DNA of 64,000 bases, taken from Anaerolineae bacterium (lineage in GTDB: Bacteria; Chloroflexota; Anaerolineae; Promineifilales; Promineifilaceae). The stretch covers positions 310,001 through 374,000 of the forward strand of contig JAMLHW010000004.1 of assembly GCA_023954475.1 (NCBI GenBank). The letters are read 5' to 3'. Shown here in pieces: positions 1 through 64,000 of the stretch (its first letter is position 1; every line of letters begins with the position of its first letter). The notes below the pieces were generated by a model. It saw nothing but the letters and a program-made list of their open reading frames with translations. It had not been told where the DNA came from and searched no databases. Position numbers and translations under genes: made by a program.

Positions 1-1
1 C

Positions 2-520
2 GGTATTGACGTGTTTTTGGGTGAATTGACCGTTACCGCCAATCCCGATGCCCCACGCGTAGACGGCTTGCTCGCCAATTTCCGGCAGCGGGTCGGTTTG
101 GCGGGCGCAACTGCCCGCGACGGATTTGAGCGCCGCACTGCACCGTGGGCGGAGCCGATCTATGCGGCACCCGGCGATGTGATCGATTTGACCCTGGAAT
201 GGAAAAGCCTGGCGCCGACTGAGGAGAGTTACACCATTTTTGTGCATTTGATCGATCTGGCTAATCGGCCGATTCTATCACTCGACTACACACCGCTCGG
301 CGGCGCGACGCCGACCCATCTCTGGTTTCCCAAATGGTTGCCCGGCCAGCAAATGCTCGATCCGTACCGTATGGAACTACCTGAAGACCTGGCACCGGGT
401 CAATATTTGATCGAAGTCGGTCTTTACGAAATGACCGGACGCCGGCGCCTGCTCATGTCTGATGCTAACGGCAATCACATTGGTGACCGCACTATTCTCG
501 GCAGCGTCATCGTCGAATAG
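2..520 (+). CDS. C-terminal part of an unidentified protein (cut by the window edge)
   Basis: The frame is open to the left edge, so the GTG at position 11 is probably internal and the true start lies outside the window. The visible 172 residues look like an all-beta domain with alternating hydrophobic strands (TYTIFVHLIDL-like and GQYLIEVGLYE-like segments) and end IVE-stop at 520. Domains of this style close large membrane proteins of the dolichol-phosphate mannosyltransferase type in Chloroflexota, but no catalytic part is visible here, so I assign no function. No further gene follows on this strand before 730. Confidence 0.6.
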   Translation, partial: GIDVFLGELTVTANPDAPRVDGLLANFRQRVGLAGATARDGFERRTAPWAEPIYAAPGDVIDLTLEWKSLAPTEESYTIFVHLIDLANRPILSLDYTPLGGATPTHLWFPKWLPGQQMLDPYRMELPEDLAPGQYLIEVGLYEMTGRRRLLMSDANGNHIGDRTILGSVIVE

Positions 521-634
521 ATTGCAGGCGGGTGATCCAAATTTACCATGATTTTCGTGAGAGACAGTCGGCCGAATCCAAACAATCCCGCTCTTTACAA
601 ACTCCATATGTTTATGTAATTCCTATACAAATAG

Positions 635-663
635 TTAGAACATTCGGTCTAATATGATATAAT
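635..663 (+). promoter_or_regulatory. Candidate promoter with an inverted repeat in the spacer
   Basis: A perfect -10 box TATAAT (658-663) lies 17 bp behind TTAGAA (635-640), a weak -35. An inverted repeat TTAGA-N8-TCTAA (635-639 and 648-652) fills the space between the boxes, a typical place for a repressor operator of the TetR kind. It precedes the VOC gene by about 70 bp. The -35 match is only half of consensus, so an activator or a different sigma factor is possible. Confidence 0.45.
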
Positions 664-729
664 ATTTGTACTTGGGATGGGCGCCGGAAAATTACCTTCA
701 TCATTCATTTTGAACAAGGAGAACACACG

Positions 730-1512
730 ATGCACGTAGTTAAAAAATATCCTGATGGCGTCTTCAGTTGGGTTGACCTGTCTACCCAGGACCAAGAAGG
801 AGCGAAAGCATTTTACTCTGGATTGTTCGGTTGGTCATTCCTCGATATTCCAATCAGCGACGATTCAGTGTACTCGATGGCGCAGATTGACGGTTATAAT
901 GTCGCCGGACTTGGTCAGGCAATGGATCCCAATATGCCCACCTTTTGGGCCAGCTATGTCAATCACAGCGATATTGATACGATAGCTGATCGCGCCGCAA
1001 AGGCCGGTGGCGTTGTCATGATGCCGCCGATGGACGTGATGGATTCGGGTCGCATGACGATGATTCAAGACCCGTCCGGTGCTGTCGTAGGAGTCTGGCA
1101 ACCGAAAAATCACACTGGCGCACAACTGGTCAATATGCCCAATACGCTGGTGTGGAACGAATTGCAGACCCGCGATCCCGAAGCGGCAAAAGCATTTTAT
1201 GCCGCAACGTTTGGCTGGACAGATTCGTCTGATCCCAATGGCTACGTCATGTACTCGGTTGATGAACGCATTCAGGCTGGCATGATAACCATGGATGAGT
1301 CCTGGGGTCCTGTACCGCCAAACTGGGCAGTTTATTTTATGGTGGAAGACGTGGATGCGAGTGTAGCGAAGGCGCAGAGTTTAGGTGGAACTATCATGGT
1401 TCCGCCGACGGCTGCCGGGGAAATGGGCCGGTTTGCGGCTGTGCAAGACCCACAGGGTGGTGTCTTCACTGTCATGCAATTCAATGGTCCGGTCGATACG
1501 CCGCCCGGATAA
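730..1512 (+). CDS. Two-domain VOC (glyoxalase/bleomycin-resistance superfamily) protein
   Basis: The protein has 260 residues in two similar halves, each a VOC domain. Half one runs from about residue 11 (WVDLSTQDQEGAKAFYSGLFGW) to 125 (WQPKNH). Half two runs from about 138 (WNELQTRDPEAAKAFYAATFGW) to 250. The repeated pattern of strand, FY..lFGW helix, and DPxGxxxxxxQ ending is characteristic. Members are metal-dependent lyases, dioxygenases or antibiotic-binding proteins, and the substrate cannot be read from sequence. AAGGAG at 716-721 supports the ATG at 730. The gene is monocistronic, with a promoter at 635-663 and a strong terminator at 1534. Confidence 0.88.
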   Translation: MHVVKKYPDGVFSWVDLSTQDQEGAKAFYSGLFGWSFLDIPISDDSVYSMAQIDGYNVAGLGQAMDPNMPTFWASYVNHSDIDTIADRAAKAGGVVMMPPMDVMDSGRMTMIQDPSGAVVGVWQPKNHTGAQLVNMPNTLVWNELQTRDPEAAKAFYAATFGWTDSSDPNGYVMYSVDERIQAGMITMDESWGPVPPNWAVYFMVEDVDASVAKAQSLGGTIMVPPTAAGEMGRFAAVQDPQGGVFTVMQFNGPVDTPPG

Positions 1513-1533
1513 ATCACCGTTCTATGTCATCAA

Positions 1534-1566
1534 AGCCCGACTCTCAGCAGCGAGTCGGGCTTTTTC
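1534..1566 (+). terminator. Rho-independent terminator after the VOC gene
   Basis: A perfect 10-bp stem AGCCCGACTC / GAGTCGGGCT (1534-1543 and 1552-1561) with an 8-nt loop is followed by a T run. It lies 21 bp after the VOC stop codon. The CPXCG gene converges from the other side, but the T run favours the plus strand. Confidence 0.9.
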
Positions 1567-1585
1567 GTTTCGGCCGAAAACACGC

Positions 1586-1771
1586 TCAATCATCGACTTC
1601 GGCGCGAAAATCAACAACCTCGTCATCAATCACGCGAAACGAGACGTTGACCGGATTGCAGCACACTTCACAATCCTCAACATACGCCTGTTTCGCTACA
1701 GACAAATCCAGCAACATCGAAACCGAGACACCGCAATACGGACAGTCGAAAAAATATTCTTCCTCAAACAT
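1586..1771 (-). CDS. CPXCG-motif cysteine-rich protein
   Basis: A small 61-residue acidic protein. It carries CPYCG at residues 10-14 and a second pair in the segment YVEDCEVCCNP (about 30-40), which together look like a small zinc-ribbon site. The length and the two motifs match the conserved CPXCG family, whose function is unknown. The C-terminus is rich in Asp and Glu. It is convergent with the VOC gene and lies about 70 bp upstream of the end of the SDR gene on the same strand, so it may be the last gene of that transcript. Confidence 0.88.
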   Translation of the reverse strand: MFEEEYFFDCPYCGVSVSMLLDLSVAKQAYVEDCEVCCNPVNVSFRVIDDEVVDFRAEVDD

Positions 1772-1843
1772 TGCTTAAGACCATCTCCTTGTGCTGATTG
1801 AACAAAAAGATTCGAGATAGCGTATCCGGCTCTGCCGCGACAC

Positions 1844-2716
1844 TCAATCCGGTTGAAAATAAGAATAGGTCAGCGTCATCACTGCGGCGATGTGTTCCGG
1901 GTCGCGGCTGTAACCGGATGAACTGACCATGTGCGTCGAGTCGTCGAAGTAGGCACCCGTTGTCGTGCGCACATCGGCCGAAGTTGCCAGATAAGTATAC
2001 GTCTCGGCCATCTGTTCCGGTGTGATCGCCGCTTTGCTCTTCAACGCATACAAGCGACGCTTGTATTTGGGCATATCAGGATAACGCGTATCCACGTCAA
2101 TGCGGACATTGGTCACGCGAATCGCATTCACCGTGATCGGCGTATTCTTGAGCGGATCGGCTAGCCAGTACGTGTACATGACCTGGGCTAATTTTGATTG
2201 ATAATACGCTTTTTGCACGCTGAATTTGCGCTTTACAAACTCGGGATCGTCTAGATCGATCTTCAGGAACGGGTAGACGACAAGCCCTTTCGACGAGATC
2301 GTAATGATGCGACCCTGTTCGCTGCGCTTGAGCGCATCCAGCAACAGATCAGACAGCAAAACCGGGCCGAGATGGTTGGTCGCCCAGATGCTCTCAATAC
2401 CGTCTTCCGTTATCGCACGTGTTGTGGCACGAATGTCAAAGGCGGCGGCGTTGTGGATCAATACGTCGAGCGTGTCGTACCTGGCAGTGAATTCCTTTGC
2501 GAATGCCCGAATGGATGCCTGCAACGACATATCGACGATCATGAGTTCGACCGCATCACTGCCGCTCGCTGCGCGTACGTCGTGCAATGCCGCCTCGCCG
2601 CGCTCCTGATTGCGGCACGCCATGATGACGCGAACGCCTTTTTGCGCGATTTGAATGGCCGCCGCTTTGCCGATGCCGGAATTCGCTCCCGTGATGATGC
2701 AGATTTTCTCTGTCAT
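1844..2716 (-). CDS. Short-chain dehydrogenase/reductase (SDR), retinol-dehydrogenase-like
   Basis: An NAD(P)-dependent oxidoreductase of 290 residues with a Rossmann fold. TGANSGIG (9-16) is the cofactor-binding glycine motif. HNAA (88-91) replaces the usual NNAG. Ser141/142 and Y171-x-x-x-K175 form the catalytic set. The long alpha-helical C-terminus and overall layout resemble retinol dehydrogenase or WW-domain-oxidoreductase-like SDRs. The substrate is unknown. The ATG at 2716 directly precedes the nucleotide-binding strand, which fits the family start. It is divergent from the N-formylglutamate amidohydrolase gene across a 166-bp spacer in which I see no clear promoter. Confidence 0.9.
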   Translation of the reverse strand: MTEKICIITGANSGIGKAAAIQIAQKGVRVIMACRNQERGEAALHDVRAASGSDAVELMIVDMSLQASIRAFAKEFTARYDTLDVLIHNAAAFDIRATTRAITEDGIESIWATNHLGPVLLSDLLLDALKRSEQGRIITISSKGLVVYPFLKIDLDDPEFVKRKFSVQKAYYQSKLAQVMYTYWLADPLKNTPITVNAIRVTNVRIDVDTRYPDMPKYKRRLYALKSKAAITPEQMAETYTYLATSADVRTTTGAYFDDSTHMVSSSGYSRDPEHIAAVMTLTYSYFQPD

Positions 2717-2882
2717 TACATGCTTCCCTTATCGTTCCATGTTTACTGAATCCTATTGTAGACCAGAAGGTGTAGACTGTTAAGTCAATGCGAGCGCTTG
2801 CCTGCCGCTACCATTGGCGCTACCATCCCGATGTTACCGTGTCTCATGCTGACATCACCGCCCATGCAACAGGAATCATGCC

Positions 2883-3719
2883 ATGACCGCAATCTTGCCG
2901 CTAGCCATCCTCAGCCCTCACGGTGGATTGGCAACTCCACCCGACCTCAAAGAGCGCATTGCGCTGACGCCGGAACAGATCTTCAACGAAGCGGATGCCT
3001 ACATCGATGATCTTTTCGACTTTCGCGATCGCGTTTTGTATTATGAGACATTTCCCTTCGGCCGAACCCTCATTGACGTCAACCGCCCGGCCGATGCCAC
3101 GCTGCACCACCGCAAAGGGGACGGCGTCGTCAAGACGGTGACCGGTTACGGTGATGCGGTGTATCGTCATGGAATGGAACCGGATGCGGCGTTGGAACAG
3201 GCCCTGATCAGCCGCTATTGGCAGCCGTGGCACGAACGACTGGCACAGATCGCCCGGGATGATCGCGTCAAACTGGTGCTTGACTGTCACAGCATGGCAG
3301 CCGTCGGGCCGACCACATACGACGATCCCGGCGCGTTGCGTCCGCGCGTCATGGTCGCCAATTTGGGTGATGAACAAGGCAACCTGCATCCGGAACGGGC
3401 AAGGCTGTCAGCTTCGGCCGAAATAGCGCACTTCACCGCCAAAACCCTGGGCGACAGCCTGGCCGACGTACCCGAATTAGCCGCCACAGGTGCGCTATAT
3501 GCCCTGAATCACCCGTTCTGGGGTGGCTGGGATTTGTGGCTGCACGGCACAGGAGCACAGCCGTGGCTGATGATCGAACTCAATCGTGGACTCTACATCG
3601 GCGCGCAACATGCCACTGCACCCATCGTCCCCTTGCAACCGGCGCTGCGCACGCACATGCGCGAACACCTGTGGCAGGCGATCACCGCCATCACCGATTT
3701 TGTAATTACCGGTGGATGA
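2883..3719 (+). CDS. N-formylglutamate amidohydrolase family protein
   Basis: A predicted zinc hydrolase of 278 residues that removes an N-formyl group from N-formylglutamate, or acts on a similar formylated amino acid, as in histidine breakdown. Diagnostic motifs are SPHGG (11-15), DVNRP (65-69), a central LDCHSM metal-binding motif and ELNRGLY near the C-terminus. No other histidine-degradation gene is nearby, so a role in scavenging formyl peptides is equally possible. AGGAA about 10 bp upstream supports the ATG. It is the last host-like gene before the AT-rich cassette that starts at 3747. Confidence 0.88.
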   Translation: MTAILPLAILSPHGGLATPPDLKERIALTPEQIFNEADAYIDDLFDFRDRVLYYETFPFGRTLIDVNRPADATLHHRKGDGVVKTVTGYGDAVYRHGMEPDAALEQALISRYWQPWHERLAQIARDDRVKLVLDCHSMAAVGPTTYDDPGALRPRVMVANLGDEQGNLHPERARLSASAEIAHFTAKTLGDSLADVPELAATGALYALNHPFWGGWDLWLHGTGAQPWLMIELNRGLYIGAQHATAPIVPLQPALRTHMREHLWQAITAITDFVITGG

Positions 3720-3861
3720 TAATCGAAATCGATGTTGCTGTATACTGTTAGGTGTACTCTTAGGCTTCTTTGTTAACAAGGTAAGGCAACTCTCTATTTG
3801 AAGCCAGTTATCATGACTGATGTTGGTGATCGAAAGACGCGAAGCCGAATGCTGTTAGATA

Positions 3862-3878
3862 TTCGTTCGTCAAACGAA
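3862..3878. promoter_or_regulatory. Small inverted repeat upstream of the HNH gene
   Basis: TTCGTT (3862-3867) and AACGAA (3873-3878) form a 6-bp inverted repeat with a 5-nt centre, 22 bp before the HNH start codon. It could be an operator or an RNA hairpin. I see no good sigma-70 promoter in 3755-3900. Confidence 0.3.
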
Positions 3879-3900
3879 AGGGTTTCAAAACTTATCTATT

Positions 3901-4665
3901 ATGACAAGCAAAAATTGGACACGAGAAGAATTAATCCTAGCTTTTAACCTTTACTGTAAAACACAATTTGGAAGAATTCACAATCGCAACCCAGATATTA
4001 TTGATTTGGCTAACTTGATTGGACGTACTCCTTCCGCAGTTTCTTGGAAATTGGCTAATTTTGCACGTCTTGATCCATCGCTAAAGAATCGGGGCATCTC
4101 TGGTGCAACTCATGGGAGCAAAACTGAAAAAGATGTTTGGGACGAATTCAATCAAGATTGGGAAAGTTTAAGTTTTACAAGTGAAAAATTATTAGCTCAA
4201 TTTAAGGGCAAAGCTGTTGAAGATATTTCAAACATTGATACTTCGGACTTGCCACCCGGAAGAGAAAGAGAAATGATTGTACGGGCAAGAGTAAATCAGA
4301 GTTTTTTTCGAAACTCAATTCTTGCCGCATATAATTCAAAATGTTGTATTACTGGTTTGGCGATACCAGAACTTTTGAATGCGAGCCATATTGTCCCTTG
4401 GTCTGTTGATCCTCATAACCGTGTAAATCCACGAAACGGTTTATGTCTCAATGCCATTCATGATCGGGCCTTTGACAGGGGATTATTAACCATAACCTCT
4501 AAATTTACAGTAAAATTGTCACCATCAATTAAAATACTCCAAAATGATGAGGCTATTGAAAATTTATTATTTAGGTATGAAGGTGTGCAAATCGATTTAC
4601 CAGACAAATTTGTTCCTGAATTGGGTTTTATTGAATATCACAATCAGAAGATTTTCAAGGGATAG
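3901..4665 (+). CDS. HNH endonuclease
   Basis: A predicted metal-dependent nuclease of 254 residues. The N-terminal part (about 1-60) has a helix-turn-helix-like segment (NLIGRTPSAVSWKL). The C-terminal part carries an HNH_2-type core with KCCITG, NASHIVPW, then NPRNGLCLNAIHDRAFD and RGL, giving the His, Asn and His/Asp of the beta-beta-alpha metal site. Such proteins occur as restriction enzymes or defence nucleases. It is the first gene of the cassette and is followed after 5 bp by the unknown gene, so the three genes probably form one transcript. Lys/Asn/Ile-rich composition sets it apart from the flanking genes. Confidence 0.85.
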   Translation: MTSKNWTREELILAFNLYCKTQFGRIHNRNPDIIDLANLIGRTPSAVSWKLANFARLDPSLKNRGISGATHGSKTEKDVWDEFNQDWESLSFTSEKLLAQFKGKAVEDISNIDTSDLPPGREREMIVRARVNQSFFRNSILAAYNSKCCITGLAIPELLNASHIVPWSVDPHNRVNPRNGLCLNAIHDRAFDRGLLTITSKFTVKLSPSIKILQNDEAIENLLFRYEGVQIDLPDKFVPELGFIEYHNQKIFKG

Positions 4666-4670
4666 CAATT

Positions 4671-5057
4671 TTGAATTCATTTGTGAAATTTAACTACCTG
4701 TATAGGGATGCAGGCAATTATAAATCTTGGGGAGAATTAATATTTTCAAACCCTGATGAATTAAATTTGGAGGAAGTGGACAGGCTATTGAGGCTAGCGT
4801 TTGATCAAGAAATAATATTTATTGCACACCAGATAGATGTTCCTGAATTATTTTTATATGCAAAGGATGATCTAAACGATGATGACCATTGTTTTCATGA
4901 ATACGATTCTGTTGAACTTGCTGAAGTGGCCGATTCAAGATTAGATAGTCGTTCAATAAAACAATTTCTCCAACAAGTTGAATTTGCATCAATTTCTGGT
5001 TGGAAAGCTTTTTCTCCTCTGAAAAGACTTGCGAAAATTCGAAAATATTCTAATTGA
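4671..5057 (+). CDS. Unknown conserved-looking protein of the restriction cassette
   Basis: A 128-residue protein. I recognise no catalytic domain. It begins FNYLYRDAGNYKSWGE and has an acidic middle and a block DSRSIKQFL near residue 100. This layout looks like a compact partner protein and not random sequence. A TTG start at 4671, with AAGGGA about 9 bp upstream, is preferred over a GTG at 4683. The 3' end overlaps the restriction endonuclease frame by 29 bp, so the two may be translationally coupled. It could be a specificity or immunity partner, but that is only inferred from position. Confidence 0.65.
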   Translation: MNSFVKFNYLYRDAGNYKSWGELIFSNPDELNLEEVDRLLRLAFDQEIIFIAHQIDVPELFLYAKDDLNDDDHCFHEYDSVELAEVADSRLDSRSIKQFLQQVEFASISGWKAFSPLKRLAKIRKYSN

Positions 5058-6099
5058 TCTGCACAAAATTGAAAATGAAACCGCTGTAGATACAGGTTTT
5101 GCGACTTGGTGCGATGCAAGAGAAGACCATCCCACTCGCTCCGAATATCGTTTGTATTATCCTGCCACTACTGTTTCTGAGGTCGCCGCTGAAGGCGACC
5201 TTTTGGTTATAGGCAAGTTGCCAGACAATTCCATTATAGTCATTGTTGTTCGTGCCGGAACAACTTTTGAGAATAATATTTTGTGGTTGTTTAATCTGCC
5301 GGATGAAGGAACACAAAAGCGATTTACTGTCCAAGAAATCGAAGAAGAAAACGATCCTGAACTTGACTTTGCTTCACGCATTATTCTCACAGAGTTAGGT
5401 ATCGAAATCAGTGAAACTGATGAAAATTACCTTGAGGTGATGTTGGAAAAATTCAGGGGAAAGTTTCCAACAACACGCATATTTTCTGCGTTTGCCCGTG
5501 AAACCCTTGGCGATATATCCGCAATCGATAACCCTGATAAAGCAGTAATAGCTTGGATGGATCGGGTAGAAATGCTGTTTCGTACTCTAGAAAGGCATTT
5601 TGTGAGTGAACGTATAAAAGATGGATTTGAGGATGTGGACACATTCATTAGTTATTCGTTGAGCGTTCAAAACAGACGAAAGTCTCGCGTCGGACATGCT
5701 CTTGAAAATCATCTTGAACAGGTTTTTACGGATAATTCAATTACATATTCGCGTGGAAAAGTGACAGAGTACAAAGCGAAACCCGATTTTATTTTTCCTG
5801 ATATTGAGCATTATTACAACCTGAAATTTCCAGACACACGGTTAACAATGCTTGGAGTTAAATCTACGTGTAAAGATAGGTGGAGACAAGTTTTATCAGA
5901 AGCTGCTCGTATTGAGGATAAACATTTGTTGACGTTGGAACCGGGAATCAGTGAAAATCAAACAGATGAAATGGTGGCTAATAATCTTCAACTTGTGATT
6001 CCGCAGAGTCTTCATGCAACATACAAGCCAGGCCAGCAATCGTGGCTCGTAAGTGTTCAGTCATTTTTGCAGTTGGTAGAATCAAGGCAATTAGTGTAA
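5029..6099 (+). CDS. Type II restriction endonuclease, EcoRII C-terminal family
   Basis: A 356-residue predicted DNA endonuclease. The C-terminal half (about residues 215-350) has the EcoRII-C arrangement: RKSRVGHALENHLEQVF, then KAKPDFIFP, then LTMLGVKSTCKDRWRQ, then KHLLTLEPGIS and LQLVIPQ. This forms a PD-(D/E)XK core in which the Asp of PDF and the Lys of GVK are likely active-site residues. EcoRII-type enzymes recognise CCWGG-like sites. The start is a TTG at 5029. Relatives as I remember them have another 40-50 residues before the DGFxTWYDAR-like block, so this N-terminus may be shortened. No cognate methyltransferase is encoded nearby. Confidence 0.82.
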   Translation: MRKFENILIDLHKIENETAVDTGFATWCDAREDHPTRSEYRLYYPATTVSEVAAEGDLLVIGKLPDNSIIVIVVRAGTTFENNILWLFNLPDEGTQKRFTVQEIEEENDPELDFASRIILTELGIEISETDENYLEVMLEKFRGKFPTTRIFSAFARETLGDISAIDNPDKAVIAWMDRVEMLFRTLERHFVSERIKDGFEDVDTFISYSLSVQNRRKSRVGHALENHLEQVFTDNSITYSRGKVTEYKAKPDFIFPDIEHYYNLKFPDTRLTMLGVKSTCKDRWRQVLSEAARIEDKHLLTLEPGISENQTDEMVANNLQLVIPQSLHATYKPGQQSWLVSVQSFLQLVESRQLV

Positions 6100-6107
6100 A
6101 AAGCGCA

Positions 6108-6216
6108 ACCCAACAACGCTTGTAGCCGACCTGCGAGATCGGTTTCTTTCGAAAGTTTTGGTGAATTGCCCAGGCTTTAGCCAACCACTCGCAGGTGGAT
6201 GAAGCAGGCGTTAGGT
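6108..6216 (+). other. attC-like integron recombination site
   Basis: The left outer box ACCCAAC (6108-6114, RYYYAAC) and right outer box GTTAGGT (6210-6216, GTTRRRY) pair with one mismatch. Inside, GCTT / AAGC and the 9-bp arms ACCTGCGAG (6129-6137) and CTCGCAGGT (6188-6196) pair. The left half AACAACGCTTGTAGCCGAC closely follows the left half of well-known attC sites such as that of aadA. The site is 109 nt long, within the normal attC range, and starts 9 bp after the restriction gene. Confidence 0.68.
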
Positions 6217-6231
6217 GTCCATTTGCGAGTA

Positions 6232-6267
6232 TGAGGGAAAATGTGAGGGAAAATGTGAGGGAAAATG
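6232..6267 (+). repeat. Three tandem copies of TGAGGGAAAATG
   Basis: Three perfect head-to-tail copies of the 12-mer lie at 6232-6243, 6244-6255 and 6256-6267, just outside the attC-like site and about 50 bp upstream of the pheST -35 box. They could be a binding-site array or a slippage product. Confidence 0.85.
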
Positions 6268-6316
6268 GATCACCAATTCAGTAGTGGTTATGGTTGGGGG
6301 CAGATGTCGATTTGCC

Positions 6317-6345
6317 TTGACAGCCCGGGCTGATATTGATAAGAT
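6317..6345 (+). promoter_or_regulatory. pheST promoter
   Basis: Perfect -35 TTGACA (6317-6322), a 17-bp spacer, and -10 TAAGAT (6340-6345). The expected transcription start, about 7 bp downstream, falls on or next to the leader-peptide ATG at 6352, so the leader mRNA would have essentially no 5' untranslated region. Confidence 0.8.
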
Positions 6346-6351
6346 GACGTC

Positions 6352-6438
6352 ATGATGAAACGACTGGTTTCAACGCGATTTAGCTTCTTTTTTAGCATGG
6401 TAAACGACCCGCGCCGCAGCGCAGGAGTTGCACGCTGA
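6352..6438 (+). CDS. pheST leader peptide (Phe-rich)
   Basis: A 28-residue open frame beginning MMKRLVST and containing the run RFSFFFS (codons 6376-6396), with four Phe codons in six positions. It ends TGA at 6436-6438. It lies between the pheST promoter and a strong terminator, exactly the order seen in the E. coli pheST leader. It is too short for routine gene finding. Ribosome stalling at the Phe codons when charged tRNA-Phe is scarce would be expected to alter folding of the downstream RNA. A second ATG at 6355 is an alternative start. Confidence 0.8.
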   Translation: MMKRLVSTRFSFFFSMVNDPRRSAGVAR

Positions 6439-6471
6439 CAAGAAGCAATCACGTCAGACACGAACTTCACG

Positions 6472-6500
6472 AGACGCGGCTCGCCACCGCGTCTTTTTTT
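6472..6500 (+). terminator. pheST attenuator terminator
   Basis: The 8-bp stem AGACGCGG / CCGCGTCT (6472-6479 and 6487-6494) with a 7-nt loop runs into T7. It lies 34 nt after the leader stop codon and about 120 bp before pheS, so it must act as a regulated attenuator and not as the end of a gene. CCGCG inside the leader frame (6409-6413) can pair with CGCGG (6475-6479) as a short candidate antiterminator. A second hairpin, CTGAC / GTCAG (6435-6439 and 6453-6457), spans the leader stop. Confidence 0.85.
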
Positions 6501-6518
6501 GTGTGTTGGCCACGACTG

Positions 6519-6574
6519 AGAAACCGGGTTTTTGGCAAAAACCCGGTTTCTGAGGGAAAAACTCGGTTTCTCAG
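6519..6574. repeat. Dispersed palindromic repeat, copy 1 (with an extra half-unit)
   Basis: The arms AGAAACCGGGTTTTT (6519-6533) and AAAAACCCGGTTTCT (6537-6551) are perfectly complementary around a 3-nt loop. A third, slightly changed arm follows at 6557-6574. The same arm sequence returns at 29326 and, in close variants, at 46493 and 49697. It lies between the attenuator and pheS. Confidence 0.92.
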
Positions 6575-6619
6575 ACCGGCAAGGTATACTTGAGCGGTTT
6601 TTTGATGAGGAAGTAAACA

Positions 6620-7645
6620 ATGCTTGAAGAATTGGAACAATTACACGAGGCAGCGCTGCAACAGTTGGCAGCCGCCAACTCCGGTGACGACCTCGACAAC
6701 TGGTACAAACAAACGCTGGGTCGCAAAGGGTCGATTCAACTGTTGACGCGCAAGGTCGGCAGCCTGGCGGCTGACGATCGGCCGATTTTCGGCCGAAATG
6801 TCAACATCGCCAAAAAAGCGCTGCAGGAAGCGTACGACGCCCGTGCCCAGCAGGTCAAAATGGCCGAGTTGGCAGCCAAAATTTCGGCCGAAGCGCTCGA
6901 TGTCACCCTGCCCGGACGCGTGCAACCACAAGGTCGCCTGCACCCGATCACACAGACAATGCGCGCCATTTACCGCGTCTTCGGCGATATGGGCTTTCAG
7001 GTCTACCGCAGCCGCGACGTCGAAACAGACGAAATCAACTTCGAACTGCTCAACTTCCCGCCGCACCATCCGGCACGCGAAATGCAGGACAGCTTCTACA
7101 CCAACACGCCCGACGTGATTCTGCGCACCCACACCAGTGGCGGCCAGATTCGCGCCATGCACGAATACCATCCCGAACCGATTCGCGTCATTTTGCCCGG
7201 CATGTGCTACCGCAACGAGCAAATTACGACACGCAGCGAAATCCAGTTCACGCAGGTTGAAGGACTCGCCGTCGGCCACAACATCACCTTTGCCGACCTG
7301 AAAGGCACGCTGACCGAGTTCGCCCGTCGCATGTTTGGTGAAGAACGCGACACCCGTTTCCGCGCCAGCTACTTCCCGTTCACGGAGCCGAGCGCGGAGA
7401 TGGATGTCTCCTGCTTCCTGTGCGACGGTGACGGCTGTCAGGTGTGCAAATATACCGGCTGGCTCGAAATTCTCGGCTGCGGCATGGTGCATCCCAATGT
7501 GTTGCGCAACGGTGGCTACGACCCTGACACTTACACCGGATTCGCCTTCGGCCTCGGCCCCGAACGCATCGCCATGCTCAAATACGGCATTGACGACATC
7601 CGCTTGTTCTGGGCGAACGATTTGCGATTCTTGGAACAGTTTTAG
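6620..7645 (+). CDS. pheS: Phenylalanine--tRNA ligase alpha subunit
   Basis: Catalytic subunit of the alpha2-beta2 synthetase that charges tRNA-Phe with phenylalanine. At 341 residues it has the usual bacterial length. An N-terminal coiled-coil arm (about 1-85, recognises tRNA) is followed by the class II core. This contains the GRVQPQGRLHPITQT entry segment, motif 2 around FHTNTPDVILRTHTSGGQIR-like residues, and motif 3 GFAFGLGPERIAML near the C-terminus. The cysteine cluster CFLCDGDGCQVCKYTGW (about 265-281) is a common variant in this subunit. GAGGAAG about 9 bp upstream supports the ATG. pheT follows after 71 bp. Confidence 0.96.
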   Translation: MLEELEQLHEAALQQLAAANSGDDLDNWYKQTLGRKGSIQLLTRKVGSLAADDRPIFGRNVNIAKKALQEAYDARAQQVKMAELAAKISAEALDVTLPGRVQPQGRLHPITQTMRAIYRVFGDMGFQVYRSRDVETDEINFELLNFPPHHPAREMQDSFYTNTPDVILRTHTSGGQIRAMHEYHPEPIRVILPGMCYRNEQITTRSEIQFTQVEGLAVGHNITFADLKGTLTEFARRMFGEERDTRFRASYFPFTEPSAEMDVSCFLCDGDGCQVCKYTGWLEILGCGMVHPNVLRNGGYDPDTYTGFAFGLGPERIAMLKYGIDDIRLFWANDLRFLEQF

Positions 7646-7658
7646 ATAACCTACAGCC

Positions 7659-7702
7659 ATCAACAGTCAGCTATCAGCTTGCGACATCTGGCTGACAGCT
7701 TA
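7659..7702. repeat. AGCTGA-type imperfect repeats between pheS and pheT
   Basis: The spacer holds CAGTCAGCTATCAGCTT and CTGGCTGACAGCTTATT, related direct and inverted copies of an AGCTGA(T/C)AGCT theme. Similar sequence is seen at 23154-23245 and 25861-25915. This suggests a small dispersed intergenic repeat family. Confidence 0.5.
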
Positions 7703-7716
7703 TTGCGGAGCTAAAC

Positions 7717-10239
7717 ATGCAAGTACCTGTCTCATGGCTCGGCGAATACGTCGAGATCAAACACACTATTGAAGCACTGGCAGAGGTGCTGACCAACGCC
7801 GGACTCGAAGTCAAGACCATCGACTACATCGGCATTCCCGGTGCGGACCTGGAATGGGAACGGGACAAGTTGTTCCTGGCGCAGGTGATCGAGGTTGAAC
7901 AACATCCCGATGCTGACAAATTGGTATTGGCGACGGTTGAATATGGCGCAAATCGGCCGAAAACAGTCGTGACCGGCGCACCCAACCTGTTCCAATACGT
8001 CGGTGCCGGCGATTTGACCGAACGCCGCATATTCTCGCCCCTGATTCTGGAAGGCGCGACCTACTACGATCCGTACAAGAACAAGCGCAAGACGACGCTG
8101 AAAGGCCGTCCCTTGCGCGGCATCTACAACGACGCCATGCTCTGCTCCGAGGTCGAAATTGGTCTGGGCGACGGCCACGACGGTATCATCTTGATTCAAG
8201 AGGATGCGTACGGCCCGAAGTATGTGCCCGGCACACCGTTAGCCGACGTATTGGGCGATGCTGTGTTGGAAATCGACATCATTCCCAACATTGCCCGCTG
8301 CGCCTCGATTGTCGGAGTCGCCCGCGAATACGCGGCATTGACCGGACAAACCGTGCGCTATCCCAGCTACGACGTCGTCATGGAAGGCGCACGGGTCGGC
8401 GACCGCATCGTCATCACAACTGGGAATCCCGAATTCAACCCGCGTTTCTGCGCCCTTTTAATTGAAGGTGTCTCGCAAAAGCCCGCACCGTACTGGATGC
8501 AGCGCCGCCTGAAATTGGCGGGACAACGCCCGATCAATGTCATGGTCGACATCAGCAACTATGTCATGCTGGAGATGGGGCAACCCAATCACGCCTTCGA
8601 CTACGACTTTCTGCGCCGCCGTGCCGATGCGTATGCACCGGATGGTCCGGTGCAGATCATCACGCGCTTGCCACACGACGGGGAGACGTTGACGACGCTG
8701 GACGGTGAGGTACACAAGCTGCTGCCGGAGAGCATTCTGGTCACTGATCCACTGGGCAATCTCAGCCTGGGCGGCATCATGGGCGGCCTCGACAGCGAGA
8801 TCAAAGACGAGACGACGAATGTGCTGCTCGAAGCGGCGGCGTGGAATTTCATCAATATTCGCAAAACCGGGACGGCGCTCGGCATGCACACCGATGCGTA
8901 TTTCCGTTTCAGCCGTGGCGTGCATCCGAGCCAGGCGTTGCTAGGGGCGAAACGGGCTGCGGAATTGATGCGCGTTTTGGCCGGCGGGACGGTTGCGCGG
9001 GGGATCATCGACACGTATCCGGATGTACCGGAAACGGTTGTGGTCGATCTCGATCCGGTGTATGTGCGGCGGTTGAGTGGACTGGATCTGGATTCGGCCG
9101 AAATCACCACTCTCTTGCAGCGTCTCGAATTCACTGTCGAGCCGAACGGCGCGCTGCTGCGCGTCACCGTGCCCGATCACCGCATGGACATCGATGGGCG
9201 TCACGATCTCGTCGAGGAAATTTGCCGTGTCTACGGCTACGACCGCATTCCAAGCACGATTATTGCCGATGCATTACCGCCACAGCGCGGCAATCCCGAG
9301 TTGGAAGGGGAAGAGCTGATCAAGGATTTGCTCGCGCAGCAAGGGTTACAGGAAATCATCACCTACCGGCTGACTTCTCCTGAACTGGAAAACAAAATGC
9401 TGGTCACGACGGCACCGGATGATCGCCCCTACGTCAAACTGACTAATCCGATTTCCCCGGAGCGCCGCGTGCTGCGCCACAATTTGCTGGCGTCGGTACT
9501 CGACATCGTCGCCCGCAACAGCCGCTACCAGGAGCGCATCTGTGTTTATGAAATCGGCCAGATCTTTCTCGTCGATGAGGAAGAAATTTTACCGGAAGAA
9601 GCGGCATATCTGGCGTTGGCGATGACGGGCCTGCGCACAAATGCCCATTGGCAACAAGACGATTCGGCATGGATCGATTTCTATGATTTGAAAGGTGTGC
9701 TGGAAGCGCTTTTCGGCCGATTACGCGTCTCGGTCACTTACGAAGCATCTACCCACCCATCTTATCGACCCGGTCGCACAGCCAAACTGCTCATCGATGG
9801 ACAGCAAGTCGGCTGGATGGGTGAACTGCATCCGCTGGTCGCTGAAGCGCTGGACATTCGTCTCGAAAAAGGACAGGGTGTCTACGCCGCTGAGCTGAAT
9901 CTGCCCAATTTGCTGGCAGCCATTCCCGGGCAGACGCTGTTTCGGCCGATGTCGGCCTATCCCGCAGTGCGTGAAGATATCGCTCTGATCGTGGATTCGA
10001 CAATTCCTTCGGCGACCGTGGAGGCGGAGATAATTAAAGCGGGTGGTTACCTGTTGCAATCGGCCGAATTATTCGACGTTTACACCGGCAGTCAATTGTC
10101 GCCCGGTAAAAAAAGCCTCGCCTACCACCTGACATTTCAATCGCCGAACAAAACATTAACTGATAAAGAAACCGGCAAACAGCGCCAACGCATTGTCCGG
10201 CAACTTGAAAACACCCTCGGCGCCCGTCTGCGCGAATAG
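7717..10239 (+). CDS. pheT: Phenylalanine--tRNA ligase beta subunit
   Basis: Second subunit of phenylalanyl-tRNA synthetase, 840 residues. In order: an N-terminal tRNA-binding OB fold (LFLAQVIEVEQHPDADKL, about 52-70), the B3/B4 editing region, the B5 domain around 420-500, a class II-like core domain, and a C-terminal anticodon-binding FDX-ACB domain from about 745 (RPMSAYPAVREDIALIV, then LFDVYTG and KSLAYHLTFQSPNKTLTD). Length and order are normal. It is transcribed with pheS behind the Phe-rich leader and ends at a bidirectional terminator shared with the converging GH32 gene. Confidence 0.96.
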   Translation: MQVPVSWLGEYVEIKHTIEALAEVLTNAGLEVKTIDYIGIPGADLEWERDKLFLAQVIEVEQHPDADKLVLATVEYGANRPKTVVTGAPNLFQYVGAGDLTERRIFSPLILEGATYYDPYKNKRKTTLKGRPLRGIYNDAMLCSEVEIGLGDGHDGIILIQEDAYGPKYVPGTPLADVLGDAVLEIDIIPNIARCASIVGVAREYAALTGQTVRYPSYDVVMEGARVGDRIVITTGNPEFNPRFCALLIEGVSQKPAPYWMQRRLKLAGQRPINVMVDISNYVMLEMGQPNHAFDYDFLRRRADAYAPDGPVQIITRLPHDGETLTTLDGEVHKLLPESILVTDPLGNLSLGGIMGGLDSEIKDETTNVLLEAAAWNFINIRKTGTALGMHTDAYFRFSRGVHPSQALLGAKRAAELMRVLAGGTVARGIIDTYPDVPETVVVDLDPVYVRRLSGLDLDSAEITTLLQRLEFTVEPNGALLRVTVPDHRMDIDGRHDLVEEICRVYGYDRIPSTIIADALPPQRGNPELEGEELIKDLLAQQGLQEIITYRLTSPELENKMLVTTAPDDRPYVKLTNPISPERRVLRHNLLASVLDIVARNSRYQERICVYEIGQIFLVDEEEILPEEAAYLALAMTGLRTNAHWQQDDSAWIDFYDLKGVLEALFGRLRVSVTYEASTHPSYRPGRTAKLLIDGQQVGWMGELHPLVAEALDIRLEKGQGVYAAELNLPNLLAAIPGQTLFRPMSAYPAVREDIALIVDSTIPSATVEAEIIKAGGYLLQSAELFDVYTGSQLSPGKKSLAYHLTFQSPNKTLTDKETGKQRQRIVRQLENTLGARLRE

Positions 10240-10257
10240 CCGCGCAAGCGACTCTGT

Positions 10258-10303
10258 AAACAGTGGCTCTGGCCAGGTTTTGGTCAGAGCCTGTTTGCTT
10301 TTT
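10258..10303. terminator. Terminator between pheT and the GH32 gene
   Basis: A long imperfect stem AAACAGTGGCTCTGGCCA / TGGTCAGAGCCTGTTT (10258 to 10296) is followed by CTTTTT. It lies 19 bp after the pheT stop and overlaps the 3' end of the converging GH32 gene, so it probably serves both. Confidence 0.85.
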
Positions 10304-11681
10304 GGGCGTCATGCTGCGCAATCTTCCACGCTTCCAGACGCTGCAACCGCGCACTTCCAACCTCGCAAAACAACTCAAACTGATAAGCCGCAGCCGGAGC
10401 CGGAATGACTAGCGTCAAGCATACCCTCGCATCGACAAAAACCTCGACGACCGACCGATCCAAAAACAGGCGGACATCGACCGGACGGCCGTCTTCGCTT
10501 TCAAAATGAGCTGACTTATCATTCAATGTGACCTTGTCACCCGTAAAACTGAGGCAGATCGACTCGCTTCCTGCTTCTGTTGGAACAAGGCGCAATCCGA
10601 AACTTGCGCCTGAGTCGCCGGTGATTCTGGCGTGGATATCCAGCGCATCGCTGTGAAAGCCCTCGGGCCGATACCGACCCAGGCTGATATTTGTTGCCTG
10701 AATTCCCTCACCGTGCAGCATCGCTATCTCTGGCACAACGGCTTGATGCAGGCAGCCTTCGTCATCAACAGTCAACATGCGCGGTAAAGAAAAACATCCA
10801 TTCCAGCCTCTGCCGCCAGCGAATCCGCGAATCCAGCCAAAACAGATGCAGCGCTGTTGATCATCAAACAAGACATTTGTAGCGTAGTAATGATCACTGT
10901 CGTCGACGTTGCCTGACCTGTGCGAGGTAAAAATGCCCGTTATGACATCGAATTCACCCGTGAAATACTCAACCAGGTCATGCGTTGCCAACAATAGCAC
11001 CCAACGATCACCCAATTTGAAGAAATTAGCACATTCAACAGATATGCGTGACGGATCGGGATGTTGGAAGAGGACCCCCCGATATGACCAGCGCTCAAGC
11101 GTGTCGTCCAGTGCCTCGTACAAAAGGACGACCGCCGCTTTCCTTTCCTTTTCAGACAACGCTCCTCCGAGCAACAAGAATGTCTGTCCGTTATGCTCAA
11201 ACACAAACGGATCACGCCAGTCGACAATCTCCACGGCACCGTGAAGTTGCGCTGTTAGTATGGGATTCGCCGGATGTTTACGCCATGACAGCAGGTTCTC
11301 ATCACCTAAAGCGGCCCATTGTTGAGCGCCATCATATACGTCCATCTGCGGACCAATGGCGGTATAGAGAATCATGGGAGGCTGCCCTTTGCGCAGCATG
11401 AGACAGCCGGAAAAACAGTGTTCCTCGCCGAGCGAACGATCAGGTTTTAGAGCAACTGGCAAGTGTTCCCAGTCGATCAGGTTGGTGCTGCGTGCATGTC
11501 CCCAATGAATGCTGCCCCAGTCGTCATCGTGGGGATTCCACTGGTAAAAGACGTGATAGTAGCCTGCGTGAAAGATGGTGCCGTTGGGATCGTTCATCCA
11601 ACCGAACGGCGCGCAAAAGTGATAGCGCGGGCGCGTCGGATCGTTCTGGATGTGTAACGGTACATTTGTTGAATAAGTCAT
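10284..11681 (-). CDS. Glycoside hydrolase family 32 (invertase/levanase-type)
   Basis: Predicted beta-fructosidase that splits sucrose, sucrose-6-phosphate or fructans. The chosen ATG at 11681 gives 465 residues and places the GH32 signature GWMNDPNG near residue 27, the usual position. The Asp of NDPNG is the nucleophile, RDPF holds the stabilising Asp, and the acid/base Glu is likely in the SVECANFF segment. A C-terminal beta-sandwich follows from about 340, ending with the RLFLDRSVVEVF strand. The frame stays open upstream to 11819, but those 46 residues do not look like a signal peptide, so the enzyme is probably cytoplasmic. It is divergent from the sugar-binding protein gene, which suggests the imported sugar contains fructose. 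Confidence 0.9.
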   Translation of the reverse strand: MTYSTNVPLHIQNDPTRPRYHFCAPFGWMNDPNGTIFHAGYYHVFYQWNPHDDDWGSIHWGHARSTNLIDWEHLPVALKPDRSLGEEHCFSGCLMLRKGQPPMILYTAIGPQMDVYDGAQQWAALGDENLLSWRKHPANPILTAQLHGAVEIVDWRDPFVFEHNGQTFLLLGGALSEKERKAAVVLLYEALDDTLERWSYRGVLFQHPDPSRISVECANFFKLGDRWVLLLATHDLVEYFTGEFDVITGIFTSHRSGNVDDSDHYYATNVLFDDQQRCICFGWIRGFAGGRGWNGCFSLPRMLTVDDEGCLHQAVVPEIAMLHGEGIQATNISLGRYRPEGFHSDALDIHARITGDSGASFGLRLVPTEAGSESICLSFTGDKVTLNDKSAHFESEDGRPVDVRLFLDRSVVEVFVDARVCLTLVIPAPAAAYQFELFCEVGSARLQRLEAWKIAQHDAQKANRL

Positions 11682-11769
11682 TGTCGCAACCAAAATTGGC
11701 TCACGTTTTCTAGTTTGTACATCCACAGAAGTATACACGCTGGAGCAGCATTGAAGTATCGAAAAAGCA

Positions 11770-11798
11770 TTGACGCTTGTATCTATTTTTGATATGGT
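11770..11798 (+). promoter_or_regulatory. Candidate promoter of the sugar-importer operon
   Basis: TTGACG (11770-11775), 17 bp, TATGGT (11793-11798). It lies in the divergent region between GH32 and the binding protein and leaves a leader of about 150 nt. That leader holds an imperfect inverted repeat near 11824-11835 and 11875-11886 (TCGCGATTGT and ACAATTCGCGA), a possible control site. Confidence 0.45.
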
Positions 11799-11952
11799 AC
11801 TTTCCAGAATGCGGCGCAAGGATTTTCGCGATTGTGGATCGGGGGTCTTCTTGTATATTCACAGTCAAGAAGCTACAATTCGCGACGGTCAATAAGCCCA
11901 TTGAGGTTTTATTGAATTAGTTCATATCAAGCTTTACGCGAGGAGAATTTAG

Positions 11953-13413
11953 ATGAAATCGAAAAAGTTTTACTTGATGTTGGTTCTGGTGCTATTCGGT
12001 GCACTGTTCCTGGTCGCCTGTGGCGGCAGTGACGAGCCTGAAGAAACCACCACGACCTCCGAAACAACGGCTGAAGAAGCTGTTGTCGATACAGAAGCGA
12101 CGGCCGAAGCTGAAGCTGCAATGGCTGAAGAAGAAGCCATGAACGCGGAAGCAACAGCCGACGCCGAAGCGGCTATGGCCGAAGAAGATGCGATGAACGC
12201 AGAAGCAACGGCCGACGCCGAAGCGGCCATGGCTGAAGAAGAAGCTATGGCTGAGGCTACCGAAGAGCCTATGGAAGAAGATGCGGCTGCAACAGACGGC
12301 CCTACACTGACCATTTGGGCAGATGAAACTCGCGCACCCGTACTTGAGACGCTGGCTGAGCAATTCAAGGCCGATTACGGTATCACCCTAGTAATTGAGC
12401 AGGTTGCCGAACGTTACGAGCAATTCAATATTGCTGCCCCCGCTGGTGAAGGCCCGGACATCATGTTGGCTGCCCACGACCGCCTCGGCGGCTTTGTCGA
12501 GAGTGGTCTGGTTGCGCCAATTGATTTAGGTGCAAAAGTTGACAACTTCACGCCAGAATCAGTGCAAGGCTTCACGTACAACAGTGAACTGTACGGTATG
12601 CCGTACGCAACCGAGAACCTGGCTTTCTTCTACAACAAAGATCTCATCGATACACCACCCGCAACATGGGATGAAATGGTCGAAATGGGTCAGGCATTGA
12701 TGGAATCTGGTGACGCCACACAGGTTATTGCCTTAACCGGCACAACCTACGACATCTTCCCGCTGAACACTGGTTTCGGTGGCTATATCTTTGGCCAGGA
12801 CGCTGACGGCAACTACGATCCGACAGATGTGGGTCTTGACAGCGAAGGTTTCATTGCTTCCGGTGACTTCCTGCAAGGTCTGGTGGCTGATGGACTGATC
12901 TCAAATACCACCGACTGGGATACCGCCCATGTGCTGTTTGAGCAAGGCGATGTTCCGTTCCTGATGGCTGGCCCGTGGGCACTCAACCGACTGCGTGACT
13001 CTGGTGTCAACTACGGTATTGCCACATTCCCGACCGGACCTAATGGTGAAGTCAGTGCGCCATTCTTAGGCGTTCAGGGCTTCGTCGTCAACGCGCTTAG
13101 CGAAAACGTACTGCTGGCACAGACATTCTTGACCGAGTTGGTTGCCAATGATGACATCATGCAGGCTTTGTTCGATGCCGACCCGCGTCCGTCCGCATGG
13201 ATTCCGGTACTGGAGAAGATCGACGATCCGGATATTGCAGCATTCGGTGAAGTGGCTCCAAGTGCTTCTCTGATGCCATCGATTCCTGCCATGAGTGCCG
13301 TCTGGGGCACATGGGATCCGGCAATTGCTCTGATTCTACAAGAGCAGGAAACGGCAGAAGCGGCATTGACTAATGCTGCGACACAGATCCGTGATGCCAT
13401 TGCCGAACAATAG
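11953..13413 (+). CDS. Sugar ABC transporter substrate-binding lipoprotein (MalE-like)
   Basis: Extracellular receptor of a carbohydrate importer, 486 residues. The signal peptide ends in the lipobox LVAC with Cys23. A very acidic linker (about 24-115) contains a tandem 18-residue repeat. The mature domain starts at PTLTIWADE (about 117) and has the family 1 solute-binding pattern (YGMPYATENLAFFYNKDLI, PFLMAGPWALN, GVQGFVVN). GAGGAG about 6 bp upstream supports the ATG. The two permease genes follow after a terminator, so the binding protein is probably made in excess. The substrate is likely an oligosaccharide. Confidence 0.92.
   Translation: MKSKKFYLMLVLVLFGALFLVACGGSDEPEETTTTSETTAEEAVVDTEATAEAEAAMAEEEAMNAEATADAEAAMAEEDAMNAEATADAEAAMAEEEAMAEATEEPMEEDAAATDGPTLTIWADETRAPVLETLAEQFKADYGITLVIEQVAERYEQFNIAAPAGEGPDIMLAAHDRLGGFVESGLVAPIDLGAKVDNFTPESVQGFTYNSELYGMPYATENLAFFYNKDLIDTPPATWDEMVEMGQALMESGDATQVIALTGTTYDIFPLNTGFGGYIFGQDADGNYDPTDVGLDSEGFIASGDFLQGLVADGLISNTTDWDTAHVLFEQGDVPFLMAGPWALNRLRDSGVNYGIATFPTGPNGEVSAPFLGVQGFVVNALSENVLLAQTFLTELVANDDIMQALFDADPRPSAWIPVLEKIDDPDIAAFGEVAPSASLMPSIPAMSAVWGTWDPAIALILQEQETAEAALTNAATQIRDAIAEQ
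12106..12264 (+). repeat. 54-bp in-frame tandem repeat in the lipoprotein linker
   Basis: About three copies of an 18-residue unit (theme AEAAMAEEEAMNAEATAD) make the Ala/Glu-rich spacer between the lipid anchor and the binding domain. The unit number could vary between strains by slippage. Confidence 0.85.
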
Positions 13414-13446
13414 TGAGATAACAGGCAACACACCATTGTAATGTAA

Positions 13447-13485
13447 AAAAGCCGAGGAGGTGACTAGTTCACATCCTCGGCTTTT
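13447..13485 (+). terminator. Terminator between the binding protein and permease genes
   Basis: The arms AAAAGCCGAGGA (13447-13458) and TCCTCGGCTTTT (13474-13485) are perfectly complementary and the T run follows directly. It separates the binding-protein gene from the permeases and is followed by a second promoter at 13566. Confidence 0.88.
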
Positions 13486-13565
13486 GTCTAATTAACTTCT
13501 GGCTTGGCAATTGACTCAGTTATCAATTAACCGGATTGTTGTTGGATCGTATTGGCTGAAGGGTC

Positions 13566-13594
13566 TTTAAACTGACGCCAACAACGCGTATACT
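13566..13594 (+). promoter_or_regulatory. Candidate promoter of the sugar permease genes
   Basis: TTTAAA (13566-13571), 17 bp, TATACT (13589-13594), 45 bp before the permease start. A second promoter after an internal terminator would let permease level be set separately from binding-protein level. Confidence 0.45.
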
Positions 13595-13639
13595 GCCAAT
13601 TATCCGGTAGTTGTAGTCTAGTACCTACGGAGGGCTCCT

Positions 13640-15238
13640 ATGACCACTTCAGTATCGGAACAGGCGCAGACTGGTCGTTCTACTCCAACTGCGACTATTA
13701 CGGGCATGTTACTGCGGCTTATACTGCTCGGTGTCTTTGACATTGGTGCCGTTTGGTTAATCACCGGCATGTTCTTTGACGGGTATTGGCCGCTCGCCGC
13801 AATGCTGGCGTTCATCACGATTGCTGTCAATATCATATTTTTGCGCGAAGGCATGTATCCTTTGCGCTGGATGGCAGTCGGTCTGTCATTACTTTTGTTG
13901 ATCTCTGTTTATCCGATTTTCTACACCGTCTATCTTGCCTTCACAAATTACAGTGACGGCTATTTGTTAACAAAACAACAAGTCATCGACCAGAAAGAAG
14001 GTGACGTTTATTTGCCCGAAACAGGTCAAGCAGTAGCTTACACCGCCTACAGATCACCAGACGGCAACTATGTACTTTGGCTGCAATCTGAAAATCCCGA
14101 CTCGCCACTGAACAATGTGCTGGCTGAACCTGATGTCGATATAGGTGAAAGTACGATTGAAGTCGGCGACTTCGACGAAAACGGCATACCGAATTCAGTG
14201 GCAGGCTATGAACGTATTCCAACAGCAGGCATGTTTGTGGCACTCTCCGAACTGGATAAAATTCTGTTTGGCGGTACCGAACAAGGGGTTCAAGTTCGCG
14301 GCATCAATGAAGCGTCTCAAGTGCAGCAGCGGTTTGTGTACGATCCGGGTACCGATACGATTACCGATCAGCAGACGGGAATCGCTTACGCACCTGTAAA
14401 TGGGCAGTTTGTCGACGAAGAAGGCAATAAATTGCCGCAATCAGGCGGTTTTATTATTACCGTCGGGCTTGATAACTTCAGTCGATTCTTTGGCAGCTCA
14501 GCTATTGGCGGCCCGCTTTTTCAGGTTATCGTCTGGAACTTTGCATTTGCGTTTCTGACAGTGCTAATGACGTTCTTTTTAGGGTTGTTTACTGCCCTGT
14601 TGTTTAACGACTTACCCGGCAAAAAGATCATTCGATCACTGCTGATTGTCCCTTATACCATACCGAGTTTGGTGACAATTCTGGTGTGGAAAGGCATGCT
14701 CAACGAGCAAATTGGTGTGTTTTCCAATGTGCTGCAAGATATTTTCGGGTCATCGCCGCCATTTTTTACCAATCCAACCTGGACACGGTTTGCGATTCTG
14801 ACGATCAATCTCTGGCTCGGCTATCCGTACTTCATGTTGGTTTGCAGCGGTGCATTGCAGGGCATACCACAAGACATCTACAGTGCAGCTGATGTCGATG
14901 GTGCTAACGCCTTCACGAAGTTCCGCAAATTGACATTGCCTTTGTTATTGGTTGCCGTCGGCCCGCTACTGGTAGCCTCGTTTACGTTCAACTTCAACAA
15001 CTTCAATGTCATTTACCTGTTTAACAAAGGTGGCCCACCCATTCCCGGAGCGGATACACCTGTTGGCTATACGGACATTCTGATCAGTTATGTCTACAAA
15101 TTGGCCTTTGGCGGCGCACGTGGTTCTGACTACGGACTCGCTTCTGCCATTACAATAATCATTTTTGTAGTTGTGATGGTGATCACGCTGTTGCAATTCC
15201 GTTACACAAATATGTGGGAGGCAGGCGAAGATGTCTAG
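13640..15238 (+). CDS. Sugar ABC transporter permease, MalF type
   Basis: Inner-membrane permease of 532 residues. Several N-terminal membrane helices are followed by a large external loop of roughly 170 residues (about 110-280), like the P2 loop of MalF. The conserved six-helix core follows, with the ATPase-docking EAA loop SAADVDGANAFTKFRKLTLPLL (about 415-436). GGAGGG 7 bp upstream supports the ATG. The MalF-like loop argues for a maltose- or oligosaccharide-type importer. It overlaps the next permease gene by 8 bp. No ATPase gene is present, so a shared MsiK/MalK-type ATPase elsewhere is expected. Confidence 0.92.
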   Translation: MTTSVSEQAQTGRSTPTATITGMLLRLILLGVFDIGAVWLITGMFFDGYWPLAAMLAFITIAVNIIFLREGMYPLRWMAVGLSLLLLISVYPIFYTVYLAFTNYSDGYLLTKQQVIDQKEGDVYLPETGQAVAYTAYRSPDGNYVLWLQSENPDSPLNNVLAEPDVDIGESTIEVGDFDENGIPNSVAGYERIPTAGMFVALSELDKILFGGTEQGVQVRGINEASQVQQRFVYDPGTDTITDQQTGIAYAPVNGQFVDEEGNKLPQSGGFIITVGLDNFSRFFGSSAIGGPLFQVIVWNFAFAFLTVLMTFFLGLFTALLFNDLPGKKIIRSLLIVPYTIPSLVTILVWKGMLNEQIGVFSNVLQDIFGSSPPFFTNPTWTRFAILTINLWLGYPYFMLVCSGALQGIPQDIYSAADVDGANAFTKFRKLTLPLLLVAVGPLLVASFTFNFNNFNVIYLFNKGGPPIPGADTPVGYTDILISYVYKLAFGGARGSDYGLASAITIIIFVVVMVITLLQFRYTNMWEAGEDV

Positions 15239-16115
15239 TATTACCAGTTTTCGTCAATCAGGTAAACGCCAGCGGCAACTCAGTAAACTGATCCGCTTTA
15301 TCATCGCGATCTTCATGATCTTGTTTGCACTGTTCCCGGTCTTGTGGACTATTTCAGCATCGCTGGACTCAACCGGATCGTTGGCAACACAAAAACTGAT
15401 TCCCGACAATGCCAGTCTGGATAATTACAGAACGCTGCTCAACAGCACGACGTTTCCCTATAAGACATGGCTGTGGAATTCGCTACGCGTCGCTACGGTT
15501 GTAACAATTCTATCTGTGCTGATCACGACCATGACGGCTTATGCATTTTCACGCTTTCGCTTTTCCGGCAGAGAGTCGATGCTGAAGTCGATCTTGTTGA
15601 TTCAGGTTTTCCCGGCCACGTTGGCCATGGTCGCTCTTTTTGCCCTCGTGCAACAACTCGGTACGTTTATTCCGGCTCTGGGCTTGAATACGCTCTCCGG
15701 ATTGTCGTTTATCTATCTGGGTGGTGCGATGGGTATCAATATCTGGCTGATGAAGGGCTTTTTTGACACGGTGCCAAAGGAAATCGACGAATCGGCTATG
15801 GTTGATGGTGCAACACATTGGCAGATTTTCTGGCGTTTGTTGTTCCCACTGGTACGCCCAGTGGTTATCGTTGTCGGTTTGTTGACGTTTATTGGTGTCT
15901 ACGGTGACTTCATTCTGGCGCGGATTCTGTTGAAGAGTACGCCGAAGCTGACGGTTATGGTCGGTTTGTATATCTTCCAGGACAATCAGTTTTCGCAGAA
16001 TTGGGGCGTCTTTACAGCCGGTGCCGTGATGGCAGCTGTGCCGATTGTAATTCTTTACTTGCTGTTGCAGGATTATATTGCCGGGGGTCTGACCGCCGGT
16101 TCGGTTAAGGGCTAG
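15231..16115 (+). CDS. Sugar ABC transporter permease, MalG type
   Basis: Second permease of the importer, 294 residues and six membrane helices. The EAA loop DESAMVDGATHWQIFWRLLFPLV lies around 185-207. It ends GGLTAGSVKG, the conserved MalG-type tail (GLTAGAVKG in relatives). Its ATG lies inside the end of the MalF-type gene (ATGTCTAG), which indicates translational coupling. A terminator follows at 16141. Confidence 0.93.
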   Translation: MSSITSFRQSGKRQRQLSKLIRFIIAIFMILFALFPVLWTISASLDSTGSLATQKLIPDNASLDNYRTLLNSTTFPYKTWLWNSLRVATVVTILSVLITTMTAYAFSRFRFSGRESMLKSILLIQVFPATLAMVALFALVQQLGTFIPALGLNTLSGLSFIYLGGAMGINIWLMKGFFDTVPKEIDESAMVDGATHWQIFWRLLFPLVRPVVIVVGLLTFIGVYGDFILARILLKSTPKLTVMVGLYIFQDNQFSQNWGVFTAGAVMAAVPIVILYLLLQDYIAGGLTAGSVKG

Positions 16116-16140
16116 ACGCCTATCATAGAATTACTTCTGC

Positions 16141-16170
16141 AAGCCCTGGAGCAATCTCCGGGGCTTTTTT
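16141..16170 (+). terminator. Terminator of the sugar permease genes
   Basis: The stem AGCCCTGGAG / CTCCGGGGCT with a short CAAT loop is followed by T6, 26 bp after the MalG-type stop codon. Confidence 0.88.
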
Positions 16171-16328
16171 GCTCCTGGTTGGCAATATAGTGTCTTGCTT
16201 GCAACACATTTCGGCCGAAACAGATCACGATTTGATTATTGAAAAATGAGGCAGGTGCGACCACAAAGATAACGGCCGGCCAGTGACGATGCGAGATCAC
16301 GTATAATTATTGACAAGGTTCTCCAAGC

Positions 16329-18371
16329 ATGACACAGATCGAGCAGCGCTTTCAACCCAATTTTCTACTACACGGCGCAGATTACAATTACGAACAATGG
16401 CTCGACTATCCTGATATTCTGGAAGAGGATTTCAGGTTAATGCGCGAAGCCAACTGCAATGTGATGAGTGTGGGTATTTTCTCGTGGGCGATGCTGGAAC
16501 CTGCCGAAGGTCAGTACGATTTTGAATGGCTCGATCAGTTGATGGATACACTGCATGAAAACGGCATTCAGGCTATTTTGGCAACACCCAGCGGTGCCAA
16601 ACCAGCCTGGATGTCGCATGCGTATCCGGAAATCCGGCGGGTGGACGCGCAAGGTCGGCGTGAACCCCACTTTCAAAGACACAACCATTGCCCAACGTCT
16701 CCTGTCTATCGCCAAAAAGTACGGCAGATCAACACACACCTCGCTAAACGGTACAGGGCACATCCGGCAGTGCTCATGTGGCACGTTTCCAACGAATACA
16801 ACGGCGGTGGATGTCACTGCGACCTTTGCTACGCCGCTTTCCGTGCATGGCTGCGCAACCGTTATGGCACGCTGGATGCACTGAACCATGCGTGGTGGAC
16901 GACGTTTTGGAGCCACCGCTACACCGATTGGTCTCAAATCGAACCCGTAGACGGATCGATACAGGGACTGATGCTCGACTGGCAACGTTTTACCAGTGAT
17001 CAGATGCTCGACTTCTTTCTGGCTGAAATTGAACCGCTACGTGCACATACACCCGACGTCCCGTTGACGACCAACTTCATGCGACCGGACGTGGGTCTCG
17101 ATTACTGGCGCTTCGCCCAGCATATCGATGTTGTATCGTGGGACAGTTATCCTCGTTGGCACAGTCAACCTGAAGAGTGGCCTGTCGCTGTGGAAACGGC
17201 TTTTTATCACGATTTGCACCGCTCTTATAAGAACCAGCCGTTCCTGTTAATGGAATCAACGCCCAGTCACACTAATTGGCAGGGCATCAGTCGGCCGAAA
17301 AAACCAGGCATGCATCTTTTGTCGAGCATGCAAGCCGTCGCACACGGCGCCGATGGCGTGCAATACTTCCAATGGCGTCAGAGTCGCGGCGGCACAGAGA
17401 AGTTTCACGGCGCCGTGATCGGTCATGTGGCCAGCCGCAACGCGCGTGTGTTTCAGGATGTCAAGTCGGTTGGAGCGCATCTGGCACAGTTGTCACCCGC
17501 TACTTCTGTCTCACAAGCTGAAGTCGCCCTCCTGTATGATTTTCAGAATGAATGGGCTTTGACATTAGCACAACTGCCGCGCAACGAAGAAAAACAGTAT
17601 CAGGAACGGTGTATCGCCCACTACCGGCCATTTTGGCAGATGGCCGTCCCTATTGACCTGATTGCCTGCTCAACATCTAATCTCATGCCATACAAGCTGA
17701 TTATCGCGCCCATGCTGTATTTGCTGCGCCAGGATATTGCCGCACGCCTGGACACATTCGTGCGTCGAGGGGGAACGGTTGTCCTGACTTATCTTTCCGG
17801 TCTGGTCGATGAAAGTGATTTGTGCTTTATTGGAGCATCCCCACTTCGGCCGATGCTCGGTCTGTGGGTAGAACAGACTGATGTATTATTTGATCACAAC
17901 ACTCAAACGCTGGAACTGGAAGCCGACAATGATTTAGGCATGAGCGGCAGCTATCCCATTACCCACTTTGCCGACATTGTGCATACAGACACAGCCATCC
18001 CTGTAGCGCGTTACGGTCACGATTACTACGCCGGTCAAGCGGCGGTGACTATCAACCGTTATGGTGCTGGCCAGTGCTTCTACGTTGCCGGACGTGCAGA
18101 CACCCGTTTTCTACATGACTTTTACACCGCTTTAAGCAATAATTTACAGTTGGCGCGTGCGGTTTCTGCCCCGTTGCCACTGGGAGTTACCGCTCAACAG
18201 CGCCGACATGGCGATCAAACCGCTCTCTATCTCATGAATTTTCAGCCAAGCTCTCAAACAGTTGAGTTGGATGGTGGCATCTATGAAGATGCGTTGACAG
18301 GAGAAAGGTTGCGGCACAGCGTTGATCTTGAGCCACTCGGCGTGCGTATAGTGTGGCAACGCTTGCAATGA
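16329..18371 (+). CDS. Beta-galactosidase, glycoside hydrolase family 42
   Basis: Predicted exo-acting beta-galactosidase of 680 residues with the three-domain GH42 layout. The TIM barrel (about 1-390) begins HGADYNYEQW, has the acid/base Glu in WHVSNEYNGG (about 157) and the nucleophile Glu in LLMESTPSHTNWQ (about 310). The zinc-binding cysteines of the family are seen in CHCDLCYAAF. A trimerisation domain (about 395-600) and a small C-terminal beta domain follow. There is no signal peptide, so it would act on imported galactosides in the cytoplasm. A TATAAT at 16302-16307 may be its -10 box, but I see no good -35. Confidence 0.94.
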   Translation: MTQIEQRFQPNFLLHGADYNYEQWLDYPDILEEDFRLMREANCNVMSVGIFSWAMLEPAEGQYDFEWLDQLMDTLHENGIQAILATPSGAKPAWMSHAYPEIRRVDAQGRREPHFQRHNHCPTSPVYRQKVRQINTHLAKRYRAHPAVLMWHVSNEYNGGGCHCDLCYAAFRAWLRNRYGTLDALNHAWWTTFWSHRYTDWSQIEPVDGSIQGLMLDWQRFTSDQMLDFFLAEIEPLRAHTPDVPLTTNFMRPDVGLDYWRFAQHIDVVSWDSYPRWHSQPEEWPVAVETAFYHDLHRSYKNQPFLLMESTPSHTNWQGISRPKKPGMHLLSSMQAVAHGADGVQYFQWRQSRGGTEKFHGAVIGHVASRNARVFQDVKSVGAHLAQLSPATSVSQAEVALLYDFQNEWALTLAQLPRNEEKQYQERCIAHYRPFWQMAVPIDLIACSTSNLMPYKLIIAPMLYLLRQDIAARLDTFVRRGGTVVLTYLSGLVDESDLCFIGASPLRPMLGLWVEQTDVLFDHNTQTLELEADNDLGMSGSYPITHFADIVHTDTAIPVARYGHDYYAGQAAVTINRYGAGQCFYVAGRADTRFLHDFYTALSNNLQLARAVSAPLPLGVTAQQRRHGDQTALYLMNFQPSSQTVELDGGIYEDALTGERLRHSVDLEPLGVRIVWQRLQ

Positions 18372-18415
18372 CAACTCGTACTTAAGCGCCACTGTCAAAA
18401 TCTGGAACAAATCTA

Positions 18416-20149
18416 ATGTATCGCAAACTGATCTTAATCGTAATCGTCAGTATACTAGTTTGGCTGGTAAGTGCGTGTGGTGGGGACGGGAATTCGGCCG
18501 AAAATACGCCGCTACCTGCTGCAACTCCCCAACCAACTGCCACCGCTACACCTACCAACACACCTACTCCACCTACAGCGACACCGGAACCAACTCCTGA
18601 TCCACTGTTTACTGGAACCGATGGAATGCCATGGTGGAACGATGCCGTGTTCTATGAACTCTTCGTGCGCAGCTTTAACGACAGCGATGGGGATGGCGTC
18701 GGTGATATTCAAGGCGTGATCGAAAAACTGGATTATCTCAATGACGGCGATCCGGAAACGACGGACGACCTCGGCGTCACCGGCCTCTGGCTCATGCCCG
18801 TCACCGAATCACCCAGCTACCACGGCTATGACGTCATCGATTACTATAACATCGACGAAGAATACGGCACCAACGAAGATTTTAAGCAGTTGGTAGCAGA
18901 AGCCAACAAACGCGGCATCCGGGTCATCGTCGATCTGGTGACCAATCACACCGGACGCGACCATCCGTGGTTCCAGGAATCACGCGACCCCGACAGCGAC
19001 AAACGCGATTGGTACATCTGGCGCGACGAAGATCCCGGCTATCGCGGCCCTGATAATCAGCAAGTATGGCACAAAACGCCTGACGGCTACTACTACGGCG
19101 TATTCTGGGACGGCATGCCCGATTTGAATTACGAAAATCCGGAAACAACTGAAGCGATGTACGACATTGCCCGTTTTTGGCTGGAAGATATGGGCGCAGA
19201 CGGGTTCCGACTTGACGCAATTAAGCACATTGTAGAAAATGGCGAGTTGCAGGAAAACACAAACGGCACACACGAATGGTTGCAGGGTTTTTACGAGTTC
19301 TACAAAGATGTCAATCCGGATGCGCTGGCGGTTGGGGAAGCCTGGACCGGCACGCAGCAGGTGCTCAAATACACCGACGGTGAAGTCGATATTGCCTTTC
19401 AGTTCGATTTGGCGAACGCCCTTCTCAATAGTGCTGACAGTGGTTTTGCCGTCCAGATTGGCAAAGAACAGGCAGCGGTCGTCGATACTTTTCCACCCAA
19501 TCAATACGCCACGTTTTTGACCAATCACGATCAAAATCGCGTCATGACGCGGCTTGATGAAGATGAAGGTGCGGCGCAGGTGGCCGCAACCTGGCTGCTG
19601 ACATCGCCCGGCGTGCCATTTATTTACTATGGCGAAGAAATCGGCATGACCGGTCAGAAACCGGATGAAGATATCCGTTTGCCGATGCAATGGACAAGTG
19701 ATGACGGGTTAAGTGTCGGATTCACGGAAGGGCGTCCGTGGCGTTTTCCGGCAGCCGATTACGAAACACGCAGTGTTGCACTACAGGACGAAGATAAAGC
19801 GTCGCTGCTCAATCATTATCGACAGTTGATCCACCTGCGCAACACCAACGCGGCGCTGCGCATTGGCGACTGGATTCCGGTGGAATCGGATTCGAGCAAA
19901 ATCTATGCCTATCTGCGCTCTTATGGCGATGAAAATGTGCTGGTGGTGATCAATTTCGGCCGAGATGACATAAATGATTACGCTTTGACACTTGCCGAAG
20001 GGCCACTGTCGGAGGGCGTGACGCCCGTCATACTGCTCGGTTCCGGCGAACCGGCAGCGCCGGCGATCAACGCCGCCGGTGGCTTCGACAACTATATGCC
20101 GTTGCCACTACTGCCGGCGCAAAGCAGTACGATTTTTGCGCTGCAATAG
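18416..20149 (+). CDS. Secreted alpha-amylase-family lipoprotein (GH13)
   Basis: Predicted surface-bound enzyme acting on alpha-glucans, 577 residues. The signal peptide ends LVSACGG with Cys21 as the lipid-anchored residue. A Thr/Pro-rich linker follows to about 60. The GH13 barrel has conserved regions DLVTNHTGRDHPWF (I), GFRLDAIKHI with the nucleophile Asp (II), VGEAW with the acid/base Glu (III) and LTNHDQNR with the stabilising Asp (IV). A C-terminal beta domain closes it. It starts 44 bp after the GH42 gene and lies 27 bp before the FG-GAP gene, so the three are probably co-transcribed. It would supply oligosaccharides to the importer. Confidence 0.93.
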   Translation: MYRKLILIVIVSILVWLVSACGGDGNSAENTPLPAATPQPTATATPTNTPTPPTATPEPTPDPLFTGTDGMPWWNDAVFYELFVRSFNDSDGDGVGDIQGVIEKLDYLNDGDPETTDDLGVTGLWLMPVTESPSYHGYDVIDYYNIDEEYGTNEDFKQLVAEANKRGIRVIVDLVTNHTGRDHPWFQESRDPDSDKRDWYIWRDEDPGYRGPDNQQVWHKTPDGYYYGVFWDGMPDLNYENPETTEAMYDIARFWLEDMGADGFRLDAIKHIVENGELQENTNGTHEWLQGFYEFYKDVNPDALAVGEAWTGTQQVLKYTDGEVDIAFQFDLANALLNSADSGFAVQIGKEQAAVVDTFPPNQYATFLTNHDQNRVMTRLDEDEGAAQVAATWLLTSPGVPFIYYGEEIGMTGQKPDEDIRLPMQWTSDDGLSVGFTEGRPWRFPAADYETRSVALQDEDKASLLNHYRQLIHLRNTNAALRIGDWIPVESDSSKIYAYLRSYGDENVLVVINFGRDDINDYALTLAEGPLSEGVTPVILLGSGEPAAPAINAAGGFDNYMPLPLLPAQSSTIFALQ

Positions 20150-20176
20150 AAATCGAGGAGCAGCAAACTCAACACC

Positions 20177-21826
20177 ATGATCCCAAACTGGCAAACCGTG
20201 CGCTTCGTCCTGCTGGCAAGCATCACGGGTCTTCTCTACATCATCACAGCTACAGCAAGCGCTCAAGATACCGGCCCGGTATTCCGTCTCATCGGCCCTG
20301 AATCCGGCTTCAGCGCCTTGCTCGACAACGAAGAAAAAGTTACCGGTCAGGCATGGGGCGACTATGATCAGGACGGCTATCTCGATTTGTACGTCACACG
20401 CGACAACGACGCTAATCTGCTGTTCCACAACAACGGCGACGGCACATTCAGCAGGTCGCCGCTGTGGCAAAGCGTCGCCCTTCCCGACGCAGCCAGTGCA
20501 GGCGCGAGTTGGGCAGACTACGACAACGACGGCTGGCCCGATCTGTATGTCATGAACTGGGGCACCAACACATTGTTTCACAATCAGGCGGGGCAAGGCT
20601 TCACCAACGTCACTAATAGCGCCGGTGTCGGCAATGACAAGAACGGCAAAACAGCGTCGTGGGGTGATTATGACAGTGACGGTTATCTCGACCTGTACAT
20701 CGCCAACTGGGCCTGCGTGCCGCGTTGTGCACGCCCTGAACAAGGTGATGCCGACCGTCTCTACCACAACAATGGCGACGGCACATTTGAAGACGTAACA
20801 CAAACTGTTCTCGGCAGCATGTTTGCTGGTGCGGGCTTTGTTGCCAGTTTTGTCGACTTCGATAATGACGGCGACCAGGATATTTATCTGGTCAATGACG
20901 AATTTATCAACCCTATCGGCAATGTACTCTGGCGCAACGACGGCCAAGGCTGCGACGGCTGGTGCTTTACCAACGTCGCCACCGAAGCGGGCGCGGACAC
21001 AACAGTGATGGGAATGGGACTGGCAACGGCCGATTACGATGGTGACGGTGATTTTGACTTTTACTTTTCCAACGCCGGACCGATGACGTTGTTGCAAAAT
21101 CAGGGTGACGGCACCTTTCGTGATGTGGCGCAAGAGGCAGGCGTCCAGTATGAAAACGGCGTTGCCTGGGGTACGATCTTTCTCGACTATGACAATGACG
21201 GCTTGCGCGACCTCTATTTGGCCGTGATGGAAGGTGTGAACGGGCAGGATGCCGCCAATCCCTTGTTCCGCAATCTGGGTGACGGCACGTTTGCTAATTT
21301 GGGTGCAGCGAGTGGAGCCGCCGATCCGGGGCGCTCGATCGGCGTCGCTTATGCCGATTTCGATCAGGATGGCTGGGTGGATTTAATCGTCGGCAATTTT
21401 GACAGCAGCTACAATCTCTATCGCAATATCAGCGGCAATACGAGTGAAAATAACTGGATGACGCTGAAATTGGTCGGCAGTGGGGCGGTCAATCGGGACG
21501 CAGTGGGCACGCGCGTTACCGTGATGGATACGAGTGGACGGTCGCAAATGCAGGAAGTGATCAACGGCGCAAGTCTGGGCGCGGGAAATGCGCTGGAATT
21601 ATATTTTGGCCTGGGAGCGGCAGAATCGGCCGATGTGACTGTGCGCTGGCCGGACGGGACAGAACAGGTTTTCGGCCGAATGGCAGCCAATCAACGCCAC
21701 ATTTTGACCTACGGAGAATCGGCCGAAACAGATGTGCCGACCAGCATCGCGCCGTGGGAACCATTTGTTTTGATCGCCTTGTTGCTGCTCATACTTGCAA
21801 TCTGGGGATACTTTTTTCTCCGCTGA
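20177..21826 (+). CDS. FG-GAP/VCBS repeat protein with ASPIC/UnbV domain, membrane-anchored
   Basis: Exported beta-propeller protein of 549 residues. An N-terminal signal sequence (about 1-28) is followed by seven or so repeats with calcium-binding motifs of the DxDxDG type (DYDQDGYLDLYV, DYDNDGWPDLYV, DFDNDGDQDIYL, DYDGDGDFDFYF and more). An ASPIC/UnbV-like domain follows (about 440-520, ending VTVRWPDGTEQVF), then a C-terminal membrane helix (about 528-546). Such proteins bind surfaces or glycans, but the ligand is unknown. The Asp codons and the propeller repeats give long open frames on the opposite strand, which are not genes. Confidence 0.9.
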   Translation: MIPNWQTVRFVLLASITGLLYIITATASAQDTGPVFRLIGPESGFSALLDNEEKVTGQAWGDYDQDGYLDLYVTRDNDANLLFHNNGDGTFSRSPLWQSVALPDAASAGASWADYDNDGWPDLYVMNWGTNTLFHNQAGQGFTNVTNSAGVGNDKNGKTASWGDYDSDGYLDLYIANWACVPRCARPEQGDADRLYHNNGDGTFEDVTQTVLGSMFAGAGFVASFVDFDNDGDQDIYLVNDEFINPIGNVLWRNDGQGCDGWCFTNVATEAGADTTVMGMGLATADYDGDGDFDFYFSNAGPMTLLQNQGDGTFRDVAQEAGVQYENGVAWGTIFLDYDNDGLRDLYLAVMEGVNGQDAANPLFRNLGDGTFANLGAASGAADPGRSIGVAYADFDQDGWVDLIVGNFDSSYNLYRNISGNTSENNWMTLKLVGSGAVNRDAVGTRVTVMDTSGRSQMQEVINGASLGAGNALELYFGLGAAESADVTVRWPDGTEQVFGRMAANQRHILTYGESAETDVPTSIAPWEPFVLIALLLLILAIWGYFFLR

Positions 21827-21899
21827 CCACCTTGATTTCTCTATCACCGGTATTTTACGACTTCGATACCGGGTTTCTCCGGATGAATGGGGGACGGAC

Positions 21900-23168
21900 A
21901 TGCAGACGACAATCAGAAAACTCGCATTTCTCTTGCTAGCAACAGCCACGTTACTAGCAGCATGTGGAAATGATGACAATGGAATAACTCCGACACCCGG
22001 CTCAATCGACACATCGCAGATCGAGAATCTATTGGCAGCTACAGCCACACCGGTGCCACTGCTCACGGCGCCACGCAGTCCGGGCACTCTGTTCATATGG
22101 CACGCCTATGGCACAGGTAGCGCCGAAGAAGCAGCCCTGATTGCCGTCATCAAAAACGCGCAAGAAACATTGCCTGACCTGACCATCGACGTGTTGCAGT
22201 TACCTCAGGAAACCATATACGATCAGTGGGAAGCGGGTGTGGCAGCGATTTCCGGGCCGGATATCCTCATCGCACCCAACGACCGGCTGCCCGGCCTGGC
22301 ACGTGACGGCCTTGTCTTGGACCTGACCGACCCGCTGGCCGGACAACTCGATGGTTTCAGTGACACAGCGCTGACAGGCATGAGCGTGGATGGACGGCTC
22401 TTCGGTGTGCCGCAATCGCTTGCAGGCACCGTTCTCTACTACGATAAAACCCGTATTGCCTCACCGCCACAGACGACCGAGGCGCTCCTGACAGCACAAC
22501 AATCAAGTCAGACGGTCGGCAATATCGTCAGCGCCTATTATTTGTACAGCTTCATCCCAGCATTTGGCGGCGTGATAATCGACGACAGTGGTACAACAGC
22601 CTGTCCACAACAAGACGGCATAGTCGCCGCATTCCAATACCTGGTCAATCTCAAAAATTTCGGTGGGTTCTTTGATGTGGAAATCGGCCGAGTTGATGAA
22701 CTGTTTCTCGACGGCACGCTGGCCATGATTGGCAACGGCTCGTGGGAATTATCACACTATGAAGCGGCGCTGGGTGACGATCTCGGGGTTGCCCCGCTTC
22801 CGTCAGGCACAGCACCCGCACGTCCGTTTATCAATGGCGATGGTCTCTACATCAATCCCAAGAGCCGCAATGTAGAAACGGCATTGGAACTGGTATTGAA
22901 GATGACCGACATGGAATCGGCCGAAATCTGGGCCAACACAGCCTCGCACATTCCGGCCCGCAACAACATTGTTCTTGCCGATCCCAATTTGCAGATGCTT
23001 GCACAGGCACTCAACACGGGACAATCCGTACCCGATTCCCCCAGCTTTGAATTCTATTGGGACATTTTTGACGACGCATTCAGTCAGGTCCTCAAAGGCA
23101 CATCTGATCCGGTAGATGTCGTTGCTGCGGCGTGTACTGCACTGCAGGAAGCAATCGACAGTCAATAG
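21900..23168 (+). CDS. Second ABC sugar-binding lipoprotein (orphan)
   Basis: Family 1 extracellular solute-binding protein of 422 residues. The ATG at 21900 opens a clear signal peptide (MQTTIRKLAFLLLATATLLAACG) with lipobox LAAC. The frame is open further upstream, but that part is not signal-like. The mature domain starts at GTLFIWHAYGTG (about residue 65) and shows GVPQSLAGTVLYYDKTRI and AMIGNGSWELSHY segments typical of maltose/oligosaccharide receptors. No permease follows, so it may deliver substrate to the MalF/MalG pair upstream. The stop codon lies inside the first unit of a tandem hairpin repeat. Confidence 0.88.
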   Translation: MQTTIRKLAFLLLATATLLAACGNDDNGITPTPGSIDTSQIENLLAATATPVPLLTAPRSPGTLFIWHAYGTGSAEEAALIAVIKNAQETLPDLTIDVLQLPQETIYDQWEAGVAAISGPDILIAPNDRLPGLARDGLVLDLTDPLAGQLDGFSDTALTGMSVDGRLFGVPQSLAGTVLYYDKTRIASPPQTTEALLTAQQSSQTVGNIVSAYYLYSFIPAFGGVIIDDSGTTACPQQDGIVAAFQYLVNLKNFGGFFDVEIGRVDELFLDGTLAMIGNGSWELSHYEAALGDDLGVAPLPSGTAPARPFINGDGLYINPKSRNVETALELVLKMTDMESAEIWANTASHIPARNNIVLADPNLQMLAQALNTGQSVPDSPSFEFYWDIFDDAFSQVLKGTSDPVDVVAAACTALQEAIDSQ

Positions 23169-23245
23169 CTGACTGTATCGACAGTCAATAGCTGACTGTA
23201 TCGACAATCAATAGCTGACTGTTTCGACAATCAACAGCTGAGACT
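23154..23245 (+). repeat. 23-bp tandem repeat, each unit a small hairpin
   Basis: Units begin at 23154, 23177 and 23200, with a decayed fourth from 23223. Each contains ACAGTCA-ATAGC-TGACTGT or a near copy, which can fold back on itself. The first unit contains the stop codon of the sugar-binding protein. There is no unique spacer between units, so this is not a CRISPR array. Confidence 0.9.
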
Positions 23246-23250
23246 GCCGG

Positions 23251-23279
23251 TTGCATCGGCCGATTGAATTGGCTATAGT
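23251..23279 (+). promoter_or_regulatory. Promoter of the selenocysteine tRNA gene
   Basis: TTGCAT (23251-23256), 17 bp, TATAGT (23274-23279). The predicted transcription start falls at or one base from the mature tRNA 5' end at 23287. A TCGGCCGA copy lies in the spacer. Confidence 0.72.
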
Positions 23280-23286
23280 CACATAT

Positions 23287-23382
23287 GGGAGTGGCTGTGT
23301 CCCGGTGGGCGCCCCAGTCTTCAAAATTGGTGGCCGGTCGCGCAGAGCGAGCGGCGGTGGGTTCGACTCCCATCCATTCCCG
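23287..23382 (+). tRNA. selC: tRNA-Sec (anticodon TCA)
   Basis: The sequence folds as a selenocysteine tRNA of 96 nt. The 8-bp acceptor is GGGAGTGG / CCATTCCC with discriminator G at 23382. The 6-bp D stem is GTGTCC / GGGCGC with a 4-nt loop. The anticodon stem CCAGT / ATTGG surrounds the 7-nt loop CTTCAAA, whose central triplet TCA reads UGA. A very long variable arm (GCCGGTCGC / GCGAGCGGC, one mismatch) follows. The T arm is GTGGG-TTCGACT-CCCAT. The 8-bp acceptor and large variable arm separate it from tRNA-Ser. CCA is not encoded. It implies that the organism makes selenoproteins, but selA, selB and selD are not in this window. Confidence 0.95.
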
Positions 23383-23402
23383 CCTCATCATTCAGTGACA
23401 AA

Positions 23403-23435
23403 AAAGCGTTCGGCCGAAAATCGGCCGAACGCTTT
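23403..23435 (+). terminator. Hairpin terminator after the tRNA-Sec gene, built from two TCGGCCGA copies
   Basis: AAAGCGTTCGGCCGA (23403-23417) and TCGGCCGAACGCTTT (23421-23435) form a perfect 15-bp stem with a 3-nt loop, 20 nt after the tRNA. The T tract is only TTTCTAT, so termination may be helped by the next hairpin. Confidence 0.75.
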
Positions 23436-23449
23436 CTATATCGATACCT

Positions 23450-23482
23450 GAAAGCCGAGTTTTTGCCCAAACTCAGCTTTTT
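23450..23482. terminator. Second hairpin between the tRNA-Sec and FKBP genes
   Basis: GAAAGCCGAGTTT and AAACTCAGCTTTTTC pair imperfectly around a 6-nt loop and run into TTTTTC on the plus strand. It looks like a decayed copy of the AGAAACCGGGTTT palindrome family. It could back up termination of the tRNA and of the converging FKBP gene. Confidence 0.5.
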
Positions 23483-23492
23483 CTGTTTCTCA

Positions 23493-24746
23493 CTATTCTG
23501 GCGGAACCAGATACACTTCAAAAATGGTGTCTTGATCAGCCGGTAAGCCGGCCTGTGCCCCTTGCTCAGCCGGTATCACGATCTGGCGCGTGCCGCCGGC
23601 CTTCATATCGGCAATACCCTCTTCCAGAGCGAGCAACGGCATTTGACCGACGCCAAACGGGAACGACAACGGCGTGCCGCGACTCTCTGAACTATCGATC
23701 TTGCTGCCGTCTGCTAACCACAATACATATTCGAGGTTGACCAGATCGCCCTCTTGCGGGGTTGCGCCAGTGCCTTCTTCAATATCATAGATTTTGACGC
23801 CGCTCTCCAACACTGTGTAGTCGGCTTCGTCAACTGCTGTCGGCGGTGGCACTTCGCGTGCTTCAACCAGTTCGACTTCAAACGTGAGGAAGCCGTCCGG
23901 AGCAACACCGCCGATTCCCTCAGCCAACGCGGCCGGAATAATCAACTGGCGTTTACCGCCTACGTTCATGGTACTCACGCCTTCTTCCAAACCCGGGAAC
24001 ATCTGATCAGCACCCAGTTGAAATACTAGCGGTGCGCCATTATCGGCCGAACTACCCAGCAATCCACCATTGTCAAACCAGCCGACGAACTCAACGACAA
24101 CCTCATCTCGGTCGGCCGGCAGCGCGCCGCTACCTTCTTCGATATCGTAATATTTCAAACCGCTCTCAGTCTCAATGTAATCGCTTTCTGCGACTTCCGT
24201 CGGCCGTTGAATCGGCTGCATCTCGATTAAATCGACTTCAAAGATCAGCGTCGAATCAGGGGGAATAGTTCCTGAGCCATTGGCCCCATACGCGATATCC
24301 GGCGGGATGATCAAGAGGGCACGTGTACCTTCCGGCAATATGCTGAGTGCTTCATCCCAACCGTCAATGACACTACCGGTTCCAACTGAAACGGGGAATG
24401 GTGTGCCGCGGTCAATCGAACTGTCGAACATAGTGCCATCGGTCAGCCAACCGGTGTAGTCGGTCAGCATCGTATCACCGGTTTGAGCGATTTCACCATC
24501 GCCTTCTTCGAGAATAACGTATTGCAGGCCGGACTCAGTTGTGATCAGGTCAGCTTCGTCGTATTCGGGAATCGGCCGAGATGGGGGCACAGCATCAGTA
24601 ACAGCTTCGCCACCTTCGATTACGACAGTCGGAACGGCTGTATCGGCCGAATCATCACCTTCCACCGCATTATCTTCACGAGGCGTTGCCGGGCCGCACG
24701 CAACGACCAGCAAGAGCATTAATAAGACAAGTGTGAACTTCTTCAA
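23493..24746 (-). CDS. Triple-domain FKBP-type peptidyl-prolyl isomerase lipoprotein
   Basis: Predicted surface-anchored proline isomerase/chaperone of 417 residues. A TTG start at 24746 is preferred because AAGGAG lies 9 bp upstream and a signal peptide (KKFTLVLLMLLLVVACG) starts there. The lipobox is VVAC. An acidic linker is followed by three FKBP domains in a row, opening ESGLQYVILEEGDG, ESGLKYYDIEEGSG and ESGVKIYDIEEGTG. Domain one is closest to consensus (GTMFDSSIDRGTPFPVSVGTG, AYGANGSGTIPPDSTLIFEVDL). Domains two and three have lost parts of the active-site pattern, so they may bind without catalysing. Confidence 0.9.
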   Translation of the reverse strand: MKKFTLVLLMLLLVVACGPATPREDNAVEGDDSADTAVPTVVIEGGEAVTDAVPPSRPIPEYDEADLITTESGLQYVILEEGDGEIAQTGDTMLTDYTGWLTDGTMFDSSIDRGTPFPVSVGTGSVIDGWDEALSILPEGTRALLIIPPDIAYGANGSGTIPPDSTLIFEVDLIEMQPIQRPTEVAESDYIETESGLKYYDIEEGSGALPADRDEVVVEFVGWFDNGGLLGSSADNGAPLVFQLGADQMFPGLEEGVSTMNVGGKRQLIIPAALAEGIGGVAPDGFLTFEVELVEAREVPPPTAVDEADYTVLESGVKIYDIEEGTGATPQEGDLVNLEYVLWLADGSKIDSSESRGTPLSFPFGVGQMPLLALEEGIADMKAGGTRQIVIPAEQGAQAGLPADQDTIFEVYLVPPE

Positions 24747-24864
24747 TTTGTTCTCCTTCAATACACAGTTAACAATTGCAACGTGCAAGTATAGTCCCGG
24801 CGGCGGCAATAATCAACGCCAGGCAATGATAGCAATGCGTCTTGTAGGCTTACTCATTCCCTGT

Positions 24865-25809
24865 TCATTCCAGGCGAATGCGTGGATTGAGCCAGGCGTA
24901 CACGAGATCGGCACCCAGATTAGCAAATGCGAAAATCAGCACCGTTACCAGTGTAATTGCCTGCATCAACGGCAAATCGCGCCGGTCAATGGCAAACAGT
25001 AGCGCTCGGCCGATGCCTGGATAATTGAAGACATTCTCGATCACAATCAGACCACTGATCAGCCAGCCGATACTGATGGCGATCACCGTAATTGTCGGCA
25101 GTAACGCATTGCGCAAGACGTGTTTGCGCGTCACCGTGCTGCCCGTCAATCCTTTGAGCCGCGCCGTGCGCACATAGGGCTGCTTCAGCTCCTCAATGAC
25201 CCCAGCCCGCGTCAGGCGGGCGATGTACGCCAGCAGCACAAAAGTTGCCGTCAGCGCGGGCAAAATCAGCATGGGTAGTGCTTCTCTGAATGTCGCATCG
25301 ACGGGAATAGATGAGTTGGGCGGGAACAGCGGCCAACGCTGCGCAAATAACTGTATCAAAATCAGCCCGGTCACAAATTCCGGCAACCCAACGACAGCGA
25401 GCGACGAGACACTGATCACGCCATCGGCCGGTTTGCCTTCACGCAATCCTGCCCACACACCGAGGAATACAGCCAGCGGTACGGCAATGAGCAAGGCGAC
25501 AATAGCCAGCATCATCGAATTGCGCAAACGCTGCATAACAAACGGCCGAATTTCAGTTCCTGTGCTGTATGATGTCCCCCAATCGCCCGTGATGAAATTA
25601 CCAAGCCAACGCACATATTGCACGACGAGCGGATCGTTGAGCCCGAGTTCCTCGCGCAGTTGTGCCACGGCCTGTTCACCTGCTTCGCGGCCCAGGATAA
25701 CCCGCGCCGGATCGCCGGGCAAAACCTGCGTGATCAGGAAGATGATCATGGAGGTGAGCAGCAGTGTCAGCAGGAGGAAACCGAGGCGGCGGACAACGTA
25801 GCGGGACAT
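24865..25809 (-). CDS. Peptide ABC transporter permease, DppB type
   Basis: Inner-membrane permease of 314 residues with six helices. The N-terminus MSRYVVRRLGFLLLTLLLTSMIIFLI and the block LPGDPARVILG are diagnostic of the DppB/OppB class. The docking loop ARLKGLTGSTVTRKHVLRNALLPTI (about 215-240) contacts the ATPase. It sits 91 bp downstream of the fused ATPase gene on the same strand. The partner permease (DppC) and the binding protein are not here but at 48.8-51.4 kb. Confidence 0.92.
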   Translation of the reverse strand: MSRYVVRRLGFLLLTLLLTSMIIFLITQVLPGDPARVILGREAGEQAVAQLREELGLNDPLVVQYVRWLGNFITGDWGTSYSTGTEIRPFVMQRLRNSMMLAIVALLIAVPLAVFLGVWAGLREGKPADGVISVSSLAVVGLPEFVTGLILIQLFAQRWPLFPPNSSIPVDATFREALPMLILPALTATFVLLAYIARLTRAGVIEELKQPYVRTARLKGLTGSTVTRKHVLRNALLPTITVIAISIGWLISGLIVIENVFNYPGIGRALLFAIDRRDLPLMQAITLVTVLIFAFANLGADLVYAWLNPRIRLE

Positions 25810-25860
25810 GGGGTGGATGGTTGGTTAAGTTGGTTAGTTGGTTTGGCTTGTTGGTTGTTA

Positions 25861-25915
25861 ACGGCTGATAGCTGACGGTTGAAAGCTATTAGCTGTCAGC
25901 TCATAGCTGCTCAGA
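25861..25915. repeat. AGCTGA-type imperfect repeats between the transporter genes
   Basis: GGCTGATAGCTGACGG, AGCTATTAGCTGTCAGCT and CATAGCTGCTC lie in the spacer of the DppB and ATPase genes and run into the ATPase stop region. They resemble the repeats at 7659 and 23154. Just before them (25818-25858) GTTGGTT-like direct repeats are seen. Confidence 0.5.
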
Positions 25916-27952
25916 TCGCAGTTCATTGAGTGGGATATGGCAACGAATGCGGGTTCCTTCGGCCGAATCGCGCCACGGTGGCATTTCTTCGCGACAAATG
26001 TCGCCCAGGTAACGGGGGCAACGGGTGTGGAATGGACAGCCGGACGGCACATTGATCGCACTAGGTACGTCTCCGCTCAGCAGAATGGCGGTTTGCTCCT
26101 GATCGGGATCGGGATTGGGAATAGCGGAAAGCAGCGCCTCAGTGTACGGGTGGTGCGGCGGTTGGAGCAACATTTCGGCCGAACTGAACTCGACGACATG
26201 CCCCAAATACATGACGGCAATGTCGTCGGCCAGGTAGCTGACGACACCTAAATCGTGCGAGATAAACAAAATCGCGTTGCCGTGTTCCGCCTGCAACCCA
26301 TTGAGGAGGTTCAATATCGATGCCTGCACCGACACATCCAGCGCCGACACCGCTTCATCGCCAATCAGCAGCGCCGGGTTGGTGGCAAAGGCACGGGCGA
26401 TGGCAACGCGCTGCTTCTCGCCGCCGCTTAATTGGCGTGGATAACGCGTTGCATAATCGGCCGAAAGACGCACAGATTCCAACAATCGCGCCACTTCCGC
26501 ATCCGCTTCCCGTCTTGACAGACTGCGCAGGCGCATCAAAGGCCGCCGCAGCGACTCACCAATCGTCAGATACGGATTGAGCGTTTCTTCGGGATTCTGG
26601 AAAACATATTTTATTTCGCGCAACGTCTCCAGATCGCGCCCTTTAAGGCCGGTCGGCAGCTCACTGCCCAGCAACACCATTTCGCCACTGCTGCGGCCGG
26701 TCAGGCCGACGACGGTGCGGGCGAGTGTCGTTTTGCCGCTGCCGCTTTCGCCGACGAGCCCGAGCGTTCTTCCCGGCTCAACGCGTATCGAGACACCGTC
26801 AACTGCTTTGACCAGATCGGGCTTGTCGCGTCGTAAAACCTGCTTCATCGTGCGCGTGACGGGAAAATGGACGGCAACATTGTCGGCAGTAAGAATCGTG
26901 TCGCGATCAGTGTGCCGATTGCCTTCAGCGTAGACCATTTCGGCCGAATAATCCACTACCAGCGACCCATCCGCAATTTCATCGCGCCGATGACAGCGTA
27001 CACGCGAGTCACCGTTGGCGCTCGTCGCCAAATCAGGCCAAGTGGCACATGAATCGACGGCGACCGGGCAACGCGGCGCAAAAACACATCCTTCCGGCCG
27101 TTCACCCAACGCCGGAATCTGGCCCGGCATACTTTGCAGTTGAAAACCAATTTTGCTTTGGCCGAGTTGCGGTACGCTGGCGAGCAAACCGCGTGTGTAG
27201 GGATGATTCGGCCGATGGTAAATTGCCGATGCCGTCCCTTCTTCGACCAAATCGCCGGCGTAGAGTACGAGCACGCGATCACAAATTCGGCCGACAACGC
27301 CAAAATCATGCGTGACGTAGAGTACCGCCGTGTCGCGCTCGCGAATGAGGTCACGGATCAAGTCGAGGATCGCCGCTTCAGTCGTCACATCGAGCGCCGT
27401 CGTCGGTTCGTCCATCACGAGCAGCTTCGGCTCCGTACTCAACGCCATCGCAATCATCACGCGTTGCTGCATACCGCCGCTAATCTGATGCGGATAACTT
27501 CGTGCTACCCGCTCCGGATCAGGCAACTTGACCATACTGAGAAGGTCACGCACACGCGCATTGGCCGCGTTTTGGCTCATGTTTTCGTGTTGACGCAAAA
27601 TTTCAGCAACCTGTTCCCCAACGCGGATCGACGGGTTGAGCGAAGAAAGCGGGTCTTGCGGCACGAGCGCAATGTGATTTCCCCACAAATCACGCAGGTC
27701 AGCGTCGCTGCCAGTGACCAGATCGCGTCCCATGAAATCGATATTGCCTTGTGTAACGCGTCCATTTTTGCCCAGATAACGCATGATCGCCAGGGCAATC
27801 GTCGACTTGCCGGAACCACTTTCACCGACAAGGCCAACCGTCTGCCCGGCGGCAACGTTGAACGATACGTCGCGCACGGCGGTGAGCCAGTCGCGGTCGC
27901 GTCGGTAGGCAACGGTTAAATTGGAAACGGTGAGGATCGATTGGTTGCTCAT
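25901..27952 (-). CDS. Fused peptide ABC transporter ATPase (DppD-DppF in one chain)
   Basis: ATP-hydrolysing subunit of a di/oligopeptide importer, 683 residues with two complete ABC domains. Domain one has Walker A GESGSGKS, signature ISGGMQQR and Walker B LLVMDEPT, then the DppD-type C-terminal extension with PEGCVFAPRCP. Domain two (from about 365) has GESGSGKT, LSGGEKQR and LLIGDEAV, then CPFHTRCP. Both cysteine-containing tails of this class are present. DppD and DppF are usually separate genes. The ATG at 27952 is chosen because the upstream open frame lacks ABC sequence. DppB follows in the same direction. Confidence 0.92.
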   Translation of the reverse strand: MSNQSILTVSNLTVAYRRDRDWLTAVRDVSFNVAAGQTVGLVGESGSGKSTIALAIMRYLGKNGRVTQGNIDFMGRDLVTGSDADLRDLWGNHIALVPQDPLSSLNPSIRVGEQVAEILRQHENMSQNAANARVRDLLSMVKLPDPERVARSYPHQISGGMQQRVMIAMALSTEPKLLVMDEPTTALDVTTEAAILDLIRDLIRERDTAVLYVTHDFGVVGRICDRVLVLYAGDLVEEGTASAIYHRPNHPYTRGLLASVPQLGQSKIGFQLQSMPGQIPALGERPEGCVFAPRCPVAVDSCATWPDLATSANGDSRVRCHRRDEIADGSLVVDYSAEMVYAEGNRHTDRDTILTADNVAVHFPVTRTMKQVLRRDKPDLVKAVDGVSIRVEPGRTLGLVGESGSGKTTLARTVVGLTGRSSGEMVLLGSELPTGLKGRDLETLREIKYVFQNPEETLNPYLTIGESLRRPLMRLRSLSRREADAEVARLLESVRLSADYATRYPRQLSGGEKQRVAIARAFATNPALLIGDEAVSALDVSVQASILNLLNGLQAEHGNAILFISHDLGVVSYLADDIAVMYLGHVVEFSSAEMLLQPPHHPYTEALLSAIPNPDPDQEQTAILLSGDVPSAINVPSGCPFHTRCPRYLGDICREEMPPWRDSAEGTRIRCHIPLNELRSEQL

Positions 27953-28067
27953 CTCTGAAACGTATTGTCGCACATGGCTCGACGGCTGCAACCTTTGGAC
28001 GCCTCGCCTATTGTCGCGATCATTTCTTCTGTCAGTCAGGCACTTGGCATTCGGCCGAAAATCCGAT

Positions 28068-28095
28068 TTGACATTCTTCCTCGATTTGTTACGAT
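28068..28095 (+). promoter_or_regulatory. Arginine-cluster promoter
   Basis: Perfect -35 TTGACA (28068-28073), 16 bp, TACGAT (28090-28095). Transcription should start near 28102-28103, one or two bases before the leader ATG at 28104. Confidence 0.72.
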
Positions 28096-28103
28096 TGTGA
28101 GCC

Positions 28104-28184
28104 ATGTCAACTTTGGCTGATGCACTATTCATTCGACGCCGACGCCCGGACTCATTCCACGGTCTGGCATGGTGCGTTGCCTGA
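28104..28184 (+). CDS. Arginine-cluster leader peptide (four consecutive Arg codons)
   Basis: A 26-residue open frame that begins MSTLADALFI, continues with four Arg codons in a row (CGA CGC CGA CGC, 28134-28145), then PDSFHGLAWCVA, and stops at TGA 28182-28184. It lies between a strong promoter and a terminator, upstream of argC. A codon run for the end product of the operon is the hallmark of ribosome-mediated attenuation. The frame has almost no upstream Shine-Dalgarno sequence and may be translated from a leaderless mRNA end. The peptide itself is probably not functional. Confidence 0.8.
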   Translation: MSTLADALFIRRRRPDSFHGLAWCVA

Positions 28185-28256
28185 ATTCAGCCTCAGCCCA
28201 CCACAAGCAAAGCGTAGTTTCACCCGCCAGACTCAGCACAGTTTGGCGGGTTTTTT
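28162..28256 (+). terminator. argC attenuator: antiterminator and terminator
   Basis: The terminator stem is CCCGCCA (28223-28229) with TGGCGGG (28244-28250), followed by T6 at 28251-28256. GTCTGGC inside the leader frame (28162-28168) is perfectly complementary to GCCAGAC (28226-28232), the left side of the terminator. A ribosome stalled at the Arg codons (28134-28145) leaves GTCTGGC free to pair and block termination. A ribosome that reaches the stop codon at 28182 covers it and lets the terminator form. No other gene on this strand ends here, so the terminator must serve the leader. Confidence 0.82.
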
Positions 28257-28322
28257 GTTTTGGGTCGGTTGGTGAAGCTTGGCGGCGAAGCAATCTCCCA
28301 ATCTCCCAACACGGAGTGATTT

Positions 28323-29321
28323 ATGATTAGAGCAGGCATTTTCGGTGCGACGGGGTATACGGGGTTTGAACTGGTGCAGATTTTGAATCGACACCCAAGC
28401 GTAACGATTGCGTTTGCGACATCGGAGAGTTATGCGGGACAGACGCTGGACATGATTTTTCCGACGGCTCCAGCAATTGAGTTGGTCAGGAGTGAGGATG
28501 CGCCGCTGGATTCGGCCGATACCGTATTCCTCTGCCTGCCACACGCTGCTGCAGCCGCCACCGCCGTACGCGCACTCAATGCGGGCTTGCGCGTCATCGA
28601 TCTGAGTGCCGACTTCCGCCTCAAAGACGTGGAGACGTACAACGCATGGTACGGCGTCGCGCATCCCGCGCCCAAATTACTCAATGAAGCCGTTTATGGC
28701 CTGACGGAAATCGCCCGTGACCAGTTGCCGACAGCGCGGCTCGTCGCCTGTCCCGGCTGCTACCCGACAAGCGTCTTGCTTGCAGTCAAGCCGATATTAG
28801 AAGCGGGGCTGGCAACGGGAACGATCATCGCGGACTCGAAGTCGGGCGTTTCCGGTGCGGGACGCGCTCCCAAGCAGCACACGCATTTTGTCGAGGCGAG
28901 TAACAATTTTTCGCCATACAATATCGGCCGAAAACATCGCCATCTCCCCGAAATCGAACAGGTCATGCACTGGTTCGATCCCGATGCGCCCGATCTGATC
29001 TTTTCGCCCCACCTGCTGCCGGTACCGCGCGGCATTCTCAGCACCGTTTACATCCCGGTCGGCGCTGTGGATGAGGCGACCTTGCGCGATTTATATACGC
29101 CATACGATACTGAGCCGTTCATCCATGTGTTGCCGGCAGGGCAACTGGCAACGCTGGCACATGTCGTCCACACCAATCATTGCGTCATGGCCCTGACCAA
29201 AGTCAACGGTATGTTGATCGTCACATCAGCCATCGACAACCTGCTCAAAGGCGCAGCAGGTCAGGCTGTGCAGAACATGAATGTCATGTTTGGCCTCGAC
29301 GAAACAACGGAATTATTGTAG
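28323..29321 (+). CDS. argC: N-acetyl-gamma-glutamyl-phosphate reductase
   Basis: NADPH-dependent reduction of N-acetylglutamyl phosphate to the semialdehyde, third step of arginine synthesis. At 332 residues it has normal length. The nucleotide-binding GATGYTG (9-15) lies at the N-terminus and the catalytic Cys sits in ACPGCYPTS (about 143-151). SGVSGAGR and the GRKHRHLPEIEQ segment with the catalytic His are also present. It is the first gene of the arginine cluster, downstream of the Arg-rich leader and attenuator. A palindromic repeat separates it from argB. Confidence 0.96.
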   Translation: MIRAGIFGATGYTGFELVQILNRHPSVTIAFATSESYAGQTLDMIFPTAPAIELVRSEDAPLDSADTVFLCLPHAAAAATAVRALNAGLRVIDLSADFRLKDVETYNAWYGVAHPAPKLLNEAVYGLTEIARDQLPTARLVACPGCYPTSVLLAVKPILEAGLATGTIIADSKSGVSGAGRAPKQHTHFVEASNNFSPYNIGRKHRHLPEIEQVMHWFDPDAPDLIFSPHLLPVPRGILSTVYIPVGAVDEATLRDLYTPYDTEPFIHVLPAGQLATLAHVVHTNHCVMALTKVNGMLIVTSAIDNLLKGAAGQAVQNMNVMFGLDETTELL

Positions 29322-29325
29322 GTTC

Positions 29326-29358
29326 AGAAACCGGGTTTTTGACAAAAACCCGGTTTCT
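29326..29358. repeat. Dispersed palindromic repeat, copy 2 (argC-argB spacer)
   Basis: AGAAACCGGGTTTTT (29326-29340), GAC, AAAAACCCGGTTTCT (29344-29358). The arms are identical to copy 1 near pheS. As RNA it would be a stable hairpin in the argC-argB message and could modulate argB expression or message decay. Confidence 0.95.
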
Positions 29359-29374
29359 CCAGGCTATTTGACTT

Positions 29375-30121
29375 ATGCGTGTACTTAAAGTTGGCGGAAA
29401 CGAACTGAAAGATGCTCACTTCCTGAGTGGTTTGGCTGCTGCAATGGCTGCATTTGATGAGCCGGTCGTGATCGTGCACGGTGGCGGGCAGGCGATTGCC
29501 GATTTGCAAACGGCGCTTGGGTTGCCGATTGAAAAAGTCGATGGTTTGCGTGTGACCAGTGAAGCAGCGATGAACGTCACGGAAATGGTGTTATCCGGAT
29601 ACACGAACAAACTTCTTGTGCGAGCATTGCTGGCGGCGGATGTGAATGCAATTGGTCTAAGCGGCGTCGACAGCGGTTTGTTGATAGCGCGGAAGAAGGT
29701 ACATGATTCGGCCGATTTGGGCTACGTCGGCACAGTTATGGCCGTCAATACACCGCTGCTCGATCTCTTGCTGACCGAAGGTTTCACGCCAGTCGTGTCG
29801 CCCGTGTCGCTCGGTCTCGACAACCACGCCTACAACGTCAACGCCGACGAAGCGGCAACCGCCATCGCCGCCGCGCTCGAAGCCGATCAGCTCGACTTCA
29901 TCTCCAACGTCCCCGGCGTCCTCCAAAACGACACACTCATTCTCCAACTATCCAACCATCAAACCAACCAACTGATAGCCGATGGCGTCATCTTCGGCGG
30001 CATGATTCCCAAAGTGCGCGCCGCCCTCAATGCTGTCGAAAAAGGGGTCACACAAGCACGTATCGTTAACTTGGCAGGATTGAACACAGACTCTGGTACA
30101 CTTTTCAGAGTTGAAGCATAG
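29375..30121 (+). CDS. argB: Acetylglutamate kinase
   Basis: Phosphorylates N-acetylglutamate, second step of arginine synthesis. 248 residues in the amino-acid kinase fold. KVGGNEL opens the first strand, VIVHGGGQAI (about 31-40) binds phosphate, and LDNHAYNVNADEAATAIAAAL and SNVPGVL form the substrate and nucleotide sites. The protein is shorter than arginine-inhibited hexameric kinases and lacks an N-terminal inhibitory helix, so feedback control by arginine may rest on transcription or another protein. argD follows after 83 bp. Confidence 0.95.
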   Translation: MRVLKVGGNELKDAHFLSGLAAAMAAFDEPVVIVHGGGQAIADLQTALGLPIEKVDGLRVTSEAAMNVTEMVLSGYTNKLLVRALLAADVNAIGLSGVDSGLLIARKKVHDSADLGYVGTVMAVNTPLLDLLLTEGFTPVVSPVSLGLDNHAYNVNADEAATAIAAALEADQLDFISNVPGVLQNDTLILQLSNHQTNQLIADGVIFGGMIPKVRAALNAVEKGVTQARIVNLAGLNTDSGTLFRVEA

Positions 30122-30149
30122 ACTCACGCAAAGACGCTAAGGCGCAAAG

Positions 30150-30166
30150 GATTATCCGCGATAATC
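30150..30166. repeat. Small palindrome in the argB-argD spacer
   Basis: GATTATC-CGC-GATAATC is a perfect 7-bp inverted repeat. It is followed by direct copies of ATCCGCG and preceded by CACGCAAAGACGCTAAGGCGC, a low-complexity pattern that looks like dispersed spacer sequence. No clear promoter. Confidence 0.6.
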
Positions 30167-30204
30167 AAAAATCCGCGTCATCCGCGCCTCTATCTGAGGA
30201 ACAC

Positions 30205-31398
30205 ATGGACAACAACGCAATCATTCAAGCCGAAGCAAACAATATCGTTCAGACCTATATTCGGCCGAAACCCGTTTTCACACACGGCAAGGGCGTGTAC
30301 CTCTATGACAGCGACGGCAACGAATACCTCGACTTTGTCGCTGGAATCGCCGTCATGGCGCTCGGCCACAGCGACCCCGAGTGGATCGCTGCCGTCAACG
30401 CACAAGCCGGACAGTTGACTCACGTCAGCAACCTCTATTACACTGCACCTCAGGTCGAATTGGCACAAAAACTGGTCGCCACATCGTTTGCAGACAAAGT
30501 TTACTTCTGCAACTCCGGTGCCGAAGCCAACGAATCGGCAATTAAATTTGCACGCAAATACGCCCGTGTCGTGCATGGTCGCGACGACAAAACGAACATC
30601 GTCGCTTTCAGCGGCAGTTTTCACGGGCGTACGATGGGGGCGCTGGCCGTCACGCTGCGCGACAAATATCAGAAGGCGTTTGAGCCGTTGATGCCCGGTG
30701 TCGTTCGGGCAGAGTACAACGACCTCGCTTCGGCCGAAAACGCCATTGATGACCAGACTTGCGCCGTAATTGTTGAACCGATACAGGGTGAAGGTGGTGT
30801 GCGACCTGCTTCGGCCGAATTCCTGCATCATCTACGCCAACTGTGTGATCAACACGGCGCATTGCTCATTTTCGACGAAGTGCAATGCGGCCTGGGCCGC
30901 ACCGGCACATTGTGGGCCTACGAACAATACAACATATTACCCGACATGCTCACAGCCGCCAAACCGTTGGCCGGTGGCTTGCCGATTGGTGCAACGCTTG
31001 CTACCGACGCCGTCGCCGACGTGATGCAGCCGGGCGACCATGCCAGCACCTTCGCCGGTGGCCCACTCGTCTGTTCAGCGGCCCAAATTGTGCTCAATCG
31101 CGTCGCTAAACCGGCATTTTTGGCCCAAGTGCGCGACAATAGCGCCTACATGATGGCACAGCTTCGCCAACGCCTCACAGGTGACGATGTGGTCGAGATT
31201 CGCGGCTGTGGCTTCCTGATCGGTGTCGAGTTTGCCCATCCGGTGAACGATCTGATCACAGCGGCACTGGCGCACGGATTGATCGTTGTCAATGCCGGCC
31301 CGAATGTGTTGCGTCTGGTGCCACCGCTGATCGTCAGCCGTGAGCAAATCGATACCGCAATCGGAATTCTAGTGTCCTGTCATACAACAGACACTTAA
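30205..31398 (+). CDS. argD: Acetylornithine aminotransferase
   Basis: PLP-dependent transfer of an amino group to N-acetylglutamate semialdehyde to make acetylornithine. 397 residues with the class III aminotransferase layout: FCNSGAEANESAIKFARKY, IVAFSGSFHGRTMGAL, VEPIQGEGGVRPAS, LLIFDEVQCGLGRTG, then TAAKPLAGGLPIGA, in which the Lys is the PLP-binding residue. GAGGAAC about 6 bp before the ATG is a plausible ribosome site. Followed after 29 bp by a membrane protein gene. Confidence 0.95.
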   Translation: MDNNAIIQAEANNIVQTYIRPKPVFTHGKGVYLYDSDGNEYLDFVAGIAVMALGHSDPEWIAAVNAQAGQLTHVSNLYYTAPQVELAQKLVATSFADKVYFCNSGAEANESAIKFARKYARVVHGRDDKTNIVAFSGSFHGRTMGALAVTLRDKYQKAFEPLMPGVVRAEYNDLASAENAIDDQTCAVIVEPIQGEGGVRPASAEFLHHLRQLCDQHGALLIFDEVQCGLGRTGTLWAYEQYNILPDMLTAAKPLAGGLPIGATLATDAVADVMQPGDHASTFAGGPLVCSAAQIVLNRVAKPAFLAQVRDNSAYMMAQLRQRLTGDDVVEIRGCGFLIGVEFAHPVNDLITAALAHGLIVVNAGPNVLRLVPPLIVSREQIDTAIGILVSCHTTDT

Positions 31399-31427
31399 CA
31401 ATTACTTGCAAGAGAAGAGGAAGAACG

Positions 31428-32150
31428 ATGGATGTATTCACCCAGATATTAACAGATGTATTTGCTCTGACCGTCGATGTTATGGCTGCATTCTTTGTTG
31501 CATTCGGTATCGCGTTTGGGTTTGCATCGCTGTTTGCCGGGCGGCGCCTGTTCTGGATTTTTACCGGCGCGGTCGGTTTAACTGCCGGATTCTACATCGG
31601 ACGGGAATTGCTGGTGGATTCACCGCACTTCGTGACGGCCACATTGACAATCGTGCTTGGCATTCTCGGTGCACTCGCAGCGCTCTATCTGGCAAAACCC
31701 GCCGCGTCACTGGCCGCGTTTATCGTACTGGGCTCGCTGGCCTACATCGTTGCATCCGCTGCAACGCTGCCGGACTGGCTGACGTGGGTGCTGTTCGCCG
31801 GGCTTGGTATACTCGCTGCCGTTCTGGCATGGCGCTGGTTTGATTGGGGCGTGATCATCAGTTCGGCTCTTGTTGGCGCGATTGTGGCGGCAGTGGGTCT
31901 GAACGCCGTGATTGGCCTAGTGCCGTTGGTTGGCACTGGTCTGTTTTTTGTGTTGCTCGTTGCCGGTATCTGGTATCAGGCACGGGATATGCGCCGGACG
32001 CGCCGATACGAAGCTCAAACAAAGCCGGTCGCCGTTGCGGGTGCGGCTAAGGTGGCGCGTACCGAATCGGAGCAAGCGGCCTCGGCGCAACCGACAACGC
32101 TCACAGTCGATGTCGAACCGGAATCGGCCGAAACTGATCCATCTGTATGA
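31428..32150 (+). CDS. Multi-spanning membrane protein of unknown role in the arginine cluster
   Basis: 240 residues with about seven to eight predicted membrane helices between residues 15 and 185, followed by a basic-then-polar cytoplasmic tail of about 55 residues. The helix pattern with GFxxGxxxG-like turns recalls TMEM198/DUF4203-type proteins. No catalytic motif is seen. AGAGGAAG 7 bp upstream supports the ATG. It overlaps the NAGS-like gene by 4 bp, so it is translated together with arginine genes. It could be a transporter for an intermediate or an unrelated passenger. Confidence 0.7.
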   Translation: MDVFTQILTDVFALTVDVMAAFFVAFGIAFGFASLFAGRRLFWIFTGAVGLTAGFYIGRELLVDSPHFVTATLTIVLGILGALAALYLAKPAASLAAFIVLGSLAYIVASAATLPDWLTWVLFAGLGILAAVLAWRWFDWGVIISSALVGAIVAAVGLNAVIGLVPLVGTGLFFVLLVAGIWYQARDMRRTRRYEAQTKPVAVAGAAKVARTESEQAASAQPTTLTVDVEPESAETDPSV

Positions 32151-32629
32151 CATCTACTGTGCACACGGCAGTCGTCAGGCCGGCTACGGTTGACGACCTG
32201 CCGGGTATGATGGCGCTTATTCACGAATTTGTGCGGCGCGGCGACATTTTGCCGCGCACCGAATTATCCGTTCGCATGAGTATCAACGACTGGGTCATCG
32301 CTACACTCGACGGTCAGGTAGTGGGCATCGGATCACTGCTGATCTATTCACCGCTGTTGGCCGAAGTGCGTTCGCTAGCGGTGTCGGAGCAAGCGCAGGG
32401 ATATGGTTTCGGCCGAAAAATCATCGACGAACTACTCAGTATGGCTGCCGCCTACCACATTCCGACCGTCTTCGCCCTGACCCGTGTCGTCCCGTTCTTC
32501 GAGCGCATGGGCTTTACCGTCACCGAAAAAGAAGCCTTTCCCGAAAAAATCTGGCGCGCCTGTCGCCTCTGCCCAATTCAGGACAACTGTGACGAGATAG
32601 CGGTTGTTGCAAAGTTAGAGATAGAGTAA
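32147..32629 (+). CDS. Short N-acetylglutamate synthase-like GNAT acetyltransferase
   Basis: Predicted to transfer acetyl from acetyl-CoA to glutamate, feeding the arginine cycle. 160 residues, a single GNAT domain. VRPATVDDLPGMMALIHEFVRRGDILPRT opens the fold, VRSLAVSEQAQGYGFGRKI is the acetyl-CoA loop, and the C-terminal KIWRACRLCPIQDNCDE cysteine motif is typical of the short ArgA-type synthases known from actinobacteria. Its place in a complete arginine cluster supports the call. Since ArgJ recycles acetyl groups, this enzyme would be needed only to top up the pool. Confidence 0.78.
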   Translation: MTSTVHTAVVRPATVDDLPGMMALIHEFVRRGDILPRTELSVRMSINDWVIATLDGQVVGIGSLLIYSPLLAEVRSLAVSEQAQGYGFGRKIIDELLSMAAAYHIPTVFALTRVVPFFERMGFTVTEKEAFPEKIWRACRLCPIQDNCDEIAVVAKLEIE

Positions 32630-32647
32630 AGAGATAGAGGACGACGC

Positions 32648-32995
32648 ATGACATTTAAATTCGAGAAGTTGGATGTCTGGAAACGGTCAATTGAGTTTGC
32701 AGATGAGATTTTTGGTCTCGCAGATGATCTTCCTCAGACCTATCGTTTCTCACTCACTGATCAGCTTCGTCGCGCGTCTTTGAGTATTCCCACCAACATC
32801 GCTGAAGGCAGCGGTCGGGATGGCGCTAAGGAAAGAGCATACTTCTACAAAATCGCCAAAGGATCGGTTTACGAAGTGGTCAGTCTGCTCGTCATAGTCG
32901 GAAAAAGAGGCCATATTACACGAGAAAAATACCGATTCCTCTATAAAGAAACGGACGAAATCGCTTCTATTCTGTCAGCCTTAATCAACAAATAA
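32648..32995 (+). CDS. Four-helix-bundle protein of the 23S rRNA intervening-sequence family
   Basis: 115-residue helical protein opening FKFEKLDVWKRSIEFADEIF, with RFSLTDQLRRASLSIPTNIAEGSGR in the middle, both hallmarks of the four-helix-bundle family first seen in rRNA intervening sequences. The biochemical role is unknown. Codon use is somewhat more AT-rich than its neighbours, and this family is often inserted between unrelated genes. GAGGACGACGC upstream gives a ribosome site. It lies inside the arginine cluster between the NAGS-like gene and argG. Confidence 0.88.
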   Translation: MTFKFEKLDVWKRSIEFADEIFGLADDLPQTYRFSLTDQLRRASLSIPTNIAEGSGRDGAKERAYFYKIAKGSVYEVVSLLVIVGKRGHITREKYRFLYKETDEIASILSALINK

Positions 32996-33041
32996 TTGAA
33001 GGTGGAGCCTCTATCCCCACCCTCTACACTCAGGAGCTAAC

Positions 33042-34307
33042 ATGTCAAAACCAGAAGTCAAAAAAGCCGTCCTCGCCTACTCCGGTGGGTTAGACACATC
33101 TGTCATCGTGCCGTGGTTGCGCGAGAACTACGGCTGTGAAGTGATCTGTTTCTGCGCCAATATCGGGCAGGAGGCAGACGAACTCGAAGGTCTTGTCGAG
33201 AAAGGTCTTGCCAGCGGTGCGAGCAAAGTTGTCGTCAAGGATTTGCGCGAAGAATTCGCCGCCGATTTTCTGTTCCCGATGTTGCAGTCAGGCGCTGTCT
33301 ACGAAAAACGCTACCTGCTCGGCACATCGATCGCCCGTCCGCTGATCGCCAAATGGCAGGTCGCCATCGCTGAAGAAGAAGGTGCCGATGCCGTCTCGCA
33401 TGGTGCCACCGGCAAGGGCAATGACCAGGTGCGCTTTGAACTGACCTATAAGGCGCTCAATCCAACATTGACTGTGGTTGCGCCGTGGCGCGAGTGGGAA
33501 ATTCGTTCGCGTGAAGATGCGCTGGCGTACGCGCGTAAATTTAACGTGCCGGTGACACACACCGAGAAATCGATCTACAGTCGTGACGCCAACCTGTGGC
33601 ATCTGTCTCACGAAGGCGGCATTCTCGAAAATCCGGCCAATGAGCCTGAAAAGATCATGTACCAGATGACGATTGATCCGATGGATGCGCCGGATGAGCC
33701 GGAAATGGTTGAAATCCAGTTCGAGGAAGGCGTGCCGAAAATGGTCAACGGTGTGGCGCTGAGCCCGGCCAGTGTCGTTGCTGAATTGAACATGATTGGC
33801 GCACGGAATGGCATCGGCCGAATTGATCTCGTCGAAAACCGTCTGGTCGGCATGAAATCGCGCGGCGTGTACGAAACACCCGGCGGCACCCTGCTCTACG
33901 CCGCCCATCGCGAACTCGAATCACTCTGCCTCGACCGCGATACCTTGCACTTCAAAGAACAACTAGGCGTGCGCTACGCTGAACTCGTCTACTTCGGCAA
34001 GTGGTATCACACCCTGCGCGAAGCAATGCAGGCATTCATCACCGAAACACAATCGACCGTTTCGGGTTGGGTGCGCTTCAAACTGTACAAAGGCAACGTC
34101 ATCGTCATGGGTCGCTACAGCCCCAACAGCTTGTATCGTGAGGATTTCGCCACGTTTGGTCAGGAAGATGTCTACGATCAGAGTGATGCCGTCGGTTTCA
34201 TCAACTTGTTTGGCCTGCAAATGAAGGTCAAGGCGATGATGGAAGTCAGCGGCGGCGGACGGACGAAGTACGCTGCGCCGGATTACAATGTTTTCAAACG
34301 AGATTGA
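33042..34307 (+). CDS. argG: Argininosuccinate synthase
   Basis: ATP-dependent condensation of citrulline and aspartate, next-to-last step of arginine synthesis. 421 residues. [10 protein letters not shown] (13-22) is the ATP pyrophosphatase loop. [15 protein letters not shown] and [15 protein letters not shown] are substrate-binding signatures. Length is normal for this branch. CAGGAG 7 bp upstream supports the ATG. A GGTGG / CCACC hairpin can form just before the ribosome site (33000-33024). Confidence 0.97.
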
Positions 34308-34365
34308 GGATATCGGATTTTTGATTTCGGATTTCGGATGATACCTTTCCGAAATGGGAGTATTC

Positions 34366-35592
34366 ATGACCATCACGTCTCTTCCCAACGGCTCGATCAC
34401 CTCACCACGCGGTTTTCGCGCCGGATCGGTGATCGCTAACATCAAATATCGCGACCGGCTCGACCTGACATTGCTCGTATCCGACACGGATTGTGCAACG
34501 GCGGGCGTATTCACGCGCAGCCAGGTCGTGGCCGCACCGGTGATCGTGTCGCGCGAGACGTTGCAAGCCAATGCCGCTGCGATCCGGGCAGTGGTTGCCA
34601 ATGCAGGCAACGCCAATGCATGTACGGGCGAACCGGGTTTGGTTGCGGCGCGAGCGATGCAGCAGGCCGTTGGTGACGCGCTGGGATTTTCGGCCGAATG
34701 CACCCTCGTCCTTTCCACCGGTGTCATCGGACTCCCCATGCCGGTTGACAAACTACGCGCCGGCATCGACGCCGCAGCCAAGCTGCTGAATGCTGACGGC
34801 GGCCAACTGGCGTCACAGGCGATCATGACCACCGACACGCACCCTAAATCAGTTGCTGTGCAGGTTGCGCTGTCGGGTGGCGCGATCACAATCGGCGGCA
34901 TGGCTAAGGGATCGGGCATGATCCATCCTGACATGGCGACGATGCTGGGCGTCATCACAACCGATGCTGCCATCGATCCGAGTACACTGCACTCGTATTT
35001 GCGTCGCGCCGTCGCTGTCAGCTTCAACCGCATCTCGGTCGACGGCGATACGAGTACCAATGATACGGTTTTACTGCTGGCGAATGGTGTGTCTGGGATT
35101 GAGTTTGATTCGGCCGAAGATGACGCGGCCTTTCTCGCCGGACTGACATCAGTTTGCCAGCAATTGGCGCACATGATCGTCCGCGACGGCGAAGGCGCGA
35201 CCAAATTCGTCGAGATTACTGTCAACGGCACGAGCAGCGACACAACCGCCCATGCCATCGCCAACACCATTGCCACATCCCCGCTGGTCAAGACGGCGTT
35301 CGCCGGCAGCGACCCCAATTGGGGACGCATTTTGGCGGCGGCCGGTCGAGCGGGCGTGTCTTTTGACCAAACGGCGTGCGATTTGTGGATTGGCAATGAT
35401 GGTTTGACATGGCTGCAATTGCTGGCTAGTGGTACGCCCACCGATTACGCCGAAGACGGTGCAGCTATGATCTTTGCCGCAAGTGACATCGTCGTTCGCT
35501 TGTCGGTTGGCTGTGGTGATGGCACTGCAACAGTTTGGACGTGCGATCTGTCGCATGATTACGTGACGATCAACGCCGATTACCGGACATGA
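34366..35592 (+). CDS. argJ: Bifunctional ornithine acetyltransferase / N-acetylglutamate synthase
   Basis: Moves the acetyl group from acetylornithine to glutamate, closing the acetyl cycle. About 408 residues. The ATG at 34366 has GGGAG 5 bp upstream and is preferred over the ATG at 34354. NAGNANACTG lies at the N-terminal domain. The autocleavage site is in KGSGMIHPDMATMLG, where the Thr of ATML becomes the N-terminal nucleophile of the beta chain. GSDPNWGRI marks the C-terminal part. Its stop overlaps the ACT-protein start by 4 bp. An inverted repeat, TTTCGGA / TCCGAAA, lies in the argG-argJ spacer. Confidence 0.96.
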   Translation: MTITSLPNGSITSPRGFRAGSVIANIKYRDRLDLTLLVSDTDCATAGVFTRSQVVAAPVIVSRETLQANAAAIRAVVANAGNANACTGEPGLVAARAMQQAVGDALGFSAECTLVLSTGVIGLPMPVDKLRAGIDAAAKLLNADGGQLASQAIMTTDTHPKSVAVQVALSGGAITIGGMAKGSGMIHPDMATMLGVITTDAAIDPSTLHSYLRRAVAVSFNRISVDGDTSTNDTVLLLANGVSGIEFDSAEDDAAFLAGLTSVCQQLAHMIVRDGEGATKFVEITVNGTSSDTTAHAIANTIATSPLVKTAFAGSDPNWGRILAAAGRAGVSFDQTACDLWIGNDGLTWLQLLASGTPTDYAEDGAAMIFAASDIVVRLSVGCGDGTATVWTCDLSHDYVTINADYRT

Positions 35593-35966
35593 ATTTGTCT
35601 TTGACTGTTCTCGACGAGACATTTGCCATTCACCGGTTGGCGCCGGATGCGTCTGTGCCGGATGGCGTGTTTTCGGCCGAATTTTACTCAATCACAAAAT
35701 CGGCCGAAGAACTCTCCATCGTTGCACCGGCATCGATTGACATCAACAGCGATCACGTCTCCAGCGACTGGCGTGCGCTCAAGGTGATCGGCCCACTTGA
35801 TTTCGCCTTGACCGGCATTATGGCTGGTCTGGCGACTACGCTGGCCGATGCCGACATCAGCATCTTTGCGGTCTCGACATACGATACCGACTACTTATTG
35901 GTCAAAGCGCAAACGCTCATACGCGCAACCAACGCCCTGCGCCGTGCCGGTTACAGCATCGGATAA
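35589..35966 (+). CDS. ACT-domain protein resembling CASTOR-type amino-acid sensors
   Basis: 125-residue small-molecule-binding protein. The C-terminal part, DFALTGIMAGLATTLADADISIFAVSTYDTDYLLVKAQTLIRATNALRRAGY, has the strand-helix-strand pattern of the ACT_7/CASTOR family, with the effector loop at the first GIMAGL turn. The N-terminal half is a partner beta domain. It has no enzyme domain. Translation is coupled to argJ by ATGA overlap. Mammalian CASTOR1 binds arginine, and a bacterial relative inside an arginine cluster could sense arginine. That last step is inference. Confidence 0.75.
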   Translation: MNLSLTVLDETFAIHRLAPDASVPDGVFSAEFYSITKSAEELSIVAPASIDINSDHVSSDWRALKVIGPLDFALTGIMAGLATTLADADISIFAVSTYDTDYLLVKAQTLIRATNALRRAGYSIG

Positions 35967-35972
35967 GCAGAG

Positions 35973-36716
35973 ATGAACGTCCTCAGAATCGAAGAACAAA
36001 CACTCAATGCATGGCCTGCGCTCGAAACGTATCTGTATGATGGGTGGCTGTTGCGCTTCAGCAACGGCTACACCGGACGCGCCAACTCGGTCAATGCGCT
36101 TTATCCGGGACAATTGCCGCTAGACGAGAAAATCGATTTTTGCCTGTCGCTGTATCGTGAACGCGGTTTGCAGCCTCTGTTTAGGCTGACCGAAATCTCA
36201 CAACCATCAGAGTTGGATGCAGAGTTGGCTCAACGTGGTTTCACGTATTACAACGAGACCTGCGTGCAACTGCTCGATCTCAGTTGGAGTGGCGCGATGG
36301 CATCGGAACGGGCGTATATGTTGCCGGATCGCTCAGGTCTTGAGTCGTGGTTACATGCATTTCATCGCTTGAATCCGGCACGGCGCGATGTGGAAACGCA
36401 CGCGAAGTTGTTAAATGCGGCTTTCGGCCGAAAATGTCCAATGATTCTCAGTGTCGAGGGCGAGACGGTTGCTTGTGGTCTCGGCATCAGCGACAATGGC
36501 TACTTCGGCTTGTTTGACATCGTCACTGATGCTGAACATCGTCGCAAAGGATATGGACGTGAGTTGACGGAAAGTCTGCTCAATTGGGGCATTGAGAGTT
36601 ATGCGCACACGGCTTACCTGCAAGTCATGACCAATAACAAACCAGCATTGGCATTGTACGCGCAACTGGGATTCAAAGAACTGTACCGTTACTGGTATCG
36701 CGTGCCCAAACTATGA
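35973..36716 (+). CDS. GNAT-family N-acetyltransferase
   Basis: 247 residues. The N-terminal half (AWPALETYLYDGWLLRFSNGYTGRANSVN) is an inactive GNAT-like domain typical of a recurring family. The C-terminal half is a complete GNAT domain with GLFDIVTDAEHRRKGYGRELTESLLNWG as the acetyl-CoA loop and YLQVMTNNKPALALYAQLGFKELYRYWYRV at the end. The substrate is unknown. It lies 6 bp after the ACT gene and 16 bp before argH, so it is part of the arginine transcript, but there is no direct link to the pathway. Confidence 0.87.
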   Translation: MNVLRIEEQTLNAWPALETYLYDGWLLRFSNGYTGRANSVNALYPGQLPLDEKIDFCLSLYRERGLQPLFRLTEISQPSELDAELAQRGFTYYNETCVQLLDLSWSGAMASERAYMLPDRSGLESWLHAFHRLNPARRDVETHAKLLNAAFGRKCPMILSVEGETVACGLGISDNGYFGLFDIVTDAEHRRKGYGRELTESLLNWGIESYAHTAYLQVMTNNKPALALYAQLGFKELYRYWYRVPKL

Positions 36717-36732
36717 ACGTGAGAGAAATGTG

Positions 36733-38103
36733 ATGAGCAAATTATGGGGTGGTCGCTTCGCCAAAGAAGCGCACGATCTGCTACGGCAATTCAATGACAG
36801 CATTGATTTTGATCAACGCCTTTGGAGTGAAGACATTGAAGGCAGCATGGCGTGGGCGCGGGGACTCGTCGGTGTCGGTGTGTTGACGGCGACGGAAGCG
36901 AATACGATTGTGCGTGGGTTGGAAATGGTTTCGGCCGAATGGGAATCCGGCACGTTCACCATCCAGCCTGGCGACGAAGACATTCACACGGCAAACGAGC
37001 GGCGTCTGATCGAACTCATCGGTGATGTTGGTGGCAAGCTGCACACCGGTCGCAGCCGTAACGATCAGGTCGCCACCGATTTTCGGCTCTGGACCAAACG
37101 CGCCGTCGATCAGGTACAGTTGGAATTGCACCAACTGCAAACAGCACTGGTCGATCATGCTGAGCAACACATGGACGTAATGCTGCCCGGCTACACCCAT
37201 TTGCAGCACGCACAACCTGTGCTCTGGGGGCATTGGTTGCTGGCCCATTTCTGGCCGCTGGAACGGGATCAGAAACGTTGGGACGCGGTACGGGATTCGG
37301 CCGATTCCTGTCCCCTCGGTTCAGCCGCGTTAGCCGGCAGCGCTTTTCCCGTCAACCGCGAAGCACTCGCCGCCCGGCTCGGCTTCAGCCGCATCACACC
37401 TAACAGCCTCGATGCCGTCAGCGACCGCGATTTTTCGGCCGATTTCCTCTACGCCGCTGCCATAACCGGCCTACACCTCAGCCGTTTGTCCGAGCAGTTG
37501 ATTTTATTCAGCTCGCAGGAATTCGGCTTTGTCCGCCTTGACGACACCTTCAGCACCGGATCCAGCATCATGCCGCAGAAGAAAAATCCGGACACGCTGG
37601 AGTTGACGCGGGGGAAAAGTGGTCGGCTAGTTGGCTTATTGGTTGGTTTGATGACAACGTTGAAAGGTTTGCCATCGACTTACGACAAAGATTTGCAGGA
37701 AGATAAAGAAGGCGTCTTCAACGCGTTTGACACGCTGACGATCGTGTTGCCGGTGATGACAGGTGTGATCAACACGCTCAAGCTGCAGCCAGAGCGCATG
37801 GCAGCGCAATTGGAACCAGGCCTGATCGCTACCGACATGGCCGATTACCTGGTAAAGAAAGGGCTGCCGTTCCGTCAAGCACACCACATCGTCGGCGAAA
37901 TCGTGCAATTATCAGAAACGAGCGGCGTGCCGATCACTGAATTGTCGTTGACGCAGTTACAAGCAATTAGCCTCTTGTTTGAGCCAGATGTAGTCGAGGC
38001 GTTTAGCATTGCGGGTTCGCTGGCGGCCCGTGATGTGGTGGGTGGCACGGCACCAAATGCAGTGCGTGAGCAAATTGCGTTTGCACGTCAGGTTCTTCGC
38101 TGA
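36733..38103 (+). CDS. argH: Argininosuccinate lyase
   Basis: Splits argininosuccinate to arginine and fumarate, last step of the pathway. 456 residues, of the fumarase/aspartase superfamily. KLWGGRF starts the protein, GKLHTGRSRNDQVATDFRLW and GYTHLQHAQPV are substrate loops, and GSSIMPQKKNPD (about 277-288) is the signature with the catalytic Ser. An ATG at 36733 is chosen over the GTG one codon earlier. It ends the arginine cluster. No argF (ornithine carbamoyltransferase) or argR is seen in the window. Confidence 0.97.
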   Translation: MSKLWGGRFAKEAHDLLRQFNDSIDFDQRLWSEDIEGSMAWARGLVGVGVLTATEANTIVRGLEMVSAEWESGTFTIQPGDEDIHTANERRLIELIGDVGGKLHTGRSRNDQVATDFRLWTKRAVDQVQLELHQLQTALVDHAEQHMDVMLPGYTHLQHAQPVLWGHWLLAHFWPLERDQKRWDAVRDSADSCPLGSAALAGSAFPVNREALAARLGFSRITPNSLDAVSDRDFSADFLYAAAITGLHLSRLSEQLILFSSQEFGFVRLDDTFSTGSSIMPQKKNPDTLELTRGKSGRLVGLLVGLMTTLKGLPSTYDKDLQEDKEGVFNAFDTLTIVLPVMTGVINTLKLQPERMAAQLEPGLIATDMADYLVKKGLPFRQAHHIVGEIVQLSETSGVPITELSLTQLQAISLLFEPDVVEAFSIAGSLAARDVVGGTAPNAVREQIAFARQVLR

Positions 38104-38242
38104 ATCAAAAAAGCATTGTCTGGCTGGTGTTGTTACAATCATATTCTTGAGACAACACTTTTCAGCGAAACTACCAATGAAACTATCCATTCCAGTCGCA
38201 TGCCATTCGGCAACATAACAGTTGTCTTACTGGAGAAAAGCT

Positions 38243-39436
38243 ATGAGTGAAGTGAAAATCGATCCACGTCAATTGATACAGGAACTCAGTGTTGAGGAAT
38301 TGTGTGAAACGGCCGAAACATATTACGCTGCGATCACTGACCCTATACCGCAAATGGCAAAACCGTTCTCCAACACACTAGACGCGCCGCACTTGCTCTA
38401 CAGCATGGGCATGTTGTTGTCGGGAATGCGGCTCGGCAAGTCGATGACCGTCCTCGATTTTGGCGCGGGTACGTGCTGGTTTTCTCGTTGCCTCAACCAG
38501 ATGCAATGCGTGACTATCTCTGTTGATCCGTCAGCATCGGCTTTGGAAATGGGGCGGCGGCTCTTTGAGATGCAACCGATTTTGGGTGGAACGTTACAGC
38601 CACCTCGTTTTGTGCTTTTTGATGGCTATACCATCGACGTCGCTGACGAAAGTGTAGACCGCATCGTCTGCTTTGACGTGTTTCACCACATTCCCAATCA
38701 GGAGCAGGTATTGCGCGAGTTTTACCGCGTTCTCAAGCCGGGTGGCATTATCGGATTCAACGAACCAGGTCAAACGCATTCACAGACGGCGCAATCGCAA
38801 TATGAGATGCGCAATTTCAAGGTTTTGGAGAATGATATTCACCTTGACGAGATCAAGGCGCTGGCTGAAGGGATCGGTTTTGGCGAATTGCGTATCAAAT
38901 TGTTGCTGACGCCAGATTTTGAAATGAGTTATGCGGATTATGTACGCACAACTAAGTGGAAATTACCACCGTCTGCGGCCAGGCACAACGCAGTGGCAGC
39001 AACACGTAATGGAACGGTGTTTTTCTTCACAAAAGGCACGTATATTAACGACAGTCGTAGCCACACGGGTTTAAGTCACCGGCTGGAGGTCTTATCGTAC
39101 GACAAGTCAGTAACAAAGGGCCGGCCTTGTAACATTGTTGTTCGCGCCTATAACACTGGCTCGGGTCGTTGGTTGCACGAAAATGTGGGCGATATTGGTG
39201 TTGTCAAGGCCGGCGTCCATTTGTATAAAGCGGATGGCACATTGCTCGATTTGGATTTCGGCCGAGGCGTGCTCCAATCTGATGTCATGCCGGGCGATTC
39301 GGCCGAAATTCCCATCTCCGTCACTTTCACTGAACCCGGCGAATATAAACTGGAAATCGATATGGTGTCGGAAGCTATCATCTGGTTCGGACTGCTGGAC
39401 AGCGAGACGCAGACGATTCAGATAACCGTCACCTAA
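38243..39436 (+). CDS. SAM-dependent methyltransferase with C-terminal beta-sandwich
   Basis: 397 residues. The ATG at 38243 has GGAG 7 bp upstream. A class I methyltransferase domain (about 60-230) has motif I VLDFGAGTCWFSRCL, and IVCFDVFHHIPNQEQVLREFYRVLKPGGIIGFNEPG as motifs II-III. A separate C-terminal domain from about 275 (LEVLSYDKSVTKGRPCNIVVRAYNTGSGRW) looks like an immunoglobulin-like or carbohydrate-binding sandwich, as found in enzymes that modify surface polysaccharide. The substrate is unknown. It has a long spacer before it and probably its own promoter. Confidence 0.82.
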   Translation: MSEVKIDPRQLIQELSVEELCETAETYYAAITDPIPQMAKPFSNTLDAPHLLYSMGMLLSGMRLGKSMTVLDFGAGTCWFSRCLNQMQCVTISVDPSASALEMGRRLFEMQPILGGTLQPPRFVLFDGYTIDVADESVDRIVCFDVFHHIPNQEQVLREFYRVLKPGGIIGFNEPGQTHSQTAQSQYEMRNFKVLENDIHLDEIKALAEGIGFGELRIKLLLTPDFEMSYADYVRTTKWKLPPSAARHNAVAATRNGTVFFFTKGTYINDSRSHTGLSHRLEVLSYDKSVTKGRPCNIVVRAYNTGSGRWLHENVGDIGVVKAGVHLYKADGTLLDLDFGRGVLQSDVMPGDSAEIPISVTFTEPGEYKLEIDMVSEAIIWFGLLDSETQTIQITVT

Positions 39437-39450
39437 ATGAACTCAGCGTT

Positions 39451-39571
39451 CTCGGTTTTGCCAACGGTCGATGATTTCCGGCAATCGGCCGACGCGTTGT
39501 CTCAGTGTCGTATATTACGGTAACGCGGCGATGAACAGTTCGCCGTAGCGACGGCTCAGCACGCGCTTGTC
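39451..39571 (-). pseudogene. Displaced 3' end of the exonuclease-helicase gene (121-bp duplicate)
   Basis: This 121-bp stretch matches 43325-43445, the 3' end of the DnaQ/DinG-type gene, with seven substitutions and no indels, in the same orientation. Most differences are synonymous, but one makes a stop codon. The two copies flank the four-gene zinc module as direct repeats. The rest of the helicase gene is missing here. It therefore looks like the old end of the gene, cut off when the module arrived, or a trace of a local duplication. Confidence 0.9.
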
Positions 39572-39609
39572 TGAACGAATGCACCGGGACATCATTGCTC
39601 GGCGCTAAT

Positions 39610-40428
39610 TTATTGGTTGTAGTCGTAGGGCGTGATAGTAGCGTTCTGAATACGGTAGCCGGCTACGCCAATGTCAGTCGTTTGACCTTCGGCGAGAAGT
39701 TCGCCCACCACCCATACTGGGTAATACGAATCGCCCACATCAACACCATTGCCGTCCGCTGCAGTGACATATACTGTTTGATTTGCAGGCGGTGGTGGCA
39801 CATGGATACACGCGCCAAAATACGGTACGAGCAGGAATTCGGTAATCGTATCATCCTGGTATTCGAGAGGAGCGATAAAACCGGGAAGCTTGATCTTCTG
39901 TGCGTTTAGCTCACTGTTGATCGGTGCATTCATAAACTCTTCCTGCATCAGATCGTACAAATCCATCGCGGCAGAGTCACCGTCTTGCATCTGATTCAGT
40001 TCGTCCTGATATTTGGCCATGATATCTTCGGGACGAAAGCCGGGAGGCACCATCTCTTCCCATGCGAGTTCACGATATCCCTGGTCATCGATGACGACAG
40101 CGACAGGCGTGGCTTCGGCCGATTCCTGCGGTGTGGTAGGAACTTTGGGTAACGCTTCACCCAATTCGAACTCAGCTTCTTCTAGTGATGGCACATTAGG
40201 TGGTGTGGTCGGCATTACTGTCAATGTTGGCGGTGGTTCCATTGTCGCTATCGCAGTCGGATTCTCAGGAGTGGGTTCGGCCGAATTGTCCAATACAAGA
40301 TCGGCAGGGGTCGGTGCGGCCACAGAAGGTGCTGCAGGCGCGCATGCTGCAAGAACGAACAGCAAAATAGATAACGATATCACGAGAAAACTGAAAGATT
40401 TCAAACGAAATGTAAGCATGCGTTTCAA
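39610..40428 (-). CDS. DUF3299 lipoprotein of the zinc module
   Basis: 272 residues. The signal peptide ends LAAC (Cys29), followed by a long Pro/Thr/Glu linker to about 140. The C-terminal domain (about 150-250) has IKLPGFIAPLEYQDDTITEFLLVPYFGACIHVPPPPANQTVYV, the hallmark of DUF3299, with a conserved Cys-x-His that could hold metal. DUF3299 proteins are often encoded beside ZrgA-like zinc proteins and MacB-like ABC genes, as here. The gene starts 4 bp after the permease gene, last in the operon. The exact role is unknown. Confidence 0.88.
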   Translation of the reverse strand: MKRMLTFRLKSFSFLVISLSILLFVLAACAPAAPSVAAPTPADLVLDNSAEPTPENPTAIATMEPPPTLTVMPTTPPNVPSLEEAEFELGEALPKVPTTPQESAEATPVAVVIDDQGYRELAWEEMVPPGFRPEDIMAKYQDELNQMQDGDSAAMDLYDLMQEEFMNAPINSELNAQKIKLPGFIAPLEYQDDTITEFLLVPYFGACIHVPPPPANQTVYVTAADGNGVDVGDSYYPVWVVGELLAEGQTTDIGVAGYRIQNATITPYDYNQ

Positions 40429-40431
40429 TAC

Positions 40432-41685
40432 CTAGATGCGAATCGACAAACCGTCCTCGACCGAACGTCGATATGCAACGATACCTGGAATCAGGCTGAT
40501 TATCAGTGCCAACAAGATGGCGACACCGATCATCATCCACTGTCCCCCGTCCGGCGGAGTTAAGGCGATCGAAATGCCATACAGTTCGGCCAACAATGGC
40601 CGCGCCATTGCCAGTCCAACATATAGCAGCAGCAGCCCAAACAAGCAACCAGCCACCACGATCATTAATGTTTCCAGCATGAACAGCAACAAGATATGGT
40701 ACGGATGCGCACCAACAGCACGCAAGACTGCCATCTCGCGCCGCCGTTCGTTGAGCGTTGACAACACAGAAGTCAACATGCCGATCAAGGCGGAAAACAG
40801 TACCAGCGCCGCCAGCACAGCCAATACTTGTTCAAATACGCCGATGGATCGCCACAATTCAGCAAGCGTTACGCCAGGCACAATCGCCTGGAGCGGCTCT
40901 TCCCGATATTCGTTGATGGCTCGCTGCACCTGAAATGTCTGAATCCGGTTTTCCAGACCCAGCATGAACGCGGTGATTGTTTGCGGCTCTAAATCAAATT
41001 TCCGTGCTTGTTCGGCCGAAATCTCAAGCGGCATACGCACTCCAGCATTCCAATCGATGTGAATCGCCTCAATGCCCTCCAGCGAAATGTGCACAGTTCG
41101 GTCAACCGGCGTACCTGTACGTTCCAGAATTCCGACCACGTGAAACGGCTTATCGTCGTGGGCGGCAAATTCAGTTGCAATTGCGCCATGTGAAATGATA
41201 ATCTCATCTCCAAGCACATAGCCTAGTGAGTCAGCCACCTCCGCGCCCAGCACCGTGTCGTAGAGATCGGAAAATGGCACGCCTTCCTGGAATGCCAACG
41301 CCTCGTCCTGCCCATAACGATAATGTTGGAAGTAGTCTTCATTGGTTCCCATCACCCGAAAGCCACGATGCGAATCTCCCAATGAGATTGGAACAGTCCA
41401 CGCTACTTCATCCAGTGCAGCAATATCCTGAAATGACTCCCACGATACATTATTGGTGGCGTTGCCAATACGAAACACGCTGTAGAGCAGCAAGTTGATC
41501 GATCCGCTCCGTGCGCCGACGATCAAATCAGTTTGTGAAATTGTGTTGACAAAGCTATTGTGTGCTTCTTTGCGCACCTTATCCACGCCGAGCAGCAAAA
41601 ACATGCTGACGCTAATTGAGAAGATGGTCAGCAGCAAACCGACGCGTCGATGCCACGCGCTTTTGAATGCGATGCGCCAGATCAC
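40432..41685 (-). CDS. MacB/FtsX-type ABC transporter permease of the zinc module
   Basis: 417 residues with one N-terminal membrane helix, a large extracytoplasmic domain (about 40-270) and three C-terminal helices in the FtsX pattern. The block LSTLNERRREMAVLRAVGAHPYHIL before the second helix is the conserved cytoplasmic coupling segment. Such permeases do not move small solutes through a classical channel but transmit force to periplasmic or lipid-anchored partners. It overlaps the ATPase gene by 4 bp and so forms a pair with it. Confidence 0.9.
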   Translation of the reverse strand: MIWRIAFKSAWHRRVGLLLTIFSISVSMFLLLGVDKVRKEAHNSFVNTISQTDLIVGARSGSINLLLYSVFRIGNATNNVSWESFQDIAALDEVAWTVPISLGDSHRGFRVMGTNEDYFQHYRYGQDEALAFQEGVPFSDLYDTVLGAEVADSLGYVLGDEIIISHGAIATEFAAHDDKPFHVVGILERTGTPVDRTVHISLEGIEAIHIDWNAGVRMPLEISAEQARKFDLEPQTITAFMLGLENRIQTFQVQRAINEYREEPLQAIVPGVTLAELWRSIGVFEQVLAVLAALVLFSALIGMLTSVLSTLNERRREMAVLRAVGAHPYHILLLFMLETLMIVVAGCLFGLLLLYVGLAMARPLLAELYGISIALTPPDGGQWMMIGVAILLALIISLIPGIVAYRRSVEDGLSIRI

Positions 41686-42413
41686 GTCTTTGCCAACTCC
41701 TGCCGGGAAACTGCCGCTCGGGCTGCTTCGTTGATCACATCCATCTCGACAACCCGTGAAAACTGGTCGGCAAGATGGGCATCATGGCTGACAAAGATGA
41801 GCGTACACCCTTGCTGGTCCGCCTCGCGAAAGAGCAATTCCAGAAAACGACTGCGGTTATCGGCATCGAGTGCAGAGGTCGGTTCATCTGCGATCACGAT
41901 TTCAGGCCCTCCGATCAATGCGCGAGCTACCGCGACGCGCTGCTGCTGGCCGACGCTGAGCTTGCCTGCCTGTTTAGTCAGTAAAGCAGACGGAACGTTG
42001 AGTGCTTCCAGAAGTTGCTTTGCCTGCTCTCTTGGGTTGCCTGCTTTCTCACGGCGGCGATGTGAAAACCAACATGGCAGCACGACGTTTTCTGCGATGG
42101 AGAGGTAAGGTAGCAAATTGAACTGCTGAAAGATGACGCCCAGATGATCGGCGCGAAATTGGTCACGTGCCCGCTGATTGAACTCATCTAGCCGTGTGCC
42201 GATGATAGTGACCGATCCGCTGGTTGGTTGATGAATGCCGGTCAGTAGATTCAGCAGCGTGGTCTTGCCACTTCCGCTGGCACCACGCAGCAACAGGTGC
42301 TCACCACGCTCGACTGAGAGATACGGAATGTACAGCAGGTCGTCTTCGTGCTTGTTCCACGCAAAGCGCAGATCACTCAGTGTCACAACGGCGTCAGACA
42401 TGGCGTAGGTCAT
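41682..42413 (-). CDS. ABC transporter ATPase (LolD/MacB type) of the zinc module
   Basis: 243 residues (or 239 from the ATG at 42401, which gives the more family-like start MSDAVVTL). Walker A GASGSGKTTLLNLL, the Q loop FQQFNLLPYLSIAENV, signature KLSVGQQQRVAVARAL and Walker B IVIADEPTSALD are complete, and the switch His lies in FVSHDAHLAD. It powers the FtsX-type permease next to it. No clear ribosome site is seen, and translation may be coupled to the upstream ZrgA-like gene, whose stop is only 4 bp away. Confidence 0.9.
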   Translation of the reverse strand: MTYAMSDAVVTLSDLRFAWNKHEDDLLYIPYLSVERGEHLLLRGASGSGKTTLLNLLTGIHQPTSGSVTIIGTRLDEFNQRARDQFRADHLGVIFQQFNLLPYLSIAENVVLPCWFSHRRREKAGNPREQAKQLLEALNVPSALLTKQAGKLSVGQQQRVAVARALIGGPEIVIADEPTSALDADNRSRFLELLFREADQQGCTLIFVSHDAHLADQFSRVVEMDVINEAARAAVSRQELAKT

Positions 42414-42417
42414 ACTG

Positions 42418-43104
42418 CTAGCGCAGCATCACAACTGGGGTATCCGGGGTCGCTTCGGCCGAAGATTGCACGGTATCGGATATCCACTGTACGTCAAGGT
42501 CGGCGAAGTTGGGGAATCGCTCAAACAGCGCACTCAAATCGAGGGACTCGATCGCTTCTGGGTTAGCGCAGGTCAAGGTGAAGGCAGCCTCAATGTCGCT
42601 GTGGACTTCTTCGTCGCCGTGATCGTCGTCAGCATGGTCGTCATCTGCATGGTCATCCTCATTGTCATGGTCTGAAGCAGATTCCCAATCAGAGATAATT
42701 GCTACCTCTTCAACTACGCACTCAGCGTCGTCATTGAAGCCTAAGAGGTCATCGTTTTCTAAAGATGCGAAAGCATCAGCAACGACTTGCTTATCACTAT
42801 CGCTTGTCGGCTCATACTCAAAACCAACGATGTTGAAAGCGGGGGAATCGAGATCGGCTTGCATGTCGCTGCCACTCCAGGCAATAGTCAATGTCGCTGC
42901 ACCGTGTTCGTGTGCACCGTGTTCGCGCATTTCAGCCGAATCATGGTCATCGTCATGATCGTTATCGTGATCTTCGTCCACCGTATCAGCCCGTGCCGGA
43001 GCAACCGGTTCCGTTGACTGCGAGCTACTGCATGCCGACGCCAACACGCCTATTGCCATCAGGCAGATTACCCCGAGCATCACTTGCTTCATAACCATTC
43101 GCAT
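42418..43104 (-). CDS. ZrgA-family (DUF2796) zinc-binding lipoprotein
   Basis: Predicted zinc receptor of a zinc-uptake system, 228 residues. The ATG at 43104 has AAGGAG upstream and opens a signal peptide ending LASACSSS. The frame is open further upstream but is not signal-like there. The mature part has a His/Asp stretch (about 40-60, DEDHDNDHDDDHD-like), then EHGAHEHGAATLTIAWSG, then SPAFNIVGFEYEPTSDSDKQ, the DUF2796 signature. A second His/Asp run, DDHADDDHADDDHGDE (about 155-170), should also bind metal. It is the first gene of the four-gene operon and sits just behind a perfect dyad operator. Confidence 0.86.
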   Translation of the reverse strand: MRMVMKQVMLGVICLMAIGVLASACSSSQSTEPVAPARADTVDEDHDNDHDDDHDSAEMREHGAHEHGAATLTIAWSGSDMQADLDSPAFNIVGFEYEPTSDSDKQVVADAFASLENDDLLGFNDDAECVVEEVAIISDWESASDHDNEDDHADDDHADDDHGDEEVHSDIEAAFTLTCANPEAIESLDLSALFERFPNFADLDVQWISDTVQSSAEATPDTPVVMLR

Positions 43105-43114
43105 TGTAAGGACT

Positions 43115-43141
43115 CCTTTTTGATATAAAATATCAAAAAGG
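43115..43141. promoter_or_regulatory. Perfect 27-bp dyad operator of the zinc module (Zur/Fur-like)
   Basis: CCTTTTTGATAT (43115-43126), AAA, ATATCAAAAAGG (43130-43141), with no mismatch. It lies between the -10 box and the start codon of the ZrgA-like gene, covering the expected transcription start and the ribosome site. A repressor bound there would shut the operon. AT-rich dyads of this size are typical of Fur/Zur-family sites, and zinc control is inferred from the genes. Confidence 0.78.
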
Positions 43142-43169
43142 ATTATACAGAATTCATATAAGGATGCAA
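43142..43169 (-). promoter_or_regulatory. Promoter of the zinc module
   Basis: Reading the minus strand, TTGCAT (43169-43164), 16 bp, then TATAAT (43147-43142), directly abutting the dyad operator. The same TTGCAT -35 form is used by the tRNA-Sec promoter. Confidence 0.6.
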
Positions 43170-43316
43170 GAGCACAAAATGCTACATTCGGTTTCTTTAT
43201 CAACGCAATTTGGGGAAATGGATCGAAACAATTCAGGCTATCTCTGCAAGCAAACGCAATCCGTGTGAATCGAATCACCCTTCCAAACAGCTTGTTTGGT
43301 GTACTCAATCTGGTGA

Positions 43317-46133
43317 TCAACGCGCTCGGTTTTGCCAGCGGTCGATGATTTCCGGCAATCGGCCGACGCGTTGTCTCAATGTCGTACATTCCGGTAACGC
43401 GGCGATGAACAGCTCACCGTAGCGGCGGCTCAGCACGCGCTTGTCCAGTACAACCACAATGCCCTCGTCGTCAATGCGGCGAATCAATCGGCCGAAACCC
43501 TGCCTGAACTTCAACACCGCCTCCGGAATCGTATACTCATAAAACGCATTTTCAAACGTCTCCGACCGCGCCGCGATGATCGGGTCCGACGGCACATCAA
43601 ACGGCAGCTTGACCAAAACCACCGCCGTCAACGCCGCACCGGGCACATCGACACCTTCCCAAAACGAGCGCGTTCCCAGCAAAACCGCCCGCGCGTCCGG
43701 CTCTTTGAACTGATCGAGCAACTGCTGCCGCGCCGACCCTTCACTCTGAGCCAGCAGCGCGATGCCCAGCTCATCCAAAGCAGGCGCAATCGCCTGCGCC
43801 GTTTCCCGCAACTGCCGGTAGGATGTGAAAAGCACTAGCGTACGCCCTCCCAACGCAGCGACAATATCGACAATGGCCTGATTGACAACTCGTTGATAGC
43901 CAGGCTGATTTGGCTCCGGCACATCTGAACACAGGTAAAGCAGTGTGTTGCTTTCGTAATCAAATGGCGACCCTACCGCCAATTCATCACTGTGACCGGC
44001 ATTCAAACGCGTGCGAATATAGTCAAAGTTCGCCTCGTCATAGCGTCCAAGCGGTGCCGTGCGCAGTGTCGCTGACGTTAAAATCACGGCATCTAGCTGG
44101 TTGAACAGATGCTCCTCAACCAGTGGGCCGACATTGAGCGGTGCCGCATGCAGTGAAACGCGGTCGCGCCACACTTCCGCCCAGTAAATCATCTCGGTAT
44201 TGGGCCGAGCAATAATCTGGTCGAGATTCAGGCGTGTTTCTTCAACGCCGGATGCATTCGCCATCAATGCTGCCTGCAATTCATCGGCATCTGCAATATC
44301 GAAATCCGCATTTTTTAGGTCAGCTAACCCTTTAGCGAGTTTGTTGAAATGTTTTTCGATGCGTTGCAGGGGCACATTGAGATTGTCCCAGGCAATGACG
44401 ACGTCATCCCAACCCGGTTGGGTACGAATACCGTCGATCAGGCGTATCTGTTGCGCGAAATCAGAATTTCGGCCGAAATAATCGCTCAAGAAATAGCGCA
44501 ACGTATCAAACAATTCATCCAATCGAATGTGGGCCAGTTGCCCTTCCTGACGCGCATCCTGTATTGCCTGGGCAAACACATCCTGTGCTTCCTGCGGTAT
44601 GCCACCCAACTGGTTGAGCAATTTACCCAGCAGACCCGCACGGGGACGCGTCACATCGTCCAGAATCGCCTCCAGAAACTTTTTGTCCGCCTGAAAACTC
44701 AGCCCGTTGGTGACCGCGTCTTCGAGATGATGCGCTTCATCGATGATCAAATCACGGAATGGCGGCAAAATCTGGCTGCCGGTTGAGACATTGGCGAGCA
44801 AGAGTGAATGGTTGACAATGACGATATGCGCCATTTCGGCACGACGACGCGCGATGTGCAGCGGACATGATTCGAGCGCACATTCGTTCGTGCGACATTT
44901 GGCAACATCGGCGCTCAGACGCCGCCACGCCATGCGTTCACCCGGTGTACGCAAGCTGATTTCGGAGACATCGCCAGTTTCACTGACACCCAACCAGAGC
45001 AGAATACGCGCATAGACGGCCATTTCATCGGCCGAACCCGGCCCATTGTGACGCATCTGCTTGAACAGGCGCGTACACAAATAATTGTTGCGCCCTTTGC
45101 GCACAGCAGCGCGAAACGCAATCGGAATCAATGCCTGCAGCGCAGGAATATCTTTATGCAGCAACTGATCCTGCAAGTTGATTGTGTTGGTTGAAATGAC
45201 AACGCGTCGCCCATTGATCGCAGCCCAAAATGCAGCCGGTAACAGATAACCGATACTCTTGCCCGTGCCGGTACCTGCTTCAACTAGCAAATGCTGTTGT
45301 TGATTGAGCGCATGACCGACAGCGGCCACCATGTTGAGTTGTTGTTCGCGGAATTCGTAGGCCGGAAAATATTGGCTGAAATTGGCACCGGGTAGCAGCA
45401 TCGACGCGATGGCATCGACGTCAATCGCTTCCAATTCGTGGTCTTCGCGTGCAATGACTGTTTGCCCCTCCAGTCGTGGGGGCCGGAACAGATTGGCGAC
45501 ACGGCTTCTGCTGACCGTACCACTGTCAAATGCGTTTTGCATACCCGATTGCGCCGCGTCGCGGAAGAAAACTGTCTCCGGCCAACCGATACCGTCTCCG
45601 GCTATGATAATCTCTTCCAGCAGCGGCAGCGGAATGCGTGCAGCGCGGTCGAGCAGCACTTCAAACAGGGACACGGTGTGGCGAGCATCGTTGAGGGCGC
45701 GATGATCCTGAAAACGGGCAAATCCAAAATGGGCGATCAGGTTTTCGAGGGAATATCGGCCGATTTCCGGTGCCAGGATCGACGCCAATGTGACTGTATC
45801 GACGCGATAATTGTTCATGGCCAGCCGTTCCGCTTGCAAAAAGCCCTGATCAAAGCCGACGTTATGCCCGACGAGGACGTGGTCGGCGATGATACGCTTA
45901 AGCTGGGCACGGACAGAAATCATGGCCGGTGCATCGGCAACCATATTGTCATCGATGCCGGTCAATTGTGTGATTTCAGATGGAATCGGCCGATTGGGGT
46001 TGATCAGCGTTTCAAACGTATCGAGTGTCTTACCGTCACGCCAGACAACAGCAGCGACTTCAATAATTGCGTCGCGTTGAGGGTTGAGACCAGTTGTTTC
46101 GACATCGACAAAGACGTAGGTGTTGGTGGGCAT
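43317..46133 (-). CDS. DnaQ-like exonuclease fused to DinG-type helicase
   Basis: Predicted DNA-repair protein of 938 residues. The N-terminal DEDDh exonuclease domain (about 1-170) has FVDVETTGLNP (motif I), GHNVGFDQGFL (II) and HRALNDARHT (III). The XPD/DinG-type superfamily 2 helicase domain follows, with Walker A EAGTGTGKSIGYLLPAA, DEAHHLED (II), and C-terminal GRTLVLFTSYRQLRETAQ, GTRSFWEGVDVPG and GFGRLIRR. Cysteines around CRTNECALESCPLH could hold the iron-sulfur cluster seen in this family. A TATAAT on this strand (46171-46166) may be the -10 box. The last 121 bp are duplicated at 39451. Confidence 0.93.
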   Translation of the reverse strand: MPTNTYVFVDVETTGLNPQRDAIIEVAAVVWRDGKTLDTFETLINPNRPIPSEITQLTGIDDNMVADAPAMISVRAQLKRIIADHVLVGHNVGFDQGFLQAERLAMNNYRVDTVTLASILAPEIGRYSLENLIAHFGFARFQDHRALNDARHTVSLFEVLLDRAARIPLPLLEEIIIAGDGIGWPETVFFRDAAQSGMQNAFDSGTVSRSRVANLFRPPRLEGQTVIAREDHELEAIDVDAIASMLLPGANFSQYFPAYEFREQQLNMVAAVGHALNQQQHLLVEAGTGTGKSIGYLLPAAFWAAINGRRVVISTNTINLQDQLLHKDIPALQALIPIAFRAAVRKGRNNYLCTRLFKQMRHNGPGSADEMAVYARILLWLGVSETGDVSEISLRTPGERMAWRRLSADVAKCRTNECALESCPLHIARRRAEMAHIVIVNHSLLLANVSTGSQILPPFRDLIIDEAHHLEDAVTNGLSFQADKKFLEAILDDVTRPRAGLLGKLLNQLGGIPQEAQDVFAQAIQDARQEGQLAHIRLDELFDTLRYFLSDYFGRNSDFAQQIRLIDGIRTQPGWDDVVIAWDNLNVPLQRIEKHFNKLAKGLADLKNADFDIADADELQAALMANASGVEETRLNLDQIIARPNTEMIYWAEVWRDRVSLHAAPLNVGPLVEEHLFNQLDAVILTSATLRTAPLGRYDEANFDYIRTRLNAGHSDELAVGSPFDYESNTLLYLCSDVPEPNQPGYQRVVNQAIVDIVAALGGRTLVLFTSYRQLRETAQAIAPALDELGIALLAQSEGSARQQLLDQFKEPDARAVLLGTRSFWEGVDVPGAALTAVVLVKLPFDVPSDPIIAARSETFENAFYEYTIPEAVLKFRQGFGRLIRRIDDEGIVVVLDKRVLSRRYGELFIAALPECTTLRQRVGRLPEIIDRWQNRAR

Positions 46134-46201
46134 GGACAGACTTTCCGGTGCTGACGATGCCGCAGATTATAGCACAAATTTTCGGTTCACGTCGGTGACA
46201 G

Positions 46202-46474
46202 TTATGGCTCAGGCGGACCAAATGGACTGATGGGGGGATTGGAAAACGGGCCGGTGATGTCATCGTCCGCTGCTGTTTCCCATGTCTGATCCAGCCGCTG
46301 AACGGCATCCCGGTTCACCAGAATGGTGTACAGATTGTCTTGCGGATCGATTGCAATCACGCCAAACTCCGCATCGATCTCATCCGGTGACAGACCGTAC
46401 CGCTCGCAGACATCAGCCACCGTCGGCGGCTCACCGTCCCATGTAAACGTGTACATTACTTGATCGGACTTCAT
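46202..46474 (-). CDS. Small acidic protein of unknown function, next to the S8 peptidase
   Basis: 90 residues from the ATG at 46474. The open frame upstream runs into a palindromic repeat and is not coding-like. The core reads YTFTWDGEPPTVADVCERYGLSPDEIDAEFGVIAIDPQDNLYTILV, a compact alpha/beta pattern. A Pro-rich tail (PFSNPPISPFGPPEP) closes it. I do not recognise the family with confidence. Position directly after a subtilase that has no close propeptide suggests a stand-alone inhibitor or partner, but that is only inference. Confidence 0.6.
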   Translation of the reverse strand: MKSDQVMYTFTWDGEPPTVADVCERYGLSPDEIDAEFGVIAIDPQDNLYTILVNRDAVQRLDQTWETAADDDITGPFSNPPISPFGPPEP

Positions 46475-46492
46475 GTCATCATTATAACGTGA

Positions 46493-46523
46493 AAAACCGG
46501 GTTTCCGGCAGAAACCCGGTTTT
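46493..46523. repeat. Dispersed palindromic repeat, copy 3
   Basis: AAAACCGGGTTTC (46493-46505), CGGCA, GAAACCCGGTTTT (46511-46523): perfect 13-bp arms of the same family as copies 1 and 2. It lies between the S8 peptidase stop and the small acidic protein and could act as a processing or termination site. Confidence 0.9.
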
Positions 46524-46533
46524 ATAAGTTCAT

Positions 46534-48198
46534 TTAGCCACAACAGCCGCAGCCACCGTCATCTTTGGCCGGTTTCGGGTCTTCGTCAGCGGCAGTCGCG
46601 CCTTGTGCTGTCACGAATCCCATAAGGAAGGCGATTTCTTCGGCCGAAAGCGAAGCAGCATCACTTCCCAGGGCTTCACTCAACGCCATCGATGCGGTCT
46701 CACCCGCAGCGGCGCTGGCTCCGATGGTACGGCGTAACCAGATGCTGTCACATAGTTGTGGGTAGCGCCGGCATATGTCGAAGTAACGGCACAGCCACGG
46801 GTAGCGGCTGCAAATGTCAATGACCGGTCGGCACAAGCGATCAACCAGCGCACAGCCGTTGATGACGCCGTAACCGTGCTGGAAATCGTAGCCGGTCGGA
46901 CCGAGGTCTTCGGCTGTACTCGCGACCAGATGGCGAATGGCGGCCGGACTGGTGGTGGAATCGGCCGAATCATACGGGCGTTTCGAACGTATTGCTGCAA
47001 CAACACCGGACACCACCGGTGCAGCTGCCGATGTGCCGCCGTCAGCAGCATACACACCGGAACCCCGGAAATGTGTATATCCTGAGATGTCCGGTTTGCG
47101 TGCTTCCAGATGACCCGGTCCCGTGGACGAGTAGCCGACGCGCGTTTTGGTCGTATCGACACCAGCGACGCTCATGACATGCGGCGATGAATTTGCACCA
47201 TAGATGGTCTGTGTCGTGACACCGTTACAGCGACCATCCGGGCACGGCGCGCCACAATTGCCTGCAGCAAAGATAATGTCGGCTCCCGCTCGCTCCAGCG
47301 TGGCGACGATACGGTTAAAGGGATGGTTGGGATTGTCGCTGTAGTTGCCTGGATGTCCAACAGGGAAATCCCAGTCAGTCGTAAACATGCCCCAACTGTT
47401 GTTGACAACCAGCGACCGGTTTTCGCCCGGACGGCGTGGCGCGTTCATCACATCGAGCAAATGGCGGTAAGCACGTACGGCATCAGACAGGAACGCTCCG
47501 GCAAATCCGGACGGTGTCGGAAAAAATCCGTGCAACAACGCAATGTCCAGGATTGTACATTTGGGTGCGGCGATGCAGACATCGTAGGCGACCATTGTGC
47601 CGTGATCAACCGGAATGCTGCCTGGAGCCGGCGCGGCGCCGTCCCACTTCCAACTGCGTGCGGCGTCAAAGTTAGGCGTTTTGCCGTGTGCGTTGAGGTA
47701 AGCGAGGTTGATGCCGGTATCGACAATGGCAACCAGTACGCCTTCACCGTCCATATCACATTGTCGCATACGGGGAACACAAAGCAACTGTTCTACAGTT
47801 TGATCGTTGCCGACGGCCGGAGAGCCGGGACAAACGGCAAAGTTGGCAATTTCGACATCGGAATAGTAGCCGACGACGGAACGCTTGCGGTTAACTTCAG
47901 TTTCAAAGGCTGCCATATCTTCATCAGCGACGGTGCCACGCACAAGATAGGTCGATGCAGCAGGGCTGTCGTCGACGGCGAGGTTCGCCATGGGATCGAA
48001 CAGCTCGTTCTCTGGATGGGTGCCTGCCTGGATGTTGGGCAACGGTTCGCTGACGTAGGTATCGTCGTAGCTGAAGGTGTCGAAGCTGGGCAGCGCAGCT
48101 GCTTCCAGCGCGGCGGATTCACCCGCAGCAAATGCAGCGGATGCTTCGGCCAATGACTCATTGTAAGCCATTTCAAGAATAATGCGTCTCTCGGTCAT
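46534..48198 (-). CDS. S8 (subtilisin-family) peptidase without signal peptide, with Cys-rich tail
   Basis: Predicted serine protease of 554 residues. The ATG at 48198 has GGAGG 7 bp upstream. An N-terminal region (about 1-130) includes a propeptide-like segment (TYLVRGTVADEDMAAFETEV). The catalytic triad is Asp in VAIVDTGIN, His in VDHGTMVAYD and Ser in DGGTSAAAP. AAGNCGAPC holds the oxyanion Asn. After the catalytic domain comes a repeat-like stretch with RYPWLC and RRYPQLC, an Ala-rich helix, and a tail DDGGCGCCG. No signal peptide is seen, so it may act inside the cell or be exported in another way. The tail recalls metal-binding or modified-peptide termini. Confidence 0.88.
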   Translation of the reverse strand: MTERRIILEMAYNESLAEASAAFAAGESAALEAAALPSFDTFSYDDTYVSEPLPNIQAGTHPENELFDPMANLAVDDSPAASTYLVRGTVADEDMAAFETEVNRKRSVVGYYSDVEIANFAVCPGSPAVGNDQTVEQLLCVPRMRQCDMDGEGVLVAIVDTGINLAYLNAHGKTPNFDAARSWKWDGAAPAPGSIPVDHGTMVAYDVCIAAPKCTILDIALLHGFFPTPSGFAGAFLSDAVRAYRHLLDVMNAPRRPGENRSLVVNNSWGMFTTDWDFPVGHPGNYSDNPNHPFNRIVATLERAGADIIFAAGNCGAPCPDGRCNGVTTQTIYGANSSPHVMSVAGVDTTKTRVGYSSTGPGHLEARKPDISGYTHFRGSGVYAADGGTSAAAPVVSGVVAAIRSKRPYDSADSTTSPAAIRHLVASTAEDLGPTGYDFQHGYGVINGCALVDRLCRPVIDICSRYPWLCRYFDICRRYPQLCDSIWLRRTIGASAAAGETASMALSEALGSDAASLSAEEIAFLMGFVTAQGATAADEDPKPAKDDGGCGCCG

Positions 48199-48442
48199 GG
48201 TATCCTCCGTGATCCATTTCGGCCGAATCGAACCATGGCCGCAATGGAAATAGGTATGCTGGAGCCAATGCGACGGCTCCATACTGGCAATCTGACCTTA
48301 AGACGATTATGCGATTGGGTTTCTTTCCTGTGGATTGGGGACTTCAGCTTGTCGTGGAAAACAAACAGCATGAAGCGACCGACACATCTGTGTTGGCCGC
48401 TTTGAAATTCAACTGTTACGCTGTGTGCTGTGTTTCGGCCGA

Positions 48443-48673
48443 TTACAGCAGATAAACGGTGAGGATCTCTTTGTCAACATCGTGCAATTCGACATTGACC
48501 TGTCTGCCGCTGGTTAAAGCCAGACTACACACCATCAGGCAATTCGTCACACCGGATGGGTTGCCGCCTTTGATCTTGTGCCAGCCACCATCTGCGCCCG
48601 TAATATTGGCGTAACCGTTATCATTATGGTGCGACGTAAACGTTGACGTGATGTTTCGATTGTTTAACCACAT
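48443..48673 (-). CDS. Small conserved-looking protein upstream of the S8 peptidase
   Basis: 76 residues. CAGGAG 8 bp before the ATG is a strong ribosome site, which supports a real gene. It contains TSHHNDNGYANITGADGGWHKIKGG in the N-terminal half and VNVELHDVDKEILTVYLL at the end, so it is probably a small beta-barrel or sandwich. I do not recognise a function. It lies 244 bp upstream of the peptidase on the same strand. The spacer has no terminator I can see, so the two may be co-transcribed. Confidence 0.65.
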   Translation of the reverse strand: MWLNNRNITSTFTSHHNDNGYANITGADGGWHKIKGGNPSGVTNCLMVCSLALTSGRQVNVELHDVDKEILTVYLL

Positions 48674-48802
48674 GGATTGACTCCTGATTGTGAGCGATTT
48701 ATACCGGTATTTTCACCGATCATCTCCATCATAGCATGGAAATCGGGTCTCGTGTAGCAAAAACGCGGCGCAAATAACAACACCACAGCGCATTGTGCAG
48801 CG

Positions 48803-49684
48803 TCAATCTGCACCCTGCAAGGCACGTTTCAAGCCATCGGCCATCAAATTGACGCCAATCACCAAAATTGCGATGGCCGCTGCCGGAAAGGTAAGCGCCC
48901 ACGGTGTCGTCGATACATGCGGACGCGCCTCGTTGACCATCAAGCCCCAATCGGGATTCGGCGGCTGCACGCCGACGCCGAGAAAACCCAATGACGCCAC
49001 CAGAAAGATGGCATATGAAAAACGCAGCGCCGCTTCCACCGTGAGTGCTGGTAAAACGGACGGCAAAATTTCGCGCCCCAGAATATAACCTAGCGACTCG
49101 TTGCGCAAACGCGCCGATTCGACAAATCCCTTATGCTTGACACCGAGCACGACACTGCGCACCACGCGGGCGACAATCGGCGTATAGACAATGATGATGA
49201 CGATCAAAACACTGTTGCGCGATGGGCCAAATGTTCCCAACAGCAGCAACGCCAACAGCAACGCGGGCATCGCTAACAGACTATCAAAAAAGCGCATCAC
49301 ACCTTCGTCAAACATCCCACCAAAGTAGCCGCTGATCAGACCAAAGAAAGCACCGGCCAAAACAGCCAGCAACGTGCCCAAACCAGCGAGCAACAGAATA
49401 TCACGCGCCCCAAGCACGACCCGACTGAACACGTCACGTCCCAGATGATCCGTACCGAACCAATGCGACCGCGACGGCGGTTGCCGCAATGCATCGTAGA
49501 ATTGTTCGTTCATGCCATATGGTGCAATAAGTGGGCCGAAAATCGCCAACAAAACAAACACAATTACGATTGACGTGCCCAATGCAGACGTAGGGGTACT
49601 GAACAATTTGCGTAACGTTTTGAGCAGGTTGTTGCCAGTGGTGACAGACGGAGCGGCGGAAGGTGTGGTTGGTGATAAACTCAC
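48803..49684 (-). CDS. Peptide ABC transporter permease, DppC type
   Basis: Inner-membrane permease of 293 residues with six helices. FGTDHLGRDVFSRVVLGAR (about 75-93) is the DppC/OppC signature. The docking loop ARLRNESLGYILGREILPSVLPAL (about 190-213) and LGFLGVGVQPPNPDWGLMVNEAR near the C-terminus are typical. It follows the binding-protein gene after a palindromic repeat. The matching DppB and ATPase are about 22 kb away at 24.9-28 kb. Confidence 0.93.
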   Translation of the reverse strand: MSLSPTTPSAAPSVTTGNNLLKTLRKLFSTPTSALGTSIVIVFVLLAIFGPLIAPYGMNEQFYDALRQPPSRSHWFGTDHLGRDVFSRVVLGARDILLLAGLGTLLAVLAGAFFGLISGYFGGMFDEGVMRFFDSLLAMPALLLALLLLGTFGPSRNSVLIVIIIVYTPIVARVVRSVVLGVKHKGFVESARLRNESLGYILGREILPSVLPALTVEAALRFSYAIFLVASLGFLGVGVQPPNPDWGLMVNEARPHVSTTPWALTFPAAAIAILVIGVNLMADGLKRALQGAD

Positions 49685-49696
49685 AAGAGAATTGGG

Positions 49697-49729
49697 AGAA
49701 ACCGGGTTTCTTCGAGAAACCCGGTTTCT
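49697..49729. repeat. Dispersed palindromic repeat, copy 4
   Basis: AGAAACCGGGTTTCT (49697-49711), TCG, AGAAACCCGGTTTCT (49715-49729): perfect 15-bp arms. It lies between the DppA- and DppC-type genes. As RNA hairpin it could stabilise the upstream binding-protein message, which is usually needed in excess. Confidence 0.95.
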
Positions 49730-49736
49730 GTATTTT

Positions 49737-51368
49737 CTACTGCCCCATGCTGACGGTGCGGAAATCAGTGCGGCCAGGGAATGCTTTTAGCTCAAAACCC
49801 TGAAAACCATCATCAATGGCTGCAAATTGGGCAAAGAAGTACGGAATAATGACTGGGCCACGCTCTGCCAGGATACGCTGGATGTCGGCGTAAGCCTGAA
49901 TGCGCTCCGTTTCATCCAGTGTTGTACCGGCAATGCGTGCCAATTCGTCAAACTCAGAATCGGAAAAATGTGATTCATTCCATTTGGCATCACTCACGAG
50001 CATAACATCCAAATAGAATTGCGGATACGGACGTGAACCCCAACCGGTGATGCCCAAGTCAACTTCAAGCCAGCCGTCATCACCGTAGTAGACGCTTTCC
50101 GGCTCGACGCTCAGCTCAACATTGAAGCCGGCTTCAGCCCATTGCGATTGCAGCACGGCAGCGAGATCAGGTCGTCCGCCCGTGTCGGGCGTGTGCAGCA
50201 CGAGGTCGATGCCATCCGGATAGCCGGCTTCGGCAAGCAGCGCTTTGGCGGCTTCAGGGTCGCGCGGCGGCAGCGGGGTTGGGTTGTAGTAGGCTTCGTA
50301 GAGCGGACCGATGGGTGTATCTCGGCCGACAGCGCCATAACCTTGTTGCACGATTTGCAAAATGGCTTCGCGGTCAGTTGCCAGGCGCAACGCCTGCATG
50401 ACCAGCGGATTGTTACCCGGTGCGCGATCAGAACGCAAACGGATGGCATCAAACCCGTTGGTGGGGATAGAAATCATGTTGATGCCGGCTTGATCTTGCA
50501 GACTCTGGAACAGTGAGGTCGACATGCGCATGACCAAATCAACTTGTCCGCCTTGCAGTGCATTGACGCTGGCGGTTTCATCGTTGAAGAAAATAATCTC
50601 CAGTTCATCGAGCTTTGGCTGGCCGTCGATAAAATAGTTTTCGTTGGCAACCATTGCAATGCGATCTTCAGGCGCGTAGTTAGAGAGTATAAACGGTCCG
50701 GTTCCGTTGAAATTGGAGGCGTCTTCCGTTCCGTTTTTGATGATTAGCGCGTGATTGTCGCTCAGATCGTAGAGGAAAAACGGGTTGGATGCGGCGAGTT
50801 TGAATGTGACTTCGAGGTCGCCGGTAGCTTCAACCGACTCGATATTGGCGTAAAGATCGGCTGTGGGGTAGCCACTGTCTGGGTTACGCAAACGGTCGAA
50901 GGTGTAAACAACGTCTTCGGCCGAAAACGGATCGCCATCATGCCATGTCACGCCATCCGCCAACGTGAACACATACGTCAGGCCATCATTGCTGACCTTC
51001 CACTCTGTTGCCAGACGCGGAATGATTTTCGATTCGGGGCTGACATCGATGAGATAATCATAGATGTGATTGGCGACGAGGACTTCGGCATCGGACGAAA
51101 TCAGGGCCGGATCTGTTTGCACAATCGGCTGCATCGCCACGACCAGCTTGCCACCGTCGGCCATTTCGGTTTCGGTCTCAGCAACTAGCTCCGCAGCGCT
51201 GTCATCGGCCGATGCCGTTGTGTCATCACCGCTTTCGGTAGTCGGTGCAACCGCTTCCGGTTCCGTCGTCGGTTCGGCCCCACTACAGGCAGCCATTGTC
51301 AACAGCAAGGCAAGTAATAGAAACAACAAGGGAATTCGGCCGAATTTTCTGTGAGTAGTTGGGATCAT
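49737..51368 (-). CDS. Peptide-binding lipoprotein, solute-binding family 5
   Basis: Receptor of the di/oligopeptide importer, 543 residues. The signal peptide ends TMAACSG (Cys28), followed by an acidic Thr-rich linker to about 72. The mature domain begins GGKLVVAMQPIVQTDPAL and has the family 5 signature YVFTLADGVTWHDGDPFSAEDVVYTFDRL (about 130-158). The C-terminal part has VVIPYFFAQF-type segments. Ligand could be peptides or other small solutes. A good promoter lies at 51453-51481 on this strand. Confidence 0.92.
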   Translation of the reverse strand: MIPTTHRKFGRIPLLFLLLALLLTMAACSGAEPTTEPEAVAPTTESGDDTTASADDSAAELVAETETEMADGGKLVVAMQPIVQTDPALISSDAEVLVANHIYDYLIDVSPESKIIPRLATEWKVSNDGLTYVFTLADGVTWHDGDPFSAEDVVYTFDRLRNPDSGYPTADLYANIESVEATGDLEVTFKLAASNPFFLYDLSDNHALIIKNGTEDASNFNGTGPFILSNYAPEDRIAMVANENYFIDGQPKLDELEIIFFNDETASVNALQGGQVDLVMRMSTSLFQSLQDQAGINMISIPTNGFDAIRLRSDRAPGNNPLVMQALRLATDREAILQIVQQGYGAVGRDTPIGPLYEAYYNPTPLPPRDPEAAKALLAEAGYPDGIDLVLHTPDTGGRPDLAAVLQSQWAEAGFNVELSVEPESVYYGDDGWLEVDLGITGWGSRPYPQFYLDVMLVSDAKWNESHFSDSEFDELARIAGTTLDETERIQAYADIQRILAERGPVIIPYFFAQFAAIDDGFQGFELKAFPGRTDFRTVSMGQ

Positions 51369-51452
51369 TTCTCACTCCTTTGAGATAGGTATCGTAACAA
51401 ACAGACATGGTCACCGCTGTGAAGGCAATCAGAGTGAGCACAAGTCTGATGT

Positions 51453-51481
51453 ATTATAAGGAATTGTCTACCCATTGTCAG
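51453..51481 (-). promoter_or_regulatory. Promoter of the peptide-binding lipoprotein gene
   Basis: On the minus strand, CTGACA (51481-51476), exactly 17 bp, then perfect TATAAT (51458-51453), about 85 bp before the start codon. The remaining divergent spacer to 51653 shows a TATAAT at 51582-51587 for the kinase side, with no good -35. Confidence 0.75.
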
Positions 51482-51653
51482 GTAAGCACGATCACAAATA
51501 CGCAATTCTGATGTCTAGTCACAGTCGCAACATTACCAGATTCGTGACGTTTGGCACTGTGCTCTGTGAATTGAGACACTTTATAATGACGGCAATTGAC
51601 AGACACGAGATCCGATTCCCCTTAGCTTTTGAGTCGAATCTGATTGTAGGAAC

Positions 51654-52859
51654 ATGCAAAATCAGATGAAAACACGCTCCGCACTTCTAAACCGACCCGA
51701 CCGACAGGGTCAAATCGTCATTGTCATCCTCGTCGTGGCAGCATATGCTGCGACCTTTCTCAGTGCCCAATTCGATGCAGACACTGCATTTTCGACACAG
51801 CGCATCGCATTATTGCTGGGTCTGGGCATCGTCTATTTGGCAGTGGCATTGAATGAAGACCGCTTCTTTGCCCGTTTTGATTCACCTACCGGCACAATTG
51901 CCTTTTTCGCCATCCAATCGGTATTGGTGCTGACCATTTCCTTTGTCGCCGATGTCGGCGCGATGTGGCTGTTGGGACTGCCACTCGTCGGCACAGCAGT
52001 ACAGCGTCTTTCCCCGCTCTGGCGTTGGCCGATTTATGCCGTCGCTGCCGGCACGATCGCTGTGCCGGTCGGATTAGAATTCGGCTGGGCGCAGGGATTA
52101 TACCAGGCCATCGTGCTCAGCCCGGCCATTATTTTTGTCGTCTGGCTGGTTAAACTCCTGCAACGGGCACAACAGCAGAAGCTGGCGGCTGAAGCGTTGA
52201 CCTTGCAACTGGAAGACGCCAATCGCCAGTTAGCAGCATTTGCTGTGCAAGCGAAAGAGTTGGCAATTGTCGAGGAGCGCAACCGGCTGGCACGCGAGAT
52301 TCACGATAATCTCGGTCATTATCTGACTGTGATCAATGTGCAGATCGAGGTGGCAAAAGTAATCATGCCGACTGATCAGGCGCGAGCGCTGGATGCGTTG
52401 GAAAAGGCGCAACGACTCACCCACGAAGGCCTGACAGCGGTGCGTCAGTCGGTGTCGGCACTGCGCACGGATCCGGTGGGTGATCGGCCGATTCTCGAAG
52501 CCATTGCCCAGTTGATCGAAGATGTGCGACGAGCCGGCATTGTCGCCGATTACACGGTGACAGCCGAACCGCGACCATTGGACCCGAAGACAACACTGAC
52601 CCTGTATCGCATTGCGCAGGAAGGTTTGACCAACGTGCGCCGCCATGCGCACGCGTCCCGCGTCGATGTAACGCTGGATTACGGTGATCCCGATGCGATT
52701 GTGTTGACAATGCGCGATAATGGGGTGGGAAGTGATTCGGCCGAAAGCGGATTCGGCTTGCTCGGTATGCGCGAACGCGTGCAACTGCTCAACGGTACAC
52801 TGACTATCGATACAGCACCCAACGCCGGTTTTGCGCTGACAGCTACCCTACCGGGTTAG
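51654..52859 (+). CDS. Sensor histidine kinase, NarL-class (HisKA_3)
   Basis: Membrane-bound two-component sensor, 401 residues. Five to six helices in the first 175 residues form a compact membrane sensor with no large external domain. A short coiled coil follows (RAQQQKLAAEALTLQLEDANRQL). The dimerisation/phosphoacceptor segment EERNRLAREIHDNLGHYL (about 205-222) carries the phosphorylated His. The ATPase part has LTNVRRHAHASRV (N box) and DNGVGSDSAESGFGLLGMRERV (G boxes). No response regulator gene is adjacent, which is unusual because this class is normally paired with a LuxR-type regulator. Confidence 0.91.
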   Translation: MQNQMKTRSALLNRPDRQGQIVIVILVVAAYAATFLSAQFDADTAFSTQRIALLLGLGIVYLAVALNEDRFFARFDSPTGTIAFFAIQSVLVLTISFVADVGAMWLLGLPLVGTAVQRLSPLWRWPIYAVAAGTIAVPVGLEFGWAQGLYQAIVLSPAIIFVVWLVKLLQRAQQQKLAAEALTLQLEDANRQLAAFAVQAKELAIVEERNRLAREIHDNLGHYLTVINVQIEVAKVIMPTDQARALDALEKAQRLTHEGLTAVRQSVSALRTDPVGDRPILEAIAQLIEDVRRAGIVADYTVTAEPRPLDPKTTLTLYRIAQEGLTNVRRHAHASRVDVTLDYGDPDAIVLTMRDNGVGSDSAESGFGLLGMRERVQLLNGTLTIDTAPNAGFALTATLPG

Positions 52860-53027
52860 TCCGCCGCTATTGGCAAATGATTTTAGATTTTAGGCCTGCG
52901 TTTCGCTGACGCTTCCCCAACGCTGCCGTCGTTTCCGGAACCTCCCCGCTTAGCAGTTCGTTAATGATGTGATGCGATTCGACACGAATGGTGTCCAATA
53001 GTCACGATTGAACTGGAGAAAAAAAGC

Positions 53028-55763
53028 ATGGCGCATAATGGCAAAAAACGGCGGGGATGTTTTGGGTGTGCTGGGACGGTAATTTTACTGGGTCTATTCA
53101 TGGTTATCGTCGTCGGTTTGATCGGCGCAGCAGCGGCAGTAACCGTCGTGTCCTCAAATTTATCGGCCGAATTGGAAGACGGCATTTCACGACTGGCTAA
53201 CGCCCGCGACCGCGAAACATTTGCCACCACCGAAATCTACGACCGCAACGGCAACGTCCTGTGGGAAATCTTCGGCGAAGGCAAGCGCACCCAGGTTTCC
53301 CTAAGCAGCATTCCACTGCATATGCAGCAGGCGACCATTGCCCTCGAAGACGACACGTTTTACGAAAATCGTGGGTTCGACGAGCCGTCGCTGGTCGCCG
53401 CCGTTATCGCCAATCTGCGCAATCCCGACGGCCGCCCGGTCGGCGGCAGTACCATCACGCAGCAACTCGTGCGCCACATCGCCTTTGACTACGAGGAACG
53501 CACCAGCGTCAGCTACAATCGCAAACTCAAGGAGCTGATTCTGGCGTGGCGGATGACCCAGGATTTCAGCAAAGACGAAATTCTGGAGATGTATCTCAAC
53601 GAAATTTACTACGGAAATCTCGCCTACGGCGTTGAAGCGGCGGCGCGAACATATTTTGACAAGACATCGGCCGAATTGACACTCGCCGAAGCCGCCTTAC
53701 TTGCCGCCCTGCCCAATTCACCCGTCGAACTCGATCCGTACACCAATCTCGAAGGTGCCAAAGAGCGCCAATGGGTCGCCCTCGTGCGCATGGTCGAAGA
53801 CGGTTTCATTACAATGGACGATGCCAACGCCGCTTACTTGCAAGAATTGACGTTTGAACCGCAAGAAGTCAGCCTTGTCGCCCCACATTTCTCCATCTAC
53901 GTGCGCCAATTGCTCGAAGAACAACTCGGAGCCGATGTCGTCGCCAACGGCGGCCTGCGCATCACCACATCGCTCGACCTCGACTACCAGCGCCTCGCCG
54001 AAGAACTGGCGCGTCGTCACGTCGCCGATCTGGCCGATAACAATGTCAACAATGCATCGTTGGTGGCTCTAAAACCGGGCACGGGCGAAGTTTTAGCCAT
54101 GCTCGGCAGTGTCGATTACCACAATGACGATATCGACGGACGCGTCAACGTTGCGCTCAGCCCGCAGCAGCCGGGCAGCACGATGAAGCCATTGACCTAC
54201 GCCGCTGCCCTGTCGCCTGACACCGAAACGGGCGTCGCAGCATGGGATCCGGCATCACTCGTGTGGGATGTGCCCGTCGATTACGATCTCGTCGACGGCT
54301 CCGTGTATCAACCGGTCAACTACGACGACCGCTTTCATGGCCCCATTCGTCTGCGCGATGCCCTGGCAAACAGCTACAACATCCCGGCATTGCTCGTATT
54401 GCAGGACATCGGCGTGCCGCGTTTGCTCGAATTCGCCCGCACCATCGGCATTGACAGCCTGGGCGATAACGCGGCCAACTACGGCCTGTCGTTGACGTTG
54501 GGCGGTGGCGAAGTGACGCCACTGGAGTTGACCGGAGCCTATGCGACGTTTGCCAACGGCGGCGTGCATGTGCCACCGGTCGCGGTGTTGAAAGTTGAAC
54601 GTGCCAATGGCGACGTGTTATATGAATACGAGCCGCCGCAAGCCGGACCGGTCGTCGATCCACGGGTGGCGTTCGTCGTCAGCGATATTTTGGCCGACGA
54701 TGCGGCTCGTGTTCCGGCAATGGGACGCAATAACGTGCTCGACTTGCCGTTTCCGGCAGCGGCCAAGACGGGTACGACCAACGATTTTCGCGACAACTGG
54801 ACAATGGGCTACACACCTGGATTAACCGTCGGCGTGTGGACAGGCAACACGGACAACAGTCCGATGATCGACGTGAGCGGGTTGTCGGGCGCTGCGCCGT
54901 TGTGGTCGGAATATATGCAAGCGGTCTATGCTGATCCGGCTTTGCGCGAGACGTTGCAGACCAATGGCGTGCAGCCACCGGACGATTTTGTGCCGCCGCC
55001 GGGCGTTGAGCGGCAAACGATTTGCACGATTGAGTCGGTGACTGTCGGTTCGGCCGAATGTGCGCTCACCGACAGCGAATGGAAACTGGTCGATACCGAT
55101 GTTCCCGCGCCGACGCCGACCGAAGTCAGCGAAGCGCCGCTCGTTGTCTGGGAATCGGTCGATCCGTCAGTGGTTCGTGCGCCGGCGTTGCCGCTGCCGC
55201 CACCGTCGCCTGAGTCAATTGCAAATTCGGCCGAAGACGAAGACGCTATTCCACCACAACTATTCTGCACCATTGCTGCCGGCGCTGATGCAACAACCCT
55301 CCCGCCGCAAGCGGTCCCGACACTATTCCTCGAAGCGCCGCGCAACAGTGAAAGCCTCAAGGCTGCCTACGAATGGGCGTTTGCGCGTGGCTTGTCGATT
55401 TTGCCTGCCGCCAACTGCACTGAAGACGCGCTGGTGCGCGATCCCAATGCACCCGCTGTGTGGCGCATCAGCAGCCCACGCCCCGGCGACACGTTAACCG
55501 GCCCGACATCTATCGACGGCATTGCCGATTTCGATCCACAGCGCGTACAGTTTTACAAGCTGGAAATCAAGGGTGCGGGTACAGACAATCAGTGGGTGAC
55601 GTTTGGCAATACGCACGACACGCCGGTTGCCAACGGGCGGCTGGAATTTCTCAACGCCGATGGTTTGCCGCCGGGTGATTACGAGATTCGGTTGATCGTG
55701 GTGCAGTGGGACGGCAACTATGTCGGTGAACCGTACACGATTCCAGTGACGATTGGACGGTAA
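53028..55763 (+). CDS. Class A penicillin-binding protein (transglycosylase-transpeptidase)
   Basis: Peptidoglycan synthase of 911 residues. One N-terminal membrane anchor (about 14-42) is preceded by basic residues and a CFGC pair. The GT51 glycosyltransferase has ALEDDTFYENRGFD (about 105-118, catalytic Glu) and GGSTITQQLVRH, then RKLKELILAWRM. The transpeptidase has QPGSTMKP (SxxK nucleophile Ser), NSYN (SxN-type) and AAKTGTTNDFRDNW (KTG). After about 650 comes a Pro-rich linker and a C-terminal domain with cysteines and a beta-sandwich (RISSPRPGDTLTG), an extension seen in Chloroflexota PBPs. GGAG about 14 bp upstream. Confidence 0.94.
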   Translation: MAHNGKKRRGCFGCAGTVILLGLFMVIVVGLIGAAAAVTVVSSNLSAELEDGISRLANARDRETFATTEIYDRNGNVLWEIFGEGKRTQVSLSSIPLHMQQATIALEDDTFYENRGFDEPSLVAAVIANLRNPDGRPVGGSTITQQLVRHIAFDYEERTSVSYNRKLKELILAWRMTQDFSKDEILEMYLNEIYYGNLAYGVEAAARTYFDKTSAELTLAEAALLAALPNSPVELDPYTNLEGAKERQWVALVRMVEDGFITMDDANAAYLQELTFEPQEVSLVAPHFSIYVRQLLEEQLGADVVANGGLRITTSLDLDYQRLAEELARRHVADLADNNVNNASLVALKPGTGEVLAMLGSVDYHNDDIDGRVNVALSPQQPGSTMKPLTYAAALSPDTETGVAAWDPASLVWDVPVDYDLVDGSVYQPVNYDDRFHGPIRLRDALANSYNIPALLVLQDIGVPRLLEFARTIGIDSLGDNAANYGLSLTLGGGEVTPLELTGAYATFANGGVHVPPVAVLKVERANGDVLYEYEPPQAGPVVDPRVAFVVSDILADDAARVPAMGRNNVLDLPFPAAAKTGTTNDFRDNWTMGYTPGLTVGVWTGNTDNSPMIDVSGLSGAAPLWSEYMQAVYADPALRETLQTNGVQPPDDFVPPPGVERQTICTIESVTVGSAECALTDSEWKLVDTDVPAPTPTEVSEAPLVVWESVDPSVVRAPALPLPPPSPESIANSAEDEDAIPPQLFCTIAAGADATTLPPQAVPTLFLEAPRNSESLKAAYEWAFARGLSILPAANCTEDALVRDPNAPAVWRISSPRPGDTLTGPTSIDGIADFDPQRVQFYKLEIKGAGTDNQWVTFGNTHDTPVANGRLEFLNADGLPPGDYEIRLIVVQWDGNYVGEPYTIPVTIGR

Positions 55764-55771
55764 TTGGCCTG

Positions 55772-56108
55772 CTAGAGGTCGAGGGTGATGCGGAGAGCGC
55801 GGTCTACTTGCTGCATCGTATCGGATGACAATGTGCCGCGCTGCCGCAACAGGCGTGATTTGGCGATGGCGCGTACCTGTCCGCTCAAAGCAATTGAATC
55901 GGCCGATAAGCCGCCTTCACCTGACGCAATCGCTACATTGTTGGGGTACGTTTTCTTGACGTTGGTTGCACTGGTCAGCGGAACAATGACGATGACCAGG
56001 CTTGTTTGATTAATGGCGTTGCGGCTGACCACGATCACAGGACGCAATCCTGCCTGCTCTGATCCCTGTGTTGAATTGAGGTGGCGTCGAAACATCGCCC
56101 CGGTTCAT
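55772..56108 (-). pseudogene. MazF/PemK-type toxin gene with a 5' frameshift
   Basis: Toxins of this family are ribosome-independent mRNA interferases. A natural start at 56108 overlaps the antitoxin stop (ATGA) and reads MNRGDV, the canonical opening. The frame then breaks, and the rest of the family (RRHLNSTQGSEQAGLRPVIVVSRN and onward) continues in the next frame from 56089. The codon after GDV, usually for an aromatic residue, is reduced to a single T, consistent with a 2-bp loss. From the later ATG at 56095 a 107-residue product lacking the GDV strand could be made, probably inactive. A base-calling error cannot be excluded. Confidence 0.75.
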
Positions 56109-56437
56109 GACAAAGCCTGTTCGCCCTGAGTCAGCGCTTCCCAATCATTGTCGGCAAATGCTTCGGCGAGTCCTTCGTTGAGGGCATGATAAGCGATGTC
56201 ATCGGCCGATGCATAGAATGCGCGATCAATTTCGTCGCGTTCCATTTCAACAAGAAAGCGTTCCAGCGCAGCCACAATGATACTGTTTCGGTTCGGAGCT
56301 TGTCCGGAATCCACGAAATGTTGGCTGCGTTGAATTAATTCAGCTGGAAATGTTACGGTTGTTCGGACTGTTTCAAATTGGGCCAGATTCATTTTCATCA
56401 ATACTTTCATCAAATACAATGTGGATCTAGCCATCAT
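56105..56437 (-). CDS. Ribbon-helix-helix antitoxin of the MazF-type pair
   Basis: Up to 110 residues. The core TVTFPAELIQRSQHFVDSGQAPNRNSIIVAALERFLVEMERDE is a MetJ/Arc-type DNA-binding domain, and the acidic C-terminus (about 75-110) would wrap the toxin. ATGs at 56437, 56407, 56395 and 56389 are all possible starts. Those closest to the domain (MKVLMKMNLAQF) are most likely. No ribosome site is clear. The toxin gene overlaps by 4 bp in classical order. Confidence 0.8.
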   Translation of the reverse strand: MMARSTLYLMKVLMKMNLAQFETVRTTVTFPAELIQRSQHFVDSGQAPNRNSIIVAALERFLVEMERDEIDRAFYASADDIAYHALNEGLAEAFADNDWEALTQGEQALS

Positions 56438-56613
56438 TATAGATGGGTAATTTGATGTTTGTCAAATACTATCTTTACATCTGTGTGATAATTGTCGTGA
56501 ATAACTGTGACGATCGTCAATTGGCAGTGTAAATTTTTCACCTAGACTTAATCAATAGGCAAGTTTTGCGTCGCACTTTCAACGTGTTCTAAATTCTGGA
56601 GGGAAAATTCCAA

Positions 56614-59600
56614 ATGTTGAGAAGACAGGTTCTTGGATGTAGACTTTTGCGGTTTCACAAGAAGCGTTTATATCAATTGGTTCTCGTGTTCTGCTTCTCG
56701 CTAACAATCACGTTTGTCGAAGGGGCAGGATTGCAACCCGAATCTACTTATGATTCATCAATTGAATTGCTTGGTCGCAAAGCTAATCAAGCTTCGCTTC
56801 CCCCAAATAATATGTCGGGCGATGTGTGGTCTGTGTATACTGATCCGTACTGGGCTTTTTCGATTATCCAGCCACCTGGCTGGACACTTCAAAATCTGCC
56901 ATATCGAGATTTCGGATTTCGATTAGCAGCCCCAACATAGTCGTCGATGAATTGGGGAGACCGCTAGAAGGGGCATTTCTATCAGTCAATGTTGTCCCAG
57001 TGACTTCGTTGGATTGGAGTAGATTTGAAGATGAAGCGTATTGGGATAGCGAGATTTCATCTAGCGAGTTACTCGATCTAGACCGCGCGGAGGGGAGGCA
57101 AATACGGGGTGTCAATAAAGGTGGCAATACCTTTGTCGATAATGTCTTGTTTCATAACGATCACTTGTATCATTTTAGCTTCACTCAAGCCGCCGGAACA
57201 AACTTTGCCACTTCAGATGTTGGATATAAGATGCTAGCAAGTATCAAATTGTCAGGAGTTCCGGAGCCTTATCCACCGCCAGATTATGATGCACTAGGTA
57301 TTGAGCTTGCATCTTTCAATTTTCCCTCGCTCAAACATGCGTTTCCAGATGGTCCCGGCAATGTAACCGATGGTGGTGGATACAATAACGGTGGATTGCA
57401 TACTGGCGGCGATAAATTTGCATTAGATTTTTGTGAAGATAGTCTGTGTCAACAAGCTGGAAGATACGTTATTGCGCCAACCGATATCACATTTGTCGCA
57501 ACAGCTTCAAATCAGAGAGATTATCATTTTTTTGAAATTGATAATAATGGAACGGACAAGTTGTGCATGACTCTTGCTCATTTCTACTGGGATGTTTGGA
57601 GCGAAGGTGAATACCAATCGTAGCGGGTATGCAGTTTTCCCAACAAACTGTTTTGGCACCCCTGAGCAATTATTCACCACCACACGTTCACATGGCGCTA
57701 TTCACCACACAAGCAACGAAACCCTGCAATACAACTGAACCAAATAGCAGAACTGCTATCACTTACGAAGGTCTTTTCGAATTGGATGGCGATGGATATG
57801 AAGCATGTTGGAGTGGGACTTTACAAACGTATGCTGAGGCTCGTAATTTCAACGAATTATCCAATTTGCGCTTCACCAACTAGCCAACTGCAAAGGGGTA
57901 TTGAAATTGATCCTGGGGACTGCTTTCCAGACGATCCGCCAGATCCAGGTGGCGATACAACGCCTCCTTTCGCAACTGGCTTTTCAGCAAGTGTTACAAA
58001 CGGCATCGCAAATATCACGACATCCGGTGTACAAGACAATGACGGAGGTAGTGGCATTCGTGAAGTGAGATTTAGCGCCAAATGGAGCGGTGAATGGCAC
58101 GGCATTGGCATAGACTTTACTAATCCCTATTCTTTAGAGTGGGATATGTGTGCCAGTGGTGTACCAGATGATGATGTCGAATTGGGCATGGAGGTTTGGG
58201 ACAATGCAGGGAAACTTTGACATGGGAGTGAACACAATCCAAATCCCCATATAACCAAATCGTATAATTGCCCCCACCGGAACCACCACCAGTAAGTGAT
58301 GGTGTTTATCTGTATACGGGTTCTTCCTACAGCGGAAATGAATGTAAAGTATTACAGGATGAACCAAGTATTACACAACATTGCGGTAGTGGTTTTAACG
58401 ATCAGATAAAGTCCATCAAGATGGTGGGGCAGTGGTCGACAGTATTATACGAAGACGATGACTACGGTGGCATTTTTACTGTCTTCAACGGAAGCGATCC
58501 AGACTTGTTCGACAATGCCATCGGCTATTCAACATCATCTATTCGTGTGAGACGCACATCCCCATCGTTATTCACTCTCTATGGGCTTGGCGATTGCTAT
58601 AATGGGCCATCATTTGATAGCGATCGTACTGTTTTCGATTTGAGTCATTGGGATTTCAATGATGATGCCGAATCAATTGTGATTCAAAGTGGATATGAGG
58701 TGATTTTATGTGAGCATGCAAATTTTTACGGCATCTGTGGTCGCACTAGCCAATCCAACCTGACATCAATGCGATAGCAAATGGTCTCAGAAACAAGGTG
58801 TCTTCTGCAAGGGTTTGTTCCGGCAGTTGCCTGCCTGCACCAACACCACCGACCCCAATCTCCTAACCAATGAATCGGACGAAATACTCTAACGAAAACA
58901 TTCTACTTGATTGGTCAGGAACTGTACCCAATATTATGCAGAGTATTGGGAGGGAATTTACCTGATGGTCATAAAGAAACCTTTGGATGGAGTAGTGGAA
59001 CGCTTTGGAATCTAGAACTATTGAAGCATCGACTGAGCCATACTATTGGCATGTCAAAGCATGGAATGAGTATGGTGAAGGACGGAACTCACAAAGCTCA
59101 TTCTTCGTTGCAAGCCCACCCCCGACACCACCATCAAACTTGACGATTGAGACCGTCTCAAAAGATGCTTTCTCTACACTGGCATGACAATTCAGTAGAC
59201 GAGACTGGTTTCAATATCTATCGTTGGGGATATGATGGCTCAAGCTGGAGTTTCATCTTCCTTGACTCAGCATTCGCCAATACGACGCTGTACTCTGACA
59301 CGGGGCTTAATTGCGGTACAACTTACTACCATGAGGTCACAGCATATAAGGAGAATAGTGAGTCCACGCCTACCGAATTCGCTGAGGCACATCCACACCT
59401 TGTTCTGATCCATCTGATTCCAGTACGCTCTTCGTACCTATCATAGCATTTCAGTTCCAAAGTAGTGGCAATATCGTCTTTAACTCCGATCGAGATGGTG
59501 ACAATGAAATCTACACAATGAATGCCGATGGGTATAATCCAGTCCGCTTAACTGACAACTTAGCAGACGATACTTTGGCAAAGTGGTCTCCAGACGGAAG

Positions 59601-60255
59601 TCAGATTGCATTCGTCTCAGACAGAAGTGGTAATAATGAGATTTATATCATGGATGCAGACGGCAGTCATGTCGTTCGGCTGACACATACAGTTGCCGAC
59701 GACAGCCACCCGGACTGGTCTCCAGACGGAGAAAAAATCGTATTCCATTCAAATCTGGACGGCGATTATGATATCTACGTTATGGACGTCGACACACCCA
59801 ATCCCTTAAAACTCACAGACAATTGGCATCGATGTAACTGCCAATATTCACCTGACGGTAACAAGATATTCTATCAATCGTGGGATTCCAATAGTTCGAC
59901 ACTGGAATTGTTTTCCATGAATAGTGATGGCAGTAACATCACTAAAATCGCGCATTTAGGTTCGAGCAATTACGAGCCGGCCATTTCTCCAGATGGAACA
60001 AAGATCGTTTATTTCTCTCTTCGAGATGACAATCCTGAAATCTACATAGCGAACATAGATGGAACAAACGAAATCAGGTTAACATATGATCCAGACAATG
60101 ACTACAGCCCATCGTTTTCTTCGTCAGGGCAATACATCATTTTCCATTCAGACCGCACAGGCAATCGCGAAATTCATCGTACGAACCTCGATGGTTCTAA
60201 TCTCGTTAACCTGACTAACAACCCCAGTGAAGACAGATGGGCTGACTGGAAATAG
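56614..60255 (+). pseudogene. Decayed gene for a large multidomain exported protein (M23-like, crystallin, FN3, TolB-like)
   Basis: Successive segments continue one another in changing frames. They are a signal-like start (56614), an M23-like part ending APLSNYSPPHVHMALF (to 57883), and an Ig-like segment (57890-58217). Next come a beta/gamma-crystallin-like repeat domain (58268-58777, GVYLYTGSSYSGNECKVL), fibronectin III-like segments (58790-59440), a short hydrophobic stretch and six PD40/TolB-type repeats (59470-60255, WSPDGSQIAFVSDRSGNNEIYIMDADG). Frame breaks are seen near 56930, 57615, 57880, 58280, 58775, 58850 and 59400, plus a TGA at about 58218. At least the TolB part is still an open frame. 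The DNA is AT-rich and lacks TCGGCCGA. It could be one gene of about 1,200 codons or two neighbours. Confidence 0.72.
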
Positions 60256-60402
60256 ATATAGCCAACAACAATGAATGTGGCCTACATTGAATACCGCTTT
60301 TGCAGCCACCATTTTGCATGAATAGCAGTCGCTTTAGTTCGTTGAGTCCAAAACAACTTGACTGAAGCGGCTGCCATTCTATTTGATGTTATCCCCGCTT
60401 TG

Positions 60403-61821
60403 TTACACAGCTCCACTATTGCGCAAGGCGAGTGTTTGCCAGATAGTGCGCACCATGATCTTGAAATCGAGCAGCAATGACCAGTGCTCGATGTACCAGA
60501 CATCATACTTGGTGCGCTCAATTACCGACGTATCGCCGCGCAATCCGTTGACCTGCGCCCAGCCGGTCATGCCGGCCTTTTCCTGGTGACGCAACATGTA
60601 GTCAGGTACTGTGCGGCGGAATTGCGCTACATAGTGCGGCTGTTCCGGGCGTGGGCCAACCAGACTCATTTCGCCGAGCATGACATTGATCAACTGCGGC
60701 AACTCGTCGATATTGATTTTGCGCAGTAATGTCCCCAACTTCGTCCGTCGCGGGTCTTCTTCTACCGTCCAGCCCGGCCCGTCCTTTTCCGCGTCCTGGC
60801 GCATCGAGCGGAATTTGATCATCTTGAACGACTTGCCGTCCAGTCCCATGCGCTCCTGAACGAAAAATACAGGGCCGGGCGACTCCAATTTAATCGCCAC
60901 GGCGACGAGCAGCATGAACGGCGACAAAACGATCAAACCGAGCGTCGAGCCGGCAAAATCGATCAAGCGTTTGAAAACCAGCTTGTAACCACGCAAATTG
61001 TAGTCGCGCACTGAAAGCAGCGGCAAACCACCCAAATCGTCGAGACCAGCCTCTGAGGTGATGTACTGGAATAAGTCAGGGAATATCTTGATCGAAACGC
61101 GGCCACGCTGACAATGCGAAATGATGCGGACTGTTTCCCGATGTCCCAGTTCGGGAACGGCAATCATGACTTCATCGATCTTGTAGCGCTCGATCAGGTC
61201 GGGCAAGCTCTCGACCGGGCCAAGGACAGGCACACCGCGCAATTTGCGCATACCGCTACCGTCATCGATGATGCCGACCAAATCATAGCCCAGATAAGGT
61301 GACCACTGGATGCGCTTGAGTATGATCTGCGCCACTTCACCTGTGCCGACGAGCAGGAGTTTGTCCTGGCCGATGCCGCGCCGCCGCAGCCGATCTCGTA
61401 CAGCTTGATGAAAAATGCGGCCCAGCATAAGGAAAACGATGCCCAATACCCACGTATAGATGATGATGGTGCGCGGATAGTCTGTGAGGAGTGTGTTGCC
61501 TTTGAACAAAAAGGTTGAGGCAGCGACGGCAAACAGCGAGCCTATTGAAACGCCGGCAAATACGGCATAAAACTGATCGATGCGCGATGGAGCACGCGGC
61601 ACAAAATACTGCCCGTTGACCAACAACACGCCGACAATAAAAACGACCTGCAACACGATTAGACCTGTATATGTTCTGAGTGGAACGAGACTGGCCAGTT
61701 CATCGGGAAAATCAATGTAAATGCGTAACCAATAGGCGCAAACAAATGCAGTGATGATCATCAAGGCGTCAAGCAAGATAAGTGTGATGCTGAAGATGAT
61801 GCGGTAACGCTGGCTGTTCAT
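60403..61821 (-). CDS. Undecaprenyl-phosphate sugar phosphotransferase (WcaJ-like initiating transferase)
   Basis: Membrane enzyme that moves a sugar-1-phosphate onto undecaprenyl phosphate to begin an exopolysaccharide unit. 472 residues from the ATG at 61821. An earlier in-frame ATG at 61893 overlaps the upstream gene and adds no sensible sequence. Four to five N-terminal helices are followed by a CoA-binding-like Rossmann domain (LLVGTGEVAQIIL, about 165-260) and the catalytic domain (KRLIDFAGSTLGLIVLSPFMLL, SPGPVFFVQERMG, FKMIKFRSM, KINIDELPQLINVMLGEMSLVGPRPEQP, KAGMTGWAQVNGLRG). Downstream of a glycosyltransferase gene by 14 bp. Confidence 0.93.
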   Translation of the reverse strand: MNSQRYRIIFSITLILLDALMIITAFVCAYWLRIYIDFPDELASLVPLRTYTGLIVLQVVFIVGVLLVNGQYFVPRAPSRIDQFYAVFAGVSIGSLFAVAASTFLFKGNTLLTDYPRTIIIYTWVLGIVFLMLGRIFHQAVRDRLRRRGIGQDKLLLVGTGEVAQIILKRIQWSPYLGYDLVGIIDDGSGMRKLRGVPVLGPVESLPDLIERYKIDEVMIAVPELGHRETVRIISHCQRGRVSIKIFPDLFQYITSEAGLDDLGGLPLLSVRDYNLRGYKLVFKRLIDFAGSTLGLIVLSPFMLLVAVAIKLESPGPVFFVQERMGLDGKSFKMIKFRSMRQDAEKDGPGWTVEEDPRRTKLGTLLRKINIDELPQLINVMLGEMSLVGPRPEQPHYVAQFRRTVPDYMLRHQEKAGMTGWAQVNGLRGDTSVIERTKYDVWYIEHWSLLLDFKIMVRTIWQTLALRNSGAV

Positions 61822-61835
61822 GTTAATTTGACAGG

Positions 61836-62798
61836 TTAGGCTGGGACATGGTCGCGCTGCAACAACGCAGCACCGGCTACAACATCGGGCCAAACCGCTC
61901 GCCCGCCTTTAGCGGCAATGCCCAAGAGTATAATCTGGTGTAGGGGGAAGCGTGTCTCCTGACGATAGTGCTTGTAGTAAAAAATGAGCATGGCGCGATA
62001 AAATTCCGGATGTGCGCGGCTGTTTTGTTTGCTGGAGGCGCGTTTGACGTGCCAAGCGACGACATCGGGATTGTAGACGACGCGCCAACCGATATCTTTG
62101 ACGCGTTTGGCCAAGTCAAGGTCTTCGCCGTACATCCAGTAGCGGGTGTCGAGCAAGCCGATTTCCTGTAAGGCGGCGGCGCGAATGAGCATAAACGCCC
62201 CGACGACGGAATCGACCTCGGCCCGTTGATCGATGTCAAGATAGGTGAGATTGTATCGGCCGAATCTTCTCGACTGTGGAAACAACTTACTCAACCCCGT
62301 AAAGCGGTAGAGCGATACCGTCGGCGTCGGAAACGAACGCCGACACGCGACATCGAGTTCGCCGGTCGGCAGCAGCAATTTCGGCCCCATGATACCGATA
62401 TCAGGATGAGCATCCATGAAAGCGATGCTCTTCGCCAGCGTATCCGGCTCCAGTTCAGTATCAGGGTTGAGCAGCAGGCAATAGCGCGGCGGCTGCGCGG
62501 CGTGCTGCACCACATATTCCCAGCCCTGGTTGTTGGCAGCCGCGTAGCCGGGATTATTGTCATTGGCAAGTAATGCCACCTGCGGAAAATGACGCCGCAC
62601 CATAGCGACACTGTCATCGGCCGAATTGTTATCAACAACACAGACGACGACATCGAGATCGCCAACCGCAGCAAAAACGGTCTCCAGACAACGTCGCAAC
62701 AATGCCGCGACATTGTAGTTGACGATGACAATGGCAAGATCAGCGGTATGCGTCGCATCACGCTGGTTATCTGTTGCTAACTGCGCCTGTTCCGGCAT
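61836..62798 (-). CDS. Glycosyltransferase family 2 (rhamnosyltransferase-like)
   Basis: Predicted inverting glycosyltransferase of 320 residues that adds a sugar to a growing polysaccharide. AIVIVNYNVAALLRRCLET (about 22-40) and VVDNNSADDSVAMVRRHFP form the nucleotide-sugar site. LLLNPDTELEPDTL contains the DxD-like metal motif, and TRYWMYGEDLDLAKRVKDIGWRV is the ED acceptor motif of this class. The donor sugar is unknown. It is upstream of and probably co-transcribed with the initiating sugar transferase. Confidence 0.92.
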   Translation of the reverse strand: MPEQAQLATDNQRDATHTADLAIVIVNYNVAALLRRCLETVFAAVGDLDVVVCVVDNNSADDSVAMVRRHFPQVALLANDNNPGYAAANNQGWEYVVQHAAQPPRYCLLLNPDTELEPDTLAKSIAFMDAHPDIGIMGPKLLLPTGELDVACRRSFPTPTVSLYRFTGLSKLFPQSRRFGRYNLTYLDIDQRAEVDSVVGAFMLIRAAALQEIGLLDTRYWMYGEDLDLAKRVKDIGWRVVYNPDVVAWHVKRASSKQNSRAHPEFYRAMLIFYYKHYRQETRFPLHQIILLGIAAKGGRAVWPDVVAGAALLQRDHVPA

Positions 62799-62986
62799 AT
62801 AACTTCACTCTGTTCTTCCACTTAGCGCGACATTTATGTCACGCTTCATACCCCAATTATGCCGCCGAAGCTATTCTAGCACACGGCTAAACGGCCACAA
62901 ATGACCGCCAAAAGCATGACGGGTTCCTGACTGCTAATCGCGTGCTAATAGAATGTCCGTACAATACGGCTACGGAGATCATTGTT

Positions 62987-64000
62987 ATGAGAAAACTGAG
63001 CACATCTGTCCTCATGGTTGTCTATTCGGTGCTGTTGATCGTTGCCGGTATCTGGATTGGACAATCGGACATCTTTGTCATGTTGTCAGGGGGCATTTCG
63101 GCCGATACACCCACGTCACTACGCCGCGAATTTGCCCCGTTTTGGGAAGTCTGGAGCTTTGTTCACGAGGAATATTTCGACCAGCCGCTGGACAACACAG
63201 ACCTCGTCGAAGGCGCAATACGCGGTATGCTGGAGACACTCGGCGATCGCAACACGATTTATCTGCCGCCCAGCGAGCATCAGGCAAGCGAAGATCGTTT
63301 TAACGGTCAATTCCAGGGTATTGGAACGACAATAGAGATGATCGACGACCGCGTGGTAATTGTCACGCCCTATGAAGGGTCGCCGGCGGAAATGGCAGGA
63401 TTGCGACCGGGTGATGTGCTGGTTTCGGCCGATGGCACCGATCTCACAGGACTCGACATTGCGGAAGTCGGGGCGCTGGTGCGTGGACCGGCAGGCACTG
63501 TCGTCGTACTCGAAATTGACCGCGATGGGGAGATTTTCACCGTAGACGTGACGCGTGACATTATCGATGTGCCCAGCGTGCGCACCGAACTGCTCGATGA
63601 CGGCATCGGCTATGTGCGCATCAACCAGTTTGGCGACCGCACAGACGAAGAGCTGAATGAACAGTTGCCCGCACTCATAGCGCAAGAGCCTGTCGGCCTG
63701 GTTATCGATTTGCGCAACAATCCCGGCGGCGGCTTGAATACCGTCGTCGATATTGCCGAACAGTTCATTCCCGAAGGCGTGATTTTGACAGAGCGGTTCG
63801 GCGACGGGCGCGAAGTGGTGTTTGAGAGTGACGAGGGTGGCCTGGCGACAGCTATTCCGCTAGCTGTGTTGATCAATGAAGGCAGTGCCAGCGCCTCGGA
63901 GGTGTTGGCGGGAGCGCTGCGTGACCAAGGACGCGGCGTGTTGATCGGCAATACGTCTTTCGGCAAGGGTACGGTGCAGAACAATCGCACGTTGAGCAAC
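62987..64000 (+). CDS. S41-family C-terminal processing peptidase (cut by the window edge)
   Basis: At least 338 residues, with no stop before the end of the window. The ATG at 62987 has GGAG about 9 bp upstream. An N-terminal membrane anchor (about 7-25) places it at the outer face. A PDZ domain follows (about 95-180, with GSPAEMAGLRPGDVLVSADG). The catalytic part has VGLVIDLRNNPGG, then the nucleophile Ser in NEGSASASEVLAGAL and the base Lys in FGKGTVQ. Such peptidases trim or degrade exported proteins. Divergent from the glycosyltransferase gene across 188 bp, in which I see only weak promoter-like sequence. Confidence 0.94.
   Translation, partial: MRKLSTSVLMVVYSVLLIVAGIWIGQSDIFVMLSGGISADTPTSLRREFAPFWEVWSFVHEEYFDQPLDNTDLVEGAIRGMLETLGDRNTIYLPPSEHQASEDRFNGQFQGIGTTIEMIDDRVVIVTPYEGSPAEMAGLRPGDVLVSADGTDLTGLDIAEVGALVRGPAGTVVVLEIDRDGEIFTVDVTRDIIDVPSVRTELLDDGIGYVRINQFGDRTDEELNEQLPALIAQEPVGLVIDLRNNPGGGLNTVVDIAEQFIPEGVILTERFGDGREVVFESDEGGLATAIPLAVLINEGSASASEVLAGALRDQGRGVLIGNTSFGKGTVQNNRTLSN

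Follow-up and report, generated by a model that had tools for sequence, protein, structure and literature searches.

In textbooks, arginine synthesis serves as the model of control by a repressor, ArgR. Leader-peptide attenuators are described for the trp, his, leu, thr, ilv and phe operons of Proteobacteria and Actinobacteria, where an ORF with a codon run is combined with 1:2, 2:3 and 3:4 pairings and an intrinsic terminator ahead of the operon. According to a study from 2010 that surveyed premature terminators genome-wide, leader peptides had previously been known only in these two phyla, to which it added the Firmicutes (PMC2965389); its main text contains no mention of arginine, Chloroflexi or Herpetosiphon. 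In the Actinobacteria, a survey published in 2005 saw no conserved RNA structure at any arginine operon; for arginine elsewhere it cited only T-boxes (PMC1262725).

Arginine codons do act as sensors in other settings. The leader ORF orf34 of Salmonella speF senses arginine through consecutive Arg codons, but it controls an ornithine decarboxylase via Rho, masking of the ribosome-binding site and RNase G, with no intrinsic terminator before arginine synthesis (PMC6386406). In Staphylococcus aureus, the rbfL upstream ORF likewise senses arginine through its Arg codons, but here low arginine represses rbf translation and there is no terminator (PMC13009471). Leaderless leader ORFs also have precedents. 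The trpL attenuator ORF of Sinorhizobium meliloti starts at the transcript 5' end, although it serves tryptophan (PMC7298713), and several Streptomyces lividans leaders are leaderless (PMC8079986). The authors of the latter paper present an Ala leader before alaS (alaL) as the first of its type; its position matches that of the Ala-run elements described below, its alanines are scattered, and no Arg or Lys leader appears among the leaders compared here (PMC8079986). Escherichia coli argL (MNNYTYKVNFNSISGVRHARIKCPIYTKNTF; NC_000913.3 290275-290370) is a small ORF at an arg gene (argF), annotated as a putative translational regulator. It was rejected as a precedent: an Arg run is missing, the ORF overlaps argF, and the scan gave no terminator there.

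The locus described here lies in Anaerolineae bacterium GCA_023954475.1 (contig JAMLHW010000004.1), within a stretch of 64,000 nt that was analysed as a whole (the window), and occupies window positions 28068-28256. Differently to the attenuators listed above, it carries Arg codons, precedes an arg operon and belongs to the Chloroflexota. An earlier note on this DNA had supposed that an Arg leader before argC would be new or rarely described. In keeping with this, no report of a leader-peptide attenuator for arginine synthesis in bacteria was found in open-access full texts; subscription literature lies outside this search, so priority is uncertain. The mechanism would be classical attenuation, which is already known, and its use for arginine synthesis would be new as far as searched.

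The leader upstream of argC

The features of the locus are collected in Table 1. The promoter, the 26-codon frame with four consecutive Arg codons and the perfect 7-bp antiterminator had all been recognised in the earlier note and are found as it described them: the promoter is recovered by reading and by a promoter scan, and GTCTGGC (28162-28168) and GCCAGAC (28226-28232) are perfectly complementary in antiparallel orientation. The note also gave a 7-bp terminator with T6; the T6 tail stands, but fold and terminator scan extend the stem to 12 bp. Two parts had escaped it. One is the segment 1 strand of the 1:2 hairpin, CCGGACT, for which GGTCTGG (28161-28167) is a possible partner; the other is that the leader ORF starts almost leaderless, its ATG lying 8 nt past the -10 box. 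Its remark that no gene ends at the terminator is correct. The gene upstream of the element is divergent, and argC starts 66 nt past the terminator. The locus thus contains an Arg-codon leader ORF before an arg operon, an antiterminator and a terminator made mutually exclusive by their common segment 3, a 1:2 hairpin that abuts the Arg run and could be masked by a stalled ribosome, and a stop codon placed for coverage of segment 2.

Table 1. Features of the argC leader, the arginine genes and the phenylalanyl-tRNA synthetase genes (window positions)
Feature	Position	Strand	Basis and remarks
Promoter: TTGACA 28068-28073, spacer 16 nt, TACGAT 28090-28095	28068-28095	+	sequence and promoter scan
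Leader peptide ORF MSTLADALFIRRRRPDSFHGLAWCVA, 26 codons; ATG 28104, stop TGA 28182-28184	28104-28184	+	sequence
Outer stem, 5' strand GGCTGA; partner 28187-28192	28115-28120	+	MFE and centroid fold; encloses the leader ORF and lengthens the 1:2 hairpin
Putative regulatory codons, four Arg in a row (CGA CGC CGA CGC)	28134-28145	+	sequence
Segment 1, CCGGACT, directly 3' of the Arg codons	28146-28152	+	fold; pairs with segment 2 into the pause (anti-antiterminator) hairpin
Segment 2, GGTCTGGC, within the leader ORF	28161-28168	+	sequence, alignment; antiterminator 5' strand
Outer stem, 3' strand TCAGCC	28187-28192	+	fold
Intrinsic terminator (segments 3:4): 12-bp stem 28222-28233 / 28240-28251, 6-nt loop, T6 tail	28222-28256	+	fold, terminator scan, covariation
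Segment 3, CGCCAGACT	28225-28233	+	sequence, alignment; serves as 3' strand of the antiterminator and as 5' arm of the terminator
argC, first gene under putative control; Shine-Dalgarno-like GGAG at start	28323-29321	+	NCBIfam TIGR01850, above cut-off
argB, acetylglutamate kinase	29375-30121	+	TIGR00761, above cut-off
argD, acetylornithine transaminase	30205-31398	+	TIGR00707, above cut-off
GNAT-type N-acetyltransferase	32147-32629	+	highest-scoring NCBIfam model NF005840 at 150.4 bits, below its cut-off of 154
argG, argininosuccinate synthase	33042-34307	+	NF001770 and TIGR00032, above cut-off
argJ, glutamate N-acetyltransferase	34354-35592	+	NF003802 and TIGR00120, above cut-off
pheS	6620-7645		translation read
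pheT	7717-10239		translation read

The GNAT-type enzyme encoded between argD and argG is possibly the N-acetylglutamate synthase of the cluster. Elsewhere in the window, a selenocysteine tRNA gene is found at 23287-23381 on the forward strand (Rfam RF01852, 63.1 bits).

How would such a leader switch? Transcription usually starts about 7 nt past the -10 box. In about 28 of 32 orthologous leaders the ATG lies 6-10 nt past that box, which would put the AUG at the 5' end or no more than a few nucleotides from it and makes a leaderless leader mRNA probable. Known ribosome footprints indicate that a ribosome stalled on the Arg codons would cover segment 1 and spare segment 2, and that segment 2 would be covered once the ribosome has reached the stop codon. 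In computed folds, the RNA left free by an Arg-stalled ribosome, with segment 4 absent, folds exactly into the 2:3 antiterminator, and the RNA that lies beyond a ribosome halted at the stop codon folds into the terminator. The predicted energies are -21.1 kcal/mol for the terminator (12 bp) against -13.3 kcal/mol for the antiterminator (7-8 bp). The completed terminator being the stronger structure, the switch would therefore have to work kinetically.

The proposed sequence of events begins with RNA polymerase starting at the TTGACA promoter and a ribosome loading on the leader AUG at or near the 5' end. When arginine is low, the ribosome would stall on the Arg codons and mask segment 1, leaving segment 2 free to pair with segment 3 once this is made; no terminator would form and argC would be transcribed. 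When arginine is high, the ribosome would reach the stop codon and mask segment 2, segments 3 and 4 would pair and transcription would end at the U-run (28251-28256). If the leader is not translated, the long 1:2 hairpin would form and termination would follow. Here we infer four things, the start site, the translation of the ORF, the response to arginine and termination in vivo.

Conservation and covariation

An Arg leader with a terminator precedes argC at 38 of 41 Anaerolineae loci (a set that includes near-duplicates, as two sources span the same genomes). Outside the phylum the figure is 3 of 62 argC loci, and among shuffled sequences it is 5 of 410. The rule applied was an ORF of 8-45 codons with at least three Arg in five residues and a terminator 25-140 nt past the run. 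Three Anaerolineae loci fail it: L015, because its attenuator sits further upstream, L030, because its sequence contains little upstream DNA, and L040. Typical orthologous leaders are MNTFIDSQALRVIRRRRQTHRLVFELA, MKNFTTRFVRRIRRRQTNGLVFSVV, MRNFVNLTPLFIRRRRQTIGLDFEVA and MNHFADNQAPRRFRRRRRTPRSGF, with a median of five Arg codons (20% of residues). The codons used are mainly CGC (68 of 139) and CGT (48 of 139), both also the commonest in sampled genes, a choice that fits a leader sensing how much arginine is available and does not suggest one sensing a rare codon. Most orthologues have CCAGACC as segment 1 after the Arg run, GGTCTGG as segment 2, where it codes for Gly-Leu and one further residue, and CCGCCAGACC and GGTCTGGCGG as segments 3 and 4. 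The TTGACA-16-TAnnnT promoter is present in about 28 of the 32 orthologous leaders and, under the rule used, absent from 2 of the 32 aligned loci. The spacing is also kept: in the 32 loci the last Arg codon lies 9-18 nt ahead of segment 2 (mode 12), and in 25 of them the stop codon lies exactly 21 nt past the segment 2 start.

The earlier note had proposed aligning argC upstream regions of relatives and had stated that its reading would fall if close relatives had lost the Arg run or the pairings. Neither is lost. Run and pairings persist throughout the family and order of this bacterium, and they can still be recognised in further Anaerolineae families as well as in Herpetosiphon; the alignment retains the Arg run and contains compensatory changes in both pairings. 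In distant Anaerolineae families, Arg-run leaders occur before argC and argG. Before argG, Arg-run leaders with terminators stand in three genomes that belong to another family; at argD, one such leader was seen, in a genome from the window's family. Under the same rule, none of 20 argC upstream regions from families in other classes of the phylum has the leader, nor does any of four Chloroflexus-like loci.

Covariation was measured in an alignment of 32 argC-upstream loci. For the terminator, 98.2% of cells are paired and 9 of the 12 pairs are changed on both sides, a level reached by none of 500 shuffles, and slid controls stay at or below 51%. The 1:2 hairpin is paired in 93.3% of cells across the 32 orthologues. 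For the antiterminator, 99.1% of cells are paired with six doubly changed cells (no shuffle of 500 as high, slid controls at most 50%); by a weaker measure, the number of pairs with double changes, it scores 2, a level that 40 of 500 shuffles reach. Why is the covariation of the antiterminator so modest? Segments 1-4 have one common, highly conserved sequence, and few changes are tolerated because the same letters serve up to three pairings. Part of the antiterminator signal is accordingly plain conservation.

The clearest test of covariation comes from the Herpetosiphon-type loci. There, the architecture is kept and all segments are changed together: GAGGTTCGG pairs with CCGAACCTC over 9 bp, and at a second locus GGTTCAG pairs with CTGAACC. 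The leaders of both loci contain LRLRRPRT. Herpetosiphon aurantiacus is a cultured species with the argC-leader architecture but with entirely different pairing sequences; its leader is found about 290 nt upstream of argC, on the minus strand of the chromosome near position 5,292,830.

Absence of ArgR and alternative explanations

No match to ArgR (PF01316) was found in this genome (5.1 Mb, 97.9% complete), in which positive controls matched, and in the class only 3 of 150 genomes gave matches, all weak. Control of this cluster by ArgR and an ARG box was rejected, since the genome lacks the ArgR gene. Other families of the phylum do have ArgR, frequently encoded on the contig that bears argC, and at four loci from ArgR-bearing genomes the region upstream of argC showed no Arg leader. 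This small sample suggests that ArgR and the Arg leader may replace each other in Chloroflexota, and mutual exclusion is possible.

The conserved pairing could be recognised by something other than a ribosome. In a protein-dependent or metabolite-binding attenuator, an RNA-binding regulator of CCAGACC/GGTCTGG or an arginine riboswitch would act and the ORF would be incidental. The unusual conservation of the pairing sequence within Anaerolineae speaks for this, but the ORF start, its frame, the Arg run, the spacing and the stop position are all conserved as well, Herpetosiphon retains ORF and pairings and not the sequence, and paralogues exchange Arg for Ala before alaS while other leaders have Lys before lysW, as codon reading predicts. 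Nor is there a match to any Rfam family: in the window and 20 related loci the amino-acid leader families (Trp, His, Leu, Thr, Phe) gave no hit at gathering score and only unrelated hits below threshold, and the T-box model matched neither the element nor related loci. Such an attenuator is therefore very improbable here. We give slightly less weight still to an arginine-sensing ORF whose effect would be on the translation or the stability of the transcript, with the hairpin as a stability element. Arginine-sensing upstream ORFs of that kind exist (orf34-speF, PMC6386406; rbfL, PMC13009471); at the argC loci, however, a canonical U-tailed 12-bp terminator is conserved together with a mutually exclusive antiterminator, and about 55 nt separate the U-run from the ribosome-binding site of argC, which takes no part in the conserved pairings.

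Terminator-like sites are common, with a mean of 0.6 per shuffled 500 bases, and an ordinary constitutive terminator could by chance lie behind an Arg-rich frame. The probability of this is negligible, and the comparative sequence data already refute it, given the contrast between Anaerolineae, other phyla and shuffles reported above. A short ORF with RRRR arose in just 3 of 3000 dinucleotide shuffles of 28068-28256, and the terminator has no gene ending at it. The leader fold is 3.1 sd below shuffles, none of 200 reaching its energy. In about 0.85 Mb of the genome, screened on both strands for a promoter, a near-leaderless short ORF, a terminator and an antiterminator, this is the sole site where every part is present together with a strong codon run. 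The 5.1-Mb genome has a single occurrence of the terminator motif, CGCCAGAC-loop-GTYTGGCG, and this rules out a generic terminator motif as the explanation. A second copy in this genome was likewise rejected: leaving out the reverse strand of the site itself, one further match has E < 1 (E 0.008), and it is an ordinary terminator behind an aminotransferase-like gene.

The element is thus very probably a classical ribosome-mediated attenuator that would sense charged tRNA-Arg and control argC-B-D-...-G-J. Sequence parts, pairing, conserved geometry, covariation and wide conservation are all demonstrated at the level of sequence. The earlier note's reading as a ribosome-mediated attenuator gains from these results: the Arg run, the pairings and the geometry are conserved, ArgR is absent and no Rfam family matches.

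Leaders for other amino acids

A covariance model of the element, searched in 396 genomes of the class (E ≤ 0.01), matches in 79 of them, the weakest matches not all being real (for example L174, L175 and L179). Strong second matches in the same genomes lie before alaS and have Ala in place of the Arg run, e.g. MKRLNQHPTTISAAAAASQTSGLDCCAA and MNQTTILTANAAAASQSPGLAGCAA. The Ala-run form before alaS is seen in many genera of the window's family, and alaS of the window's own genome has no Ala leader. Upstream of lysW-lysX-lysY, Lys-run leaders were found in 9 of 10 genomes of the family and in none of 10 outside it. Most of the nine have two such leaders in tandem, each with its own terminator.

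The window itself contains a further candidate. At 6317-6497, a TTGACA promoter is followed by a near-leaderless ORF, MMKRLVSTRFSFFFSMVNDPRRSAGVAR, with a Phe-rich run and by a terminator, GAGACGCGG...CCGCGTC-TTTTTTT. This is probably a second attenuator, placed before the phenylalanyl-tRNA synthetase genes.

For the ArgR-less Chloroflexota, we lean towards an origin in which one ancestral chassis with a leaderless ORF was copied and its codon run swapped (Arg at argC, argG and argD; Ala at alaS), the tandem Lys attenuators at lysWXY being separate. If this is true, amino-acid control by leader peptides would be a general regulatory layer of the group, reaching beyond the textbook amino acids. 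With this attenuator, arginine, and probably lysine, would join the amino acids with synthesis under leader-peptide control. With a near-leaderless ORF and an Arg-to-Ala swap within one scaffold, the evolution of attenuator specificity becomes directly testable, and H. aurantiacus offers a cultured host in which to study the attenuator. A deeply conserved attenuator before argC would represent a different solution from ArgR, in a phylum whose gene regulation has been little studied.

Follow-up and report, generated by a model that had tools for sequence, protein, structure and literature searches.

A predicted zinc uptake operon between a functional and a remnant copy of a helicase gene end in a probable Chloroflexota genome

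The ZrgABCDE operon of Vibrio serves zinc uptake; zrgA (DUF2796) is followed by genes for the ZrgC ATPase, the ZrgB permease and ZrgE (DUF3299), and zrgD (DUF2607) is the first gene, according to the available part of the source (PMC9817125). Prophages in icd carry replacement 3′ ends, so that a functional gene with one end, the insert and the displaced end follow each other; for icd and tRNA targets, the accessible part of that report describes blocks of identity of up to about 250 bp together with a replacement end (PMC10111431). Orphan 3′ ends in the T6SS and Rhs loci of Vibrio are explained by recombination in which an incoming module is anchored by homology and the old gene end is orphaned downstream of it, and the excerpt available describes illegitimate joining as rare (PMC5361080).

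We analysed a window of 64,000 bp (the whole stretch of DNA under study) on a 412-kb contig of a genome of 5.12 Mb in 26 contigs. The window contains four genes with the components and the A-C-B-E order of the Vibrio zrg operon, all on the minus strand, in a host that is presumed to belong to the Chloroflexota. In contrast to the Vibrio operon, as far as the available text describes it, zrgD is missing here, and only a 209-bp spacer lies between zrgA and the neighbouring helicase gene. The four genes (39610-43107) lie entirely between two copies of the helicase 3′ end, from which they are separated by spacers of 38 and 209 bp. The preliminary description of this DNA had placed the zinc module between such repeats, and this is confirmed. 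The features of the locus are as follows:

38222..39436, plus strand: SAM methyltransferase-domain gene (PF08241), convergent with the remnant, the stops 6 bp apart
39443..39571, minus strand: remnant copy of the helicase 3′ end, 42 codons and stop, with an in-frame TAA and a Cys to Tyr change, lacking the gene body
39572..39609, no strand: 38-bp spacer; the inner joint 39571/39572 is the end of helicase homology
39610..40428, minus strand: DUF3299 lipoprotein-like gene in the zrgE position (PF11736, E 7.4e-40)
40432..41685, minus strand: FtsX/MacB-type ABC permease gene in the zrgB position (PF02687 and PF12704)
41682..42413, minus strand: LolD-like ABC ATPase gene in the zrgC position (domain and family profile matches)
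42418..43107, minus strand: gene for a ZrgA zinc uptake protein, His/Asp-rich (PF10986, E 3.3e-48)
43108..43316, minus strand: 209-bp A+T-rich spacer (GC 0.378), the presumed operon promoter
about 43116-43140: palindrome CTTTTTGATATAAAATATCAAAAAG, within the 209-bp spacer, upstream of zrgA
43317..43445, minus strand: helicase 3′ end, functional repeat copy, codons 897-938 and stop
43317..46133, minus strand: intact exonuclease-helicase gene, 938 aa, DnaQ-like exonuclease and DinG-type helicase

In a profile search the helicase gene product matches the RNase_T exonuclease and Helicase_C_2 domains. The gene keeps a functional end, and the displaced end is found on the far side of the operon. The inner copy is the end of an intact gene, and the outer copy is a dead remnant.

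Self-comparison of the window shows that 39443-39571 recurs in direct orientation at 43317-43445, over 129 bp and with 92% identity; the 121-bp repeat with seven differences reported earlier (39451-39571) corresponds to it except for the last 8 bp. When the inner copy was compared with the whole genome by BLAST, two places matched, itself and the remnant (E = 1.7e-48), and no further copies of the helicase tail were recovered. With only two genomic copies and an E-value of this size, a chance origin of the repeat is excluded. The homology between the copies includes the stop codon and ends right there: past it, the flanks match at 15 of 60 positions, the random level, and the outer flanks have no BLAST match to each other. 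Past the inner edge of the repeat the agreement is likewise random (16 of 60 bases), which makes the inner edge of the remnant a non-homologous joint. Both copies terminate at the stop position usual among relatives. Across the contig this is the sole direct repeat of more than 55 bp within 30 kb that pairs the coding end of a gene with a separate copy beyond intervening genes; the remaining direct repeats are tandem repeats or lie inside or between neighbouring genes. Another candidate for a gene-tail duplication on the contig (27123/38260, 91 bp) proved to be a hairpin-like repeat and involves neither a tRNA nor a coding end. The repeat-flanked zinc operon is therefore a confirmed and well bounded observation.

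Direct repeats around an insert could also stem from a transposition that duplicated an exceptionally long target, or from an assembly error. Either origin is extremely improbable here: we saw no inverted terminal repeats and no transposase between the copies, and a target duplication of 129 bp is, to our knowledge, far beyond known ones. As for an artefact, copies with 10 differences and identical blocks of at most 40 bp are unlikely to fool an assembler, and the contig extends over 412 kb.

The 10 nucleotide differences over the 129 bp fall in 9 codons, and 6 are synonymous. The others comprise the in-frame stop of the remnant (GAA to TAA), a change of TGT to TAT in the remnant that replaces a Cys present in 20 of 22 relatives by Tyr, and two bases in the second-last codon (GCG versus GAA, Ala/Glu). 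With the stop codon omitted, dS between the copies is ~0.27 and dN ~0.02, estimates that rest on six and three changes. The share of synonymous changes disfavours neutrality of both copies (P = 0.02 to 0.05) and is compatible with both having been under selection until they were joined recently. It is also compatible with a duplication after which only the outer copy decayed (expected share 0.39 to 0.46, P = 0.15 to 0.28), so that the synonymous excess does not discriminate between the histories. The earlier statement that the differences are mostly synonymous with one stop is borne out, but as an argument it does not exclude duplication with decay.

The history in question is a local one: the resident tail would have been duplicated by replication slippage, template switching or duplication-deletion, the operon would have arrived through an unrelated insertion or from another site in the chromosome, and the outer copy would have decayed. 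Apart from its fit to the base changes, this account draws on the similarity of the copies, each of which resembles the other far more than it does any relative. We nevertheless regard it as unlikely. A local copy has no reason to stop precisely at a stop codon; no other copy of the spacer was found in the genome, which gave only short, weak matches; and the remnant shows no excess of apparently new changes. A rough polarisation of 7 differences places about 4 new changes in the body copy (codons 906, 919 and 937, the last twice) and 3 in the remnant (915, 916 and 932), a split with P about 0.05 if 77% are expected in the remnant; the test is weak, as synonymous sites are saturated at this distance, and the polarisation is a hint, no more, of two ends that had diverged beforehand. 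A tree check of the tail copies, proposed in the preliminary description, was run and gave no rooting, the relatives being too distant: the body copy is nearer to 13 of the 22 relatives and the remnant to 5, with 4 ties, by a margin of at most 5 bases of 126 and in a count biased by the remnant's own stop and Tyr.

Related genomes show the helicase with a single end. All 22 related loci lacked a second end of the gene; the readable sequence downstream reached 3.9 kb or more in 14 of them and was shorter in the other 8; as a control, the same search in the window itself returned the 129-bp match. Two copies deep in the lineage, the observation named beforehand as contrary to an insertion, are thus not seen among these loci. 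A search of up to 1.5 kb downstream, shorter than the 3.7-kb distance between the repeats, found none in 27 of 28 relatives and a stray match of 20 nt in the remaining one (L031). All 22 loci belong to the family, no genus mate is among them, and their flanks are not conserved. Neither genome collection yielded a genus mate, and the best helicases are about 55-60% identical. None of 11 other genes of the window was found near the helicase in 20 related loci, a neighbour listing that left ATPase matches aside as too common, and the methyltransferase gene is itself accessory, with close relatives in just 5 of 52 family genomes, including its own. The family shows the one-ended state, but because the neighbours of the helicase are not conserved it cannot show an empty site.

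The operon presumably encodes a zinc uptake system of the ZrgA type, a function predicted from family membership alone. The ZrgA protein scores 164.1 bits against PF10986 (cut-off 27.4) and 120.6 bits against the NF047873 equivalog, under its curated cut-off of 185 bits. The distribution of the module is patchy. Close relatives of the permease (58-100% identity) occur in 4 of the 52 family genomes: its own, G045 (69%), G016 (66%) and G066 (58%, partial), and the next best match is at 25%. Among 396 sampled genomes of the class, 3 have a permease match at 1e-50 (its own, G016 and G066), and of 400 genomes sampled from the phylum, 2, including its own, have a ZrgA match above the Pfam cut-off. 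On plasmids, 112 records contain a relative of the permease, all below 60% identity; with a best value of 53.9%, known plasmids are ruled out as a near donor. A scan of a viral contig collection found no such module. In G045 the order of the four genes is unchanged, and a small His-containing ORF that has no Pfam match precedes them. There the operon is flanked by genes for an oxidoreductase and a peptidase on a contig of 13 kb; the helicase is on a different contig, and no direct repeat of more than 30 bp was detected in the surrounding 9 kb. The operon contigs of G016 and G066 (3.1 and 4.8 kb) are too short for their surroundings to be judged.

These data support the view that the zinc operon is accessory, horizontally spread and mobile on the evolutionary time scale, and that its site beside the helicase is known only here. 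The preliminary description had likewise read the module as acquired, and the counts (4 of 52 genomes with the operon, 22 of 22 loci single-ended) agree with it. Since the operon is patchy, lies away from the helicase in G045, and relatives have single ends, a lineage-specific event of insertion or joining is well supported.

The palindromes of the region bear on the donor. TCGGCCGA has 617 copies in the 412 kb of the contig, one per 668 bp, and the module (39572-43316) contains 4 copies of TCGGCCGA and none of ACGGCCGT. Related loci iterate the core CGGCCG with other flanks: ACGGCCGT is the clear top palindrome in 12 of 19 and GCGGCCGC in 2 (G013 and G003), with none clear in 5. G045 uses TCGGCCGA (24 in 18.9 kb), and two of the TCGGCCGA sites of the module stand at codons matching the G045 module (zrgA codon 216, permease codon 223/225). 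The TCGGCCGA copies that had been noted in the module are therefore there, and they would fit the suggested origin from a close relative with the TCGGCCGA dialect, although the sites may also postdate entry. At a dS of ~0.27 between the copies, the presumed donor must have been more distant than a near-identical strain, which counts against the transfer reading set out below.

Two complete gene ends that share lineage-specific residues, each followed by unrelated DNA, point to a joining of homologous genes with different neighbours rather than to local copying. Together with the lack of a nearby recombinase, they favour recombination with the DNA of a close relative. We consider it probable, if narrowly so, that the locus is a transfer scar in which two independently evolved 3′ ends of one helicase gene, from two close lineages, were joined on one chromosome together with the zinc operon. 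DNA of a close relative that had the zinc operon directly downstream of its helicase would have paired with the resident helicase, and a crossover within the gene would have brought in the donor 3′ end and the operon; the position of this crossover could be located only with the donor sequence. The far end of the incoming piece would then have joined without homology inside the resident tail, 129 bp before the stop, at 39571/39572, and the resident tail would have stayed behind as a remnant next to the methyltransferase gene. Such an event would count as homology-facilitated illegitimate recombination of the additive type. One crossover with a circular molecule that shares 129 bp of homology would be an equivalent route. 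The helicase would have retained its frame and stop, and the remnant would have decayed afterwards. A mirror version, in which the methyltransferase side and its tail are the newcomer, leaves the same scar and is equally open; the reading of the helicase-side tail as the newcomer, which the preliminary description adopted, has no advantage over it.

Recombination with a relative's DNA is not free of difficulties. Events of the homology-facilitated kind often lead to loss of resident DNA instead of its duplication. No donor and no module-free genus mate was found in the genome collections, and it counts against this explanation that we infer the event itself from its scar. The rarity of illegitimate joining reported in the available part of PMC5361080 weighs on the same side. 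The orphan ends described there resemble the present locus in that the incoming module is homology-anchored and the old gene end is orphaned downstream, and they differ, as far as that excerpt goes, in that a variable toxin/immunity end is exchanged, whereas here the end of a conserved housekeeping helicase would have been swapped for one that is nearly equal, with an unrelated zinc operon brought in alongside.

The geometry also recalls the relic of a site-specific integrative element whose target is the helicase 3′ end, with an attP carrying the replacement end, an integrase lost or acting in trans, and the zinc operon as surviving cargo. The helicase remains functional, and the innermost 20 bp of the repeat are fully identical, like an attachment core; in terms of this geometry, the comparison drawn earlier with integrative elements at tRNA genes, which like those at icd bring replacement ends, is well chosen (PMC10111431, in part). 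It is not supported otherwise, as no integrase was found nearby. PF00589 has no match on the 412-kb contig (C21), its 6 matches in the genome being on contigs C12, C20 and C26, and PF00239 has no match anywhere in the genome. Only 3.7 kb separate the copies, and four cargo genes fill this interval. Related helicase loci lack a second end; among those examined, the site is thus not repeatedly targeted. In contrast to the icd prophages, as described in the available text, the insert is wholly a metabolic operon, with no integrase, phage or conjugation gene. Integrase-type entry, as first proposed, is accordingly not upheld; we hold an integrative element to be quite unlikely, and homology-anchored recombination explains the scar more cheaply.

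The locus is best explained as an ordinary transfer scar, if an unusually legible one. An att-like geometry of gene, replacement end, cargo and displaced end can exist without any integrase in sight, and such scars alone should therefore not count as integrative elements. It is very doubtful, but conceivable, that the operon represents an integrase-free cassette that enters the 3′ end of a conserved housekeeping gene with its own spare gene end as a homology anchor. If this were true, operons downstream of conserved genes could be gained without harm to the gene and lost again by recombination between the ends, and these bacteria would have a way of acquiring operons that is used repeatedly. 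The locus offers a legible record of an accessory metal-uptake operon fixed beside a conserved repair gene, in a lineage that has been little studied and probably belongs to the Chloroflexota.

The window, the 412-kb contig that carries it (C21) and the related loci (L083-L101, L066 and L120) contain a highly iterated palindrome resembling HIP1, in which a CGGCCG core is flanked by bases that differ by lineage, giving 'dialects'. The dialect TCGGCCGA occurs 88 times in the 64 kb of the window, and is shared with G045, a genome of the same family. Among 19 related loci, 12 use the dialect ACGGCCGT and two use GCGGCCGC, while five display no clear palindrome dialect. A literature search combining 'highly iterated palindrome' with Chloroflexi gave no paper, and a term search of the HIP paper PMC4390886 returned neither 'Chloroflex' nor 'CGGCCG'.

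Repeats of other kinds were detected in the window and elsewhere on the contig (C21 coordinates follow contig numbering):

Window 12069-12249: 54-bp tandem repeats of coding type, rich in Ala and Glu codons.
Window 23154-23241: 23-bp unit, ATCGACAGTCAATAGCTGACTGT, repeated in a short tandem array.
Window 43116-43140: perfect 25-bp palindrome, CTTTTTGATATAAAATATCAAAAAG.
C21:27123-27213 and C21:38260-38349 (L103): two copies of a 91-bp hairpin-like repeat, 87% identical.
C21:88549-90347: tandem array of ∼1.8 kb, unit ∼120 bp, copies 88-93% identical.

A 591-aa ORF has its stop codon where the second copy of the hairpin-like repeat starts; the repeat is perhaps of terminator type or MITE-like.

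The perfect palindrome lies immediately upstream of zrgA, the first gene of the zinc operon. Allowing up to two mismatches, its 19-bp core has one further site in the whole genome (C21:273722-273740). We regard the palindrome as a candidate metal-regulator site.
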